DNA of 64,000 nt from Branchiostoma floridae. Taxonomy: Eukaryota; Chordata; Leptocardii; Amphioxiformes; Branchiostomatidae. The stretch lies in assembly GCF_000003815.2 (NCBI RefSeq), contig NC_049995.1, positions 1,290,330 to 1,354,329 of the forward strand, given 5' to 3'. The number at the start of each line of letters is the position of its first letter. Positions within the stretch are counted from its first letter, which is position 1. Below are positions 1 through 64,000 of this stretch, piece by piece. The position numbers and the translations under genes are program-made. Under the pieces are notes generated by a model. It was not told the DNA's origin. It was given only the letters and a program-made list of their open reading frames with translations, and searched no databases.

Positions 1-36
<36 letters not shown>
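1..36. repeat. (AT)n microsatellite
   Basis: The window opens with a pure AT dinucleotide run. Bases 37-351 that follow are AT-rich intron sequence leading to a T-rich tract and an acceptor AG at 350-351. No gene signal is seen in them. Confidence 0.95.
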
Positions 37-38
<2 letters not shown>

Positions 39-351
39 TCATTGACAAAAGTTGATTTCGTCAATTACTAATATATTACTCTTCGGCAAGGCAGAGAATT
101 GACCCATTTCGAGTTCCAGCGGCCATTTTAAAAGTGCTCTCGCAAGAGTACATACTAGCGCGATTTCAAGAAAGCGAGGCCTGCGAGGAGCCTCAAGTCA
201 GAAGGTAAAGCTCTGATATTGTGGAAATACTAAACTTTACTTAACCAACACCAAGTTACCAACACAGATGAACTTTCATGCTAAGCTCTGATATTTGTAT
301 ATTTTGTCCCTGACACGCTATGTTGTTGTTGTTGTTTGTTTGTTTCAACAG

Positions 352-3300
352 AACACGAAGAGTTGTCAGAAGTGCCGGCGGTGCATGGGGGATGGCAGCC
401 GCACCATCGTGCCGTGTCACCTGGTCAGCGACACCCTATGCTCTCCGCCTGTTCCCAACCTCTTCTCGGCGCTGTACCTGTCGGAGATCAGGAACAACTC
501 CTACACCAACATCCCCGGCGGGGACAAGTTGAAACTGCGGCCCATCAGGTCATCCAACGACTCGTACTTCAGCCGCGACCCTTCTTATCAGAACATCATC
601 CTGGAAAAGGCGGGGTTCGCTGTGGTGGACATCAACTACGCCGTAAGAAGCTCGTGCTATATTTTCTCTCTGTAAAAACGTGTTTTTTGTTTTTTGTTTT
701 GGTTGTTTCTTTGTATTGTTGTATGAACAAGTTTGTTCTCGCTTCCTTTTGTTCACGATTGGCCAATGCTGCGGAAAATGGTGTTGGGCACTCTGGAAAA
801 CCATGCGATCGATGCCTATACGTTTCAGCACAGGTGGAGACTTGCAGGATGGCCCGGGGCCAAAGTTCTTACAGCAGACTTAGCCCGGGCCCCGAATTCT
901 TCAAGAAGTTAGACAGCATTAGCGATGAACTTTAAATACTGACGAAATGAAGTGATCTACACAATCCAAAATAGTTCTCTCGGACATATATAAAGTCTTC
1001 TATTTCTTGTCATTTTCTTGTTTGTTTGCTTTTTTTAAGGTTATAATAGCAAACGGTTATAGTGCAATGTTCTTCATGGTAAGACTTTCATGCCAACGTT
1101 TTGTATGTTTATGTGTGGGCGCGCGGGTGTATTTGTGTGTGTCTAGATCTGTGTGTGTGCGGTTTAAGATATGTTGAATTTATGCAGTTTCCACAACCAT
1201 ACTTATTGCTGTATACGAGCATCGTACATGTACATATTACATTTTAAGCAAAATATATAAGGCCTTTTGGGGGTAACAGGATGAGATGACTATATGTTCT
1301 CTTACTCGTTCTACCATTAGTTGAGGCACACATGTGCCAACTACATGCAGCTGAGTGTAGACTGGGACGGCGTGGCCGAGGCCGGCACCCGGCTGAAGCA
1401 GACGGTGGGCCGGTACTACCAGAGCTCTACTGTCAGCACGGCCATGGCGGTCACTCCGGGGGAGACTCTCGGTGTGGAGATCCGCAGCAACAACCGAGAA
1501 TGTTTCCCGCCGGGTGACAGGGCGCCCACACAGCTGAAGGAGGTACACAGTATCCATGTCATGTCATGTATTTTGGGTCTGCCATGATGGGAGGGGGGGG
1601 GGGGGCACTTAACTTATACAGGCGGCGTCAATGAGGTAGTAGAGCATAGTATTCATTCGCGCCCCCTGGTCCATGGCGCAGAATGGAAAGTAGTACCAAG
1701 AAAATTCATAAGGCAGGGTGAAAAAATCTACGTGAGAGACAGCCAGTTACTTGCACAACGGATTAACACACAATTCTGTTAATTGCATGGAATCCCCAAA
1801 TCCCAAACCGGAGCGGTCCAGCTAAATAACTTGGCATTATTGCAACAGCCGGATAATTGCACGAAATTTACTGGCTAATGGGCCGTGGAATTCAGTGGCT
1901 TTAACTGTACAAACATCGCGCACTATAGGTTCAAACATGTCATGGCAGTTGTTGTATGGTCGCTCAGCGATGGCAGTATAGTCGGAAGAGGTTTGATCAC
2001 AGCGCCCCAAGCCACGGGTATGAATATAACACTCTTGCAACCTGTTTTGATTATTCAGGTTGCGGACGTGGAGAGGTCCGGCCCTTTCAGCATTCTCTGG
2101 CTCTCCCACAAGACTGGTGCCGCACTGCTGAAGGCCTCCATGCAACAGGCAACCTACGAGGGCTCCTGGCGGGTAGACTTTGAACTGCAGTCAATATCAG
2201 ATCCATACATGTTGCAACTGAAATCTTCAAATTTCATCAGGTATTTCTGAACAAATTTTAATCTTTTGTTCTTCATGCAAAAGCGGCACCTAGCTTTAGC
2301 AGTGATTATTGCTCTAAGACAGACGGCATTACCTACACAAGAACTTATAATACTGCTATTTGTGTAAAGGTTGGTCAGGATGATGATGCTTTTCGCATAC
2401 GTTGCGCTCGTCGATGAGGCGTTTAAGCAAACTTTCTTTTTTCTACTTTTTTTAAAATCTTATCAGCCCATATAAAATAACAAGATATGTTCCTAGTACT
2501 CTTTTGATAAAAACAGTCGATTGATGGTATAAGTTGCATTTGCGCGATTACTTAAATTTTTTCACCTTCAGAAATGTCCTTCATTTTCGCAAAAAAATGT
2601 GGCCTTTCTAGTTTCCCTTGCAACGGCAATAACAGTAAGCTTCGTCTGTGTCTTAATGTTTGATTCGCTTTATTTTATTGATTTGATTGTTTGTTTGTTT
2701 GTTTGTTTGTTTTTCCCAGTTTTCGCCGGGAAGGAAACGTGCGGTTTTCCTTCCATCAGGCTATGTACCTGCAAGGCTTAGCGTGCTCCGGGCCGGAGGG
2801 TGTGGTCATGGTGCCCAAACTACTGCGCAGGGGCGGCGGAACAGTCAAGGTGGGTAAATAAGTTGTAGTTGTATAAGTGGTGTTTGAATCACATACTGTA
2901 AATGCATTTAAGTTCACGGAGACTTAATTTTGCGGTAGCAGGAAAATGAACTTTTAGCGGTGGTTTTAATTTCGTGGTAGCACCGTGCGCTGTAGTCTCT
3001 TACTGCCATGGAAAAATGTTCACGGTGGTTTTAAATTCGTGGTGAAGCGGCCGCTGTGAAAACCGCGAACATTAAACAATTGCGAAAGTTTCTGCATTTA
3101 CAGTTCGTCGTAGAGTGAAATTTGTTATCACCAAGCACAGTAGGGTTATCTTCTCTGGATACTTCTAAAGAACGCTTGCAGACAGTACAAAAAGTTAGGT
3201 GTGATGGGTCGTTCAATTTAATATAACCAGCTGCTGTCGAAGAGGTGTGTTACGACGAAGGGCAGTTATACCCGCCCGGCTATATATTTTAGATACAGAT

Positions 3301-6198
3301 ACAGAATCTATTACAAATCATTTTCTTCCTCTTTGCAAAAAATCTTTATGCTTGGATACATTGCTAGAAATAATCCAACTTTTCATAGGGACTGTTTCAG
3401 TTTCCAGTGCAATTTAATTATCATATGGTTACGTTCTGTGTTTGTAAAATCCATAGTTGAAGAGTTTTATTTTGAGCTTTGTTCCAACACAACGAAAATA
3501 CTCCCAATGAATTTTCAGTCGATCTCACCAACATCTGTGTTCACGTTTTACTGCGCTGACATTTCGGAAGTCGGAAGTGTATTGACGTCAGGGGTGAATC
3601 AAAAATTGACGAGATCGACCAAAAATTCATGGAATTGTTTTCGTTGTCTTGAAACAAAACTCAAACTTTACAGCGTGGTATGATTGTAACGTTATACGTC
3701 TAAACCAAAGTATCTTCCTAGAAACGTCGATGAAGGTTAGACAACTGCTTTTGGCATATTTTCCTAGAATTGTTGTATTAGTCGTAACTGTAAAATGAGA
3801 GTAAATACAGATAACTGTTATAGTTTTCTCCCAGTTACTACATTGAATTACAACATTACTATCTAATTATGAGATTACTCATAACCAGTATTTTTGTTCT
3901 CGTTTCTCTTGTTCTGCTAAAATAGCTGTTGCAGCACATGAACGTCGGAGTCAACATGCAGTACATGACGCTGGTGACAGGGGCCGCTGTTCCCGTCCAG
4001 GCTGGTGACCGACTGTTTATGGAAATCGAGAGCGCACGTGACTGCACCATGTACTTCCTCGGGTCGGATTTAGGTAAGAAAGCGAAGCATTACACAGTAC
4101 AAGTGACCACTATGGGTCGATGCCTCTGTACGATTGACTCAAAATCTAGGTAGAAATGACTGTAAATTGTACTCTACTTCGCTCTTGTTATTTTCCTCGA
4201 CCGGTAAGCCGCAAAACGCGTGAATGACTGACCATATAATCTGTTCATTTGTCAATAGGTCCAACATCCGGAGCACTGAATCTGCTTTTGCACCCCTACT
4301 GGCCACCGCCACCATAGATAACCACTTTGTTCTCTAAATATTTCACCGTCCTAAAAACTTCTACCTGGAAGCTATGTGACTCCACTGAGCACCCCCCCCC
4401 CCCCCAAAAAAAAGTCTAGGGTCGGCAGGTTTTTGTGGGTAGTTATAGGGAAACAGGAAACACAACATTTTTTCCTAAGCTTAGAGCTTTCTTTTGTCTT
4501 AGAGCTGTGATCTTCCTGGAGATGGTAGGCTGATTTATATTGATTTAGGGGGTACAGTTTGTTTGCCACCTTGCTATCTCGTCCATCTCCAGGAATCGGC
4601 GGGTTGAACGTGCTTTGGCTGCCCCACCAGAAGTCTGCTGTCCTGATGGGCGAGCTGTACAACAACGGACAGCTGGAGGGGGTGGCTCAGAGACAGGTGC
4701 TGCGCTTCACCGAGAAGAACAACACCGACCCCACCGTGCTCAAACTCAACAAGAACGGCAGAGTCACGTGAGTGTTGCCTAGCGACGTTCATTAGGTTTG
4801 ATTAATTCGGTCTAACTTACGGTGGACTCTCACTGCACTTGTGGCTTTGGCTAGAACCGTCTCTCTGATAGAACCATAGCCCCGTGTTTGAGGAAAACCA
4901 TATATCGAGCACGTTAAATAGTGTCCTTCCCTGTGTGAGTTGTTTAAAACCTACAGTCCTGTGGCCGCATATGGTACGGGCCGCAATTAATGTCGTATGA
5001 GGTCACCTGATTTAGCGCGAAATGTCAGACGCTCCAGACCCTTGAGATTTTGCCCCTCCTATTGTAAGTTCCTCGCAATTCAGCCCCTGGCTGCGATGAG
5101 AGAGTAGTAGGTCACCCAATAAGATTTTATTTGATACATATACCAATATTAAGGTACATGAATAAATCACATTAGCTCCTCCATTTAACGTCCTATCTGA
5201 GGGCGGCCCTTACCGAAGCTAGGTACTCATTTTCACCTGAAAAGTGAAATAAAGTGAAGTGAGGAAAGTCGTGTAAAGTGCCTTTCCCTAAGCGAACCCG
5301 TTACCTCTGGGGTCTAGGTCAAACTCCTAACTGATTGAGCTACTAGATAAAGAAGAAAAGCATTTCTATTGTATGTATTCCTCCCCAGGTTTTTGAAGCC
5401 AGGACGAGTGAACGTGAACTACCATCAGAACATCATCCACTCGTGTGACTACGCCAGCATCACAGCGTACTATCACGGCCTGGCTATATCGGACCCCGTC
5501 CCCTTCATGCAGCAGGTACGGACTTACAGACTCCCAACATGTCAACACTAAGCGACGATTTTTCCACATTTTATTCACAAGTCATAAATTACAGAACATT
5601 CACAAATATTCTCCTACTCATTTGTATCACCATTTAACATACGACTAAATAGACACAACTTTAACCCTATCCAGGCTCATTCGGCCCGCCTTCGTATTTT
5701 CAAAACGGCTAATTGTACAATCACTAAATTTGCCGAAGGCTAATAGCAAGTACATGGTAGAAACATACTAGTAAGAAAGATACGTGTGACAATGAACACT
5801 GATCAGTAAGCATCATTCCCAACACATGCACATCTAAACATGCTCTCGCGAGAGTACAGCGTGACGAGAATGCACGTGAGCTCGCACGAAAGCGAGGACC
5901 GGGAAAGTTGATGTTTGTTTCAGATAGTCTTTACCCAGGGTGGCCTGCATGGATCATGCAGATCTAACTATACTGTTTATTACGTTCCGTCGTAGTCGTA
6001 TCACAACATCCTTTGTATATATTTCCACAGGTCCTTGGTAACACTAACGCGAAAGCGGAAGGCATCTACCTTAGCGGGTCGTACGACGTGGAGGAAGGTT
6101 CCCAGATCTACCTACAGATGACCTGCAAACGGGGCAGGATCAACGGGGTGGGGGAGGGGCACTTCAGCACGCTGTCTGTACTCTGGATCATGCCGTAG
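352..6198 (+). CDS. TNFR-like Cys-rich segment plus three TNF/C1q-like jelly-roll modules (3' part of gene)
   Basis: Exons, all with AG/GT borders: 352-642, 1321-1542, 2059-2240, 2720-2849, 3926-4073, 4593-4767, 5389-5515 and 6031-6198 (TAG). Phases agree throughout and give 480 residues; the 5' exons lie before the window. Residues 5-30 hold C..C..C, then C, then DT.C (Cys 5, 8, 11, 22, 30), the spacing of a TNF-receptor cysteine-rich module. Three similar modules follow. Each opens with a G-x-(V/F)-x-(V/F) strand (AGFAVVDINYA; REGNVRFSFHQ; KPGRVNVNYHQ). Each continues with a (P/Q/E)GE/GD/GS-x-(L/I) strand (TPGETLGVEI; QAGDRLFMEI; EEGSQIYLQM) and closes on (F/L)(S/N)(I/V)LW or LSVLW. Modules 2 and 3 start after a phase-2 intron, and all three are cut by a phase-0 intron, so they arose by exon-block duplication. 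The TNF versus C1q assignment rests on the GD-L and terminal strands only. No membrane segment is seen in this part. A likely extracellular protein; its function is unknown. Confidence 0.8.
1743..1874. repeat. Dispersed ~135-bp repeat, copy 1 (pogo/Tigger-like ends)
   Basis: It shares TTGCACAACGGAT and GGATAATTGCACGAAA with a second copy at 23594-23725, in the same order. The outer CAGT/ACTG ends and the GGATAATTGCAC motif resemble pogo-type non-autonomous elements, but the inverted repeats are imperfect. Classification is tentative. Confidence 0.5.
2896..3103. mobile_element. MITE with CTGTAAATGCA terminal inverted repeats, copy 1
   Basis: It begins CTGTAAATGCA and ends TGCATTTACAG, about 208 bp. 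The interior contains repeated GCGGTGGTTTTAA and CCGCGAACATTAAA blocks that pair with each other. The left flank is TA and the right TT, compatible with a TA target duplication altered by mutation. A second copy (46301-46503) has both TA flanks. It has no coding capacity and is probably Tc1/mariner-type. It sits in an intron of the TNF-like gene. Confidence 0.85.
3110..3920. other. Intron sequence, nothing recognised
   Basis: An AT-rich intron between the second-module exons of the TNF-like gene. The open frames are short and lack domain signal. A near-palindromic TCGATCTCACC..GAGATCGACC pair lies at about 3520-3622. Confidence 0.6.
4259..4317 (+). CDS. Alternative terminal exon of the TNF-like gene
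   Basis: It is preceded by an acceptor (GTCAATAG) and joins the donor at 4073 in the same phase as the downstream exon at 4593. It would complete the same glycine codon and then encode a short tail beginning PTSGALNLLLHPYW and ending in prolines and TAG. GALNLLLHPYW parallels GGLNVLWLPHQ of the 4593 exon and LSVLWIMP at the real C-terminus. It therefore looks like a spare copy of the last jelly-roll strand that ends the protein after module 2. No canonical AATAAA follows closely, so use as a 3' terminal exon needs transcript support. Confidence 0.55.
4350..4480 (+). repeat. Dispersed repeat shared with 41255-41385 (inverted)
   Basis: It contains GAAGCTATGTGACTCCA, a C-tract with an A-tract, GTCTAGGGTCGGCAGG and GGAAACAGGAAACACAACA. 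The reverse complement of the same order (GTTGTGTTTCCTGTTTCC, CAACCCTAGAC, GGAGTCACATAGCTTCTA) is found at 41255-41385. The family is unknown. Confidence 0.75.
4955..5130 (+). mobile_element. SINE 3' half (shared tail)
   Basis: It carries GTATGAGGTCACCTGATTTAGCGC, then CTTGAGATTTTGCCCC and GTAGTAGGTCACCCAATAAGA. The same tail appears near 22270-22340, 37855-37985 and 49155-49210. It marks a common tRNA-headed SINE family. Confidence 0.75.
5190..5345 (-). mobile_element. tRNA-headed SINE 5' half, reverse strand
   Basis: Reading the minus strand from about 5345 down gives TAGCTCAATCAGTTAGGAG (A-box-like) and GGTAACGGGTTCGC (B-box-like). These are followed by GGGAAAGGCACTTTACACGA and GAGTACCTAGCTTCGGTAAG. 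That is the head and body of the SINE seen at 21980-22350 and 58225-58410. It lies head-on against the fragment just upstream. Confidence 0.75.
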
Positions 6199-6252
6199 AC
6201 TGTTACGTTGTCGTTGTTGCTATATCCAACTTTTTCAACAATTACAATCAAA

Positions 6253-6258
6253 ATTAAA
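6253..6258 (+). terminator. ATTAAA poly(A) signal candidate
   Basis: A variant poly(A) hexamer 55 bases after the TAG of the TNF-like gene, in AT-rich sequence. It is the nearest plausible 3' end signal. No other gene signal is seen up to the minisatellite at 6853. Confidence 0.45.
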
Positions 6259-6852
6259 ATGAAGAACGAAGACCACTTTTATACCAAACCGTTTTGTGAA
6301 GTTTGTGTAATTTCATGTGGAATATCATTCAGTTCAGTTCATCCTCAGAGAGGTAACACCAGCGTCTCCGCATGTTTCTGTCCAGCATGGTTGAACGGAG
6401 CTCGAATATAAATATGAATAGAGAAAGGCACTACTAAAGAACTAATGTGTGGACAAAGAAGTCAAAAGATATATTTGAAGAATTTTTTCGAACATACATT
6501 TTTGTTACGTTAAAAGGCTACAATGTTATTTGGCTATTGTTGCCTGTCTTGTAAAGTGTACGTAGATTTTATTTAAGACATTTAAGGCTCTGTGTTTTCA
6601 AAAATATATTAACCATTTGCAACAATCTTGAATCGCAATGTAAGGTGACAAAAAAACGAGACGCAAAAGAAAGGACATATTGCTCTTTTAAACTGAATGA
6701 TGTTTTTCCCATGCTCCTTGAAAATATATCAGTTTTGTCCCTCTGTGTTTCTTGGTAAAATCTTAATAATTTTTTAAAAACTGGTTTCACACAATGTATT
6801 CCTTACATTTACATGGTGAAATTCCTTTAGCTTTTATCATTTTGGCTCAAGG

Positions 6853-8250
6853 CATGCAGGGAGACAGGCAGATAGGGAGACAGTAGACAGGAATGCAGCA
6901 GGCAGGTAGGCTGACAAACGGGGAGACCGACAGGGAGGCAAACAGATGACAGAAAGACAGACAGGGAGGCAGACAGATAGGGAGACAGACGGGGAGGCTA
7001 ACATACAGAGAGACAGACATGGAGGCAGAGAGACAGGGGGACAGACAGACAGGTAGACAGACGGGGAGGCAAAAATACAGAGAGGCAGACAGGGAGGCAG
7101 AGAGACAGGGGGCAGACAGACAGGGAGACAGACACACAGGGAGACAGACACACAGGGAGACAGACAGGCAGACAGACGGGGGCAAACAGATAGGGAGGTA
7201 GGCAGATAGACAGGGAGGCAGACAAACATAAAGACCTACAGAGAGACAGCCAGACAGGGAGACAGACAGACAGGGAACCAGACAGGGAGGCAGACAGACA
7301 GGGAGTCAGGAAGGCGGGAAGACAGGGAGACAGACTTCGAGGTAGACAGGGAGGGAGACAGGCAGACAGGGAGCCACACAAACAAGCAGGCAGCTGGCCA
7401 GACAGACAGACAGGGAGGCAGACAGACGGGGAGATAGACAGACATGTAGTCAGACTGACAGGGAGCAAGACAGACAGAGAGACAGGGAGGCAAACATACA
7501 GGCAGGGTGCGGCAAGACAGGAAAGTGACAGACTGGGAGGCTGACAGACATGGAGGCAGACAGACAGGGAAACAGATACACATTGAGGCAGCAGGCAGGG
7601 AGGCAGACAGACAGGTCGACAGACAAAGGTAGACAGACAGAGAGGCAGCAGACAGGGAGGCAGACAGGCAGGAAGCTTGAAGGAGACAGACAGGGATTTA
7701 CCAGACAGACAGGCAGACCGATAAACAGGATAGCAAGAAATACGGGTGACAGACTTGGAGGCAGACAGACAGGGAGGCAGACAGACAGGGAGTGAGACAG
7801 GCAGGAGCTTGAAGCAGACAGGCAGCGATTCACCAGACAGGGAGGCCAACGGACAGGAAGGCAGACCGACAGAAAGAGATACAAACAAGGAGCAGGACAG
7901 ACAGGAGGCAGGCAGACAGGTAGACAGACAGATGGACAAACAGGGAGGTAGACAGGGAGGCAGAGAGGTAGACAGACGTTGAGGCAGACAGGAAGGGAGT
8001 CTAAAGCAGACAGACAATGATTTAGACAGACAGATAGACAGACAGACAGGGAGCATGACAGACAGGGAGCCAGACAGACAGGTAGGAAGACAGACAGGCA
8101 CTACAGACTGACAGAGAGATTGGGGGCAGACAGTAATGGAGGCAGACAGACAAGGAGCTAAACAGACAGGGAGGCAGACAGACAGGGAGACAGACAGAGA
8201 GACAGGGAGGCAAACAGACAGGCGGGCAGACAGACAGCAAACCCACAGAC
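6853..8250. repeat. GACA/GACAGGGAGGCA minisatellite
   Basis: About 1.4 kb of purine-rich units built from (GACA)n, GACAGGGAG and GAGGCAGACAGACAGG, with irregular spacing. All strand asymmetry is purine on plus and pyrimidine on minus. Long open frames on both strands are a by-product of the repeat lacking stop triplets. Confidence 0.95.
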
Positions 8251-8406
8251 CATAATCAGGTGCGACCTGAGCCAAGACTACATCGAAGGAGGAACGCACA
8301 CTACAGTCCCTCCAGACATCCTGCCGACTTCACTAGTACCAGACATCACCATTCAGGATCCTATACAACAAACACTGAACTTGGTTAATGAAAGAAACTT
8401 GCACAG
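8251..8406 (+). pseudogene. Possible retroelement pol-tail remnant
   Basis: One frame is open from the edge of the minisatellite to a GTAAGT at 8407. It reads CDLSQDYIEGGTH, then VPPDILPTSLVPDITIQD. The pattern D-I-L-x-T-S-x-x-P-D-(I/L) is one I associate with the region after the reverse transcriptase in some invertebrate retroelements. It could instead be an orphan exon, since splice-like borders exist at both ends. Confidence 0.3.
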
Positions 8407-9589
8407 GTAAGTTACAGGGCTAGCCTTGTTACAGTTGAAGCAGGGAGCAGAGGGTTGAATTAACGGCGAGAACACTGCAAAGCTGACGTCGCTCTGTCCG
8501 GTAAGCTACAAAGACCGTGAAGTTAGACATCTTAAAAGTAGACTGGGAAAGTGCCACTTTATGCACCCTATGCTATCTACTGTGCTAAAAACACGCCTAC
8601 ATGGGACTGTATACGTCAGGACTGTTCATCTACAGAAACTAGCTGTGAGTCATCAGTGTCTAAATATTATCAAAAGTAAGGTTAATTTTTTTAAACGCTT
8701 TCAATCTGTCCGATTACATTGTAATTCTTTAATACCTTACGCCCTCTTGATAAACAAAGGGCTGTCCTAGGTTTTAGTGTGTACATTCATCTTCTGAAGA
8801 ATAAAGATGATTTTAACCCCCTGTCTCAGTCACTACAAAGTGCAACAATGTTCCATATTGTGATGGACTCTCTGCGCATTCTTCACGCCCGGTATCGCTA
8901 AACCCGACACTTTAAAAAACTTGCGTAAATTAAACAAAAACTACACAATAACGACGACAAGCTTCCCAAATTCTTCACTGCGTTTGTGTATTGTGGCCAA
9001 TTTTAAGATAAACAGTACAATTTTTTAAAGACTTTTGACAAATTTGTTCGCCGGCGACATGTTTTCCTGGTACGGCATTATGCATTAATTTGAAAAACCC
9101 TTCCTCATTGACTGTACCTAATCAGGTCATCGCTTTCGCCAGGTACCGAGCGTAAAATTCATTTAGCCGCGACGATGCAGCTGGGACACATACGTCACGC
9201 GCGGCAACGTGACTATATATGGTAACACACAGGAAAGGCGGCGGGCTCAGTGAAAATATGAATACTGTTAAAAGCTAGAGCTGTATTTTTGCAATATTCA
9301 GACGCTCCAGCCTTGTGGATCAAAAATGTAACCTGGCGATGCTAACTAGAACTGCAACCTATCGTGGTCAAGAGTCGTCGATTCGAAATGCATTACGCTA
9401 AACTATTGTATGGAACGATGGAACTGCTACCAAATATACCAACAGTATATACTACACTACTAAAAAGGCAATGTCATAGCTAAACTTTATATCCGTTCGC
9501 ATAATTAGAACGCACCTACGGGAAAGGTCACCTAGCACCCAACTACATCCCGGACAGTAGCGGTCTGCAACCATTTCTTAACTTATCCT
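8407..9589. other. Intergenic, nothing recognised
   Basis: AT-rich sequence with an AATAAAG at about 8801 and no open frame with domain signal on either strand. Confidence 0.6.
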
Positions 9590-9965
9590 CTTCATATTAA
9601 ACCTATACTGGCCAGAATAAGTAACAATAATGTAAAAGACAAGTATTTTGAATCTCTGATGAAGTTGATTGGGGAGTTAATTGCTTCACTCTATATGGTC
9701 GTTTTTTGTTTTAGTTTTTGCCAACCAACACATTGCTATCAACAATATATTAACTGTACGTGAAATTTAAGTTTTCAAATTCTAATTTCTGGTTGCTGAC
9801 CAATGAAATTCTGTTAAATGTATACAAGGACAAATGTGTAAATGACTGTACTGTCGAAGAAAAGCCAAAGACCTAGCTTATGACATTTGCCCTTCCAATT
9901 AACGATTTTGTGGTTGAATGATCATCAAAGAAACCCTTACGTAAGATCGTCACTTTCCCACGATT
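9590..9965 (+). repeat. Diverged single copy of the 287-bp repeat
   Basis: It shares CTGGCCA.AA..AACAATAATGTAA, GCCAACCAACACATTGCTATCAAC, ACTGTACTGTCGAAG and CTTACGTAAGATCGTCACTT with the tandem array at 12606-13846, in the same order and with more differences. It is probably the dispersed ancestor of the tandem family. Confidence 0.8.
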
Positions 9966-10164
9966 GCATAGAGGAACGTTGACCGGTGGAGGTCATTTTT
10001 TTTGGCCGGTATACAAACGATCTTGCCAAAAAATAACAGAACAAAACTTCTCTATCCATGTCTGTTATAGACACAACACATTTATTTCATCACCAGATGT
10101 TTTTAAAGTAGACGATATTCTCCAATCTTGGAGATCCATTAAAAACGTTGGGAAACAAATTTTT

Positions 10165-10497
10165 CAACGCTCCAAAAGCCACTTGCATATGCAGCTTCGT
10201 GCAGGTAAAATTGGAGCTGTGCAGGTTTTTCTGGTGTCTACTTGCAGCTTTTCTACACAGGTCCATGTACTGGGTTCGGTACAGAAATCTCCTGTGATGC
10301 AGGTGTATATGTGGATTGTTATTAGCTGCATTGACTGTTACCAGCTGTAAGGTATAAGATAAAAAAAGCAATGGTTCCTGAGCAATTCTAGTATCATCCA
10401 TACTCAGATCAGAGTGTTGCAGATAAAATTTGTCTGGTGCAGGTAATTTTAAATATTACTTGCACCGATACAGGAATGCTAAAAGTACGTCGAGCCC
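10165..10497 (+). mobile_element. CAGGGCTC-ended element, copy 1 (degraded)
   Basis: It contains GTGCAGGTAAAATTGGAGCTGTGCAGG, GGTGTCTACTTGCAG, GGTCCATGTACTGGGT and GTCTGGTGCAGGTAATTTT, and ends in GTCGAGCCC. The order is that of the copies at 47208-47392 and, inverted, 62939-63267. Its ends are more worn than theirs. Confidence 0.75.
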
Positions 10498-10499
10498 AT

Positions 10500-11541
10500 A
10501 TCAATATCAATAACCTTAGTAAACCAACCTAAACTAAACACATACCACACTTGAACCTTATAGTGAGGCTGCGGTATCACAACTCAGGCTTGGTAAACTC
10601 ATGCTCTGGGGTAATAGTATCGTCAGCAAATAATAGAGCAAAAATTTTGATTCATACGGATGCCAATTCAGCTTTGATAAGAAATGAAAGACGACCAAGA
10701 ACAGATTTTTGTTGAAAGGACCTAGAATAGATCTTGTTGTACAACACATTTTAAGATGATATATTATTTTCATTAGTTATAAATTTGTTTCTGTTTGTTA
10801 AAACGTGTGTTAGCAAATACATATAGCGGAGTTGTTCATACTTAAACTGTTTGTTAAAGAATATAAATTATCTACATTATTAAACGTTTTAAAAAGTCAT
10901 TTAATAACTCCTATATTAGTAATTTGTACCATCCATTGTCTTTTACATTTCCGTCGGATCCGTGGTTTCTTATGTTTTATTTATTTGAACTAAAAAAAGT
11001 GAATGTATCATTTTCTTAAGTTGTGGTTATTTGGTCAACAAGTCGTAACAGTGCCTTGTACGTAATTCATTAAGTTCTTTTCATATTATCTATGAATGGT
11101 TTTAGTTGTTAAATTCTACAAACATTTGAAATGGATTGTTTCTCAACATTTTTAACACCTTCCTTTCCTTCAGTCACTCTAGTACTGTTGTTGTTTTAAT
11201 TGAACATTTATACATTGATTAGAATGCAGATAGCAATCCACTCAATCTGAAACAACTTATATTGGCGCCGCTGTCAAAACAAAATGAAAATAGCATATAA
11301 TATAGGGTTGATGACCCGCTTCCTTCGGTGTATATATACGGTGCCATAATTCCTATAACCCACGAATAAACGACCGAGTCCGAATATTCTTGCACCCATT
11401 GGAGCATTTTGATAGTTACAGTTGCATTGAGATGTGAATCGATCTGATAATTGAATACATCGAGAATTTATGACAGGATTGGATAGTATTCAACCTTATA
11501 AATAGGATATACAGGATTGAATTATTCAACAGTGCCTATTC
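10500..11541. other. Intergenic, nothing recognised
   Basis: AT-rich sequence with short spurious open frames only. Confidence 0.6.
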
Positions 11542-11890
11542 TTTATGCCTAGGTTACACATAGCCGAATTTAGCTCCCGAACACCAGCCGACCCTTAGCC
11601 GACTCAGGTCGGCTGTTGTTCGGGAGCAGTCTGACCACGCCTATCTTTTAGCGCCGAACATGTCCCGAACATGTCCCAACCATTTCCCGACCAGTAAATG
11701 ACTTACTCTCGACTGTGTCCCGAATGCTAACTAACCTATTACCAACCATCCGACCAGCCGACTCACCCGAACGCCGGCCGACTCATCCGAACGCCAGCCG
11801 ACTACAGCCGACTAGCTCCCGAATCACTCCTAAACCATAGTCGGGAGAGAGTCGGGAGCCAAATTCGGCTATGTGTAACCTAGGCATAAA
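11542..11890. mobile_element. 349-bp element with ~30-bp terminal inverted repeats and GC-rich interior
   Basis: The left end TTTATGCCTAGGTTACACAT continues AGCCGAATTT.GCTCCCGA. The right end is its reverse complement with one mismatch. Between them the sequence is GC-rich and built from reiterated GCCGACT, CCCGAAC and CAGCCGACT motifs, in an otherwise AT-rich region. It has no coding capacity. No clear target duplication lies outside the inverted repeats. A MITE or fold-back element is the likely class. Confidence 0.8.
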
Positions 11891-12605
11891 CCTGTATGTC
11901 TTGATAGAGCCCTGTCAAGCAACATGAAGTTTTTTTTCGCCAAACGACGACAAATCATAAACTTTAAGATGGTGATGAATCGCAGCCCAGAAACAACCAC
12001 ATATAGCTGGCCTTGGAGTATTCTGTCCACTTGTACCTCTGCTTAGAACTGTCTTAGCAGATTTCCAGGACCTTGGGTGGTAGTTCTGCAAATTCTACAC
12101 ACTGCTGTCTTGATTTCAGCCATTCTGGGATTAAAAAATCAGACGAAAATCCAATTCAGTCTTTCTAAAGAGATGACAAATTAGGCTCCTAATAGAGGAA
12201 CTACAGTTGTTCTTTATACATACAAATATTGGTCAAGAATGTTTGAACCCCTACTGCAATAAGTATAATGTAAAATGATGTGTCATATTCGAATATATTC
12301 AATTGACATCATTGCCCTAAAATCCGGCCATGTTTACTCTCGTTGAAGAGATAGAATATGCTTGAGTGAACTAGTACCACGATCAAGACTCTGTTGTTGT
12401 TGACAACATGCATGTTTACGAAGATATTTCGGAAAAGCAAGCACTCTGATAAGCCTACGTTACCATAGCATGTGTAGAGGGAGACAAGAGGAGAGGGTAC
12501 CTACCTCTGAATATCTTTACGCTCCATTTTGTTAACTTTGCTGTGTTTTTCAACTCGTTCAACTCCACCTGTCAAGTTGGCAGTGCGTGTGTGGTCACCG
12601 TCTGG
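11891..12605. other. Intergenic, nothing recognised
   Basis: No coding or repeat signal that I can classify. Confidence 0.55.
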
Positions 12606-13846
12606 TGCGGCTATTTCCAGAACTGTGTCTCGAATCTTAACTGGCCAAAACAAATAACAATAATGTAAAAGACAAACATTTTAAATTCCTGTTTGAGATA
12701 ATGTGTGCGTGTGTGTGTGTGTTTTGGGGGGGGGGGGGGACTGCCTCAAAATATATGCTCGCTTTTGCCAACCAACACATTGCTATCAACATTTTTTTTT
12801 ACTGTATATGAAAACATTTGTAACATATATGTTACATGTATAAAAGGACAAAAGTGCAAATGACTGTACTGTCGAAGACAAGTCAAAGACCTAGCTTATG
12901 CCATTTGTCCTTGCAATTAACGATTTTGTTGTTGACGGATCATCTAAAAAAAAACTTACGTAAGATCGTCACTTCCCCACGATTAAACGTTTGGTGTCTG
13001 GTGTGGCTATTTTCAGAACTGCTTGTCCACTTGTATCAAATCTTAACTGGCCAAAACAAATGACAATAATGTAATAGACAAACATTTAAAATTCCTGTTA
13101 GAGATAATGGGGGGGGGGCTGCTTCAATAAAAGGACAAAAGTGCAAATGACTGTACTGTCGAAGACAAGTCAAAGACCTAGCTTATGCCATTTGTCCTTG
13201 CAATTAACGATTTTGTTGTTGACGGATCATCTAAAAAAAAACTTACGTAAGATCGTCACTTCCCCACGATTAAACGTTTGGTGTCTGGTGTGGCTATTTT
13301 CAGAACTGCTTGTCCACTTGTATCAAATCTTAACTGGCCAAAACAAATGACAATAATGTAATAGACAAACATTTAAAATTCCTGTTAGAGATAATGGGGG
13401 GGGGGGCTGCTTCAATAAAAGGACAAAAGTGCAAATGACTGTACTGTCGAAGACAAGTCAAAGACCTAGCTTATGACATTTGTCCTTGCAATTAACGATT
13501 TTGTTGTTGACGGATCATCTAAAAAAAAACTTACGTAAGATCGTCACTTCCCCACGATTAAAGGTTTGGTGTCTGGTGTGGCTATTTTCAGAACTGTTTG
13601 TCCACTTGTATCAAATCTTAACTGGCCAAAACAAATGACAATAATGTAATAGACAAACATTTAAAATTCCTGTTAGAGATAATGGGGGGAGGGGTGCTTC
13701 AATAAAAGGACAAAAGTGCAAATGACTGTACTGTCGAAGGCAAGTTAAATACCAAGCTTATGACATTTGTCCTTGCAATTAACGATTTTGTGGTTGACGG
13801 ATCATCTAAAAAACACCTTACGTAAGATCGTCACTTAATTACGATA
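12606..13846. repeat. 287-288-bp tandem repeat, about four copies
   Basis: Unit starts (AAAAGGAC) fall at 12842, 13129, 13417 and 13704, giving periods of 287, 288 and 287. Each unit carries CTGTACTGTCGAAG, the palindrome-centred CTTACGTAAGATCGTCACTT, GGTGTCTGGTGTGGC and a G-run of variable length. Units 1 and 2 are nearly identical; unit 4 is the most diverged. A related leader with a GT run lies at 12606-12840. Confidence 0.95.
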
Positions 13847-14467
13847 CGATACAATAAGTGTTGTATAAGATGGTTACGTAAGATTCGCCAAGTAGTTCCC
13901 ACGGTACTGATACACTTAAGTGCAGCTTAATCATAGACTTGTAGAAGCGACCGGTAATTATCCTTTACAAGTTGGTAAATGAGGTGTAAGAGTTCTGACG
14001 ATGGAAAGAGGCGATGGCAAGGTAATAAGCTGCACCCATGAGAAATAAGTGGCCCGCATGTACTGATTATGTAAGAGAAAAACGACCTTCGAAGTCCTCA
14101 CATGTCCATTCCCCAACAACAAGTCTATTAAGATCAAGAACATTTATAATAGTACAAGAGAAAAATGTATGTTAATTTGAATATCTTGAAAGAAATAAAA
14201 CCCTTCAATTTTGAAATTTGAGTTTCATGATAAAAAGAAATTAATAAACCAAATTTACTTGTAGGTAGGTTTCCATGATTTAGTCCTACATCATCACTCG
14301 TTGATATACAATGCAGGTCTACTAGGAGGCTGTGATTAGTTGCATCTCGTTATTGAGCACAAAAGCCTTATTCAAAATTGACCAATAGCATCGAAAGTTG
14401 CCAAAGCATACAGGCTGGTGATGTCATATTTACCTGTGTAAAAGAAGTACGTATTGGTTAGACTCTA
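13847..14467. other. Intergenic, nothing recognised
   Basis: AT-rich sequence with no supported feature. Confidence 0.55.
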
Positions 14468-14501
14468 TTGGAGCACGCCCCTTTCAGCCCTGCCTTTCTC
14501 A

Positions 14502-14594
14502 TGTCTTTGCCGCACACACGTCAAACGTCTCACTACCACTGCGCCGTTCCCTCTGTGACAGACGTCGTCCTAGAAGACAAGTTGGAAACAGCAG
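14502..14594 (+). other. Candidate 5' noncoding exon of the lectin-like gene
   Basis: A short, less AT-rich stretch ends CAGCAG|GTGAGC, a good donor. If joined to the acceptor at 16451, the small frame starting at 14502 meets TAA just before the ATG at 16461. It could therefore only serve as leader sequence. This is weak evidence: a donor plus composition. Confidence 0.2.
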
Positions 14595-15439
14595 GTGAGC
14601 ACCAGATATTTACAAGACGTCAAATATCTTCTTTGTTTTTATCTTTTTTCTTAGGTCCTAGGCCCTATCTTTATTTCACCTTGTGGTGCAGTAACTCCAA
14701 TGTACTAAAATCTCTTTTAGCATTTTTTTTGTTGCGCAGTTACTTCTATGTACTAAAATCTCTTTTAGTCTTTTTTATAGCTTCATTCCAATATGTTTCA
14801 TTATGCGCAATAGCCCTACCCGAATAGACCTTACGGACGTTATGTACTTTTTTATACATACTGGCTGATCACATGGGGTTCTTTAAAATGTTATAATGTT
14901 TTTTTGTGTGCCAATTGCTAATGAAAAGAGGCTCGGAAAAGAGAATACTAGAAATTTGCAATTACACGAACTTGTATCCCCATGTTGCCCGCGGTTGTTT
15001 GCTTGCTGGACCTACTTTAGAAATTGCTTTGTCTTTTGATCATAACCTTCAGAACCATATTGTATATCGTGCAAAGCAGCTTTTAAATTGAACACCTATG
15101 TACCGTAAAGAGAACGGCTATGTCGTAAAATGCCTATGTAAATTCAAAATGCAAGGAAGATAGGGTAAAAGAACAAAAATGTAACTAAATGAAAGTTGAA
15201 GGAACAAAAAATACGTTATACACTGTTTTCCAATCTTAGCAATATTTAGATATTGGCCTTCATTCTACGGCTTTTTAGGTAGGAAATGCCATACGGGGGG
15301 ACCCGCATTCCCCAAGGTTCCATTACGACCACAGGTATGATCGTTCAAATGTAAGAATCCGAAACATTTGCAGGATTCAACTAATAAATCTTATAGCCAT
15401 AAGCCATAGGAAGGCTATTCCCTAAGACTGTACTCCAGC

Positions 15440-15790
15440 ATCCATCGTCCTTTCTCTGTGTGGACTGCAGCTGGTGTTGTAATCTTGCAGAATGGCATTT
15501 GGTCCAATATTGAAGAGGTAGGATATTGCTACTGGATGGAGGATGGTGTCCCTATATCTCACCACATTGAAGTTGCCTGGAATGATGACGAGTCTTGTTT
15601 TTCCTATGGCGGTTATACCGCCCTACACCATGACGCTGCCTCCAACACCAAATGCCAAAAGTTACTCTTGTCGTGTCAGCGTGCGGTTCTCTTTGCCGCA
15701 TCCGCACTTTGATTTGTCCATCCGACTATCGAAAGGGCAGATATACTCTACTCTAAGCGTGCTAAAACCTTGTATGTTCCGTATATCAAG
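15440..15790 (-). pseudogene. Degenerate Tc1/mariner transposase fragment
   Basis: The minus strand reads FGVGGSVMV-stop-GGI, then VVRYRDTILHP and, further on, an ILQD segment. These match the Tc1-family pattern F-GGGSVMVWGGI, RYRDEIL.P and LQDNA..H around the catalytic core, with the usual W replaced by a stop. More stops lie upstream in frame. A DSRMDKSKCGCGKE stretch sits where D-G-R-x-x-V-(W/Y)-R-R is expected. It is a dead DNA transposon. Confidence 0.75.
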
Positions 15791-17045
15791 TGTGAGGTGA
15801 AAAAAAGATTGATTTAAGCAGCGACACACGCGCCAATATCAACAGTACGGTACAATGTTGAACAGAAGCAGGGAAATTTGGGCACTTTTTTTTGTGACCC
15901 ACTCATGTAAGCAGGCCTTGTGCTCGTTTCATGTGTTTACCTTCATGATAATTTTGATACCATAGGAAAGAAAATCACACAAGCTTTCTATTGATATATA
16001 ATACATTGAAATTGATGCATAAGTAACGGAAATATGATATACCAAAGTTGATATTCCAAACTTTTTGTGCCGAGTGTATCTATAAATATCATTTTCCTTC
16101 TCTGTATACGATAAGTATACGATTATGTATACTGCTTTACTTTGCAATTTGTTTGCCTTCGGGCATGACATTGTAATAAAGATATCAAAATTGCAAGACA
16201 TTAATCTTGCAAATAGAAGTACCATAATTTACAGAATTCATGAGAAAAAGGTATAATAGCTTTCTTTGATTGAATAAAAATGTCATACTTCGAACAGTTA
16301 TTGTTGTAACATTTAGACAATATAAATGTAGCACCATAGTGTTTGTTATGGTTAATTACTATTATTTTTTTTAGTTTTTAACGTCAATGTCGAAAACGCG
16401 AACAAGGTGTAAAAACAACATTCATGTTAACGTTCTTTATTTCTTATTCAGTTCTTTAACATGAAGAAGGCAGTGGGGGTAGGAGTGCCCTTGGTGCTGG
16501 TTCTGACCGTCGCCGCGTACCTTGCTGTGACGTGGTATGGAAAGGATGAAGCAACCAAAGGCCGAATCATCAAAAAATCTGTACAACTAGACGGTAAGGG
16601 TCTTGCTCATTAATACATACATTAACAACAGTTTTTGACAGAAGTCTTGGTGGTTCCATAGACTCCAAGCAGATCTAACGGTGGAAAAATATAGCATTAT
16701 AAAGCTGACGAGTATTTAAGACGGTCAATGACAGCCATTGATTGTCATTTGGCTGATTAGACTCCTTGTTGTCCTTTTTTCGGCTAAACACCTTGGCCAG
16801 CTTTTTAGTACTATCTTATGTCACCGTAGGATTAGTAGCATCACTGCATTTAAACCGCTTGCCAATATTCGGTGTCGGCCAAGATGTTGGCTGCTTGTGT
16901 TAACTAAAAGGTGCTAGGTAGCTAAATAATAAGCAGTGCCAAGGAAAGCCTCTAGCTAAAGGGGAACCAAATCTGATCATTTACAGCTTTTATCACACCC
17001 TATACACACACTAATTAAGTATAAAACTAATCCACAAAGCCATAT

Positions 17046-17061
17046 CTTGTACACAAACACA

Positions 17062-17107
<46 letters not shown>
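17046..17107. repeat. (CA)n microsatellite
   Basis: A run of ACAC dinucleotides in an intron of the lectin-like gene. Confidence 0.95.
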
Positions 17108-17109
<2 letters not shown>

Positions 17110-17814
17110 TGCTAGTGAAATTATAACCTCCATGAAAATTTAGGAATAATAAATGGCAAAACTAAGGGTCATCAATAGGGCTGTCTTTATGAAGGTTAAG
17201 GGTGAAAAATCTTACCGTCAGTTTTTGCAGATGTATGGCAAGAACATCAATGATAACGTTTAAAATCCCTTTTTTTTGCTCCAGAATTGCCTGATGACAT
17301 CAGTGAAGCCATGAAAGCAGCGGCGGCTGAACATGCTCCGACTTACGTCCCTGACAAACGCTTCCTGGGGGCAATTGCGAAGATGGCTGGAGACCTTTTG
17401 TGTAAGCTACTATAATTGCCTTTTTCTATATGCCCTTTGGTACTTAGTTCCGTGTGCTTACAACATTTTATTTTCAACAAAGTATTCGATCCCTACCCTG
17501 CTTTTCTGTGACCAATTGCCGTCTATCCCCCAGTAATAATGACATAAAGCCGAGAGTAAGTGGTATGGTTTTGGGCACCCTAGCGGCTTGTTTTGGAACT
17601 GCAGGGCAAGTTTATCGTGAGACTTTGAAAGGGAATAACTCAAGAAGGGGTTGACGGATTGTCATGATTTTTGGTATGTAGATAGCTTAAGTGATGCCTC
17701 ATATTGTTACATAATAACTATGCAAATTGGAATCTAAATTATATAATCCATTCGAAAACTGACAAACACAATTACTATAGCAGTTGTAAAAGATAGAATC
17801 ATTTGGTAAAGGTA

Positions 17815-18340
17815 TAGGGTCGTGGAACTCTAGTTTGGCCATATTTCAGTCTCAAATGGATAGAAAGCAATGCAGATTTAGACCATTTGATCTTAAAACT
17901 TGCCTAGGATTAGTGTTATGGCAAGGGCTAGGATTAGGGCTAAGTAAGGGTAGGGGTTTGTTGTAGAAAACATGTTTCCAAGGAGATGTAGTTTGGGCCA
18001 TATCTTGGTCTGAAATGGATAGAAAACATTCAAATTTTGACCATTTTTTAATACAACTTATTGTTAGTGTTAGTGTTAGGGTTAGGTTCTAAGTTTGGGT
18101 AAGGTTTAGGGCTAGAGTTAGGGTATGGGGTTCGTGGTAGAAAATCTGTTTTGTTGGTCATTCCGGTCTGAAACATCCAGATTTTTACCATTTTTAATGA
18201 CTGCTTAGGGTTAGTGTTATGGGAAAGGCTAGGGTTATGGTAAGAATATGAGTTCATGGTAAAAAATTTGTTTTCGAGGAAGTGTATTTTTTTACCATAT
18301 TTCGTATGAGTAAGGGCTAGGTTTAGGGTTAGAGGCCGAT
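17815..18340. repeat. Three diverged ~165-bp units rich in TTAGGG-like motifs
   Basis: Each unit has GGCCATAT.T..GTCT.AAATGGATAGAAA, then TTTTGACCATTT, then a run of GGTTAGTGTTAGGGTTAGG and GGGCTAGG, then TAGAAAACATGTTT. The hexamers are irregular, so this is an intronic tandem repeat and not a telomere. Confidence 0.75.
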
Positions 18341-18819
18341 TTATTGGCAGTCAAATTTCTATTGAATGCGGTTTTCTTACATCTTCCGCCATTATCTTTC
18401 TTGTTTAGCAAAAGTGAAGCCGGTCAACCCCCAGCAACTAAAACAAGCAATTAATCAACTGGGTTCTGCGAGGAACATGGGCCCAGACATCATGTCCGAC
18501 GCTGTTAAAAACGAGCAAGAGGTGACCGGAGAGGTTGAAAAAGAGGTGGCAGAAAAAACAATAGAAAACTTATTTGGAGGATCAGGTAAGTAATGCCATC
18601 AATTCTCAACACTTTGTGTAACATAAGTCTAAGCTGATTGTCTGCCAAAAAATGTCTCCATGACTTTGAATAAAAGACTTCATTTACTTAGTTACAAGAA
18701 ATTACCCTCAGCCTACAAATATATAAAATCTATATTTGACCAATAATTCAATCTAACGTTATGGCTTCAAAACGTTTTCTGCTACAGCTAATATAGGTAG
18801 CCAGAACGGGAATCCAAAG

Positions 18820-19670
18820 GTTTTAGGTAAAGGTGCCACAATCGCCTCCCGTAGCTGTGGAACAGTACCATCTCACAGGGAAGTGTTAAGGAGGTCGGCT
18901 ATTGGTGTACTGTGTTCGTAAGCGAACTCCTTTTAGTTCAGACAAGTTCAACGGTGATGACGATGTTGTGATGTTAGTAAGAGCCTTGTTGATTTTGTTA
19001 TGCCGTTATCTGTCTACTCCACTCGAACTGTCAACTCCTTCCTTTGGCTCCCCGTCAGCACATTCAACTCCTGCAGCTGGTTCTTGGATTTTCCTTCTTA
19101 AGGTTCTTAAGTCTGGTGTTGTAGAACTGTTTTTGGCAGGCTTGATCTCCCTCAGAATCTTGTTACGATGTTTGCGCCAGTCTTTCCAGTTCTTTTGATT
19201 GAAAGCCGACTGTCTTCACTTCATTGAGGACTTGATACTGGGTGAGATCCAAGGTTTGTCACGTACAGACTTAAGAGGGAAATGTGTTGCTATTGTCTGT
19301 TGTAATGTAGAAGGCAGTAGTGTCCCGTTTTCCTGACACATCATCCCACTGGTGCTGAGTCACCCACTGACCAAAAGATCGGGTACTGGAGAGTCCTTCA
19401 TCGGTCGGGTTTGTCGTTTTATGGTCTTGTTCTGGAGTGCTCGGTGCTTTCGTGTTAACAACACAATGTTGTGATCACACTGACAACATCAGATAGTGGG
19501 CATTCCTCAACCTGCAGGAAAGACTAGCTGTAGCAGAAGACAGACGGTACTGGAGATAACTGTCAATCTTCATGTTTACCTTGTCCCCGCAACGACCGGG
19601 AGGTCTAGGGACTAGGTGGGTAGGTAGGCTGTGATCAACACGACCAAGAGGCGACGTTGCAGAGGAAGGG
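18820..19670 (-). pseudogene. Decayed CR1/Jockey-like LINE reverse transcriptase fragment
   Basis: Minus-strand frames give QWVTQHQWDDVSG and a TLDLTQYQVLNEVK segment, where LINEs have DKPWITP.IK. Then FQSKELERLAQTS, followed by PIADLLNTSL-stop-DGTVPQLREAIVAPLPK. This last piece matches the F-N-x-S-L...G.VP..W..A.V.PLPK block before the LINE polymerase palm. Stops and frameshifts are frequent. It lies antisense inside an intron of the lectin-like gene. Confidence 0.75.
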
Positions 19671-20184
19671 TTATAATAATCAGTGAGATTAGTTATGATC
19701 AGATCTTATTCTGCAGACGAACAGCGGTGGTTTAACGAAATTTTATCATACAATACAGGATGTACCCTAGGATCACAGCTCGACACCGAATGCCTCGAGT
19801 GTAAGCACTACTCCGTTGCTAAGGATGATGGAACTACTCAATGCGTGCCAACATGTCCTCTCAACCTAAAACCGTAACCAAATGAAATGAAGTGCTGGGC
19901 ATGTAAATACTACGCCGTCCGCATGGAAGATGAGACACTTAAATGCGTTACAGCGTGCCCCGCCAACCACGCAGTCGGTGACGACGATATATGCAAACGT
20001 AAGTCCAAATTGAATACTGCTTTAAACTAGATGCAAATACATGGTCTGCTTGTTAACTCTTATGCACGTTTCACATAGTCTGATTGTAGCCATGCTATTT
20101 CACAACTGTTTTCTTTATAGCTTTTTGGAGGGATGACAGGACATGTGGTTCAGGACATGTCGCAGCAGGAAAGAATCCGGGACA

Positions 20185-20479
20185 TTTAAAAAAAAACTTG
20201 TTGTTTTTGTAACCATCAACATGTATCATAATTATTCCTTGACAATTGTGGCAATCATGTCGTGTATTGTGGTTATACATAATAGCCTGTATATGCACAT
20301 GAGAGAAATGCTTATACGAAGATTCGTTTTCCATGTGCAATACCTATTGTGCCTAAGAAATGTACTCTTACTTATACGACACTAGTACTTCAAATTACTC
20401 CCTGTACAGTAGCTTGGATACTATGTTTTTGACAAATGTACTATTTGTTTTTTTTTACGAATAAAGCCTTGAAAAAAAA
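20185..20479 (+). mobile_element. Poly(A)-tailed retroposon inserted in a coding exon
   Basis: A 295-bp AT-rich insert ends with AATAAAGCCTTG (AATAAA at 20460-20465) and an A-tail. It is flanked by AAGAATCCGGGACA (20171-20184) and AAGAATCCCGGACA (20480-20493), a 14-bp target-site duplication with one mismatch. The insert is noncoding and looks like a 5'-truncated LINE 3' end or a processed transcript 3' UTR. It splits the codons of the CCS-type Cys-rich module. Confidence 0.9.
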
Positions 20480-21979
20480 AAGAATCCCGGACAGTGTGAC
20501 CCCAGCAGTGCTGAGCCCTGTTGTTCCCCACAGGGATTGTGTAGAGCTAGCGCCAACCACTGCACCTGCTCAGGCTGTACTGACTACCGTACGTATAACT
20601 CCAAAATAAAGAAAATGATGCATTCCAAACTTTGCATTTGTACTTGTATTGTAAAGGGTAGTAAAGGTTTAATATACCAATTATCAGCTAAATGTGCTAA
20701 TATATCATTAAACCGCATGGCATAGCATATCTGCCGCATTTACCCACATTTACCAGGTGGATGCAAATTTGCATGTGTCAAGATTTATGTACAGTACGGG
20801 GTATTCATAAAATCTGTGAGTTTACCGACAAAACCGCGTGGAATATTTCTTTCTTGCGTGATTACAACTTCATTGTTCCGATTATGCTTCCTCTTTCACA
20901 GGATGGCTGGACATGGATACGGTAAGGGTTGTTGGGCAATCAGGACATCCGTATGAGCACGGAGGAGTGATATATGATCCACAAAAAACCTTGGATGGGG
21001 ACGTAGGAACCTGGTGGAACCCTCAAGTCCCCAATCGATGGTATAACAACTGGTACATCGCTTACGACCTCGGAGCGCCCTTCACACTGATCAAAGTCAC
21101 CATGAATAACTTTGGAGACTTCAACCATGACGTTAAAAAATTCCGATTGCAAAAGTCAGAGAAGAAGATGCCATGGAGCTGGTCGGTTGTCACGTACGTT
21201 ACTAACGTGAGAGCCAGCACGAATGCTCGACAGGAATTCGGCGGTTTCAGAGCAACAGCGCAGTATTGGCTATTCATAGTCAAGGAGACTCAGTCTGGCT
21301 GGCAGCCGTGGTTAAAAGAAGTGCAATTCCATGGATTCACAACTGGTAACTGGTATATTATATTTCTCTATATTTATAAACAGTTAATATCTGCTAAAGG
21401 GCGTCTGGTCCTCAAGCTTTCTATGTACTTTAATATCTCTTAATTAGTTGACCTCTAACGATTTGTTACCTGCTTTCAACGCCTTATACTAAACGGCCTA
21501 AATTTCTGTATCCTAGGGATTTTTTTTGTATCTTCTTACATGTGTGATAGTCACTTAACTGTTTTGTAAAGCTCATCCCGTCTACTGTTAGCGAAAGCAA
21601 AATCATATAAGACACAGTGCATTAGAAGCCAGTCCTTATGGAGGTACTTGTATTTAGAAAATGATTATTGCCGAAAAAAACGAAAATCCAGATAAGGTAA
21701 ATAAGACAAAAGTCAGATTTTTATCCTCCAAAAATATGATCTATCAGAAAATAACATTTACTTTTAGGTGCTTTAGAAGGAATAACACCCCCCAATCTCC
21801 CCCTTCTGCCATATCATTACTCATTACCATTAGGGCAAAATGCCTAACTATAAATTTAACGATTTTTACCATAAACAAGTCCTGTACAAACCACAACCAC
21901 ACATTTTAAATGAAAACATCCTCACCCTTTGGTGATACTTCCCAACCCTTAACCCCAACCTGCCAATTCATGCGTGAGA

Positions 21980-22350
21980 TCGCGTGGAGCAGCGGCAGTG
22001 TATTTGTCTCAGGACCGAGAGGTCTGGAGTTCGAATCCGGCTGCGTGTCACAGATTTTGTGCCCTTGGGAAAGGCACTATACACGGCTTTCCCCGCTCTA
22101 CTCAGGTCAAAATGAGTACTCGGCTACGGCTAGGGCCGTCTTTCAGATAGAACGTAAAATGGAGGTCCCGTGTCTGGGGAGAGCCATGCCCCAGGCACGT
22201 TACAAAACCTACCATACGTGCGATGGTGCGTTGTGAGTCCGCATACAGTCCCTTGGCCGCACCTGGAGCAGTTGCTGTCGTATTGAGGTCACTTGAGTGG
22301 CGCTCGAGACTCTTGCGATTTAGCCCCGACCGCCCCCCCCCTCTCCCGAC
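21980..22350 (+). mobile_element. tRNA-headed SINE
   Basis: The head has GTGGAGCAGCGGCAGTG (A-box position) and GGAGTTCGAATCC (B box). The body has GTGCCCTTGGGAAAGGCACT and AACGTAAAATGGAGGTCCCG (22151-22170). The tail has GTCGTATTGAGGTCACTTGA and GATTTAGCCCCGACC. The body block AACGTAAAATGG.GGTCCCGTG also occurs in the 5S-headed copy at 23785-23975. It is intronic, between the F5/8C and fucolectin-like exons. Confidence 0.9.
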
Positions 22351-22506
22351 GTTTCATGTTGTCATAGATGCAAAGGAAAATTCAAGATGCATGTCACAAT
22401 ATTACAGCAGTGATAGTGGCACTGAATCTACCAACGTTTACACATATATTATGTGGCTTTCATCTGTATGTACAATGTGCTATTGCTCCGTCTCCAATCT
22501 CCACAG

Positions 22507-22748
22507 CGTGGTCATCTTTAACAACGATGACCAAATCAACCCCTTCAACATCCACATCGGGGATTCCGAGGACGTAAGCGCGAACCCCAAGTGCGGTGGT
22601 GACCATCCTTATGTCAGGAGTTCGAATCCACGTGAGGAATCAATATCCATGAACGTTCCTTGTGCTGGAATGCGAGGACATTATGTGGGCATCCGTGCAC
22701 CCGGATCTTCCCGAGTTCTCTCCTTGTGCGAGGTCCGAGTGTTTTCTG
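22507..22748 (+). CDS. Second half of a fucolectin (F-type lectin) domain, partial
   Basis: After the acceptor CTCCACAG the frame reads VVIFNNDD, FNIHIGDSED, NPKCGG, MRGHYVGIRAPGSSRVLSLC and EVRVF, with a donor at 22749. This is the C-terminal half of an F-type lectin domain (eel fucolectin/tachylectin-4 type): IGDS, NP.CGG, G.YVGIR and LCEV. The N-terminal half, with the W-x-VDLG strand, is not found between 21346 and 22506. The entry phase (2) does not fit the exit phase (1) of the F5/8C exon. An exon is therefore missing, deleted or replaced by the SINE, and the domain is probably broken here. Confidence 0.75.
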
Positions 22749-22754
22749 GTAGGC

Positions 22755-22880
22755 CTATGTGATAAGTGCGGTAGGACGTGTAAATCCAGAATCGGACTTA
22801 TCAGCCACCAAAGAACACATGCGGTCAACCTGATGTGACGTCATCGTCGGCACCGACGGACAGCCTTAAGCAAAGTAAGC
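22755..22880 (+). pseudogene. LINE 3'-end remnant with C-x2-C-x3-C zinc-knuckle-like motif
   Basis: The frame reads CDKCGRTCKSRIGLISHQRTH, then a stop and GTCATCGTCGGCACCGACGG. C..CGR.C.SRIGL.SHQR.H is the C-terminal motif I associate with a common invertebrate non-LTR retrotransposon. Only the tail is present, directly after the fucolectin-like exon. Confidence 0.6.
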
Positions 22881-23590
22881 AACTGTATTAAGTTTACATG
22901 ATGATGGCTTAATTAATATATGACCGAAGCGCGCAGGTGCTGGCCACGATGATGCCCTTGATTTGTCATACAATTGACGAAATGCAAATCTCGTTGTGCG
23001 TTTGTCACAGAAATTTTAAGTTATTGCACAAGAAAGCCAGGCATGGGAGTCTGCCAAATTGTATCCCGCTTTTTATTTGTGGTATGTATGTGGAACAGCC
23101 ATAAAATCGAAATCCTTCAGTTATCTTCATCACGTTCTGTAACCCCTTAAAAAAATGAAAATAGAAATTACGGTTGAAATTGCGTTGGCCATCCTAAAAA
23201 AAATTAAGTAGATACGAGCATAACCTTTTTATTTCCATATAGTACGGACTGACTAGTTTTACAGACCAAAGCTAATAACGAAGCATCGGTGTTAATATGG
23301 CTTAGTAGGGTTCTGCCAGCACCACAAAAGACGCATTTGAATTCTTTATCTCTGAATTTGTGAGTTTAAGAGGCTCATTATCACAGTGGCACAAGTGAAT
23401 GGTTTTAATGTTGCTGGAGATATAGAGGGAAACATCTAGTTGTTCAGAATGCATGGATCATTTTCTACAGCGCGATTAGTGTGAGGTTTTTATTTCGTAT
23501 TCTTCGTATTTGCACAATGTAATAGAACAGGTAATTATGTTTAACTGTGAGCTGTATTATGGCAAAGATATATTATATAGTACCAGTAAA
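22881..23590. other. Intergenic, nothing recognised
   Basis: AT-rich sequence with no supported feature. Confidence 0.55.
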
Positions 23591-23593
23591 TTC

Positions 23594-23725
23594 CAGTTAA
23601 TTGCACAACGGATAATCACACACTTAATTGTTAAATGCACAAAATTACAGAATCCCTTGGAGGTGTGGTCCAGCTTAATAACTTTGTTTTGTTGCACTAT
23701 TCGGATAATTGCACGAAAAGCACTG
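23594..23725. repeat. Dispersed ~135-bp repeat, copy 2
   Basis: Same order of blocks as 1743-1874: CCAGTTAATTGCACAACGGATAAT, GGTCCAGCTTAATAACTT and CGGATAATTGCACGAAA. Confidence 0.55.
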
Positions 23726-23784
23726 TCAAATGATTTATTTGCAGCCAGTAGGTACCCAAAGTGCAAGTTATGAGGCTCATTAAC

Positions 23785-23975
23785 GTGGTCGAGGCGCCTC
23801 CTTGAGCACGGGACCCCCATTTTACGTTCCTCCCTGAAGACGATTTCTTGAAATGCTTCGTGAGGCTACAGCATCCGGTCGTCCTCGGGTGGCCTCCCAT
23901 CCAAGATCTGACCGGACTACGCGTTGCTTAACTTCCGTATCGAATGATCGGGTGTATTCGACGGTCGTAGATCGG
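23785..23975 (-). mobile_element. 5S rRNA-headed SINE (divergent 5S promoter region)
   Basis: The minus strand from 23972 reads like 5S rRNA: TACGACCGTCGAATACACC, GAAGTTAAGCAACG (A box, 23922-23935), TTGGATGGGAGGCCACC (C box, 23888-23904) and CCGGATGCTGTAGCC. It is shortened and too divergent for a functional 5S gene. About 35 bases after the 5S-like part comes GGAACGTAAAATGGGGGTCC, the body block of the tRNA-headed SINE at 21980-22350. It is therefore a 5S-headed member of a family with a shared body, in the manner of the deuterostome SINE3/DeuSINE group. Confidence 0.8.
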
Positions 23976-24294
23976 TGCTTTTTATGCAAATGGGTCATTT
24001 CATGTTACTTTCTAAATCATGATTGTTCGTATTTACTTGTTGTAAATACTCTCCAGCAACAATAAAACAAATTACCAGAGCCACTGCGCAGAGCAGATGC
24101 AGGGTCTTCAAAATGACAATAAGTCACTAATGTGAAATTTCTGTTTTCCGTGGTTCTGGTAAACTCCTAATGCATCCTCTAAAGTCTAGTACTTGCAGTT
24201 TATAAAACTTGGTTGCCAATGTTTTATGGAAATACAAAATTGTGTTCATATGTTAATCAAATTTATCCGAGTGGCCATCGCAATTTTTCAGCTT

Positions 24295-24390
24295 TAATTT
24301 TTGGATTATACAGAAACATGATAACAAAATTTGAATTGTTAATTTTTGGATTATACAGAAACATGATAACAAAATTTGAATTGTTAATAG
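24295..24390. repeat. 44-bp direct duplication
   Basis: TTTTTGGATTATACAGAAAC and the following ATGATAACAAAATTTGAATTGTTAA occur twice back to back. Confidence 0.9.
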
Positions 24391-25064
24391 TTCCATATAA
24401 CTATCATACATACAAATATTATTGTTGCATATCAAATTTACCAGACATTAACGTGATCCTAATAAGCTTGGGAAAAAAGTAAACAGCTATTTGTGTAATC
24501 ATGAATGCATTAGGTTTTTAAAATGTCAGTAAAACTTATTTATATGATAAATCAAGTTCATTTTCTATATCATTAAGCATTTTTTGATTATGTCAGATTG
24601 TTTCTCAAACGTCACAAAACACAAGAAAGATGTACTATTACCATGTATAGTTTAGCGAAGGGGCATTATTTCAGTCGATCACCCTTTTAAGATTATTTTT
24701 CTTCTGTACAGATGAAATCTGATGGGATGACCCTAACGGACACTGCAGTCGTGGAGAATGCAGTGAATGAATGACTGCAGAAAACTCAGCGTCATCAAGA
24801 AACAATTACGAAAATTTGCTTTCAACTTTCAGCAAAGTTTTTGGCAAGCCGTTACACGAATAAAATACAAAATAACTTCATATTTCACGTTTTGTGTTAT
24901 ATACATGTCTCTCTAAGCAAAGCCGAGAGAGACAGGTATAGAATACAAAACATTAAAAGTTAATTCCGAAAATAGTTTCATCAGGTTGGTAGAATATAAG
25001 AGAATTCTTGTACGCAACCAGGTTAAACTTAATTGCTTAAGTTATGGTTTAAAAAGAGTCAACC

Positions 25065-25260
25065 CAGTGATGAACTGGGACCAGGGAGGGTACAAACTTG
25101 GCCACGTTTAGGATAGTGTTCTCGCCACAAAGGCGCCTACTTCGGCTACATATAGCAGGGAGAAGCAGAACTCCAGTCAGGAGCTCTGAGGAAGGTGTCT
25201 GATAGACACCGAAACGTAAGCACTTAGTAAGTTTAATCTTGTTGTGTACAAGAACTTTCC
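25065..25260 (+). mobile_element. Penelope-like retroelement fragment with hammerhead-type core
   Basis: CTGAGGA (25186-25192), a perfect 6-bp hairpin GGTGTC-TGATA-GACACC, and GAAA (25211-25214) follow the hammerhead ribozyme order CUGANGA-stem II-GAAA. A CTCC..GGAG hairpin precedes it. Hammerhead motifs of this kind are known from Penelope-like elements. A clean cleavage triplet and stem III were not identified by eye. The 5' flank (CAACCCAGTGATGAACTGGG) also folds back. Confidence 0.45.
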
Positions 25261-26999
25261 CATATCAATTAAAAGTTTTAAGTTTTGATTATTGAAAACA
25301 ATCGTTACAAATGTGAAGCTTTACAGTGTTCCTATTGGCTCATTAGAGTGTTGCCAGTGAAACAAATCCTAAATGCATATTGTGCTACAGTTCAACCGCA
25401 GTATATAAAACATATGCTAGCCCTTATTGTTATGGTGATTAAGATATTTTACCCTTTATCTTTATCTTTACTTTGTACTTTAAGTTCATTCATTCACTTT
25501 AGAATCCCAATGAATACAGGATAGTTGACATGTAGACTTTGGTATAAATGGAAAAAATACCATAAAAGGGTCACAAATTCGCAGGTGGTTAAATTTCATA
25601 TGCAGCTTTAGAAAATCGTACCTAACGAAAATACAACAATATAAGTAGTGAGAAAAGAACAGCCGTACTGATATTACAAAACCAATCTATATACCATAGG
25701 GTACGATTTTACCGTTTAAAGGCATGTCAGGTTAGCGGTGGTAGAATTAAGAATATGTTTCATTTATACGTAAAATAGATTTTCTTTAGGTATTGAAATG
25801 TAGTAATAATCTTATAAAGTAGAAATCTAGTAGGGATCGCCCAGATTAACAAATACAACTTTTATCAATATTTGCCTTTTCCTAACATAATGTTTGCTTA
25901 GATATGCTGAAAGCATTCATTTTTTCATCTCTTGCTTATAGCTTAGAGCTAACCTTTTCCTGAATACCCAAACCTTTTGCTGAACAGGGACGTCGGGCAA
26001 AATGTAATATTTCCTTACGGATTTTCCTACCCAATGTTTTTCCGATTTGAGAAAAAGAAAAAAAAGAAACTTTTCAAATTGATGGCCACACCTCGTGTTG
26101 ACGTCTAGTAGCTGTACGTGCCAGTTTTGAACGGTACGTTTATTATTGAATTATTATTTTTCTTTCAACTTTGGACTTTGCTACCAGGGACCCCCTAAAT
26201 TTTGAAAGGTAAGGTTTTCCTGTCCGATTTCTCCTAAACTCGACTTTTTGGAAACAAAACAACATTCTTTTACCGACCGACCCAATTTTTTCTTTAAAAA
26301 TCCGAGAAACAACAAAAAAATGGTGTGGCCTACTGGGACCATAAATAATTCTTTAACTAAAAAATCCTTGTCAACTCTCTACAGAGCTACCCCACACCTA
26401 CAGTTGTGTCTATCAGGGGGACTAGGTCGCTTTATCAAGAACCTGTCGATCCAAAACAAAATGTAGCTGTATGGTAGAATTGCTAGACTAAGTGTGTATT
26501 AGAAATTGCAGTAGATTTGGTTCAGTTACTGATGCTATATGTAATGGTAAATGCTTAACCTTATAACACCTAACGTTTGTTTTACTTCTTTAGGCAACTT
26601 ATCCTTTTCTTCCGATCCTTGACAGATTACTGAGGGTAAGAATACCAACTGCTTAGGTTCGTACAAAAAATTTATGTACATGTATGTTTATTGTTTGTGG
26701 TCCTATTTTTCTTTATGCATGTGTTATGTAGGCAAGGCACATGTGCATGTCTATTGGTTCTTGGTTCTTGGTTTTGTTTTATTGAAAGAAAAAAATGCTA
26801 AATGTTATTACCATTTTTCAAAACTTGCAATATACTACATATCAGGTAAACATATTATTTAAAATTATGCATATTTGTCTGTTCTTAGTATTGCAGAAAA
26901 TTTACCTGCTATACAGCAAAAAGAGAACAAAAAAGTAACGTCAACTGCTATTTTTGCACTTGCACAAATTGTATAGCCTTATAGTTACTGTATCTCAGG
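25261..26999. other. Gene-poor AT-rich sequence with a possible old repeat at 25985-26345
   Basis: At 26080-26098 (GATGGCCACACCTCGTG) and 26318-26332 (TGGTGTGGCCTACTG) there is a weak inverted pair flanking A- and T-rich blocks with CCGACCGACCC. This suggests an old fold-back element. No gene is recognised. Confidence 0.4.
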
Positions 27000-29740
27000 T
27001 GAAATTACTTATTAAGAGAAGCGTACACACCTGCATGAAGAGAATTGTGAACTGATGATATGAGCCAATGATATACACTTAAGTCTGAATAACTATGTCT
27101 CAAGTTATATGATTATACACTGAAGTCTGAATAACTATATCTCAGGTGAAATTACTTATTAACAGAAGTGTAGACACCTGCATGAAGAGAATTGTGAACT
27201 GAAGATATGAGCTAATGATATAATTGTAGTAATGTACACTGAAGTCTGAATAACTGTCTCAAGTTATATGATTATACACTATAGTCTGAATAACTATGTG
27301 TCAAGTTATATTATTTTACACTGAAGTTTGATAAACTATGTCCCACAATTCATATTAAAAGTGTACACACCTGTGTAAAGAGAATTGTGAACTGATGATA
27401 TGAGGCAATGATAGAATCATACACTGAAGTCTGAATAACTATGTCTCAAGTTATATGATTATACACTATAGTCTGAATAACTATGTCTCAAGTTATATGA
27501 TTATACACTATAGTCTGAATAACTATATCTCAAGTTATATGATTATACACTATAGTCTGAATAACTATGTGTCAAGTTATATCATTTTACACTAAAGTTT
27601 GAGTAACTATGTCCCACCATTGATATTACAATTGTACACACCTGTGTAAAGATAATTGTGAACTGATGATATGAGCCAATGATATACACTATAGTCTGAA
27701 TAACTATGTCTCAAGTTATATGATTATACACTATAGTCTGAATAACTATGTCTCAAGTTATATGATTATACACAATAGTCTGAATAACTATGTGTCAAGT
27801 TATATCATTTTACACTTAAGTTTGAGTAACTATGTCCCACCATTGATATTACAATTGTACACACCTGTGTAAAGATAATTGTGAACTGATGATATGAGGC
27901 AATGATATAATTATACACTGAAGTCTGGATAACTATGTCTCAAGTTATATGATTATACACTATAGTCTGAATTATGTGTCAAGTTATATGATTGTACACT
28001 AAACTTTGAATTACTATATCCCACATGATAATTACATATTATCAGAAGTGTACACATCAGTGTGGAGAGAAATGTGAATTGGTGATATGAGCTAATGATA
28101 TAATTCTACACTGAAGTCTGAATAACTATGTCTCAAGTTATATAATTCTACACTTAAGTTTGAATAACCATGTCTCAAGTTATATAATTCTACACTTAAG
28201 TTTGAATAACCATGTGTCAAGTTATATGATTCTACACTTAAGTTTGAATAACCATGTGTCAAGTTATATGATTCTACACTTAAGTTTGAATAACCATGTC
28301 TCAAGTTATATACAATATGATTCTACACTTAAGTTTCAATAACCATGTGTCAAGTTATATGATTCTACACTTAAGTTTGAATAACCATGTGTCAAGTTAT
28401 ATGATTCTACACTTAAGTTTGAATAACCATGTTTCAAGTTATATACAATATGATTCTACACTTAAGTTTGAATAACCATGTGTCAAGTTATATAATTCTA
28501 CACTTAAGTTTGAATAACCATGTGTCAAGTTATATGATTCTACACTTAAGTTTGAATAACCATGTGTCAAGTTATATACAATATGATTCTACACTTAAGT
28601 TTCAATAACCATGTGTCAAGTTATATGATTCTACACTTAAGTTTGAATAACCATGTTTCAAGTTATATAATTCTACACTTAAGTTTGAATAACCATGTTT
28701 CAAGTTATATATGATTATACACTTAAGTTTCAATAACCATGTGTCAAGTTATATGATTATACACTTAAGTTTCAATAACCATGTATCAAGTTATATATGA
28801 TTCTACACTTAAGTTTGAATAACCATGTGTCAAGTTATATATGATTCTACACTTAAGTTTGAATAACCATGTTTCAAGTTATATATGATTATACACTTAA
28901 GTTTCAATAACCATGTGTCAAGTTATATGATTATACACTTAAGTTTCAATAACCATGTGTCAAGTTATATATAATTCTACACTTAAGTTTCAATAACCAT
29001 GTGTCAAGTTATATGATTATACACTTAAGTTTCAATAACCATGTGTCAAGTTATATATTATTCTACACTTAAGTTTGAATAACCATGTGTCAAGTTATAT
29101 ACAATATGATTCTACACTTAAGTTTGAATAACCATGTGTCAAGTTATATATGATTCTACACTTAAGTTTCAATAACCATGTGTCAAGTTATATGATTCTA
29201 CACTTAAGTTTGAATAACCATGTATCAAGTTATATATGATTCTACACTTAAGTTTGAATAACCATGTTTCAAGTTATATGATTCTACACTTAAGTTTCAA
29301 TAACCATGTGTCAAGTTATATACAGTATGATTCTACACTTAAGTTTGAATAACTATGTGTCAATTTATATGATTATACACTTAAGTTTCAATAACCATGT
29401 GTCAAGTTATATGATTATACACTTAAGTTTCAATAACCATGTGTCAAGTTATATGATTATACACTAAAGTCTGAATAACTATGTCTCAAGTTATATGATT
29501 AAACACTGAAGTCTGAATAATATATCTCAGGTGATATTACTTTACAGATGTGTACATACCTGACGTGTGGAGAGAAATGTGAACTGATGATATGAGCCAA
29601 TGATATGATATTACACTGAGGTCTGGATAATTATGTGCCAAGTTATAACGGATACACTATAGTCTGAATAACTCCAAGTGATATTACTTATTAACAGAAG
29701 TGTACACATCTGTGTGAAGAGAATCAAGTATATATAATCT
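27000..29740. repeat. ~45-bp minisatellite array, 2.7 kb
   Basis: The unit is TACACTTAAGTTTGAATAAC followed by CATGTGTCAAGTTATATGATTC. Units from 27030 to 28130 are diverged (ACTGAAGTCTGAATAACTATG, with longer interspersed blocks containing GAATTGTGAACTGATGATATGAG). Units from 28140 to 29400 are almost identical and carry length variants ATATGA, ATATATGA and ATATACAATATGA. The last units (29450-29730) revert to the diverged type. This is the classic pattern of central homogenisation with old flanks. Confidence 0.95.
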
Positions 29741-30098
29741 TGTATTCTTGTTCAGTTCTCAAGACTCGGTAAAGTAATACACCTAGGGGCTTTTAGTGTA
29801 TACATATAGGCGAAAACTAAGTAATAAAGTCACTTGTACATAACGTTACATGTATATAATAAAGTCACTTGGCTGTGTGATTCTCTCTGTGCGTGCTGGA
29901 TTATATTTCTATCTGATAAAGACAAGGGAGAAGTAGAGGGTACCAATGATCCAATAGTAGAGTAACATTTAGGAAAGGTTTTGTGAACAAAGAAAAACAA
30001 CTGTTAAAGACCAAACAGGTGTACCCTGGACAAAGCACTAAGGAAGTACTCCCTACTGTGACCATCCCAGCAGCTAGAGGGGTGAATTGACCCCTATA

Positions 30099-30756
30099 AA
30101 TACATAAACTAATAAAAATCCCAGACTGTCTACACACTGGAAACAAAGGCAGGGACAGATACACATAAAATACTGGTCAAAAATTCAAATATTTTTCTCT
30201 ACTGGTTTTCAAGGAAACACCATCAAACCCTGCAGAATGATCCAGAAAGCTGTAACAAAGTTACGTAATCGATGTCCTAATAACAGCAACTTTCAAATTT
30301 TGAGAAATCAACCTTGTGTTCAAATTGAAACTTTCAACTCTGCTCNNNNNNNNNNNNNNNNNNNNNNNNNNNNNNNNNNNNNNNNNNNNNNNNNNNNNNN
30401 NNNNNNNNNNNNNNNNNNNNNNNNNNNNNNNNNNNNNNNNNNNNNNNNNNNNNNNNNNNNNNNNAGCTCAAATGCCTTTATGTCTAGAAATATGGGTAAT
30501 AATGTGGTGTACCACTAGGAGCTATGTAGACTGTACATGTAACTGTCAGTTATGTCTCACAGTACCAGAGTAAGACAAGCCAGCATTTTCATTACTTTAT
30601 GTTCTGGGTTAGGTAAAACTTTATGCATAATCATTCTTCAATAAATACATAAACTAATAAAAATCCCAGACTGTCTACACGCTGTAAACAAAGGCAGGGA
30701 CAGATTAGCATAAAATACTGGTCAAAAGATTTTTCTCTACTGGTTTTCAAGGAAAC
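30099..30756. repeat. ~110-bp direct duplication flanking an assembly gap
   Basis: AAATACATAAACTAATAAAA, CCCAGACTGTCTACAC, AACAAAGGCAGGGACAGAT and CTCTACTGGTTTTCAAGGAA occur at 30101-30215 and again at 30645-30757 with few differences. The N-run 30346-30464 lies between. This may be a true local duplication or an unresolved haplotype join. Confidence 0.9.
30346..30464. other. Assembly gap (119 N)
   Basis: A run of N. No statement can be made about its content. Confidence 1.
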
Positions 30757-30829
30757 TCTAGTAGTTTACGTTAGCCGAAATCATTGGGTGGTTTTATAGT
30801 ACGGGGTTGGTCTTTAAGAAACATCCATT

Positions 30830-31095
30830 AAATATTGTCTTGCTTTAGTACCTTCGCCAGAATGGCAAGGTTATGTTTTAGGCGTGTAGGTCTGTCTGTT
30901 AACAGCATAGCTCGAGAAGCCTTGAATGGATCCTGATGATATTTGGTAGGTGGGTAGGGGTCGTGAAAACGAAGGTCAAGCTTGATAACGGGCCCCTTAA
31001 GTGGCTTGCTAAGGTACTGCAGCGGAACTTCTATTTTTGATGTCTCGTGTTCTGGACATGCTGTGGCGATTTTTGTGTGGTAGATAGCCCTTGGG
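30830..31095 (-). repeat. Dispersed CTTCGCCAGAATGGC-type repeat, copy A
   Basis: Contains TTAGTACCTTCGCCAGAATG, ACAGCATAGCTCGAGAAG, TTGAATGGATCCTGATGATA, GAAGGTCAAGCTTGATAACG and GGTACTGCAGCGGAACTTC. Related blocks occur at 44045-44240 and, inverted, at 35465-35910. It is noncoding and probably a non-autonomous element. Confidence 0.65.
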
Positions 31096-31099
31096 GGAG

Positions 31100-32595
31100 A
31101 GAGTAAGTGCTGGAGGTCAAAAAGGTAAAACGCGCAAAGTGGCAGGGAGAGGGGAAAATGTGAAAAGTAGTTTAAGTAGAGAGACTCTGAGAGGCAAAGA
31201 GTATGAGATTCTCGCATTACAAAAATTGTATCTCTACTCCACCTCTGTAGTGTTGCTCGGACACCTGTTAGATTCTCAAGTCTCAGATTCTTGCCAGAGA
31301 TCTTTGATATCAATTTATGATATAACGTCAGAAACTGGTCGGTGCTGTCCACAACAAGACAAATGATTTTGGCCCCCCTAGTAAGTCATTTGCATGACAT
31401 TTACAAATTTAAAGCTCTTAAAATCTCATGGAGGTATGAGGTCGCCGAACTCTAATTTTATAATTTTATGGAAGCAAGCTTCTACTCAACGCGATCTATT
31501 TCTATAAATGTCCAAATTATATTTATTGCGTGAAAGTCCTATCCCTAGCTATATTTATATGTCATGTAATACGCCACGTTGATTCGTATGTCATGGGCTC
31601 CTAAGGGCACCCGTCCTATATGTATTATATAGGGGTAGGCCTGAAATTACACTAAGACGAACCCTCTTGAATGACGGAAGGGAAATGGTCTGAACAGCAT
31701 GGAAAGCATGGCAGTAGCAGAACAAGACCGCACCAATGTTGCGGGTGGATCTAAGGCAAAGTTAATTCTATTCTATGCATGGATGGCATGCTCGGGGAAC
31801 CCCAAAATTATTGCAGGCGTGCGAAGAAAGTTTGGCAAAGAAATGTTGCTGTTTGTTCTATCACATTTCTTAATAAATAAATCCTATTAACTTTGGGGTT
31901 GCTGTTGTTGCTTTCGTTGTGACATGATGAAGAACAGTAGGTTTTTCTTTTTATTCTTTCACATCTTCATAATGAATAAATATTTATCAACTTTGGAGTT
32001 GCTATCGAATATTCGAAACGGACAAAAATTGACTCTTGAGCGGTTTTCGACGGCTCATATTATCGAAATGATGTCTATTGTCACCAAAAATGAAGACCCT
32101 GGAATCTCAAGGGCATTTCGAACAACTGAAATTACTTTTCGAACTTTGAAAGGGAAAACGTACCAAGGCGTTTTTACTCTTTTGTCTCACGTTTGTGAAT
32201 ATAAGCTTTTGTGCAGAGTTCTTTGTCAAAGGACCCGGAAAACACTTGCAAATCAATGCATCTATAACAGTTGTAGCCATACAGAAGGAAAGATACAATG
32301 ACCATGAGTGAATGATCCAAATACAACTTTGCCCTCTTTTCAACCTTACCATGTCAAAAACAGCATAATTATGATGAATAAGGAAAACATACATGGTCAA
32401 TTTTCTTTGGTAAGGTTTGAACGTCTTTACAAATCAAAAGTAGGATTGCTTCATAGCGTTCTGTTTGCAATATGTACATCTTTTGGACCCAGTTACGGCA
32501 GCTAAGCACGTGTTGGAGGCCGGATTCGTCGCAATTTTGTGTACAATAATAAGATATCCCTAATGGGATACGTTTCTAGACACACTTGATTAGTT
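31100..32595. other. Intergenic, no recognised gene
   Basis: The longest frame (31924-32301, 125 codons) starts with a Phe-rich stretch and shows no domain or splice context. I treat it as chance. Confidence 0.45.
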
Positions 32596-34365
32596 GTACA
32601 TAAATTGACAGTGTTCAGCACCAAGGACAGACTTAGTTGTACATATATTGACAGTGTTCAGCACCAAGGACAGACTTAGTTGTACATATATTGATGGTTT
32701 TCAACACCAACGACAGATTTAGTTGTACATATATTGATGGTTTTCAGCACCAACGACAGACTTAGTTGTACATATATTAATGGTGTTCAGCACCAACGAC
32801 AGACTTAGTTGCTAATATATTGATGGTGTTCAGCACCAAGGACAGACTTAGTTGCTAATATATTGATGGTGTTCAGCACCAACGACAGATTTAGTTGCTA
32901 ATATATTGATGGTTTTCAGCACCAAGGACAGACTTAGTTGCTAATATATTGATGGTTTTCAGCACCAAGGACAGACTTAGTTGCTAATATATTGATGGTT
33001 TTCAGCGCCAAGGACAGACTTAGTTGCTAATATATTGATTGTTTTCAGCACCAAGGAAAGACTTAGTTGCTAATTTATTGATGGTGTTCAGCACCAAGGA
33101 CAGACTTAGTTGCTAATATATTGATGGTTTTCAGCACCAAGGACAGACTTAGTTGCTAATATATTGATGGTTTTCAGCACCAAGGACAGACTTAGTTGTA
33201 CATATATTGATGGTGTTCAGCACCAAGGACAGATTTAGTTGCTAATATATTGATGGTGTTCAGCACCAAGGACAGACTTAGTTGTTCATGTATTGATGGT
33301 GTTCAGCACCAAGGACAGGCTTAGTTGTTCATGTATTGATGGTTTTCAGCACCAAGGACAGACTTAGTTGTACATATATTGATGGTTTTCAGCACCAAGG
33401 ACAGACTTAGGTGCTAATATATTGATGGTTTTCAGCACCAACGACAGACTTAGGTGCTAATAAATTGATGGTGTTCAGCACCAAGGACAGACTTAGTTGC
33501 TCATGTATTGATGGTTTTCAGCACCAACGACGGACTTAGTTGTACATATATTGATGGCTTTCAGCACCAAGGACAGACTTAGTTGCTAATATATTGATGG
33601 TTTTCAGCACCAAGGACAGGATTAGTTGTACATATATTAATGGTTTTCAGCACCAAGGACAGACTTAGTTGTTCATGTATTGATGGTGTTCAGCACCCAA
33701 GACAGGCTTAGTTGCTAATATATTGATGGTGTTCAGCACCAAGGACAGACTTAGTTGCTAATATATTGATGGTGTTCAGCACCAAGGACAGACTTAGTTG
33801 CTAATATATTGATGGTTTTCAGCACCAAGGACAGACTTAGTCGTACATATATTGATGTTTTTCAACACCGAGGACAGACTTAGTTGCTAATACATTGATG
33901 GTTTTCAGCACCAAGGACAGACTTAGTTGTACATATATTGATGTTTTTCATCACCGAGGACAGACTTAGTTGCTAATATATTGATGGTTTTCAGCACCAA
34001 GGACAGACTTAGTTGTTCATGTATTGATGGTGTTCAGCACCAAGGACAGACTTAGTTGTTCATGTATTGATGGTGTTCAGCACCAAGGACAGACTTAGTT
34101 GTTCATGTATTGATGGTGTTCAGCACCAAGGACAGACTTAGTTGTACGTATATTGATGGTTTTCAGCACCAACGACAGACTTAGGTGCTAATATATTGAT
34201 GGTGTTCAGCACCAAGGACAGACTTAGTTGCTCATGTATTGATGGTTTTCAGCACCAAGGACAGACTTAGTTGTACATATATTGATGGCTTTCAACACCA
34301 AGGACAGGATTAGTTGTACATATATTGATGGCTTTCAACACCAAGGACAGGATTAGTTGCTAATG
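32596..34365. repeat. 43-bp minisatellite, about 40 copies
   Basis: The unit is ACTTAGTTGCTAATATATTG followed by ATGGTTTTCAGCACCAAGGACAG, exactly 43 bp. Variants mix at two positions: GCTAATATA, GTACATATA or GTTCATGTA, and GTGTTC or GTTTTC. Variants change from unit to unit without a fixed higher order, which suggests frequent unequal exchange or conversion. Confidence 0.95.
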
Positions 34366-35460
34366 TCTTTATAGTGTACAGCAACAAGCAAATCCGTAAA
34401 ATTTACTTGCTGTGGCCTTATACAGCCTCCAAGATCAGTGACAGTCGCGATCTGACTAGCCTCCTTTACCGGCGTCTCTAGGGCCTTGGCGAAAGTTTTT
34501 TTTGGGGGGGAGGGGAGGGGTTGATTCGCGATTTTTACCCGGGAATACGACGGGAAAGGAAAATATGCCGGGAAAGGAAAAATGCCGGGAAAGGAATATA
34601 TACCGGGGGCTTGTACTGGCCCTAGCTCCAAGATTACATGTGTCTTCCGGTTGTGGTGCATCTTTTGTAAAACAATACAGGGGTTGTGGGAAAATGAAGG
34701 AAGCTGTGATCATGATGTTGCCTGTAATTCGCTTCTATCATCAAGTCGTAGAGGCAGTCGACAACATTTTTAAAATTTCAACTAGAGTTCGACAAACACA
34801 TTCTCTTCGCCAAATAATCATGCCTTTATCAAGACTTTAACGTTTTATTCATGTATTACTAAATAGTACCTACCCCAATAGCAAATGACTGCATGAACGT
34901 GTGTTCCTCACAAACCCACAAATGCTACCAAAAACATAACCGTCTCAGCGAACTGATGACAATGAAATCATGTACAATGTTGTGATATTTTCCAGTGCAA
35001 CTTTCATAGTGTTTTGTTAAAATCAGTAGTCTCACCAGACTCCGGCCTGGTCGAATAGTACACAGATGACCTAGTATGATCCCTGGTCAATCAGAATTTC
35101 ATGCTTCCAAGACAACGTCAGGGATTCTCTGCTTACACTGGCTCTCTTGACCTAATTCTTCTCTATTTTTAGACATTTATGGACCGATTCAAGTCCTTTC
35201 AGGTAACTCCGTCACAAGTATATTGCAACCATTATAGTTTCCCTAAGTAATCATATTAAATACATAGTGATTTATATATTTAGCATCTCATTATGTTGAT
35301 AATCACCCAAAGTACCTACATACCAAAAACAAAGAATATCCATCAATCCCCTCAGGAGTTATCCATCTAAAAAGTTACGAACTAAACGACCCACTGCAGT
35401 TCCAAACAAGCTGCTAGAGGGCCCAAAATTACATCATTTACTCCTAGTCCCAACAGCTAT
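34366..35460. other. Intergenic; short GGGAAAGGAAAATATGCC repeat at 34550-34605
   Basis: About three copies of an 18-bp CGGGAAAGGAAAA-type unit. Near 35040-35100 a segment (GATCCCTGGTCAATCAGAAT) recurs inverted at 48172-48200. No gene is seen. Confidence 0.6.
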
Positions 35461-35464
35461 CCAC

Positions 35465-35910
35465 CACTTAAAATTCATGAACCTGGCACTTCTGGAAAAT
35501 TTAGGCGCAAACTTTGACGCTCACTTGCAGTACCAAAACAAGTTGCCAGGAAGCCCATTATCGAACTTGACCTTCCTTTCTGTGTCCCCTACCTATCGAC
35601 GAAATATCATTAGCATCCATCAAGAACATCTCGAGTTATCTTGCATACAGACAAACGCACTTACATACAAAGCCAGCTACAGCACCATAGGTAAAAGCTA
35701 GCTAAACCATTCTCGCACATGACAATCATTTTCACAACCGCTACACACCTGCCAAATATCGTGGAAATCGCCCAGCTGCATTTTGACTTATGCTTCCGGA
35801 AACAAACCCCGAAAAAATACAAAGCTCGCTGCTGTACCGTAGGAAAACGCCAGGTAAACCGTTTTCGAAATAGGCATGCCTTTTGACAACCGCTACACAC
35901 CTGCAAAAAA
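35465..35910 (+). repeat. Inverted relatives of the 30830/44045 repeat, internally duplicated
   Basis: AACCGCTACACACCTGC and preceding TAC-AGC(A/T)C-CGTAGGT/AAAGC blocks occur twice about 150 bp apart (ending near 35750 and 35905). CTCGAGTTATCTTGCAT and GCCCATTATCGAACTTGACCTTC are reverse complements of motifs in the 30830 copy. Confidence 0.6.
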
Positions 35911-35989
35911 ATAAAAAAGTTCCATCCACACTTTCTCGACTTATATGTTGTTGACCTACATACAGACCCAAGTCGGCAAAATCATACTC

Positions 35990-36274
35990 TATCGCCATTG
36001 GCGAAGAGAATGAGAACAAGCCCAATGCCGACAGAGCGGCCGGTGAAGGAGGCTGGGATCTGGTACCCAGGCGCAGTGGAAGATGGGAGGGTTTAAAACC
36101 CGGAAGTGACCCGCAAATCCTTCCCATGGTTCCCAGCGCGCGTGGGGAGGGCAGAAAGCTGGGTGCAACATACTGCCGTTCATACTGCAACGTCGGGCGG
36201 TCTGCACGGATCATTTTGGTGGAAAACCTCGGGAGTTTTGTCGAGCAAGGATCCCTGTAGTGACCATTCCGTCT
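35990..36274 (+). promoter_or_regulatory. EBAG9: CpG-rich promoter and likely noncoding first exon of EBAG9
   Basis: GC-rich sequence with many CpGs, unlike its surroundings. ACCCGGAAGTGAC (ETS-type core, 36098-36110) is the kind of site found at TATA-less housekeeping start sites. A donor GTCT|GTAAGT lies at 36274/36275. The matching acceptor is TGTGCAG ending at 38406, just before the EBAG9 ATG. A noncoding first exon is inferred; the exact start site cannot be read from sequence. Confidence 0.55.
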
Positions 36275-37104
36275 GTAAGTAGAGCAGGGCGAGGTAAGAG
36301 CGCGCACACGGTCTGTACTGGCGGGAGGGGCGGTGGCGGGTGGTCGGGCTTCATAATCATAGTTTCTGCACAACGTAAACATCTCTCCGTCATACCATTC
36401 ATGTGCATGGGTATGTCGTATAAATGAAAATCTCGGCTTTCACTGTGAACACTGTAACAACACTGTAACATAATGTTACTGTTTTCAGCACTGTTAAACC
36501 TTGCTAGTTACAGTGGAAAACTCCATAATTTACTCAGTTCAAGCCTCCTTGCCCAGGGATGTATAACTATTTATTGTGGGATCTGATCAAGGAGGTTAGA
36601 ATAAAAATATAGATGTGATTAATCGAAGCATAAAATTAAAGTCACTTGTTTCGGTTATCTATCTACACACATATTGTGGGTTAATCTAGCTATCTTATAA
36701 GCAATCACACAGAGATCAGAATGCATAACGATATTCCCAAGTTAAAGTTCCCATAAAATTTAACAAAACCCGTTTGTACGTCATTATGCAATGGTCAAGA
36801 CAAGGACTGTTTGCTTTTACAGGCCTTTGACATATTAGTTATTACGTAGAATTCCTGTCGCTGACTCGTGTTCTGATATCCGTGAGAGGGACTATATTAT
36901 TTACGCTGCCTAGCAATATTTACACTTGGTATGAATTTGACTAAAATGTTGTGTTGTTCAGAACATCTTGAAATTTGCCAGTGCGGTCACGGACCTGCAT
37001 TGTTCTTGAACATTTTGCAGATTTTTCAGTTTTCCAGGATGACATGAAAAAAATGACGATACAGTTTTTTAACGTTAGATTGTTGGTAGCTATTCAGCTA
37101 TACT

Positions 37105-37665
37105 GAGTTACGTATATATAGAATACAACATGGTGTATTCCGCATCACCTGAGGCACAAGCTGGACTGCGGAAAGGATCGCCAGAAGGGACCGAGACTGA
37201 CGCGGAATACACCGCGTTGTATTCTATTTATGTCATACTCACCCGAGAAACCAAATGTTTCAATATGAAATGCACCAGAAGTTGAGAAAATTGTAATTGT
37301 AGCGTCCTTATCCGGTATTCGATTTTTTCAACTCGGCCCAACTTTGTTCAATGTACTTTTATTTTCACGGTGTTCACGGTGATGACTGTAACGTGCACTT
37401 ATCATTACTGATAACAAATAATTTAAAAGACTTTTTTATGTGCAACTGTTGCCACCGTGAACATTTAGTTCCGAGAACAAGTTAAAGTTTCTCAGAACGT
37501 GAAAGTTTGGTACCGAGAAGATAAAGTGAATTACAGTAGTTCGATTCACTCAAAGGAAGCCTGTGTGATACACCTTCAAAGCATGTATGATACAGAAAGT
37601 TATCACACGGTCCGGAACACCTGTATGGAACGTTTGTGTGGCCCAGGTATGACATAAACAACCAT
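37105..37665 (+). repeat. GAATACAACATGGTGTATTC fold-back repeat, copy 1
   Basis: GAATACAACATGGTGTATTC CGC is followed after about 80 bp by GCGGAATACACCGCGTTGTA TTC, an inverted pair. The repeat then continues through CACCAGAAGTTGAGAAAATT to CGGTCCGGAACACCTGTATG and GGTATGACATAAA. Copy 2 is at 53245-53570. Confidence 0.7.
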
Positions 37666-37834
37666 ACGCAGGCATCTAAAGATGAAGCTATTTATCGTCC
37701 TGCCAACTACGTAGATTGTAGTTTTGTGAGCTGTTTATTATGAAATCGCACGGCAGCAGGAGGAATATGTGGATCTCTGCAGAAGGCTTTTGGCATCTTG
37801 CATAACTTTAAGTTTACAAGTTCTCCGGATGATT

Positions 37835-37990
37835 GCGGGACGTTCCGAACTTGCGACAGTCGTATTGAGGTCACCTGAGTTAGCGTTGAATGACAGCCAC
37901 TTCAGACTCTTGAGATTTAGCCCTGCCTATTGTAACCCTCTCAAAATTAAAAGAGAAGAGAAAGTAGTCGGCCCACCCAATAATAATAAT
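37835..37990 (+). mobile_element. SINE tail fragment
   Basis: GTCGTATTGAGGTCACCTGA, CTCTTGAGATTTAGCCCTGC, then GTCGGCCCACCCAATAATAA, the tail of the tRNA-headed SINE family ending in (TAA)n. Confidence 0.8.
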
Positions 37991-38419
37991 AATGATCTTT
38001 ATTGCATGTTCATGCCCGTAGGCTAAATGCACAAATGACCACAAGTAGTCTAATGGGTGAAAAGGAATAAAAACAACTAAGCTTAATATACAGTAGTTTC
38101 AACTAGACTAATGGAAAATGATCTTAAATATCGTGTCTCCATATAGGACACAGCATAATACAATACTATCGTTAATCGCTACATCTAATATTTTCTTCTC
38201 TCTTTTTGAAACTCGTGCGTTTATCCTTTAGAGGAGTATGGTTATGCCTGCCGGATTCTATATGTAAGGGATGGTCACTAATACGAAATTTACACAAAGC
38301 TCTACGATGTTACACGTAACAAGTAATTTTTTCAGAAAAAATCTGAGAGCCAAGAGAGTAAATTGTTGTCGCCTAACCATGATTATTTCCATAATATGAT
38401 GTGCAGAAATTTGAGAAGA

Positions 38420-41400
38420 ATGAGAATCATCCAGCTGAAGTTGTGGCGCCTGTGCAGCTGTTTCACTGTCATCTTCAACTTCTTCAAACGGCTGCTGTGG
38501 AGGTCACATGGTCGACGGAACAGTGACACCCCTCTCCCCTCTCACAGCAGTGGTACGGTCCCAGTACAGGCCCCAACAGCTTCAGGGAATGAGGTAAAAC
38601 ACGCTGTGATTTAGTTTTTTCCCGATACCTATCTGCCATAAACACTGGAAATATGAGTGTTTGTGCTACGGCATTGTTTAAACCACAGCAAATTCTTCTG
38701 TTCCACTCATACATAGAATTGCTCTTGTCCTACATTATTTGCAAAATTGAATGAATATGATATAGATATATGGTACAAGTCTAACTTATCACTCACTCAC
38801 ATGTCCTTATATGGCACAAGTCTAACTTATCACACTCTCATGTCCTTATATGGCACAAGTCTAACGTATCACACTCACATGTCCTTATATGGCACAAGTC
38901 TAACTTATCACTCACTCACATGTCCTTATATGGCACAAGTCTAACTTATCACTCACTCACATGTCCTTATATGGCACAAGTCTAACTTATCACACTCACA
39001 TGTCCTTATATGGCAGCCAGAGCTCACCTCTTGGACAGACTGGGGTGATGGACCCACCAGTGTGGAAGTGGTGCCCAGCAGTACACAGCATGATGAGGAC
39101 CAACCTGAACCTGACTACTTCCAGGACATGGCACCACAGATTAAACGACCAACCAAGGTGAGCGTTACTTCCAGGACATGGCACCACAGATTAAACGACC
39201 AACCAAGGTGAGCGTTACTTCCAGGACATGGCACCACAGATTAAACGACCAACCAAGGTGAGCGTTACTTCCAGGACATGGCACCACAGATTAAACGACC
39301 AACCAAGGTGAGCGTTACTTCCAAGACATGACACCAGAGATTAAACGACCAACCAAGGTGAGCGTTACTTGCAGAACATGACACTGCAGATTAAACGAGC
39401 AACCAAGGTGAGCGTTACATCCAGGACATGGCACCACAGATTAAACGACCAACCAAGGTGAGCGTTACTTCCAAGACATGACACCAGAGATTAAACGACC
39501 AACCAAGGTGAGCGTTACTTGCAGAACATGACACTGCAGATTAAACGAGCAACCAAGGTGAGCGTTACATCCAGGACATGGCACCACAGATTAAACGACC
39601 AACCAAGGTGAGCGTTACTTCCAAGACATGACACCAGAGATTAAACGACCAACCAAGGTGAGCGTTACTTCCAGATTAAACGACCAACCAAGGTGAGCGT
39701 TACTTGCAGGACATGACACCGCAGATTAAACGACCAACCAAGGTTAGCGTTACATCCAGGACATGGCACCACAGATTAAACGACCAACCAAGGTGAGCGT
39801 TACTTCCAGATTAAACGACCAACCAAGGTGAGCGTTACTTCCAGGATATGACACTGCAGACCAAATGGCTAACAAAGGTGGTTGTTACTTCCAGCACACA
39901 GCACTGCAGATTATTTTTATAGGAACCCAAGATACTGAATCTGGATGTAACCTATAGAGTTTTTGTGCTGATTCAGACATGAAAAAATTGTTTTTTACAG
40001 AATTGTTGTCTGTGGTTTATATGGCAAAACATGTGTAATATGTATTGTAGCTTTTTGCTTAAAATGATGTAGTGAAGTAATAGCGCAACGAGGAAGAATT
40101 AGGGTCACTAATTGTTCCTTCAGTTCTGTATCATACATGATATCTATGAATCTCTCTGCAGATTGTAGTAAAGAAAAAACTTCATTCAGAGCCAATGGAG
40201 GACCTAGGGAGTCTGTCCAGCCGTCTGTCTGCAAGCACTGACGCAGGACTGTTACCTGTGGTGAGTAAACAAACAAACAAACAAACAAACCTGAATGGAT
40301 GGGAGAAACAAATTTACAAATTCTTTTCAAGTCTATTCTCTGTCTGCCATGGCACTTAAATCAAAATTGTTGAATGTCAATACAATATAGTACTATTGGG
40401 CGTCTCAGACAGAATATTTATTGCTTGAAAATTGAGGCATGTTGGAATGGAGCCAATCGTGTGGCAGACTATCACTTCTGTTACGTTTTTAATAGCAATG
40501 TTGGAAGCACAACATCAAGTTCTAGCATAAATATCCACGTGGTTGTTGAGTTATAAGGCCTCCCTACCTACATGTAGCACGGCTCGAGGGTGTGTCAAAG
40601 AAATGTCCGCTCCATATACAGAAGTTTGCACTTTCAAGAGAAATGTTCACTTACAAAGGAAGAAACGCCCACTTTCCAAGAGAAATGTACGCTTGAAAGT
40701 CGAGAAATGTCCACTTTTCTAGAGAGATGTACTCATTGGTCAGGGGGTGCTAGTATCACCTGTGGCAGTATGTCTTACATGGAGAACAAAGTGATTGATA
40801 AAACCAGTCTGATTTATGCAGACATAATTCCAGCAGGTCACAGATACTCCTGATGAATGGGTCTAGAGAGATGTCCAATGAAACATCCCCCAGTATAACA
40901 CACTCCTGTGTATCTATACTGTACATACCTGTGGGTCCTGCACTACAGATCTCTCAAACAGATACATGTATGGCAGACACACAAGATGTTCCAGTGGCAT
41001 GCATGGCCGAATGACAAGCAACCTGGAGAATAACAAAAATGGTGACAATCTGGGCACAGAGAGAAAAAAGCAACTTCATGCTCAGTGTATGTGATAAACT
41101 TGTGATCTATAACATTTGAATTTTTATGTTTATTGTTTATAATGTATGCCTGTTAAACTGTTGTAAAGCATACATGTAGCACACAGATGTATTGTGAAGC
41201 TATGTAAACTATACAGAATGTCAACTTCACCTCCCACCCTACAAGACATTCCAATAGAAGCTAGCTAGGCATGGGAAAAAATGTTGTGTTTCCTGTTTCC
41301 TGACATACCCTAACATAGTGCCAACCCTAGACTTTTTTTGGGTAGGCAATGGAGTCACATAGCTTCTAGTTACAATTTTTCATCAGCCTGCTTCCTATTG

Positions 41401-41930
41401 AAATAAAAACACCCCTTGTCCTATCTAATAAATAATGAATGATAAATGTATTATTATGCACAACATTAAAGTTTGACATTGAAAGACAAGTGTCCTCACG
41501 CATTTCAGTTTACTTTGTTCAACTATGTCACACTAGAGTTTTGGCCAGCCTCAAAAATATTACAAGGGAAAAAAAGAAGATAATCCATACCTACTGACAC
41601 TGATTTTTTAAGGAGTGAAACAGGAAACACAACAGTTTTTCCTTGGCCCTAGTCATTTTCATTTTTCAGTGAGGAAATTGGTATGGTGATTGATTGTGAT
41701 TGATTTCCCAGAGTTCGGAGCTGGAGACGTGGACGGATGACGGGAACGCGTGGGAAGAGGACGGGGACTCCATGCTGGCGTGGGAGGCGGAGGCAGCGAT
41801 ACGCGAGCAGCGACAGGCCGAACGCGAGAGGAGACACGCCGATCAGCAGCGCAGGAAACAAGAGATGGAGGCACAGAGGGTCGCTAGGCAACAACAACAA
41901 CATAGACTGGCAGTCAAACTTTCATCATAG
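38420..41930 (+). CDS. EBAG9: EBAG9/RCAS1 orthologue (receptor-binding cancer antigen expressed on SiSo cells)
   Basis: Coding exons 38420-38593, 39017-39157, 40162-40260 and 41712-41930, all phase 0, give 210 residues (human about 213). The start M-RIIQLKLWRLCSCF aligns with the vertebrate N-terminus, a Cys-containing hydrophobic segment that anchors the protein at the Golgi, followed by basic FFKRLLWRSHGRR. Exon 2 has the conserved SWTDWGDGPTSV and EPDYFQDMAPQIKRPTK. Exon 3 opens IVVKKK. Exon 4 has SSELETWTDDGNAWEEDGD and a long charged coiled coil, ending VKLSS. EBAG9 is a Golgi-associated protein that limits regulated secretion. The acceptor at 38406 puts a noncoding exon upstream. Both splice sites of exon 2 lie in tandem arrays. 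Confidence 0.93.
38772..39016. repeat. 40-bp minisatellite ending in the exon-2 acceptor
   Basis: About six units of ATGTCCTTATATGGCACAAG TCTAACTTATCACTCACTCAC. The last unit reads TGTCCTTATATGGCAG, and its AG is the acceptor of EBAG9 coding exon 2. The other units have GGCAC at that position. Confidence 0.9.
39118..39900 (+). repeat. 50-bp minisatellite derived from the end of EBAG9 exon 2 and its 5' splice site
   Basis: The unit is GTGAGCGTTACTTCCAGGAC followed by ATGGCACCACAGATTAAACGACCAACCAAG, exactly 50 bp. It equals the last 33 coding bases of exon 2 plus 17 intron bases. About 16 copies follow the true exon, many with an intact AAG|GTGAGC donor. Later units form a three-unit higher order (about 150 bp: CCAAGACATGACACCAGAG, GCAGAACATGACACTGCAG, CCAGGACATGGCACCACAG). 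Two units are shortened by deletion. Confidence 0.95.
41255..41385 (-). repeat. Dispersed repeat shared with 4350-4480
   Basis: The reverse complement of the 4350 copy. A further scrap (GAAACAGGAAACACAACAG) lies at 41619-41637. Confidence 0.75.
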
Positions 41931-44830
41931 CAATATGCCAACTTTGTGTCTATGTTATGTAGAAACTCATTCCTGTATTATATGTAGTGTCTTATGTCAT
42001 CACAAAGTTTGAATGTCAATGTTGCAATATTACTCCATTGTCCTAGGTAGAAATTGGTTCTAGTATAGATAGAAGCTGATGTCGGTATGCATGAGGAAGA
42101 AGTCCTTTTACACAGTAAATGATCGATAACAGATCTGGATAATCAGAGTTCTACAGAAGACTTTTTACTTGTATATACTTGTAACAATATCACAGGACAC
42201 AAAATCACATCATTATGACCAAAGAACAAAACAAAACAACAGCAGAATTATGTAGGTAGATGGTTCATCAGAGTTGGGTAGATAATGTAACTTGGCAAGA
42301 GGCATAGCTCCATAATATCACATGGTTGCATGATAATGGAATCTTTCTCTGTGCAAGCGGTTATATTATTTTATCATTTTTTTAAGATTGTGGAAGCCAT
42401 TTTTTCAGCATGTTTAACTTCATGTTAAACAAAAGAATTCTGAAAGTGATAAGGTTGTACTTTCTGAATGTCAACTTGGCATACATTCAAACATCTCCAG
42501 ATTTGTGAGCAACTTTACTCCAAAAGCCATGTGCTACTCTTAAACTCCTCAAAAAGGCTAAGCTTAGCTAAAGATTTTTGGTAGGGTAACAAAAGGGGTT
42601 CTGACGAGTTGCTTGGATACTGGATTTGAGATGAATCAAAAGAATGAAAGCTTACAGAATTCTTAACCTGTCTTACAGAATAAGCCTTTTGGAATAGCCC
42701 ATCTTCTTCTGCGTATCAATGTAAAATACATTTTCTGTCACAATCACAATTCCAGTAGAATGTTGTGCTGCTGTATTTTTACTTAACATTCTACCTGTTG
42801 TGTGCTGCTCTGTACAGCGACTTGGTAGACAGTATTGTATACACCAGCAGGAATATGGTACATGTACATGGCTAACTATGCTTTATTTTAAAGGAATTCT
42901 GTGGTAAAAATATCTGTCTTCGTGTACAATTACCATGATACATTTCCTTACTTGTAGTAGCTATGGAAATCAGATTACAACTTGAAAATTATATCTGTTC
43001 TAACAATTTTTATGTTTATAGTTGGCGAAGTTCAATAATGTCATACTGAATAGATCTATTCCAGCTTTCACTGACTGTGGTCGAACGTCAGAACCCTGGT
43101 ACAGTAACCATACCATTAGGAGGACAATGTCACTCAGAGCCTATCAGTCTTGCCTAGCATTTTTGCTCAGAACTGTTACTTTTCTGGTTGTATGTATATA
43201 GCAGTATAACTGTCGTTCTGCACAACACACCAGCTTCTCAGGCAAATGGGGCTGGACTTTGCATACAGTGCAGGCTCCTTCACCAGATATTGAGGGACAA
43301 GAACAAGGGGCAGCAGTGGAGTCGCTAAGGCTGAACACAGATTGCGAGGAAACAAATCCAAGCACAAATTAAAATGTCTATAACTACTTAGCAATTGCTT
43401 TTCAAGAAAAATAATGTCGCAAGAATTGGCCATGGCTTTGTCGTATCGGAGTCGAGGATGGTTTGAAGATGCTGTGTGACGTCTGTTTACCAGGAGGAAA
43501 CACCTTTTGTTGATGGTTGTAAAACTATGAAAACCATCACAGTTTGACGATTTACGAGGAATCTGATACACACACGGCGGCCGAGAAAAGAAGGTTATCT
43601 CTGAACTACCTTGTCAAGTTCGTAATAAATTCCAATTTCCGTCAAAATACATTTTAGATCGTGGTGATTCCCATCGGAGTTTGCAGTCATTGCAAAATAA
43701 AATCGATCCTGAATGTTACTGAATAAATAGTTCTCTTGTCTTGCTTGTTCATATACCAGTGCAGCTGATCTTTTATTTAAAAACTCTGCGCACAAGTCTT
43801 TATTGATAATACAGGCATTAAGTTAGCATTTTACTATGATGTTGTGTGGGCAACGTGCACATATTTTTTTCAAAACATTGTAACACTTGTTATATTTTTT
43901 GGGCGATATCGCTCAAATGCTAGTCACACTTCTAGTGTTGCAAAAAGTTGAAAGTAGAGTCAATTACGTGTGTTTGTTTTTTTTAAGTAGGGAAGTAATG
44001 TTACGCTATCTACGGGTCATTGACCCTTATCTTGTGTTGTTACCTTTGCCAAGAAGGTTAACATTATGACGTTATGTATCATGAAAATGGAGATATAGTT
44101 TTGGGTGTGTTTGTGTTTCCGGTTATTTGTGGCCAACATAACTCAAGAACTTCAGGATGGATGTACATAGGTGTTGGGAAGATAAAGGTCAATTGAGGGG
44201 GCCCCTGGTATGTGACCTTGCTTGGTACTGCAACAACTTCCATTTTTGTGGTTTCTTTTGCCCAGTCATGCAATGGTTTTGATTTTTTATGGCAGATAGC
44301 TTGTGATGTAAGGAAGAAGTGACGTATGTTTGGGTCCCCTAGCAGCATTCGCTGGAACTCCAAAAATCTTTCAGTAGTAGAAGACTTTTCTGTTGATAAG
44401 GCTACAGACCGACAAAGAAATGTCAGCAAAGAAAGAAAGTGATGCACTTCAAGGATAGGCATGAATTTGATTTATTTATAACTGTTATGACCCCCCTTCC
44501 TCGTTCTACAGGTGGCAATCCCAGAGCGACCAAAATTTGATTTGGATGACCCTTGATTTTGCAATTGGAATATGATGCACAATGTTCATATTTAGTATGA
44601 TTGAAAAGACAAGGAAATATAACGTTAACATTGCTACTTTTGTATCTCCGTTTGGAATTAATCGCAACCCAACCGATAAGCATCAAATCTTCGAGCAGTT
44701 CAGTTAGTAAAATGTAAAATCGTTGTTTTTTTACGGACTCATCTTTCTCACTATATGTTCAAGTGAGTGGAAACGTAGAAGTCAGAAAACGTAACGTTTT
44801 TCCATCACAACATCTGCTTGGAGATCAGGT
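41931..44830. other. EBAG9 3' flank and intergenic; repeat copy at 44045-44240
   Basis: Probably begins with the EBAG9 3' UTR; hexamers ATTAAA (about 43368) and AATAAA (about 43695) are possible ends. 44045-44240 carries CTTTGCCAAGAAGGTTAACA, AACATAACTCAAGAACTTCA and GATAAAGGTCAATTGAGGGG, related to the 30830 repeat. No other gene is seen. Confidence 0.5.
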
Positions 44831-45003
44831 GAACAGGTGGATTGGCGCGATGCATGCTGGGACGTCCCCACCCAACAACAAGGAAGATGGCGGCGGCAGA
44901 GAGAAAACTTCCTGGTGCGATGTTTGTTCCGTGATCTCCTGCGCGAACCTGCGGACAGGGGACGACTTGTCGGCTAGAACAGTACCAAGATCTGCCCGCG
45001 GCC
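44830..45003 (+). promoter_or_regulatory. PAG1: CpG-rich promoter/leader of the PAG1-like gene
   Basis: Directly upstream of the ATG at 45004. GATTGG (inverted CCAAT box, about 44840), GCATGCTGGGA (44852-44862) and AAGATGGCGGC (44884-44894, the YY1 consensus) lie in GC-rich sequence with no TATA box. A start site near the YY1 motif is likely. The motif assignments are established knowledge; their function here is inferred. Confidence 0.6.
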
Positions 45004-48000
45004 ATGGAGAGCCGCGCCCGGGCTGTGTGGGCGGCTGCCGTGTTGTACAGCGTGCTGGGGATGGTGGACAGCGCGCCCGTGGGGAGGGGCATGTTTGTTT
45101 GGGGGTGCAGGTAGGACCGTTATTTACCTTACTCTATCAACATCATGCCTTGTTTGGTTGGAGGGAAATGGGGGGATGTGTGTGTTAGTGTTGGGTTGAG
45201 AAGGCTATATGAGTGAGCTGGGAGGGAGGTGTTTATGTACAACACAGGATTACATACTTGTGATGGGTCAGTGATACCAGACCAGGCGGAACCATACTTC
45301 CGGTGGGCGCGGCCCCACAAAGGGAGGGGAGGGACCACATTGGGTGGGGTTAGTCTACTGGTAACTTTACATAAAACATCAACAAAACTGTAAGGTAATA
45401 TCGGATAGACCGACCACACATACACGCCGCACACAAATGTATGCACGCACACACACACATACACATGTACACACACACACATGCACACACACACAGACAT
45501 ATTAAAGTAATGTTAATGTAATGTTACATAAACATCCAAACACACAGTCACATACATGTTACAAATGCATACATGCACACAAATACAAACAAATTGAAAT
45601 AACATTTTATTCATACACACACACATACATTATTACATATACCCATACTATACTGTTAGTCAGTCTATCCAGACTACTAGTATGACACTATGCAACGGAA
45701 CTAAATGACAAAGAAACTAAATGACAATGGAACTAAATGAATGACAAACAGATTTAACTGCATCCATGCATGATCACAAAAAGTGAAAGTGACAGTTATA
45801 TTGATCCAATTGAGCTATTCTTCTACTGGGCATGACAGGGAAAACCCAATGCACAGTATTTACAGGTTCATTGTACAGGGGGAATTTCCCTAGCTCTTCC
45901 CAACAAAACAAATAAGACAATAAACAGTGGACCTGTCCTTAGGACTGCAACCCTTTCATTTGCATGTCAGGTGAGCAAAGCAGCCAGAATAGAACTCGCA
46001 ACCTTTGTCAAATTCAATTTATATGACTTTGCATCTGTATGACTAACAAATTTGTAGGTTTGGGGAAAATAAGCCATTGCTGAAATGGTAACTGCTCAGC
46101 TGCATCAATGAATAATAGCTTTATTATAATACCTAACGTTTCCTTATTGAAAAAAAACCTTGACATTATCTGTGATATGATGATATATTGCATAGAAAAG
46201 TTTGTGATATTAATAAGGAATGATGAAGTGAAAGCCCAAATGATCTGTATGATGTTTATCAACATTAACACTAATCTTGTCAATTACGACAAGGTAAGTA
46301 CTGTAAATGCATTTAAGTTTGCGGGGATTTAATTTCGCCGTAGCGGAAAAAAGGACTTTTCACTGTGGTTTTAAGTTTAGCACCATGCACTCTAGTCTCT
46401 TACTGCCATGAAAAAATGTTCGCGGTGGTTTTAAATTTGAGGTGAAGTGGCAACCGCTAAAACCGCGAACATTAAACCACCGCGAACATTTCTGCATTTA
46501 CAGTAGTTTCCTCAGGTGGATTCAGCAGATCAATATTAACCCCCCTCGGAGCCGGGTTCGATACGCTCACACCAGGCTTGGCGAATCAGGATTAATCTCG
46601 TGTCAGGGTGAATCCTGGTATGAATGTGGTCTGAATCATTATCACACTCACTGTGATCCACTCAAGCAGAGTTCTTTGATTTCTAATATCAAAATTTTGA
46701 AGAGATGCCCAAATGATGAGTCTGCTGCTAGCCTGGAATGTTGTTTATGTACCGTACAGGTTTGTACTGGAGATGAACAGCTCCTGGTCTGGTCGGCTGA
46801 CTCTTGATGGATCCCCAGTGGAGACGTCCTGCAGCCTGTGAACCCACAGGCTGACATCAGCCACACACCTGGGCACTCACCTGGGCACACACCTGGGCAC
46901 ACACCTGGGCACTCACCTGGGCACACAGGCAGTAGTGATGTGCTGGTTAAGGTATGGGAACCCCTGATACATCACTAGTACATGTATGTCCGCACTGATT
47001 ATATGGGTGACATCCACACGCTCAACATTTTCAGCCATTTGAAAAAAAAGTCTGCTACCGTACAATTTTAGAAGCTGCAAAGATATCCTGCAAATTGAAA
47101 AAAAAAATTATCAAAAATGAATGGTATTTTGTAGAATGCCTCTTTTCCTATTGCAAAACAACATATTGATTTTGTTGCAAACTTTATCCTAGCAAATAAT
47201 GCATTTTCAGGGCTCGAAATACTACCTGCTTAGTGCAGGTAAAAATGGAGCTGTGCAGGTATTTCTGGTGTCTACCTGCACCTAACCTGCACTGGTCCAT
47301 GTACCGGTTTTACATAAATTTGTCTTGTACAGGTAACTTCAATGTTACCAGCACCCGTGCAGGTATGTAGAAAAAAAGTATTTCAAGCCCTGATTTTGAT
47401 CCCTGAGAGGCATCTTCCTGAGTCAAAAAACAAGATGTGAAAGAACAAGAATAAAGAATCTAATATTGTTAGGCATACCATGTTCTGTGTGCTCAGTCAT
47501 TTATGATTTGTTTAACCTTCCTGACCAGATTTCATAATGAAGGCAACTTTCTTTGTCCAACTTTTATTTTTTCACACACTAGCATGACTTTTGGAGTGCT
47601 CATCAGAGGCATCCACATAATCAATTTGATGCATGTAGCCTGAATATGTGACAGTTGAATCATTAAAAACACTGAGCAAGTGAGATGCCATGGTGTGCCT
47701 TTTTGAAAACACTTGCATACCGGTTATCGGAAACCAAAGTGTTACAGCAGGATAGTGTGTGTGTACACTGTGAGTGAACGATATGCAACTTTTACACAAA
47801 GACATGTCACAGATCCAACAGGAGACTGGACTAGAATGTGGACAAAAATAATATAATTGACCATTTTTCCCCTTAACAGTTAACAGATGACTTAGCAGAA
47901 AAGGGAGAAGTCTATATCAGGTGTGGCGAGGTGGTCTCCTGTTTACAAGTGCTATCACCAGGTAAAGGACATCGTTTACATTTACTTGCCAATGCTGAGT

Positions 48001-51000
48001 ATCAGGTTGCCTTCCTATTGTATACAATGTAGGTTCTGTCTCTCTGCCAATGAAAGAAGGCATGAAGTCAGAAAAGATTCCAGGGCTTTTTTAAAGAAGG
48101 GTGCTGCACCCCCATGCCCTGACCATGTGCCCCCTTACCCTGGGGAGCAGATCCTCCAACAAGCATTATCATAACAATTCTGATTGACCAGGGATGCCAC
48201 TAGGTCACATGTGGCCTCAGTCTTCAACTGCTATGTGACCTGTCTGACAGTAATTTTGCCTCCCAGGAAGCCTTAGAATGATGCCCCAATTTAACTCAAA
48301 ATTGTCAAAAACTCCTGGAAGAGGAACCCCAACATCAACCCCATTCCCCGTGCTTGGTCGCTCTGCTCCATTGCAGTGTTTCGCCTTTTTTTGCAGAAAA
48401 ATCTCTGGATACCTTAAGTTTATTAGATGGCTTAAGATTTGCTCCAGTTTGTATTTTTCTCTTGTGCTTTTGTTTCTAGTCTCTATGTTAACTAACGCTT
48501 TGTTTCCTGGATTATTTCACAGATTTGAAGCACAAAAGCAGAACTCTGATGGCTACAGTCGACAGCTCCCATGATGCACCTGTATTTCCCATAATCCTGG
48601 TTGGTGTGGTCAGTGGAGTGGTCATTCTACTGGCAATGCTCCTGCTCTGTGCTGCATGTACTCAAAAGTAAGGATCAACCTATAGATGCAGTCTCCATCC
48701 CTGTGTACAGTATAATAATACATGTTGTGATAGGGAAAATATGAGTGGTATCATGGTGGTAGACAGAAGATTAATCATTATGCTAATTAGTAATATGATC
48801 TGCTGATTTGAAGACCTGTTTGTGGAACTCTCTCTAGTTAGTAATCTATGGTAATCGGCTAACTTCATTTTGCCTACCAGTGGTCAAATACCCGGATATT
48901 CATTTGTAAACAAAAACGACAATGGCTTGTTTGGGGAACAGCCTGATGGTGTTTACCATTCCTCGGATAGGACTTTAAATGGAGGTTCTGTGCAGATGTT
49001 TGAGGATAGCCACACCGCAAGCACGTAAAAGAACCCATCACACTTATCGAAAACATTAGGGGCCCTTCCCGGTGTGAGCTGCAATTGGGGCAGTTACTCT
49101 CATATTGAAGCCACTGAGTTAGCACTGAATTACAGCCTCACCTGACCCTTGCGACTGTTGTATTGAGGTCACCCGAGTTAGCGCCAAATGGCTACTGCGC
49201 ACATTTCCAATTAGCCCCCTTTTTGTAAGCTAGATACCTTGTATCGATGATAACATATCTTGGACCAACTGTGTCAAGGCTGTGAACTATATGTAATCAA
49301 AGTGATGAAGGCTGTGATGATTCAGGTTTCCATAGTGATAGATCTGTGATGATTCAGTTTTTTACAGTGATATATCTAGAGACTCTTGATCTCCTATTTG
49401 ATTGTCTGTCATTGTTATAAAGTCCTGAGTTCCTGCAGGTCCACAAACCAATCCACTGATTTTTTCCAGGCCATTTTTTTAGACTCGGGTTCTGTAAGTA
49501 ATTCTGGTTTCATAGCAGTACCCACCCCTAGGCTTCTTTAGACTAATTGCAAGTATTGATACAAAGACAAGACAATGCAGTTGTGCCGATGTTGACAGGA
49601 TATATCTTCTTGTATAGACAGGTGAGTGAGGAGGCGATCCCCACGGCTAAGGACAGCGGGATCACCATCACCAGGAGTCGCAGTCTGGTAGGGCTTTTTC
49701 TATATGATTTTAAAGATTGAAAAACACATTTTTACATTAATACAACAAAGTACATGGTTAGTACAATAAAGTTCATGCATGTGCAAGTTGTATGAAGGGT
49801 TTTTAGGAAATTGATTGTTAGTCATGATAAAACTCAATTGAACTACCCTTTGATGCAACCAGCTTTGATTGCTACTCTCCCAACCACATATTTACACTTT
49901 TATTTTTGTATCATGTACATGTAAGCTTAGATATAACAAGTACACATGCACGAGGGGAATTCAATAATTTCTTAGTCTGACACAGAAATAATGGACAACG
50001 CTCAAATTTCAGGGGTATAGCTTGCCTTTTATCAGGATCCACCAAAGTTCGAGTCATTGTGGTCATTACTTTGCAAGCAGTATCCTACTAGAAATCAATA
50101 TGAACAGAGGTCAGATACATAAGTAAAAAAAAATACTACAGCTGTATGGGTCGATTGTTATGCCACGAAATGTAGAATGACATTGTGTTCCTCATCATTT
50201 GCATATTTGGGACAAATCAATTGGTCCCTTTCCCTCCCCCTGATGTAGAATGTGGACAGCAGGAACATAGTCAGTGCTGACCAGGGGAGTCGACTGGCCG
50301 CACACGACCGGCCGGAGTCGGGAGAGCTGCTGGGCGTTGGCATGGCAACCAAGGAAAATGGAGCGGTCGGAGTTAGTGGAGCTGAAGGTCAGTTTGTCTA
50401 TAGGATGAAGTTTTTTTCACAAATTGTTTAAATTTTAAATTTACAGTAATATGCCAAAGATCATCTTGGTTTTTGTCCCCATTGCAATCGCTCGATGATC
50501 AATGTAGGTTTAAAATTTACATTTTCTAAATAGCCTAAAGAATGTTACAGTATTATTGTGGGTTTTGAAAAATGTTGCAGTAGTGATGAGCACCCAGATA
50601 GCTGGGTTTGGTTTTTGTATTTTGGATGCATGGGTGCATATATGCAAGAGGACAATCTTTATATTTCAGAGAGAGAAACTTGTTACAAGATTTGGCTTAA
50701 AAAAGGAGATTTTGAAAGTGACTATGATAGATCTACAAAAATGTTCATACATGTACATGTACCTCAGCTGTGAGTGTGTAACCTATAGCTATGTGTGGCT
50801 TGTGTACACAACAGTACATGTTGCAAGTCTTTACTTGATTCATAAGGACCTACAATATTATGAATACGTTTCCCTCTAGATGCCTAATATTAAATTATTT
50901 GCCTTGCTAAGTTAACTTAGACATGCTATGCATCAAAACTTAGTGTATGGTAAAGAACGAATGAAAATCAAATTATGTCCTCACAGATTTGTTGCCCTGT

Positions 51001-54000
51001 CAATGTTTCAAACAGTCAAGTGTTTTTTTTCCAGCTGGTGATCCTGACTGGCACAGGAAGTCCATGTCCTCAAGGAAACTACCTGAGCTTCCCACACCAC
51101 CTCCGACAGACGGTGGGAGGGAGGGCAAAGGACAGAAGAGCAGTCGGCAGGGCGAGGTTAGTGTGGTTAGAATTAATCTTCTCCTTTCATACAGATAATT
51201 CGATGTTCCCATGAACTCACACTAGTACTGTACCATTGACAGCATGTTGGACAAACACTAGATTCTCCTTTAGCTCACATCATTGCCTTCAGCAATAGTT
51301 TCTTTCCATAGAGCTCTCTCTGGAAGTTTTTCCATCCAGAATACATTTTACCTGCAATCCTTTAAAGGAGAGGATAGTTAAGGCCTTTTTTAGTTTTTAG
51401 AATGGTAGCCCTCTTGCCTTTTGTGGATGTCAGCCTTATACCTTATAAGAAAGCCTAGTCTGAGACCAGAAATTACATATGACATGTAAAACGGTCTTTC
51501 AAATTGTTTGAGAGTTGAAACCCCCAGAGTGGTAGCAGAGCGTGACACACCTGCCCCCCCCCCCCTCAGGTGACGGATACCTCGGAGCCCCAGGAGTCTC
51601 AGTACGAGTCAGCGTCCAGTCGAGGAGCGGAGGGGCCGTACGAGTCCATCCCTGACAGAAACTTCCCGTCCCAGGATGACCTGTACGAAGCAGTGAAGGA
51701 CGACGACTCTGGCGGGCGTCGCCGCGAGGCTGGGTACGCCAGGATGAGGGATGTAGAACAACAAGGGTACGGGACTAAGCCTGCTGCTTTTTTTATGCCT
51801 CTGGAAGTGCAATTGCGTGGGCCTTTCTTAACTTCATGGTCTTTTCAGTTTTCACTCTTGGGATATTCATGTACATATTACACATACTGCACACACACAT
51901 GCACACACAAACCTGCACACACACACCTATACATACACACATACCCGCACACACACACACACATGCACACACACACCTCCATAGGCACATACATTGTATC
52001 CTGACATGAACAGAAGCTACATTGCTGTATGTGTTTCTGTATTTTACTGTCAAAATAGACAAACTTCTATGGGTAAAATTATATGGTTAACTTGTTCATG
52101 TAAAGGTTGTTTGTATTGCTTTCTAATTTACCTACATGTAATCTTACCCAGTGTGGTGAGTGGTGAACTGGGCGAAACAACAGGAGCTGTTGGAGGTGCT
52201 GAATCGATTGAGCTGTCTGAGGTCGCTCCACCAGTGCCTGTTAAAAACTACGACCCCAATGACATGCTGGAGGATGGAGATGGGACAGCTCAACAGGCAG
52301 CAGCTGCAGCAGACAGCAAAAAGACCCCCGACTACACAGAAGTGACAGCTCGGGAGAGTCTGGCCAGCATCAGGCAGAGGGAGGCCGCTGCAAGTCAGGC
52401 GAATCCCAATGTGTACTATGAGGTGAGCACAAGTCAAAGGTCAAGTGTTGTGGGAACCAGCTACAATGTATTACAAACTGATGAAACTATATAGGTAATG
52501 CCCAAGGGATGGGTATTGCAATGAATTCTGGGACAGTTCCAGAATCCTCCTTTGATAATGGCAAGCAACTGACAATTACAGCACATACACTGTGATACAG
52601 CATTATTTGCACATAAATTTGTATTATGTAAATTGTAACATGTCAACTATCATAACTTTGCTGGGTATGGGAATACCATGATACTTAAAATGGTGTTATC
52701 CAGGCCTTCTCAAGAATGTCCTGAATACCTTGATATTTTAATTACCGATGACACATGATCTCTTTCAGTGTGCCAGTATTAGGTAAGGTAAGCAAAATTC
52801 GGAGAGTTGACTATGTAAGAAAATGGTATCCATGCATTTTATTCATTTTTGCACCGTAGTACTACACATGTTTTTTAAGTGTAATTAAGTGTCACTAAGT
52901 TACATGTAAGTGTGGTACAACAATTCAGAATGATAATGTACTGTTCTTAGGTTCAGGATAATGTGTACGCCCAGGTGGACAACGGCACCACCCCGTCAGG
53001 AAGCACTGCTGCCCCGTCCCCTCTGTCAACCCCCCCACCCCTGCCAGATGCACACCCCCCAGGGAGGAGCAGTCTGTCCCCGGCCCCAGGTGGACGACCC
53101 CCTGCCCTGAGGACCACAGCACCAGATAACATCCACCTCCACCTGCCTGACCCTGGCAGGAACTCCGCTGCATCAGGTCAGTCGAACCCTGGAAATACAA
53201 TACCACAGCCATGATATTGTTCCATATCTGACGAACAGTACATTGAGAATAAATGTGGTGTATTCCACATCACCTGACATATCCATCTGTAGGTATTATT
53301 GTCGGATGGCCAGCGGGAGGGCTGTGATAGAGCAGGGGGAATATACTGTGTTGTATTCTTGTTATTACCCATATAAGGCATACATTGCAATGCAAAAATG
53401 CACCAGAGGCTGATAGAATTTGGTATTCTCTCACAAAAAATTGCAACAACATCAACTCAGCAGCGGTTCATGAGGGGCACACGAAATGTGTGAATGTGAC
53501 AAGTTATGGCCCGGTCCGGTACACCCGTATCAAACATTTTCGCGTCACAGGTATGACATAAAGTATTTAGATACAGACCAGTCTAGAACATCATGTACAA
53601 ATGTATTGCTGTTTCTCTGCTGTGTATACTGTTTGTTGTAGTGCAGTATCTTATTGGTGTGTTCTTCATACTTCCAGAGATCAATTGATGAAATATCGTA
53701 TTTGGTGCTAACAGTAACTACACGTACTCTTCCAGACATGCGGGACTATGAAGAGATCAATGACATGCCCACAGCAGCTCCCCCTACTGACCTGTATGAA
53801 ACTGTAGGAGACAGCATGGATCAGCCTACAGCAGCTGTTGTCAGCAGGCCTGCTGGTACAGCTGGACAGGCTGTTTATGCCAAGGTAAGCTGGTAAAACT
53901 CCCAGTGTTTAATGCCTCAAACTTGTATGTACATTATTACATAGAATAGACTTGACTATTAGGCATTCTAGGATTCAAACTGGTAGTAACATGTCATACT

Positions 54001-55226
54001 GACACCAGTAGCTGTCAGTTTGTGCTAGTGACAGCTACAAGCATCTGCAGAATGCAGCTACATTCATCTGTCACAGGTGCTTCTCATCCTAGAGAATATC
54101 AAACCATATTTAAATTGAGTTAGCTCCTATCAACAATGGAATGTTGTAATATCACGTCATATCTTGTCTGAGTACTCAATCAAAGTTGCTTGTTTTTGTT
54201 ATATAAAACTTATTAATGTATTTTACAACTGCCTTGGTTGACTGAATTCATATTTATTTTGGATGCCTTTCTGATATCGTACATAATGTGGTTCTACTTT
54301 ACATATGCTATGATATGACATCTGGAATGATGAATATGTCAGTGATGACAGCATTTGTTCACCTGTCAACTGTCTGCCCATTTATCAGATAAACAAAGAG
54401 CGCAGCAAATCAACCAAAGAGGGACAAGATGTGCCAAAGCCTCAGGCAAGTTTCCCTGGAGAATAATTTGAATTGTCATTCAGACCTATATTGTATTTGT
54501 ACATTCTTTTAAATACATGAATTGATTTGGAAGCAAAGATTTTAATATTTTTTTATGATTTTAATGTTGATTTCTTTACAGGACAGAGGTACCAAAGCAC
54601 ACACCATCCACGCTGTGGACCAGCACTCTCTGCAGGCATCCTTGGGCGTGGCAGGGTCACAGGTCAATGAACTCTATGCACAGGTCAACAAGTCCAGCCG
54701 AAAGAGCCAGAAAGCATCTAGTGGACATGGCAGTGAGGTAGAACCCCCCTATAGTAAAGTGAAAGAATCCACTGGGGGAGCTGGTGCAGAACTACCTTAC
54801 AGCAGGGTGAAGGAACCTGTGGGGGGTGGTCAGGTGGAACCCCCCTACAGTAGAGTAAAGGATGGCGCCAATTCTACAGGGCAGGAGGGGGCGACGAGCA
54901 ACCTTGTGGATGCAATGGATGATGGGTATGCCACCCTGAAGGATCCACAGGGCATGGGCACTAGAGCTGGCCAGGATAGTATCCCATCAGCCCCTGGTGG
55001 GCAGCTGGGCAGAATTACTATTGTAGCGGAGGGGGAAGACCTGGAGGGTTACGAGAACCTGGGGGACTGGCAACCTGATGCAGTTATACCAAAGGATCAG
55101 CAGGGGGCATCGCCAGGTCAGCGCAAACTTGGCGAAACCTTCTGGCAGAAGGCTGAACATTTGTACGACGAAATCCCGCAGACCAAGGCAGAAGACGAGG
55201 ATCTCATCCCCACCACCGAGTTGTGA
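45004..55226 (+). CDS. PAG1: PAG1/Cbp-like transmembrane adaptor with a multi-tyrosine cytoplasmic tail
   Basis: Thirteen exons: 45004-45110, 46819-46951, 47880-47961, 48523-48667, 49618-49687, 50249-50387, 51035-51156, 51570-51766, 52152-52422, 52951-53176, 53736-53884, 54389-54445 and 54582-55226. All phases agree, giving 780 residues. Residues 1-24 look like a signal peptide. A ~100-residue ectodomain includes a TPGHSPGHTPGH repeat. Transmembrane segment ~129-149 is followed by CAAC (150-153), a palmitoylation-type CxxC. The tail has SRKLPELPTPPP, EGPYESIPD, DLYEAVKD, APPVPVK (357-363), DYTEV, VYAQV, DYEEI, LYETV, ELYAQVNK (Tyr598), three PYS(K/R)V, GYATL, GYENL and LYDEI, ending TTEL, a class I PDZ ligand. 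Vertebrate PAG1 is a raft adaptor that recruits Csk through YSSV and binds EBP50 by its C-terminus; APPVPVK and the GPYE/LYE(A/T)VK motifs match it. Exon 2 is the least certain. Confidence 0.88.
45430..45640. repeat. (CA)n-rich microsatellite region
   Basis: CA runs interspersed with ATACACATG and GCACGC in the first intron of the PAG1-like gene. Confidence 0.9.
46301..46503. mobile_element. MITE with CTGTAAATGCA ends, copy 2
   Basis: Same ends and internal blocks as 2896-3103, 203 bp, with intact TA on both sides (46299-46300 and 46504-46505). It lies in intron 1 of the PAG1-like gene. Confidence 0.92.
47208..47392 (+). mobile_element. CAGGGCTC-ended element, copy 2
   Basis: Begins CAGGGCTCGAAATAC and ends TTTCAAGCCCTG. 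It is flanked by ATTTT on both sides (47203-47207 and 47393-47397), a 5-bp direct repeat. The interior is made of iterated GTGCAGGTA / TACCTGCAC motifs. It has no coding capacity. The ends look hAT-like, but the 5-bp duplication is not the usual 8 bp. Confidence 0.85.
49020..49215 (+). mobile_element. SINE tail, duplicated
   Basis: GCACGTAAAAGAACCCATCA, CATATTGAAGCCACTGAGTT and then a second tail GTTGTATTGAGGTCACCCGA with TTAGCGCCAAATGGC. Two tail units stand in tandem, in an intron of the PAG1-like gene. Confidence 0.75.
51880..51978. repeat. (CA)n microsatellite
   Basis: CACACA runs with short interruptions in an intron of the PAG1-like gene. Confidence 0.95.
53245..53570 (+). repeat. GAATAC..TGGTGTATTCC repeat, copy 2
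   Basis: Contains ATGTGGTGTATTCCACATCA CCTGA, ACTGTGTTGTATTCTTGTTA, AATGCACCAGAGGCTGATAG and CGGTCCGGTACACCCGTAT ending GGTATGACATAAA. Same order as 37105-37665. Intronic. Confidence 0.75.
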
Positions 55227-58172
55227 AGGTCAAACAACAACAGTCTTGAAGGTCACTACAACACCAAACACTCTGTCATACCAAAAATATGTCCAAAATA
55301 TCTCCAGCTCATATCAATAGTGGTACAGTCACGCAAACTTATGCGGGATTGCACTGAATGGTGTAATTTTGCAAAAGGCATTTTGCATACTCATGCCAAT
55401 TGGTGCCAGCTTGTTGCCTGAAATTTCAATTTCCAATGGTTTGTATCTGCTTTGGAGCCCAAACTGATAATATGTCTTCTGTGGTTACGTAATACATTTT
55501 TTCGCAGGTAACTGTGACCACAACCAGCGCAATTTGATGCAGTCCATTGAGCTACCTACTTTCCTGCTGGGTTACCTAATAAGGTAGATCTCTGGCCATG
55601 TCTGTCTTTGGCACATTCTGCACTGTTAGATGGCCAGGAGCAAAATGATCTTTGCTTACAGTCTTCCTTAGGATATCTAAATGTCTTGTGTGTTGCACAG
55701 AAGTTACTGATTAGCAACTGGGCATTGCCTTGCATCTAACTTAGTAAATTTTGATAACATGTCTGCTCAGCAAGTTACTAATCATGCTATCATAATAGTA
55801 ATTGACTGAAGATCAGCATAGCAATTATTGGACTTAGTCTAGGTATTGACTCTTCCCCTCGGACCTGTCAGCAAGTTAACACTTTTCTTCTTAATAGGTT
55901 GAGATAACGATGCCAAATATTGCCTCCTTGCTAGCACTGTGTTAGAAATAATGACATGAGATGCCTCATGTAGGTGCTAGCTGTCTTCTTGCTGTGATAG
56001 ACGAATGATAAAACTTTTGGTTAAGCTGCTTAGCATCAATCTAGGGAAGACATGCTAGACAAAGTTATTTTATAATATCTAGCAAATGCTGCTCCAGTCA
56101 CTGCCAAGATCTAGCCAAGCACATACTCTTAGCTTTAGCTTGTAGCCCATGACAAGGTATCTGCCACAGTAACAGTCGAGCGGATTGCTTCAATTCCAAA
56201 AAAAAGTATTTGGATAACGACTATGATTATACAATAAATTGAGAAGTAACTTAAAAGTTACATTTGTACTACAGTTTTAACAGTGATGTGATACTTATTC
56301 TTAAGATGCTCAATAAAGACAGTTCTAGAGGTTTGTGGGGGGTTTAGGCTTACTGCACAATATACAATGTGTTTTACTGAATTGCTAAATGGACTTTGAA
56401 TTACATGTTTTGAAATACCCAAAAGCAGACTATGACTCTATTGTATTTACCACAAATACTCCAGTGCTGTTAAAAGTACATTGGTGTTCAGACTGCTGCA
56501 ATGCATCAAGATGCATAAGGTATCAGAGAATGTATTGTCGGACACTTTAGATATACCCACATGTATTAGGAACTTTGGGATTGATATCTAGTTACTTGTC
56601 TGACAGGGCTGCAGTCCATTGGATCCCAGTCTTTACATTCTTTTTGCTACATTTGTTTTGTGCTTGTGAAAACTGAATTTTCAACCTGTTAGAGAATGAT
56701 TATCATCATGTACAAGTGTTTGTGTGATTGATCTCCTGTATTGCCTGCTTTTTGCTTCAGTTTTTGTTTTTATTAAGTCTGTAGTGAGAGGAACGTATGA
56801 AATAGAAATGCTCACAACAGAAAACAAGGTCATTATTATTTTGTTTACACGTTGTTAGCACTTCTTTACAATACTTCTTTCCAGATCTTATGATTTTATT
56901 GTGTGTCAGTTTAACAGGATGGTATTGAAGCATGGGTTTTAAAACCACTACAAACTACTTATTGCATCTTGGGAGATGCATCATTTCAGACAATATAGAT
57001 ATATAGATTGGGGAGAGATAGTGAGGAGGGTGCAAAAGTTAGTACGGCAGTGTTGATACTGCATTGCAATGCTAAAGCTTGTAAGCTGTTACTGTAACAG
57101 TAGCTCCCAGGAAAGTAATTTTTTAATGGTATTCAACAATTTTACTGAAATGTTATTCTTGGCAGCTTACATGTGAATATTCATACTATATTTAGCCACC
57201 AAAGATATGCATGTGTTTGTTATGCAATGATATGTTTATATGATGTAGATGATTATTAATATTGACCAGTGTCACTTTTGTATTAGCCATGGTCTGAGAT
57301 TATGCTTGATGAACTCTAGATCTAATAGTGTGTTAAACTTCAACTCCCATAATACATTAAGACTGTCATAATTTTTCTTAGATCTTGAAATTTAAAGACA
57401 ATTCTGCATCAGTAATCCTGGTGAATGCACACTTGAGATGGCCTCAATAAGACTTTTGAAAATATGTGACAGTCTTAGGGTATCCGGTGGAGTTTCAAGT
57501 CTTATAAAGAGTTGAATTTACAAATGTCTGATTCAGTACATGTTCTTAGTTGTGGTACACATGTAGTTAGAACGTATGTACTCCCAGAGATTTGCTAGAC
57601 CTACAGCATTGCTGAATACATTTTACAACATAGGATTTCTGTGACACACTAAAAAGCCAATCTAAGTGAAATTTTATGAAGCATAGAAAATGTTTGGCTT
57701 ATTTCTTTTCCGCAGTGCTATCAGTATGGCATATTCCAACTTTCTTCATGCTGATTTTTATAAGCCAAGTTTCACTGAGGCTAGAATGAAGTAAGCTTGG
57801 GCAGCTTTCATATATTCATACAAATGTAGGTCTTGAGTTGCATTGACCCTACCATAGTGCTCTAAGCTTATGATGTACAAAATAACATGTTGCTCTGTTT
57901 CACAGTGTAATTTTGTAACACAGAATATCTTACTTAACGGAGTAGGAATGAAGTCATATATTGCTGATTCTATTGATTTAAACCTTTCTATAGGATAAGA
58001 ATCATGGCAATTGTAGTTGGCAATGCCTCCTGGCTGGGGCCTTACTACAACTTGTTCTGTAGGAAACAGTAACTATTGAAGCATCTTTGTCCCGAGAGGG
58101 TGCAAATCTTGTGTATATTTGGTTCTGCTATAGGCTGTATATGTATCAGAGAGATTATCATTTTATAATAAA
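55227..58172 (+). other. PAG1: Likely long 3' UTR of the PAG1-like gene
   Basis: About 2.9 kb of AT-rich sequence free of recognisable repeats, which contrasts with the introns. Poly(A) hexamers AATAAA occur at 56312-56317 and 58167-58172. The repeat-free character suggests transcript sequence, but nothing else proves it. Confidence 0.45.
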
Positions 58173-58224
58173 CTATACAAGACAATGAAGAGTTGAATGT
58201 GTTCTATAGACACGCACAATTATG

Positions 58225-58410
58225 TATCATGCAGTCTAAACTGCATCATGTTTGGTGTAAGCATTTGACTCTGAATCTAGAGGTCCTGAGTTTGATATAT
58301 ATACCCGCCGTGCCCCCGACGTTGTGCCCTTGGGAAAGGCACTTAGCACAACTTTCCTTACTTCAACCAGGTGTAAAAATGGGTACCTGACTTCAGTCGG
58401 GAAGGTAAAA
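58225..58410 (+). mobile_element. tRNA-headed SINE, 5' half
   Basis: A worn tRNA-like head (GTGTAAGCATTTGACTCTGA, GAGGTCCTGAGTTTGATAT) is followed by TTGTGCCCTTGGGAAAGGCA, ACTTTCCTTACTTCAACCAG and GGGTACCTGACTTCAGTCGG. Confidence 0.8.
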
Positions 58411-58679
58411 CAACAACAAAAGAAGACCTTTACCTTACGTCTGTACTGTGTATGTGGCACTCTTTTTTATAAGTTATTAACTTGAGTGCAGTGCCACATT
58501 GTCCTCGTCAGTCTGAAAGCAAATAGAAAAAAAAGTGCCAAAAGTGGTATAGTTTTAGTTTTTTATAATTGTTAAAATTATATCCTGGGAAAGGGATGCA
58601 CACTTCAATCATTTATTACACCCCCCTGGTACGGCACACCAGGAGAACATCATAGTCACACAAGTCTTGTATTGTGCAC

Positions 58680-59146
58680 GTCACCACTTGATAGACACCA
58701 ATGTCCCAGGTTACACCAGATGGAATATACCGGTATAAAACTGGTTTTTCCTATTGGACCAGGCAGGAAAAAAACGGACCTGAAAAAAATCGGTGACCGG
58801 ATGTTAGACCTATTGGGAAAAAGAACACATTATATGATCAGGAATTTACACGTTTTAGGGCTTACTTGTTGAAGCAAATAACAAGAGCGAAGTAGAGTAG
58901 AGTCTATAGTCATTTGTACCAAGTTTCACAGCCAATCGTACAGGGGAAGATAGCCTTGTAGGATTTTATAATGCCAAATGGAGTCGAATACATGAAACAG
59001 ATTTTTTTGTACTTTGAAATGGACCATAAAAAAGTGTTTTGATTATCGTCCGTTCACTAGTTCTCACCTACTGAATCAGGTCCGGACCGGGACCTAATCC
59101 TCTGGACCTGAACCGGATTTTCTGTACCGGTACCCACCCCTACTAG
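58680..59146. mobile_element. Possible hAT-type fragment (ACCGGTACCCACCCCTA end)
   Basis: The right part reads CTGGACCTGAACCGGATTTT, then GTACCGGTACCCACCCCTAC. The interior has GGACCAGGCAGG and repeated GGACCTGA. The TAGGGGTGGG end resembles hAT-type inverted repeats. The left end is not defined. Confidence 0.35.
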
Positions 59147-60507
59147 CTACTATTGATTACCAGTTCATCCATCTGATATATGCACCATTTATGCACCAAA
59201 CATAATACTTAGGAACTCAGTCTGGTTTGTTCACTGGACAAGTTTAATAGTTTCGACATCAGCAGTGCAGGTTGATTGCCATCAGCTCGATCGTCTACAG
59301 CCAGAACTGACCAAATAAAATACAAGGCACAGAGTGCAGCTTTACCTTATCATATATCAACACAGTTAGGCACGTCACGGTGTTTTCCATACCAACACAT
59401 GCATGTACTTACGATCATGCTATCTGCAGTGTGCCGACATGCATTAACCATTTTCCTGCCGACTTCTGTCATAGGGGAATGGATTATATGTAACTAATGG
59501 ATTCGTACATGTAAGATACAAGACTCTAATGTTTACCACCATACAGTTACATTTCTCAGCCACAGAATTATCTACATCGATCATCGATACAAGAGACAGA
59601 CATGTTGACAGACGAACTCAGTGTGTCAAATCTGGAATGATCACAGTTGTTACTTTGTTTTTCTAACCTTTTGGAATATCAACTGTATTTCAAGAACACC
59701 CCTCAAATGTAGCTCTCACAAGATTGTTTCATATCTAGTAATTTAAGTTTGCTTTAAACAGTTTGCTAGTATACATGTATATTTGCCCATGACTGCAGTG
59801 ATGTTTCCAGGTTTGACTGGTCACAAGGTTAGAGGTAGCAAACCTGACTCTAAATTGCATGGAACCTTCAAGGATGAATTGTAGTACTAATAAAGGCTTT
59901 CTCCAACAAAATATTTGAACCCACACATGTAACTTGCACAATTATGAAACAACGATGTCTACTTAAACTACAAAATGAAGAATTAAAAAGAAAGAGCTGT
60001 TCATAGGAAGCCTGATAAAACTTATTCTAGAATGGGTGTACATGTAAGCTCATGGCTACATATTAAAAATATACTATTTTCCCACAATAACCACTAACAT
60101 TGGGGTATTCAGCTTGGTTTAACATATATCATTATGGATGGTTGTCAGTGATGTTGTGATAGTTATTAAGCAGTTTTCATAGAAAGTAATTATTGTCATA
60201 AACTTCTCATGATCATAAAGAAACTGTAGCAGTATTACAAAACAGCACATGGATGAATTCCTGCCTAGAATTTCACAGCTATATATATATATGCAATGTA
60301 GTATTATCTGAATTGATTACCTAATTGTATCTTAATTGCAAACTATCATGGCCATATGAGAAGCTTATACAAATGGAATGTGACTCATACAAAAAGTAGC
60401 TTAGAAAACACAAACATGAGAAGACACAATAATGGACAAATAAAACTGCCTAAAAATGTGGCATGCATCAAAACTAAAAGGAGGGGCTCCTGAAGGGGTG
60501 GACCAGT
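59147..60507. other. Intergenic or 3' UTR of the minus-strand gene; nothing recognised
   Basis: AT-rich sequence with short open frames lacking domain signal. It includes a short (TA)n at about 60282. Some of it is probably the 3' UTR of the gene ending at 60508. Confidence 0.5.
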
Positions 60508-62884
60508 TTAGAACTGGATACTGGAGGCTCCCCCAGGGGGTGCCAGAACACGCTTGTGCGGCGTGTTGCCCCTGTTGTCGTCAACCTGACGTCCCGACAG
60601 ACTGAACCCGGAGGCGTGGAGATCCCGGTGGCCGTGCCGGCTGCTGATTGGACGATTTTCAAACTCTGCTGCAACGGACGGGGCGACACGCTTGGGCTCC
60701 TCCTGTAATGGGCAACAGGTCAAAGGGTCATCATCTGGTGATTCTACTGGTACAACAGAGGGTCATCATCTGGTGATTCTACTGGTACAACAAAGGGTCA
60801 TCATCTGGTGATTCTACTGGTACAACAACACATCAACGAGTCATCATCTGGTGATTCTACTGGTACAACAAAGGGTCATCATCTGGTGATTCTACTGGTA
60901 CAACACATCAAAGGGTCATCATCTGGTGATTCTACTGGTACAACAGAGGGTCATCATCTGGTGATTCTACTGGTACACATCAAAGGGTCATCATCTGGTG
61001 ATTCTACTGGTACAACAGAGGGTCATCATCTGGTGATTCTACTGGTACAACAAAGGGTCATCATCTGGTGACTCTACTGGTACAACAGAGGGTCATCATC
61101 TGGTGATTCTACTGGTACAACAGAGGGTCATCATCTGGTGATTCAACTGGTACAACAGAGGGTCATCATCTGGTGATTCTACTGGTACAACAAAGGGTCA
61201 TCATCTGGTGATTCTACTGGTACAACAGAGGGTCATCATCTGGTGATTCTACTGGTACAACAAAGGGTCATCATCTGGTGACTCTACTGGTACAACAGAG
61301 GGTCATCATCTGGTGACTCTACTGGTACAACAGAGGGTCATCATCTGGTGATTCAACTGGTACAACAGAGGGTCATCATCTGGTGATTCTACTGGTACAA
61401 CAAAGGGTCATCATCTGGTGATTCTACTGGTACAACACATCAAAGGGTCATCATCTGGTGATTCTACTGGTACAACACATCAAAGGGTCATCATCTGGTG
61501 ATTCTACTGGTACAACAAAGGGTCATCATCTGGTGATTCTACTGGTACAACACATCAAAGGGTCATCATCTGGTGATTCAACTGGTACAACAAAGGGTCA
61601 TCATCTGGTGATTCTACTGGTACAACAAAGGGTCATCATCTGGTGATTCTACTGGTACAAAATCTATGGCACAATTTCCACAAACAGCAGTCAACCTGGT
61701 CTTCTACAAGGACAGGCTACTACACTACTCCAGACTACAATAAACATCACACTTTTGAACTTATTAAAAGCACTCTGATAACTCGACACAAACTTTATCT
61801 ATTACGTACTACAGTGACCACAAGTCGTCAACTGGGCATCAAAAAGAGATTTGCAATGATAAAAGGATGTTCACTTAAGGTAACAAAAACGTTATCATGA
61901 AATCTACGTACATGTATAACCTGACTTAAAAGACAAAAACAGAACACAAACCATATACCAGATTTTTTTTCACCTACTATTATTATTANNNNNNNNNNNN
62001 NNNNNNNNNNNNNNNNNNNNNNNNNNNNNNNNNNNNNNNNNNNNNNNNNNNNNNNNNNNNNNNNNNNNNNNNNNNNNNNNNNNNNNNNNNNNNNNNNNNN
62101 NNNNNNNNNNNNNNNNNNNNNNNNNNNNNNNNNNNNNNNNNNNNNNNNNNNNNNNNNNNNNNNNNNNNNNNNNNNNNNNNNNNNNNNNNNNNNNNNNNNN
62201 NNNNNNNNNNNNNNNNNNNNNNNNNNNNNNNNNNNNNNNNNNNNNNNNNNNNNNNNNNNNNNNNNNNNNNNNNNNNNNNNNNNNNNNNNNNNNNNNNNNN
62301 NNNNNNNNNNNNNNNNNNNNNNNNNNNNNNNNNNNNNNNNNNNNNNNNNNNNNNNNNNNNNNNNNNNNNNNNNNNNNNNNNNNNNNNNNNNNNNNNNNNN
62401 NNNNNNNNNNNNNNNNNNNNNNNNNNNNNNNNNNNNNNNNNNNNNNNNNNNNNNNNNNNNNNNNNNNNNNNNNNNNNNNNNNNNNNNNNNNNNNNNNNNN
62501 NNNNNNNNNNNNNNNNNNNNNNNNNNNNNNNNNNNNNNNNNNNNNNNNNNNNNNNNNNNNNNNNNNNNNNNNNNNNNNNNNNNNNNNNNNNNNNNNNNNN
62601 NNNNNNNNNNNNNNNNNNNNNNNNNNNNNNNNNNNNNNNNNNNNNNNNNCATTTCTCTCCTGCCCTCCCCCCAGGAAGCCTTTCAGTGACTACGTGTACA
62701 AGCAGATGAAGTTTCAGGATGATCTGAATCAACCTCTGCTTGAAGAGTAGCCCGTTTCCGTACCTGCGGCTGTGCGTTCAGGTCGATGACTGGCCCCTTG
62801 TACGGCTCCCTCTCCACAGCCTTGGGTTGATTCAGACCATCCCGAACTTTCATCCGCTTGTACACGTAGTCACTGAAAGGCTTC
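60508..62884 (-). CDS. Jupiter/HN1-like gene, last two exons visible (partial)
   Basis: On the minus strand, exon 62884-62764 (acceptor CCCCCCAG, donor CAG|GTACGG) encodes KPFSDYVYKRMKVRDGLNQP and ends DLNAQPQ. Terminal exon 60702-60508 (acceptor CCATTACAG) starts EEPKRVAPSV and ends TPHKRVLAPPGGASSIQF then TAA. Phases agree (0 at the join). The RVL.PPGG.SSI.F ending matches the C-terminus of Jupiter microtubule-associated homologues (HN1/JPT type, S-H-x-K-V-L-N-P-P-G-G-K-S-S-I-x-F). The upstream exon is not one I recognise from that family, so the assignment is tentative. The intron between holds the 35-bp minisatellite and the assembly gap, so further exons may be hidden. Upstream exons lie beyond the visible part or the window. 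Confidence 0.5.
60722..61660. repeat. ~35-bp minisatellite
   Basis: The unit is GGGTCATCATCTGGTGATTC followed by TACTGGTACAACAAA. Variants are CAGAG or CAAAG at the join, inserted CACATCA (41-bp units), and GACTC for GATTC. About 26 copies, in an intron of the minus-strand gene, starting only about 20 bases from its terminal-exon acceptor. Confidence 0.95.
61989..62649. other. Assembly gap (661 N)
   Basis: A run of N directly abutting one arm of the inverted duplication at 62650. Confidence 1.
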
Positions 62885-62910
62885 CTGGGGGGAGGGCAGG
62901 AGAGAAATGC
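62650..62910. repeat. Inverted duplication of an intron-exon boundary
   Basis: Plus-strand 62650-62736 (CATTTCTCTCCTGCCCTCCC, AG, then codons for KPFSDYVYK) is repeated as its reverse complement at 62823-62910, with about six mismatches over 88 bases. The spacer is about 86 bases. The minus-strand arm is the intact exon. The plus-strand arm diverges after LNQP and runs to a TAG. Confidence 0.9.
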
Positions 62911-62938
62911 TGGATTGAAAAAGCCTCGGTGAGATTTC

Positions 62939-63267
62939 CAGGGCTCAAAACTTTTTTCTGCATACCTGCACGGGTGCAGATAATATTGAAAATAACCTGC
63001 ACCAGACAAATTTTACCTGCACCACTCTAAGTATGGATCATACTAAAATTGTTCAGGAACCATTGCTTTTTTTTTTCTTTTATATTTTATAGATGGTAAC
63101 AGTCAATGCAGCTAATAACAATCCATACACACCTACATTTGTATATCATAGGACCTTTATGTATAAAACCCAGCACATGGACCAGTGTAGGTAGACACCA
63201 GAAATACCTGCACTGCTCAAATTTTACCTGCACTAACCTGCATATGCAGGTTGTATTTTGAGCCCTG
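62939..63267 (-). mobile_element. CAGGGCTC-ended element, copy 3
   Basis: Begins CAGGGCTCAAAAC and ends TTTTGAGCCCTG. It is flanked by ATTTC on both sides (62934-62938 and 63268-63272), again a 5-bp direct repeat. Its interior is the reverse complement of 10165-10497, including GTATGGAT.ATACTA and AACCATTGCTTTTTTT. It is the longest and best-preserved copy. Confidence 0.9.
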
Positions 63268-63274
63268 ATTTCTG

Positions 63275-63876
63275 ATTCTAATCCACCCCCGTGTATTATC
63301 ATACTCTTATACCAACACCTCCCTAATATCAACATCACCATTGCTCAAACTACACAGTACACAACCTTCTTTTTTTTTTACCAACAACCTCTTGACAAAA
63401 TGTGCCCCACTCCCAAAATGTGACCCAATATATCCCCATTCTACCCCCCAAACATCCCTACCCCCTTATTCATTGAGATTTGCCACATGTCTATTGACAT
63501 AACAGGTGACTGTCATCTTCTCAGATGTTAACCCAGAGGCTAGACTGTGAGCTAAGCCTTATGTCTGATCAACTCACACTGTAAAGGGGCCCTACAGTGT
63601 TGTCCTCAAACATAGGACAGGGTTCTAGCTAGGATAAAATTTGAGCGTAGTGGTACAGGCGAGGGAGCGAAGCGACCAAGCGCGAGGGCGCAAAGCGACC
63701 GAGGGGGGGATGGTGTGGAAGGGGGGCTTTTGGAAATATAAAATTGAAATGGGCCATTCTTAGGGACCTATAAAAGGAAAATTATTGTTTTCTCAATATG
63801 TATTCTTGATGGGTAATTCTTATACTTTTGCATCTTGTCACTGTGTTACCCTTACAAAGGACCTTGTCACAAGATA
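63275..63876. other. Intergenic; GAGCGAAGCGACC repeat at 63660-63705
   Basis: GAGGGAGCGAAGCGACCAAG and GCGCAAAGCGACCGAGGGGG form two short GC-rich units, probably the edge of a dispersed element. No gene is seen. Confidence 0.5.
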
Positions 63877-64000
63877 CGAGGGGCGTGCAATTAGTAATGG
63901 TCCTGACCCATTTCCCATAGCAGGAGATTAATGAAACTTGGCACAGTTATTAGTCTTTCTCTTCATAGGAATCACCCAGAGTTATGCATTCTCCCATCGT
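63877..64000 (+). mobile_element. Mariner-like element end, truncated by the window
   Basis: TACGAGGGGCGTGCAATTAG TAATGG resembles the GAGGGG(C/T)GTTCAATAAGTAATG terminal repeat of mariner-family elements. The element would continue past the window end. Confidence 0.45.

Follow-up and report, generated by a model that had tools for sequence, protein, structure and literature searches.

Three tandem modules joined to TNFR-type cysteine modules in a Branchiostoma floridae gene family: a possible single-chain C1q/TNF-like trimer

The gene described here lies at the beginning of a 64,000-nucleotide stretch of the B. floridae genome (the window, C17:1290330-1354329) and encodes a chain in which two TNFR-type cysteine modules, separated by an EGF module, are followed by three related modules, named M1, M2 and M3. 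In the explanation that we favour, to which we assign a probability of about 0.55, the product would be a secreted mosaic protein, and its three modules would build a covalent head carried on a stalk in a multivalent layout. The gene belongs to a family with at least six loci.

Engineers fuse three TNF or C1q domains per chain for stable agonists or recognition heads. If the proposal is true, a family that keeps three unlike modules joined by short, constant linkers would provide a natural example of a single-chain trimer and would illustrate how three specialised faces can arise in a trimeric fold. Moreover, the presence of TNFR modules in the same chain makes receptor-like and ligand-like action in cis testable.

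Gene model and gene family

Splicing the eight exons of the window in frame returned AG/GT at all borders and one open frame of 480 residues ending in a stop codon, confirming the exons and coordinates proposed in an earlier note on this DNA. The missing 5' exons, whose recovery from neighbouring sequence had been suggested there, were found in the 10 kb preceding the window (L009). Five exons complete a model of 13 exons and 749 residues with matching phases, canonical splice sites and a single stop. The features are as follows.

Upstream exons 1-5, L009:4784-4892, 6338-6604, 7815-7932, 8313-8447 and 9446-9623: phases match
1..351, + strand: 3' part of the intron joining exon L009:9446-9623 to exon 6, phase 0 on both sides, gap-free against three paralogues
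352..642, + strand: exon 6 of 13, last five cysteines of TNFR module 2 (aa 1-30), then the first part of M1 (splice sites, frame, TNFR_c6)
1321..1542, + strand: exon 7, strands of M1 after a phase-0 intron (splice sites, frame, paralogue alignment)
2059..2240, + strand: exon 8, end of M1 (last strand FSILWL), 5-residue linker, start of M2
2720..2849, + strand: exon 9, middle of M2
3926..4073, + strand: exon 10, strands of M2 bearing the C1q/TNF-like F-G signature (profile comparison)
4593..4767, + strand: exon 11, end of M2 (LNVLWL), 5-residue linker, start of M3
5389..5515, + strand: exon 12, middle of M3
6031..6198, + strand: exon 13, end of M3 and stop codon

The encoded parts are, in order, a signal peptide (recognised by eye), a kringle, a possible coiled coil, a TNFR module, an EGF module, a second TNFR module and M1-M2-M3, directly followed by the stop; within the 480-residue part, M1 covers residues 36-187, M2 188-335 and M3 336-480. 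Exon L009:9446-9623, located some 550 to 380 bases upstream of the window, carries the end of TNFR module 1, the EGF module and the first cysteine of TNFR module 2, which thus lies in an exon ending 377 bases upstream of the window. Cysteines 5, 8, 11, 22 and 30, listed in the earlier note, are indeed at these positions and represent the last five of a six-cysteine TNFR_c6 module. The five upstream exons were placed on the basis of splice sites and phases, with backing from paralogues only for the last junction (into exon 6) and for the TNFR-EGF part. A candidate micro-exon at 1040-1078 (39 bases, in frame, 13 residues), considered by eye, was dropped because including it broke the match between M1 and M3. 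In agreement with this, no extra residues occur at that point in the unspliced paralogues.

Searches of the same genome covered 513,431,437 bases in 431 contigs and returned 14 places with M3 as query and nine with M2. Besides the window gene, five loci match both M2 and M3, and M1 is present in all of them.

L012, C18:10.399 Mb: paralogue, unspliced from TNFR module 1 through M3
L023/L055, C18:10.408 Mb: paralogue, M1 (in L055) and M2 seen in part only
L013, C146: paralogue, unspliced from TNFR module 1 through M3
L016, C18:2.664 Mb: paralogue, open frame starting within the second half of TNFR module 1; L028, upstream, holds the first half
L021/L022, C11:9.52 Mb: paralogue with M1, M2 and M3

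The identity to the window gene is 37% over 475 residues for L012, 40% over 479 for L013 and 31% over 474 for L016. All eight junctions, namely the seven that separate window exons and the one leading from upstream into exon 6, are gap-free against each of these three paralogues, with four residues aligning on either side, and dN is lower than dS by a simple count method (0.65/1.23 for L012, 0.62/saturated for L013, 0.79/2.57 for L016). These results show that the architecture is real and constrained, its CRD-EGF-CRD-M1-M2-M3 part being conserved. None of the window-gene introns between TNFR module 1 (in L016, its second half) and the end of M3 is present in L012, L013 and L016, suggesting retroposition or wholesale loss of introns with subsequent duplication.

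Fragments of the gene occur at four other places, three of them being copies of the last exon on C17 (C17:1222146, 1146469, 394310 (-); L017, L019, L020) with 92.6-98.2% DNA identity over 164-214 bases, and one a piece around M2 at C208:56028 (L058), 87.5% identical over 1,409 bases. These partial copies are either recent segmental copies or assembly remnants. Outside this genome, pattern searches for M3 relatives gave 29 matches in viral contigs and 40 in prokaryote genomes, none of which was confirmed.

Relationship and packing of the three modules

The three modules had been described in the earlier note as related, and profile comparison by hhalign agrees with this, the scores being 54.3 for M3-M2, 49.1 for M3-M1 and 39.2 for M1-M2, while 100 column shuffles of each pair reached at most 18.7, 21.2 and 20.0 and the reversed controls 16.9, 12.4 and 9.2, respectively. 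By these profiles, M1, M2 and M3 are homologous to one another. A tree built from 16 modules places each position on one side of a branch, with support of 98/98 for M1, 100/99 for M2 and a weak 71/59 for M3; the M1 of the C11 locus forms a long branch, and the usual long-branch warning applies to the tree. As the module positions split the tree in this way, the modules seem to have been triplicated before the genes were duplicated.

The exon borders repeat less regularly than had been proposed. A phase-0 cut does occur within each module. M2 and M3 each contain a phase-2 intron at alignment column 57, in their interior and not at the module entrance, and a phase-0 intron, at columns 100 and 104 respectively, 4 apart. 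M1 shares neither of these positions, its phase-0 introns falling at columns 71 and 164. A phase-1 intron precedes the start of M3 by 11 residues, and the M1/M2 border contains no intron.

Measured across five of the six loci, the H-to-A gap, which separates the final strand of a module from the opening strand of its successor, has 5 residues at each of 10 borders; the strand ends were assigned by eye. Three engineered single-chain proteins in the PDB, C1q-scGR (5hkj), adiponectin (4dou) and cerebellin-1 (5kca), carry three C1q/TNF domains per chain, as the window gene is predicted to do, but they are laboratory-made, carry no TNFR parts and leave 12-15 residues between the ends of the C1q alignments. 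The short linker of the window gene therefore fits an intramolecular trimer, though tightly, and neighbouring modules might exchange their first strands. A single-chain trimer is consistent with both the short linkers and the published C1q geometry (PMC4774423).

In the arrangement that we propose, M1, M2 and M3, held by linkers of about 5 residues, would pack round one three-fold axis in a covalent pseudo-heterotrimeric head, where three unlike modules would offer three different faces. Beneath the base of this head, the TNFR-EGF-TNFR segment would serve as a stalk, and several chains may be bundled by an N-terminal coiled coil into a multivalent molecule with a layout like that of complement C1q or a CTRP. 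This coiled coil is clear in one paralogue, L012, where all 7 positions of an upstream heptad repeat are hydrophobic (6 Leu, 1 Val) and 5 of 5000 shuffles scored as high; in the window gene, where 697 of 5000 shuffles did so, it lacks significance. Judging from the relatives, the protein would probably act outside the cell, recognising a receptor or else a surface that is microbial or altered.

The modules might instead be separate C1q/TNF-like domains, each trimerising with the same module of two other chains through the coiled coil and giving stacked or beaded homotrimers, an alternative that we consider rather unlikely. TNF itself forms trimers of separate chains, and the heptad repeat of L012 would agree with such an assembly. 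C1q domains are likewise described as homo- or heterotrimers of separate chains (PMC10672478), but in a stack linkers of about 5 residues would leave little axial room if both termini of each domain lie at one end, as in the published C1q geometry (PMC4774423).

Fold of the modules

Among the 13 module sequences submitted to Pfam, none matched C1q (PF00386) or TNF (PF00229), the only matches being unrelated chance ones (E 0.027 and 0.093), and PDB sequence searches with the modules gave nothing or chance hits, with no TNF or C1q protein. None of the 56 places in the C1q list of the same genome, nor of the 21 in its TNF list, is on C17. The earlier note had named the lack of any TNF or C1q hit as one outcome that would speak against its proposal, and this is formally what the curated libraries returned; profile comparison did support the relationship.

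The module profiles were compared with C1q and TNF profiles from the same genome, comprising 12 sequences (12 of 20 fetched C1q loci) and three (L001, L002 and L003, out of eight TNF loci), and with F5/8C, another jelly roll searched only to supply control sequences (12 of 12 stretches), using 100 shuffles each. The combined module profile scored 22.7 over 95 columns against C1q and 23.0 over 26 columns against TNF, values reached by 0 of 100 shuffles in either case, and 10.2 against F5/8C, where 36 of 100 shuffles were as high. In the same test the accepted relatives TNF and C1q scored 32.9 with each other, C1q-F5/8C 11.3 and TNF-F5/8C 11.8. The stretches matched by the combined profile, TNF 98-124 and C1q 14-108, include all but one column of the TNF-C1q mutual match (TNF 99-121, C1q 87-109). 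The combined profile thus displays the in-register similarity beyond controls by which C1q/TNF superfamily membership was judged.

Single modules gave weaker results than the combined profile, M3 being the weakest. Shuffles as high for C1q, TNF and F5/8C respectively numbered 0, 5 and 11 of 100 for M1, 0, 0 and 4 for M2, and 1, 1 and 74 for M3, the C1q value of M3 being 0 of 60 when 60 shuffles were used. The C1q score of M2, 23.7, was narrowly above the shuffle maximum of 22.8 to 22.9, and M3 aligned to C1q near its start (columns 6-25), not at strand F-G, and to TNF in the F-G part. On these comparisons each M module is quite probably a divergent jelly roll of the C1q/TNF superfamily, an assignment that is supported, not proven.

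Somewhat less probable than homotrimers of separate chains is a different beta-sandwich fold, similar to C1q/TNF only in the strand F-G turn, with the modules acting as spaced adhesion domains. The lack of curated-family and PDB matches would agree with it, as would the TNF alignments, which extend over 18-38 columns only; however, M2 and the combined profile match C1q over 94-95 columns, and the F5/8C control stays at chance with the combined profile, its single-module values being those given above.

TNFR-type parts and known systems

The full model matched the Pfam family TNFR_c6 in two stretches (E=3.5e-9, 37.4 bits against a cut-off of 29.4). Taken alone, module 2 scored 30.1 bits and module 1 27.7, just under the cut-off; among the paralogues, L012 and L016 exceeded it and L013 fell just short (28.9 bits). 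EDAR (E=0.02) was the sole PDB match of TNFR module 2 up to E=1. Together with the predicted C1q/TNF-type fold of the modules, these results uphold the earlier reading of receptor-like and putative ligand-like parts in one chain. EGF_CA stayed under its cut-off of 27 in the window gene (E=4.7e-4, 20.8 bits) and scored 27.9 in L012, 30.3 in L013 and 25.5 in L016.

A kringle was recognised in the full model (Pfam, E=2.8e-22, 79.3 bits against a cut-off of 34.3), and the splice phases suggest that it is part of the transcript. Its exon, L009:6338-6604 (phase 1-1), occurs only in the window gene among the loci examined: neither tblastn nor a motif search detected a kringle within the 10 kb preceding four paralogues. 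The exon is either a recent gain or an optional exon.

Hydropathy revealed no membrane span in the window gene (highest 19-residue mean 1.06), and with the stop directly after M3 the gene shows neither the membrane anchor nor the signalling tail of a TNF receptor superfamily receptor. Soluble members of this superfamily exist, and the protein might be a decoy whose TNFR modules bind a TNF ligand while the jelly rolls add only valency. The two TNFR_c6 stretches, the EDAR match, the lack of a span and the position of the stop would all suit such a decoy, which we nevertheless regard as improbable: a pair of modules interrupted by EGF would be an unusual ligand-binding surface, and the three jelly rolls are kept in all six loci, one of them seen in part only, so they do not appear to be an optional addition. 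Within the favoured arrangement of a covalent three-module head, the TNFR modules at its base might touch the head in cis, producing a self-caged molecule that opens on a trigger, an idea even less probable than the decoy. An artefact (unrelated exons wrongly joined, or a pseudogene), to which the partial copies on C17 and C208 might point, is scarcely credible given the same order in unspliced paralogues and dN lower than dS.

Among known proteins, C1q, CTRPs and EMILIN/multimerin combine an N-terminal oligomerising stalk with a C-terminal C1q head; unlike the window gene, they have one C1q domain per chain, and their stalk is collagen or a coiled coil, not TNFR/EGF. The engineered APRIL fusion 4zch, whose partner is presumably BAFF, resembles the window gene as a three-domain chain by name and length only, and is laboratory-made without TNFR parts. 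The engineered single-chain trimer scOX40L, described with 7-residue linkers, also has three domains per chain and is again laboratory-made, without TNFR parts in its description (PMC11757143).

The earlier note knew of no described arrangement of this kind, which, in the literature searched, holds for the TNFR fusion but not, besides the engineered trimers, for the tandem modules. The bivalve proteins HcC1qDC6, HcC1qDC5 and CfC1qDC-2 are described as multi-C1q proteins, HcC1qDC6 consisting of a signal peptide followed by C1q domains at 24-159, 167-302 and 305-443 (PMC5519582, PMC10672478). They share with the window gene three tandem domains with short gaps; unlike it, their domains are reported as standard C1q domains recognised by SMART, and the description of HcC1qDC6 names no TNFR, EGF or kringle part. 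The amphioxus TNFR-caspase is a comparable case of a TNFR module shuffled into a new architecture, but it is described as a predicted transmembrane protein with an intracellular caspase, with no mention of jelly rolls in that description (PMC2575513). B. floridae is reported to possess at least 24 TNF and at least 36 TNFR superfamily genes (PMC12843592), and no protein joining TNFR modules to C1q/TNF domains was found in the titles and opening lines of abstracts returned by searches of open-licence papers. What is new here is the fusion to TNFR modules together with the constant count of three.

Finally, two features were observed in the window beyond the gene. An imperfect tandem array rich in CAGACAGGGAGG units extends over 6857-8237, downstream of the stop codon, and an exon-like frame at 20862-21443, perhaps part of the next gene, shows a weak F5/8 type C match (E=3.7e-5, under the cut-off).
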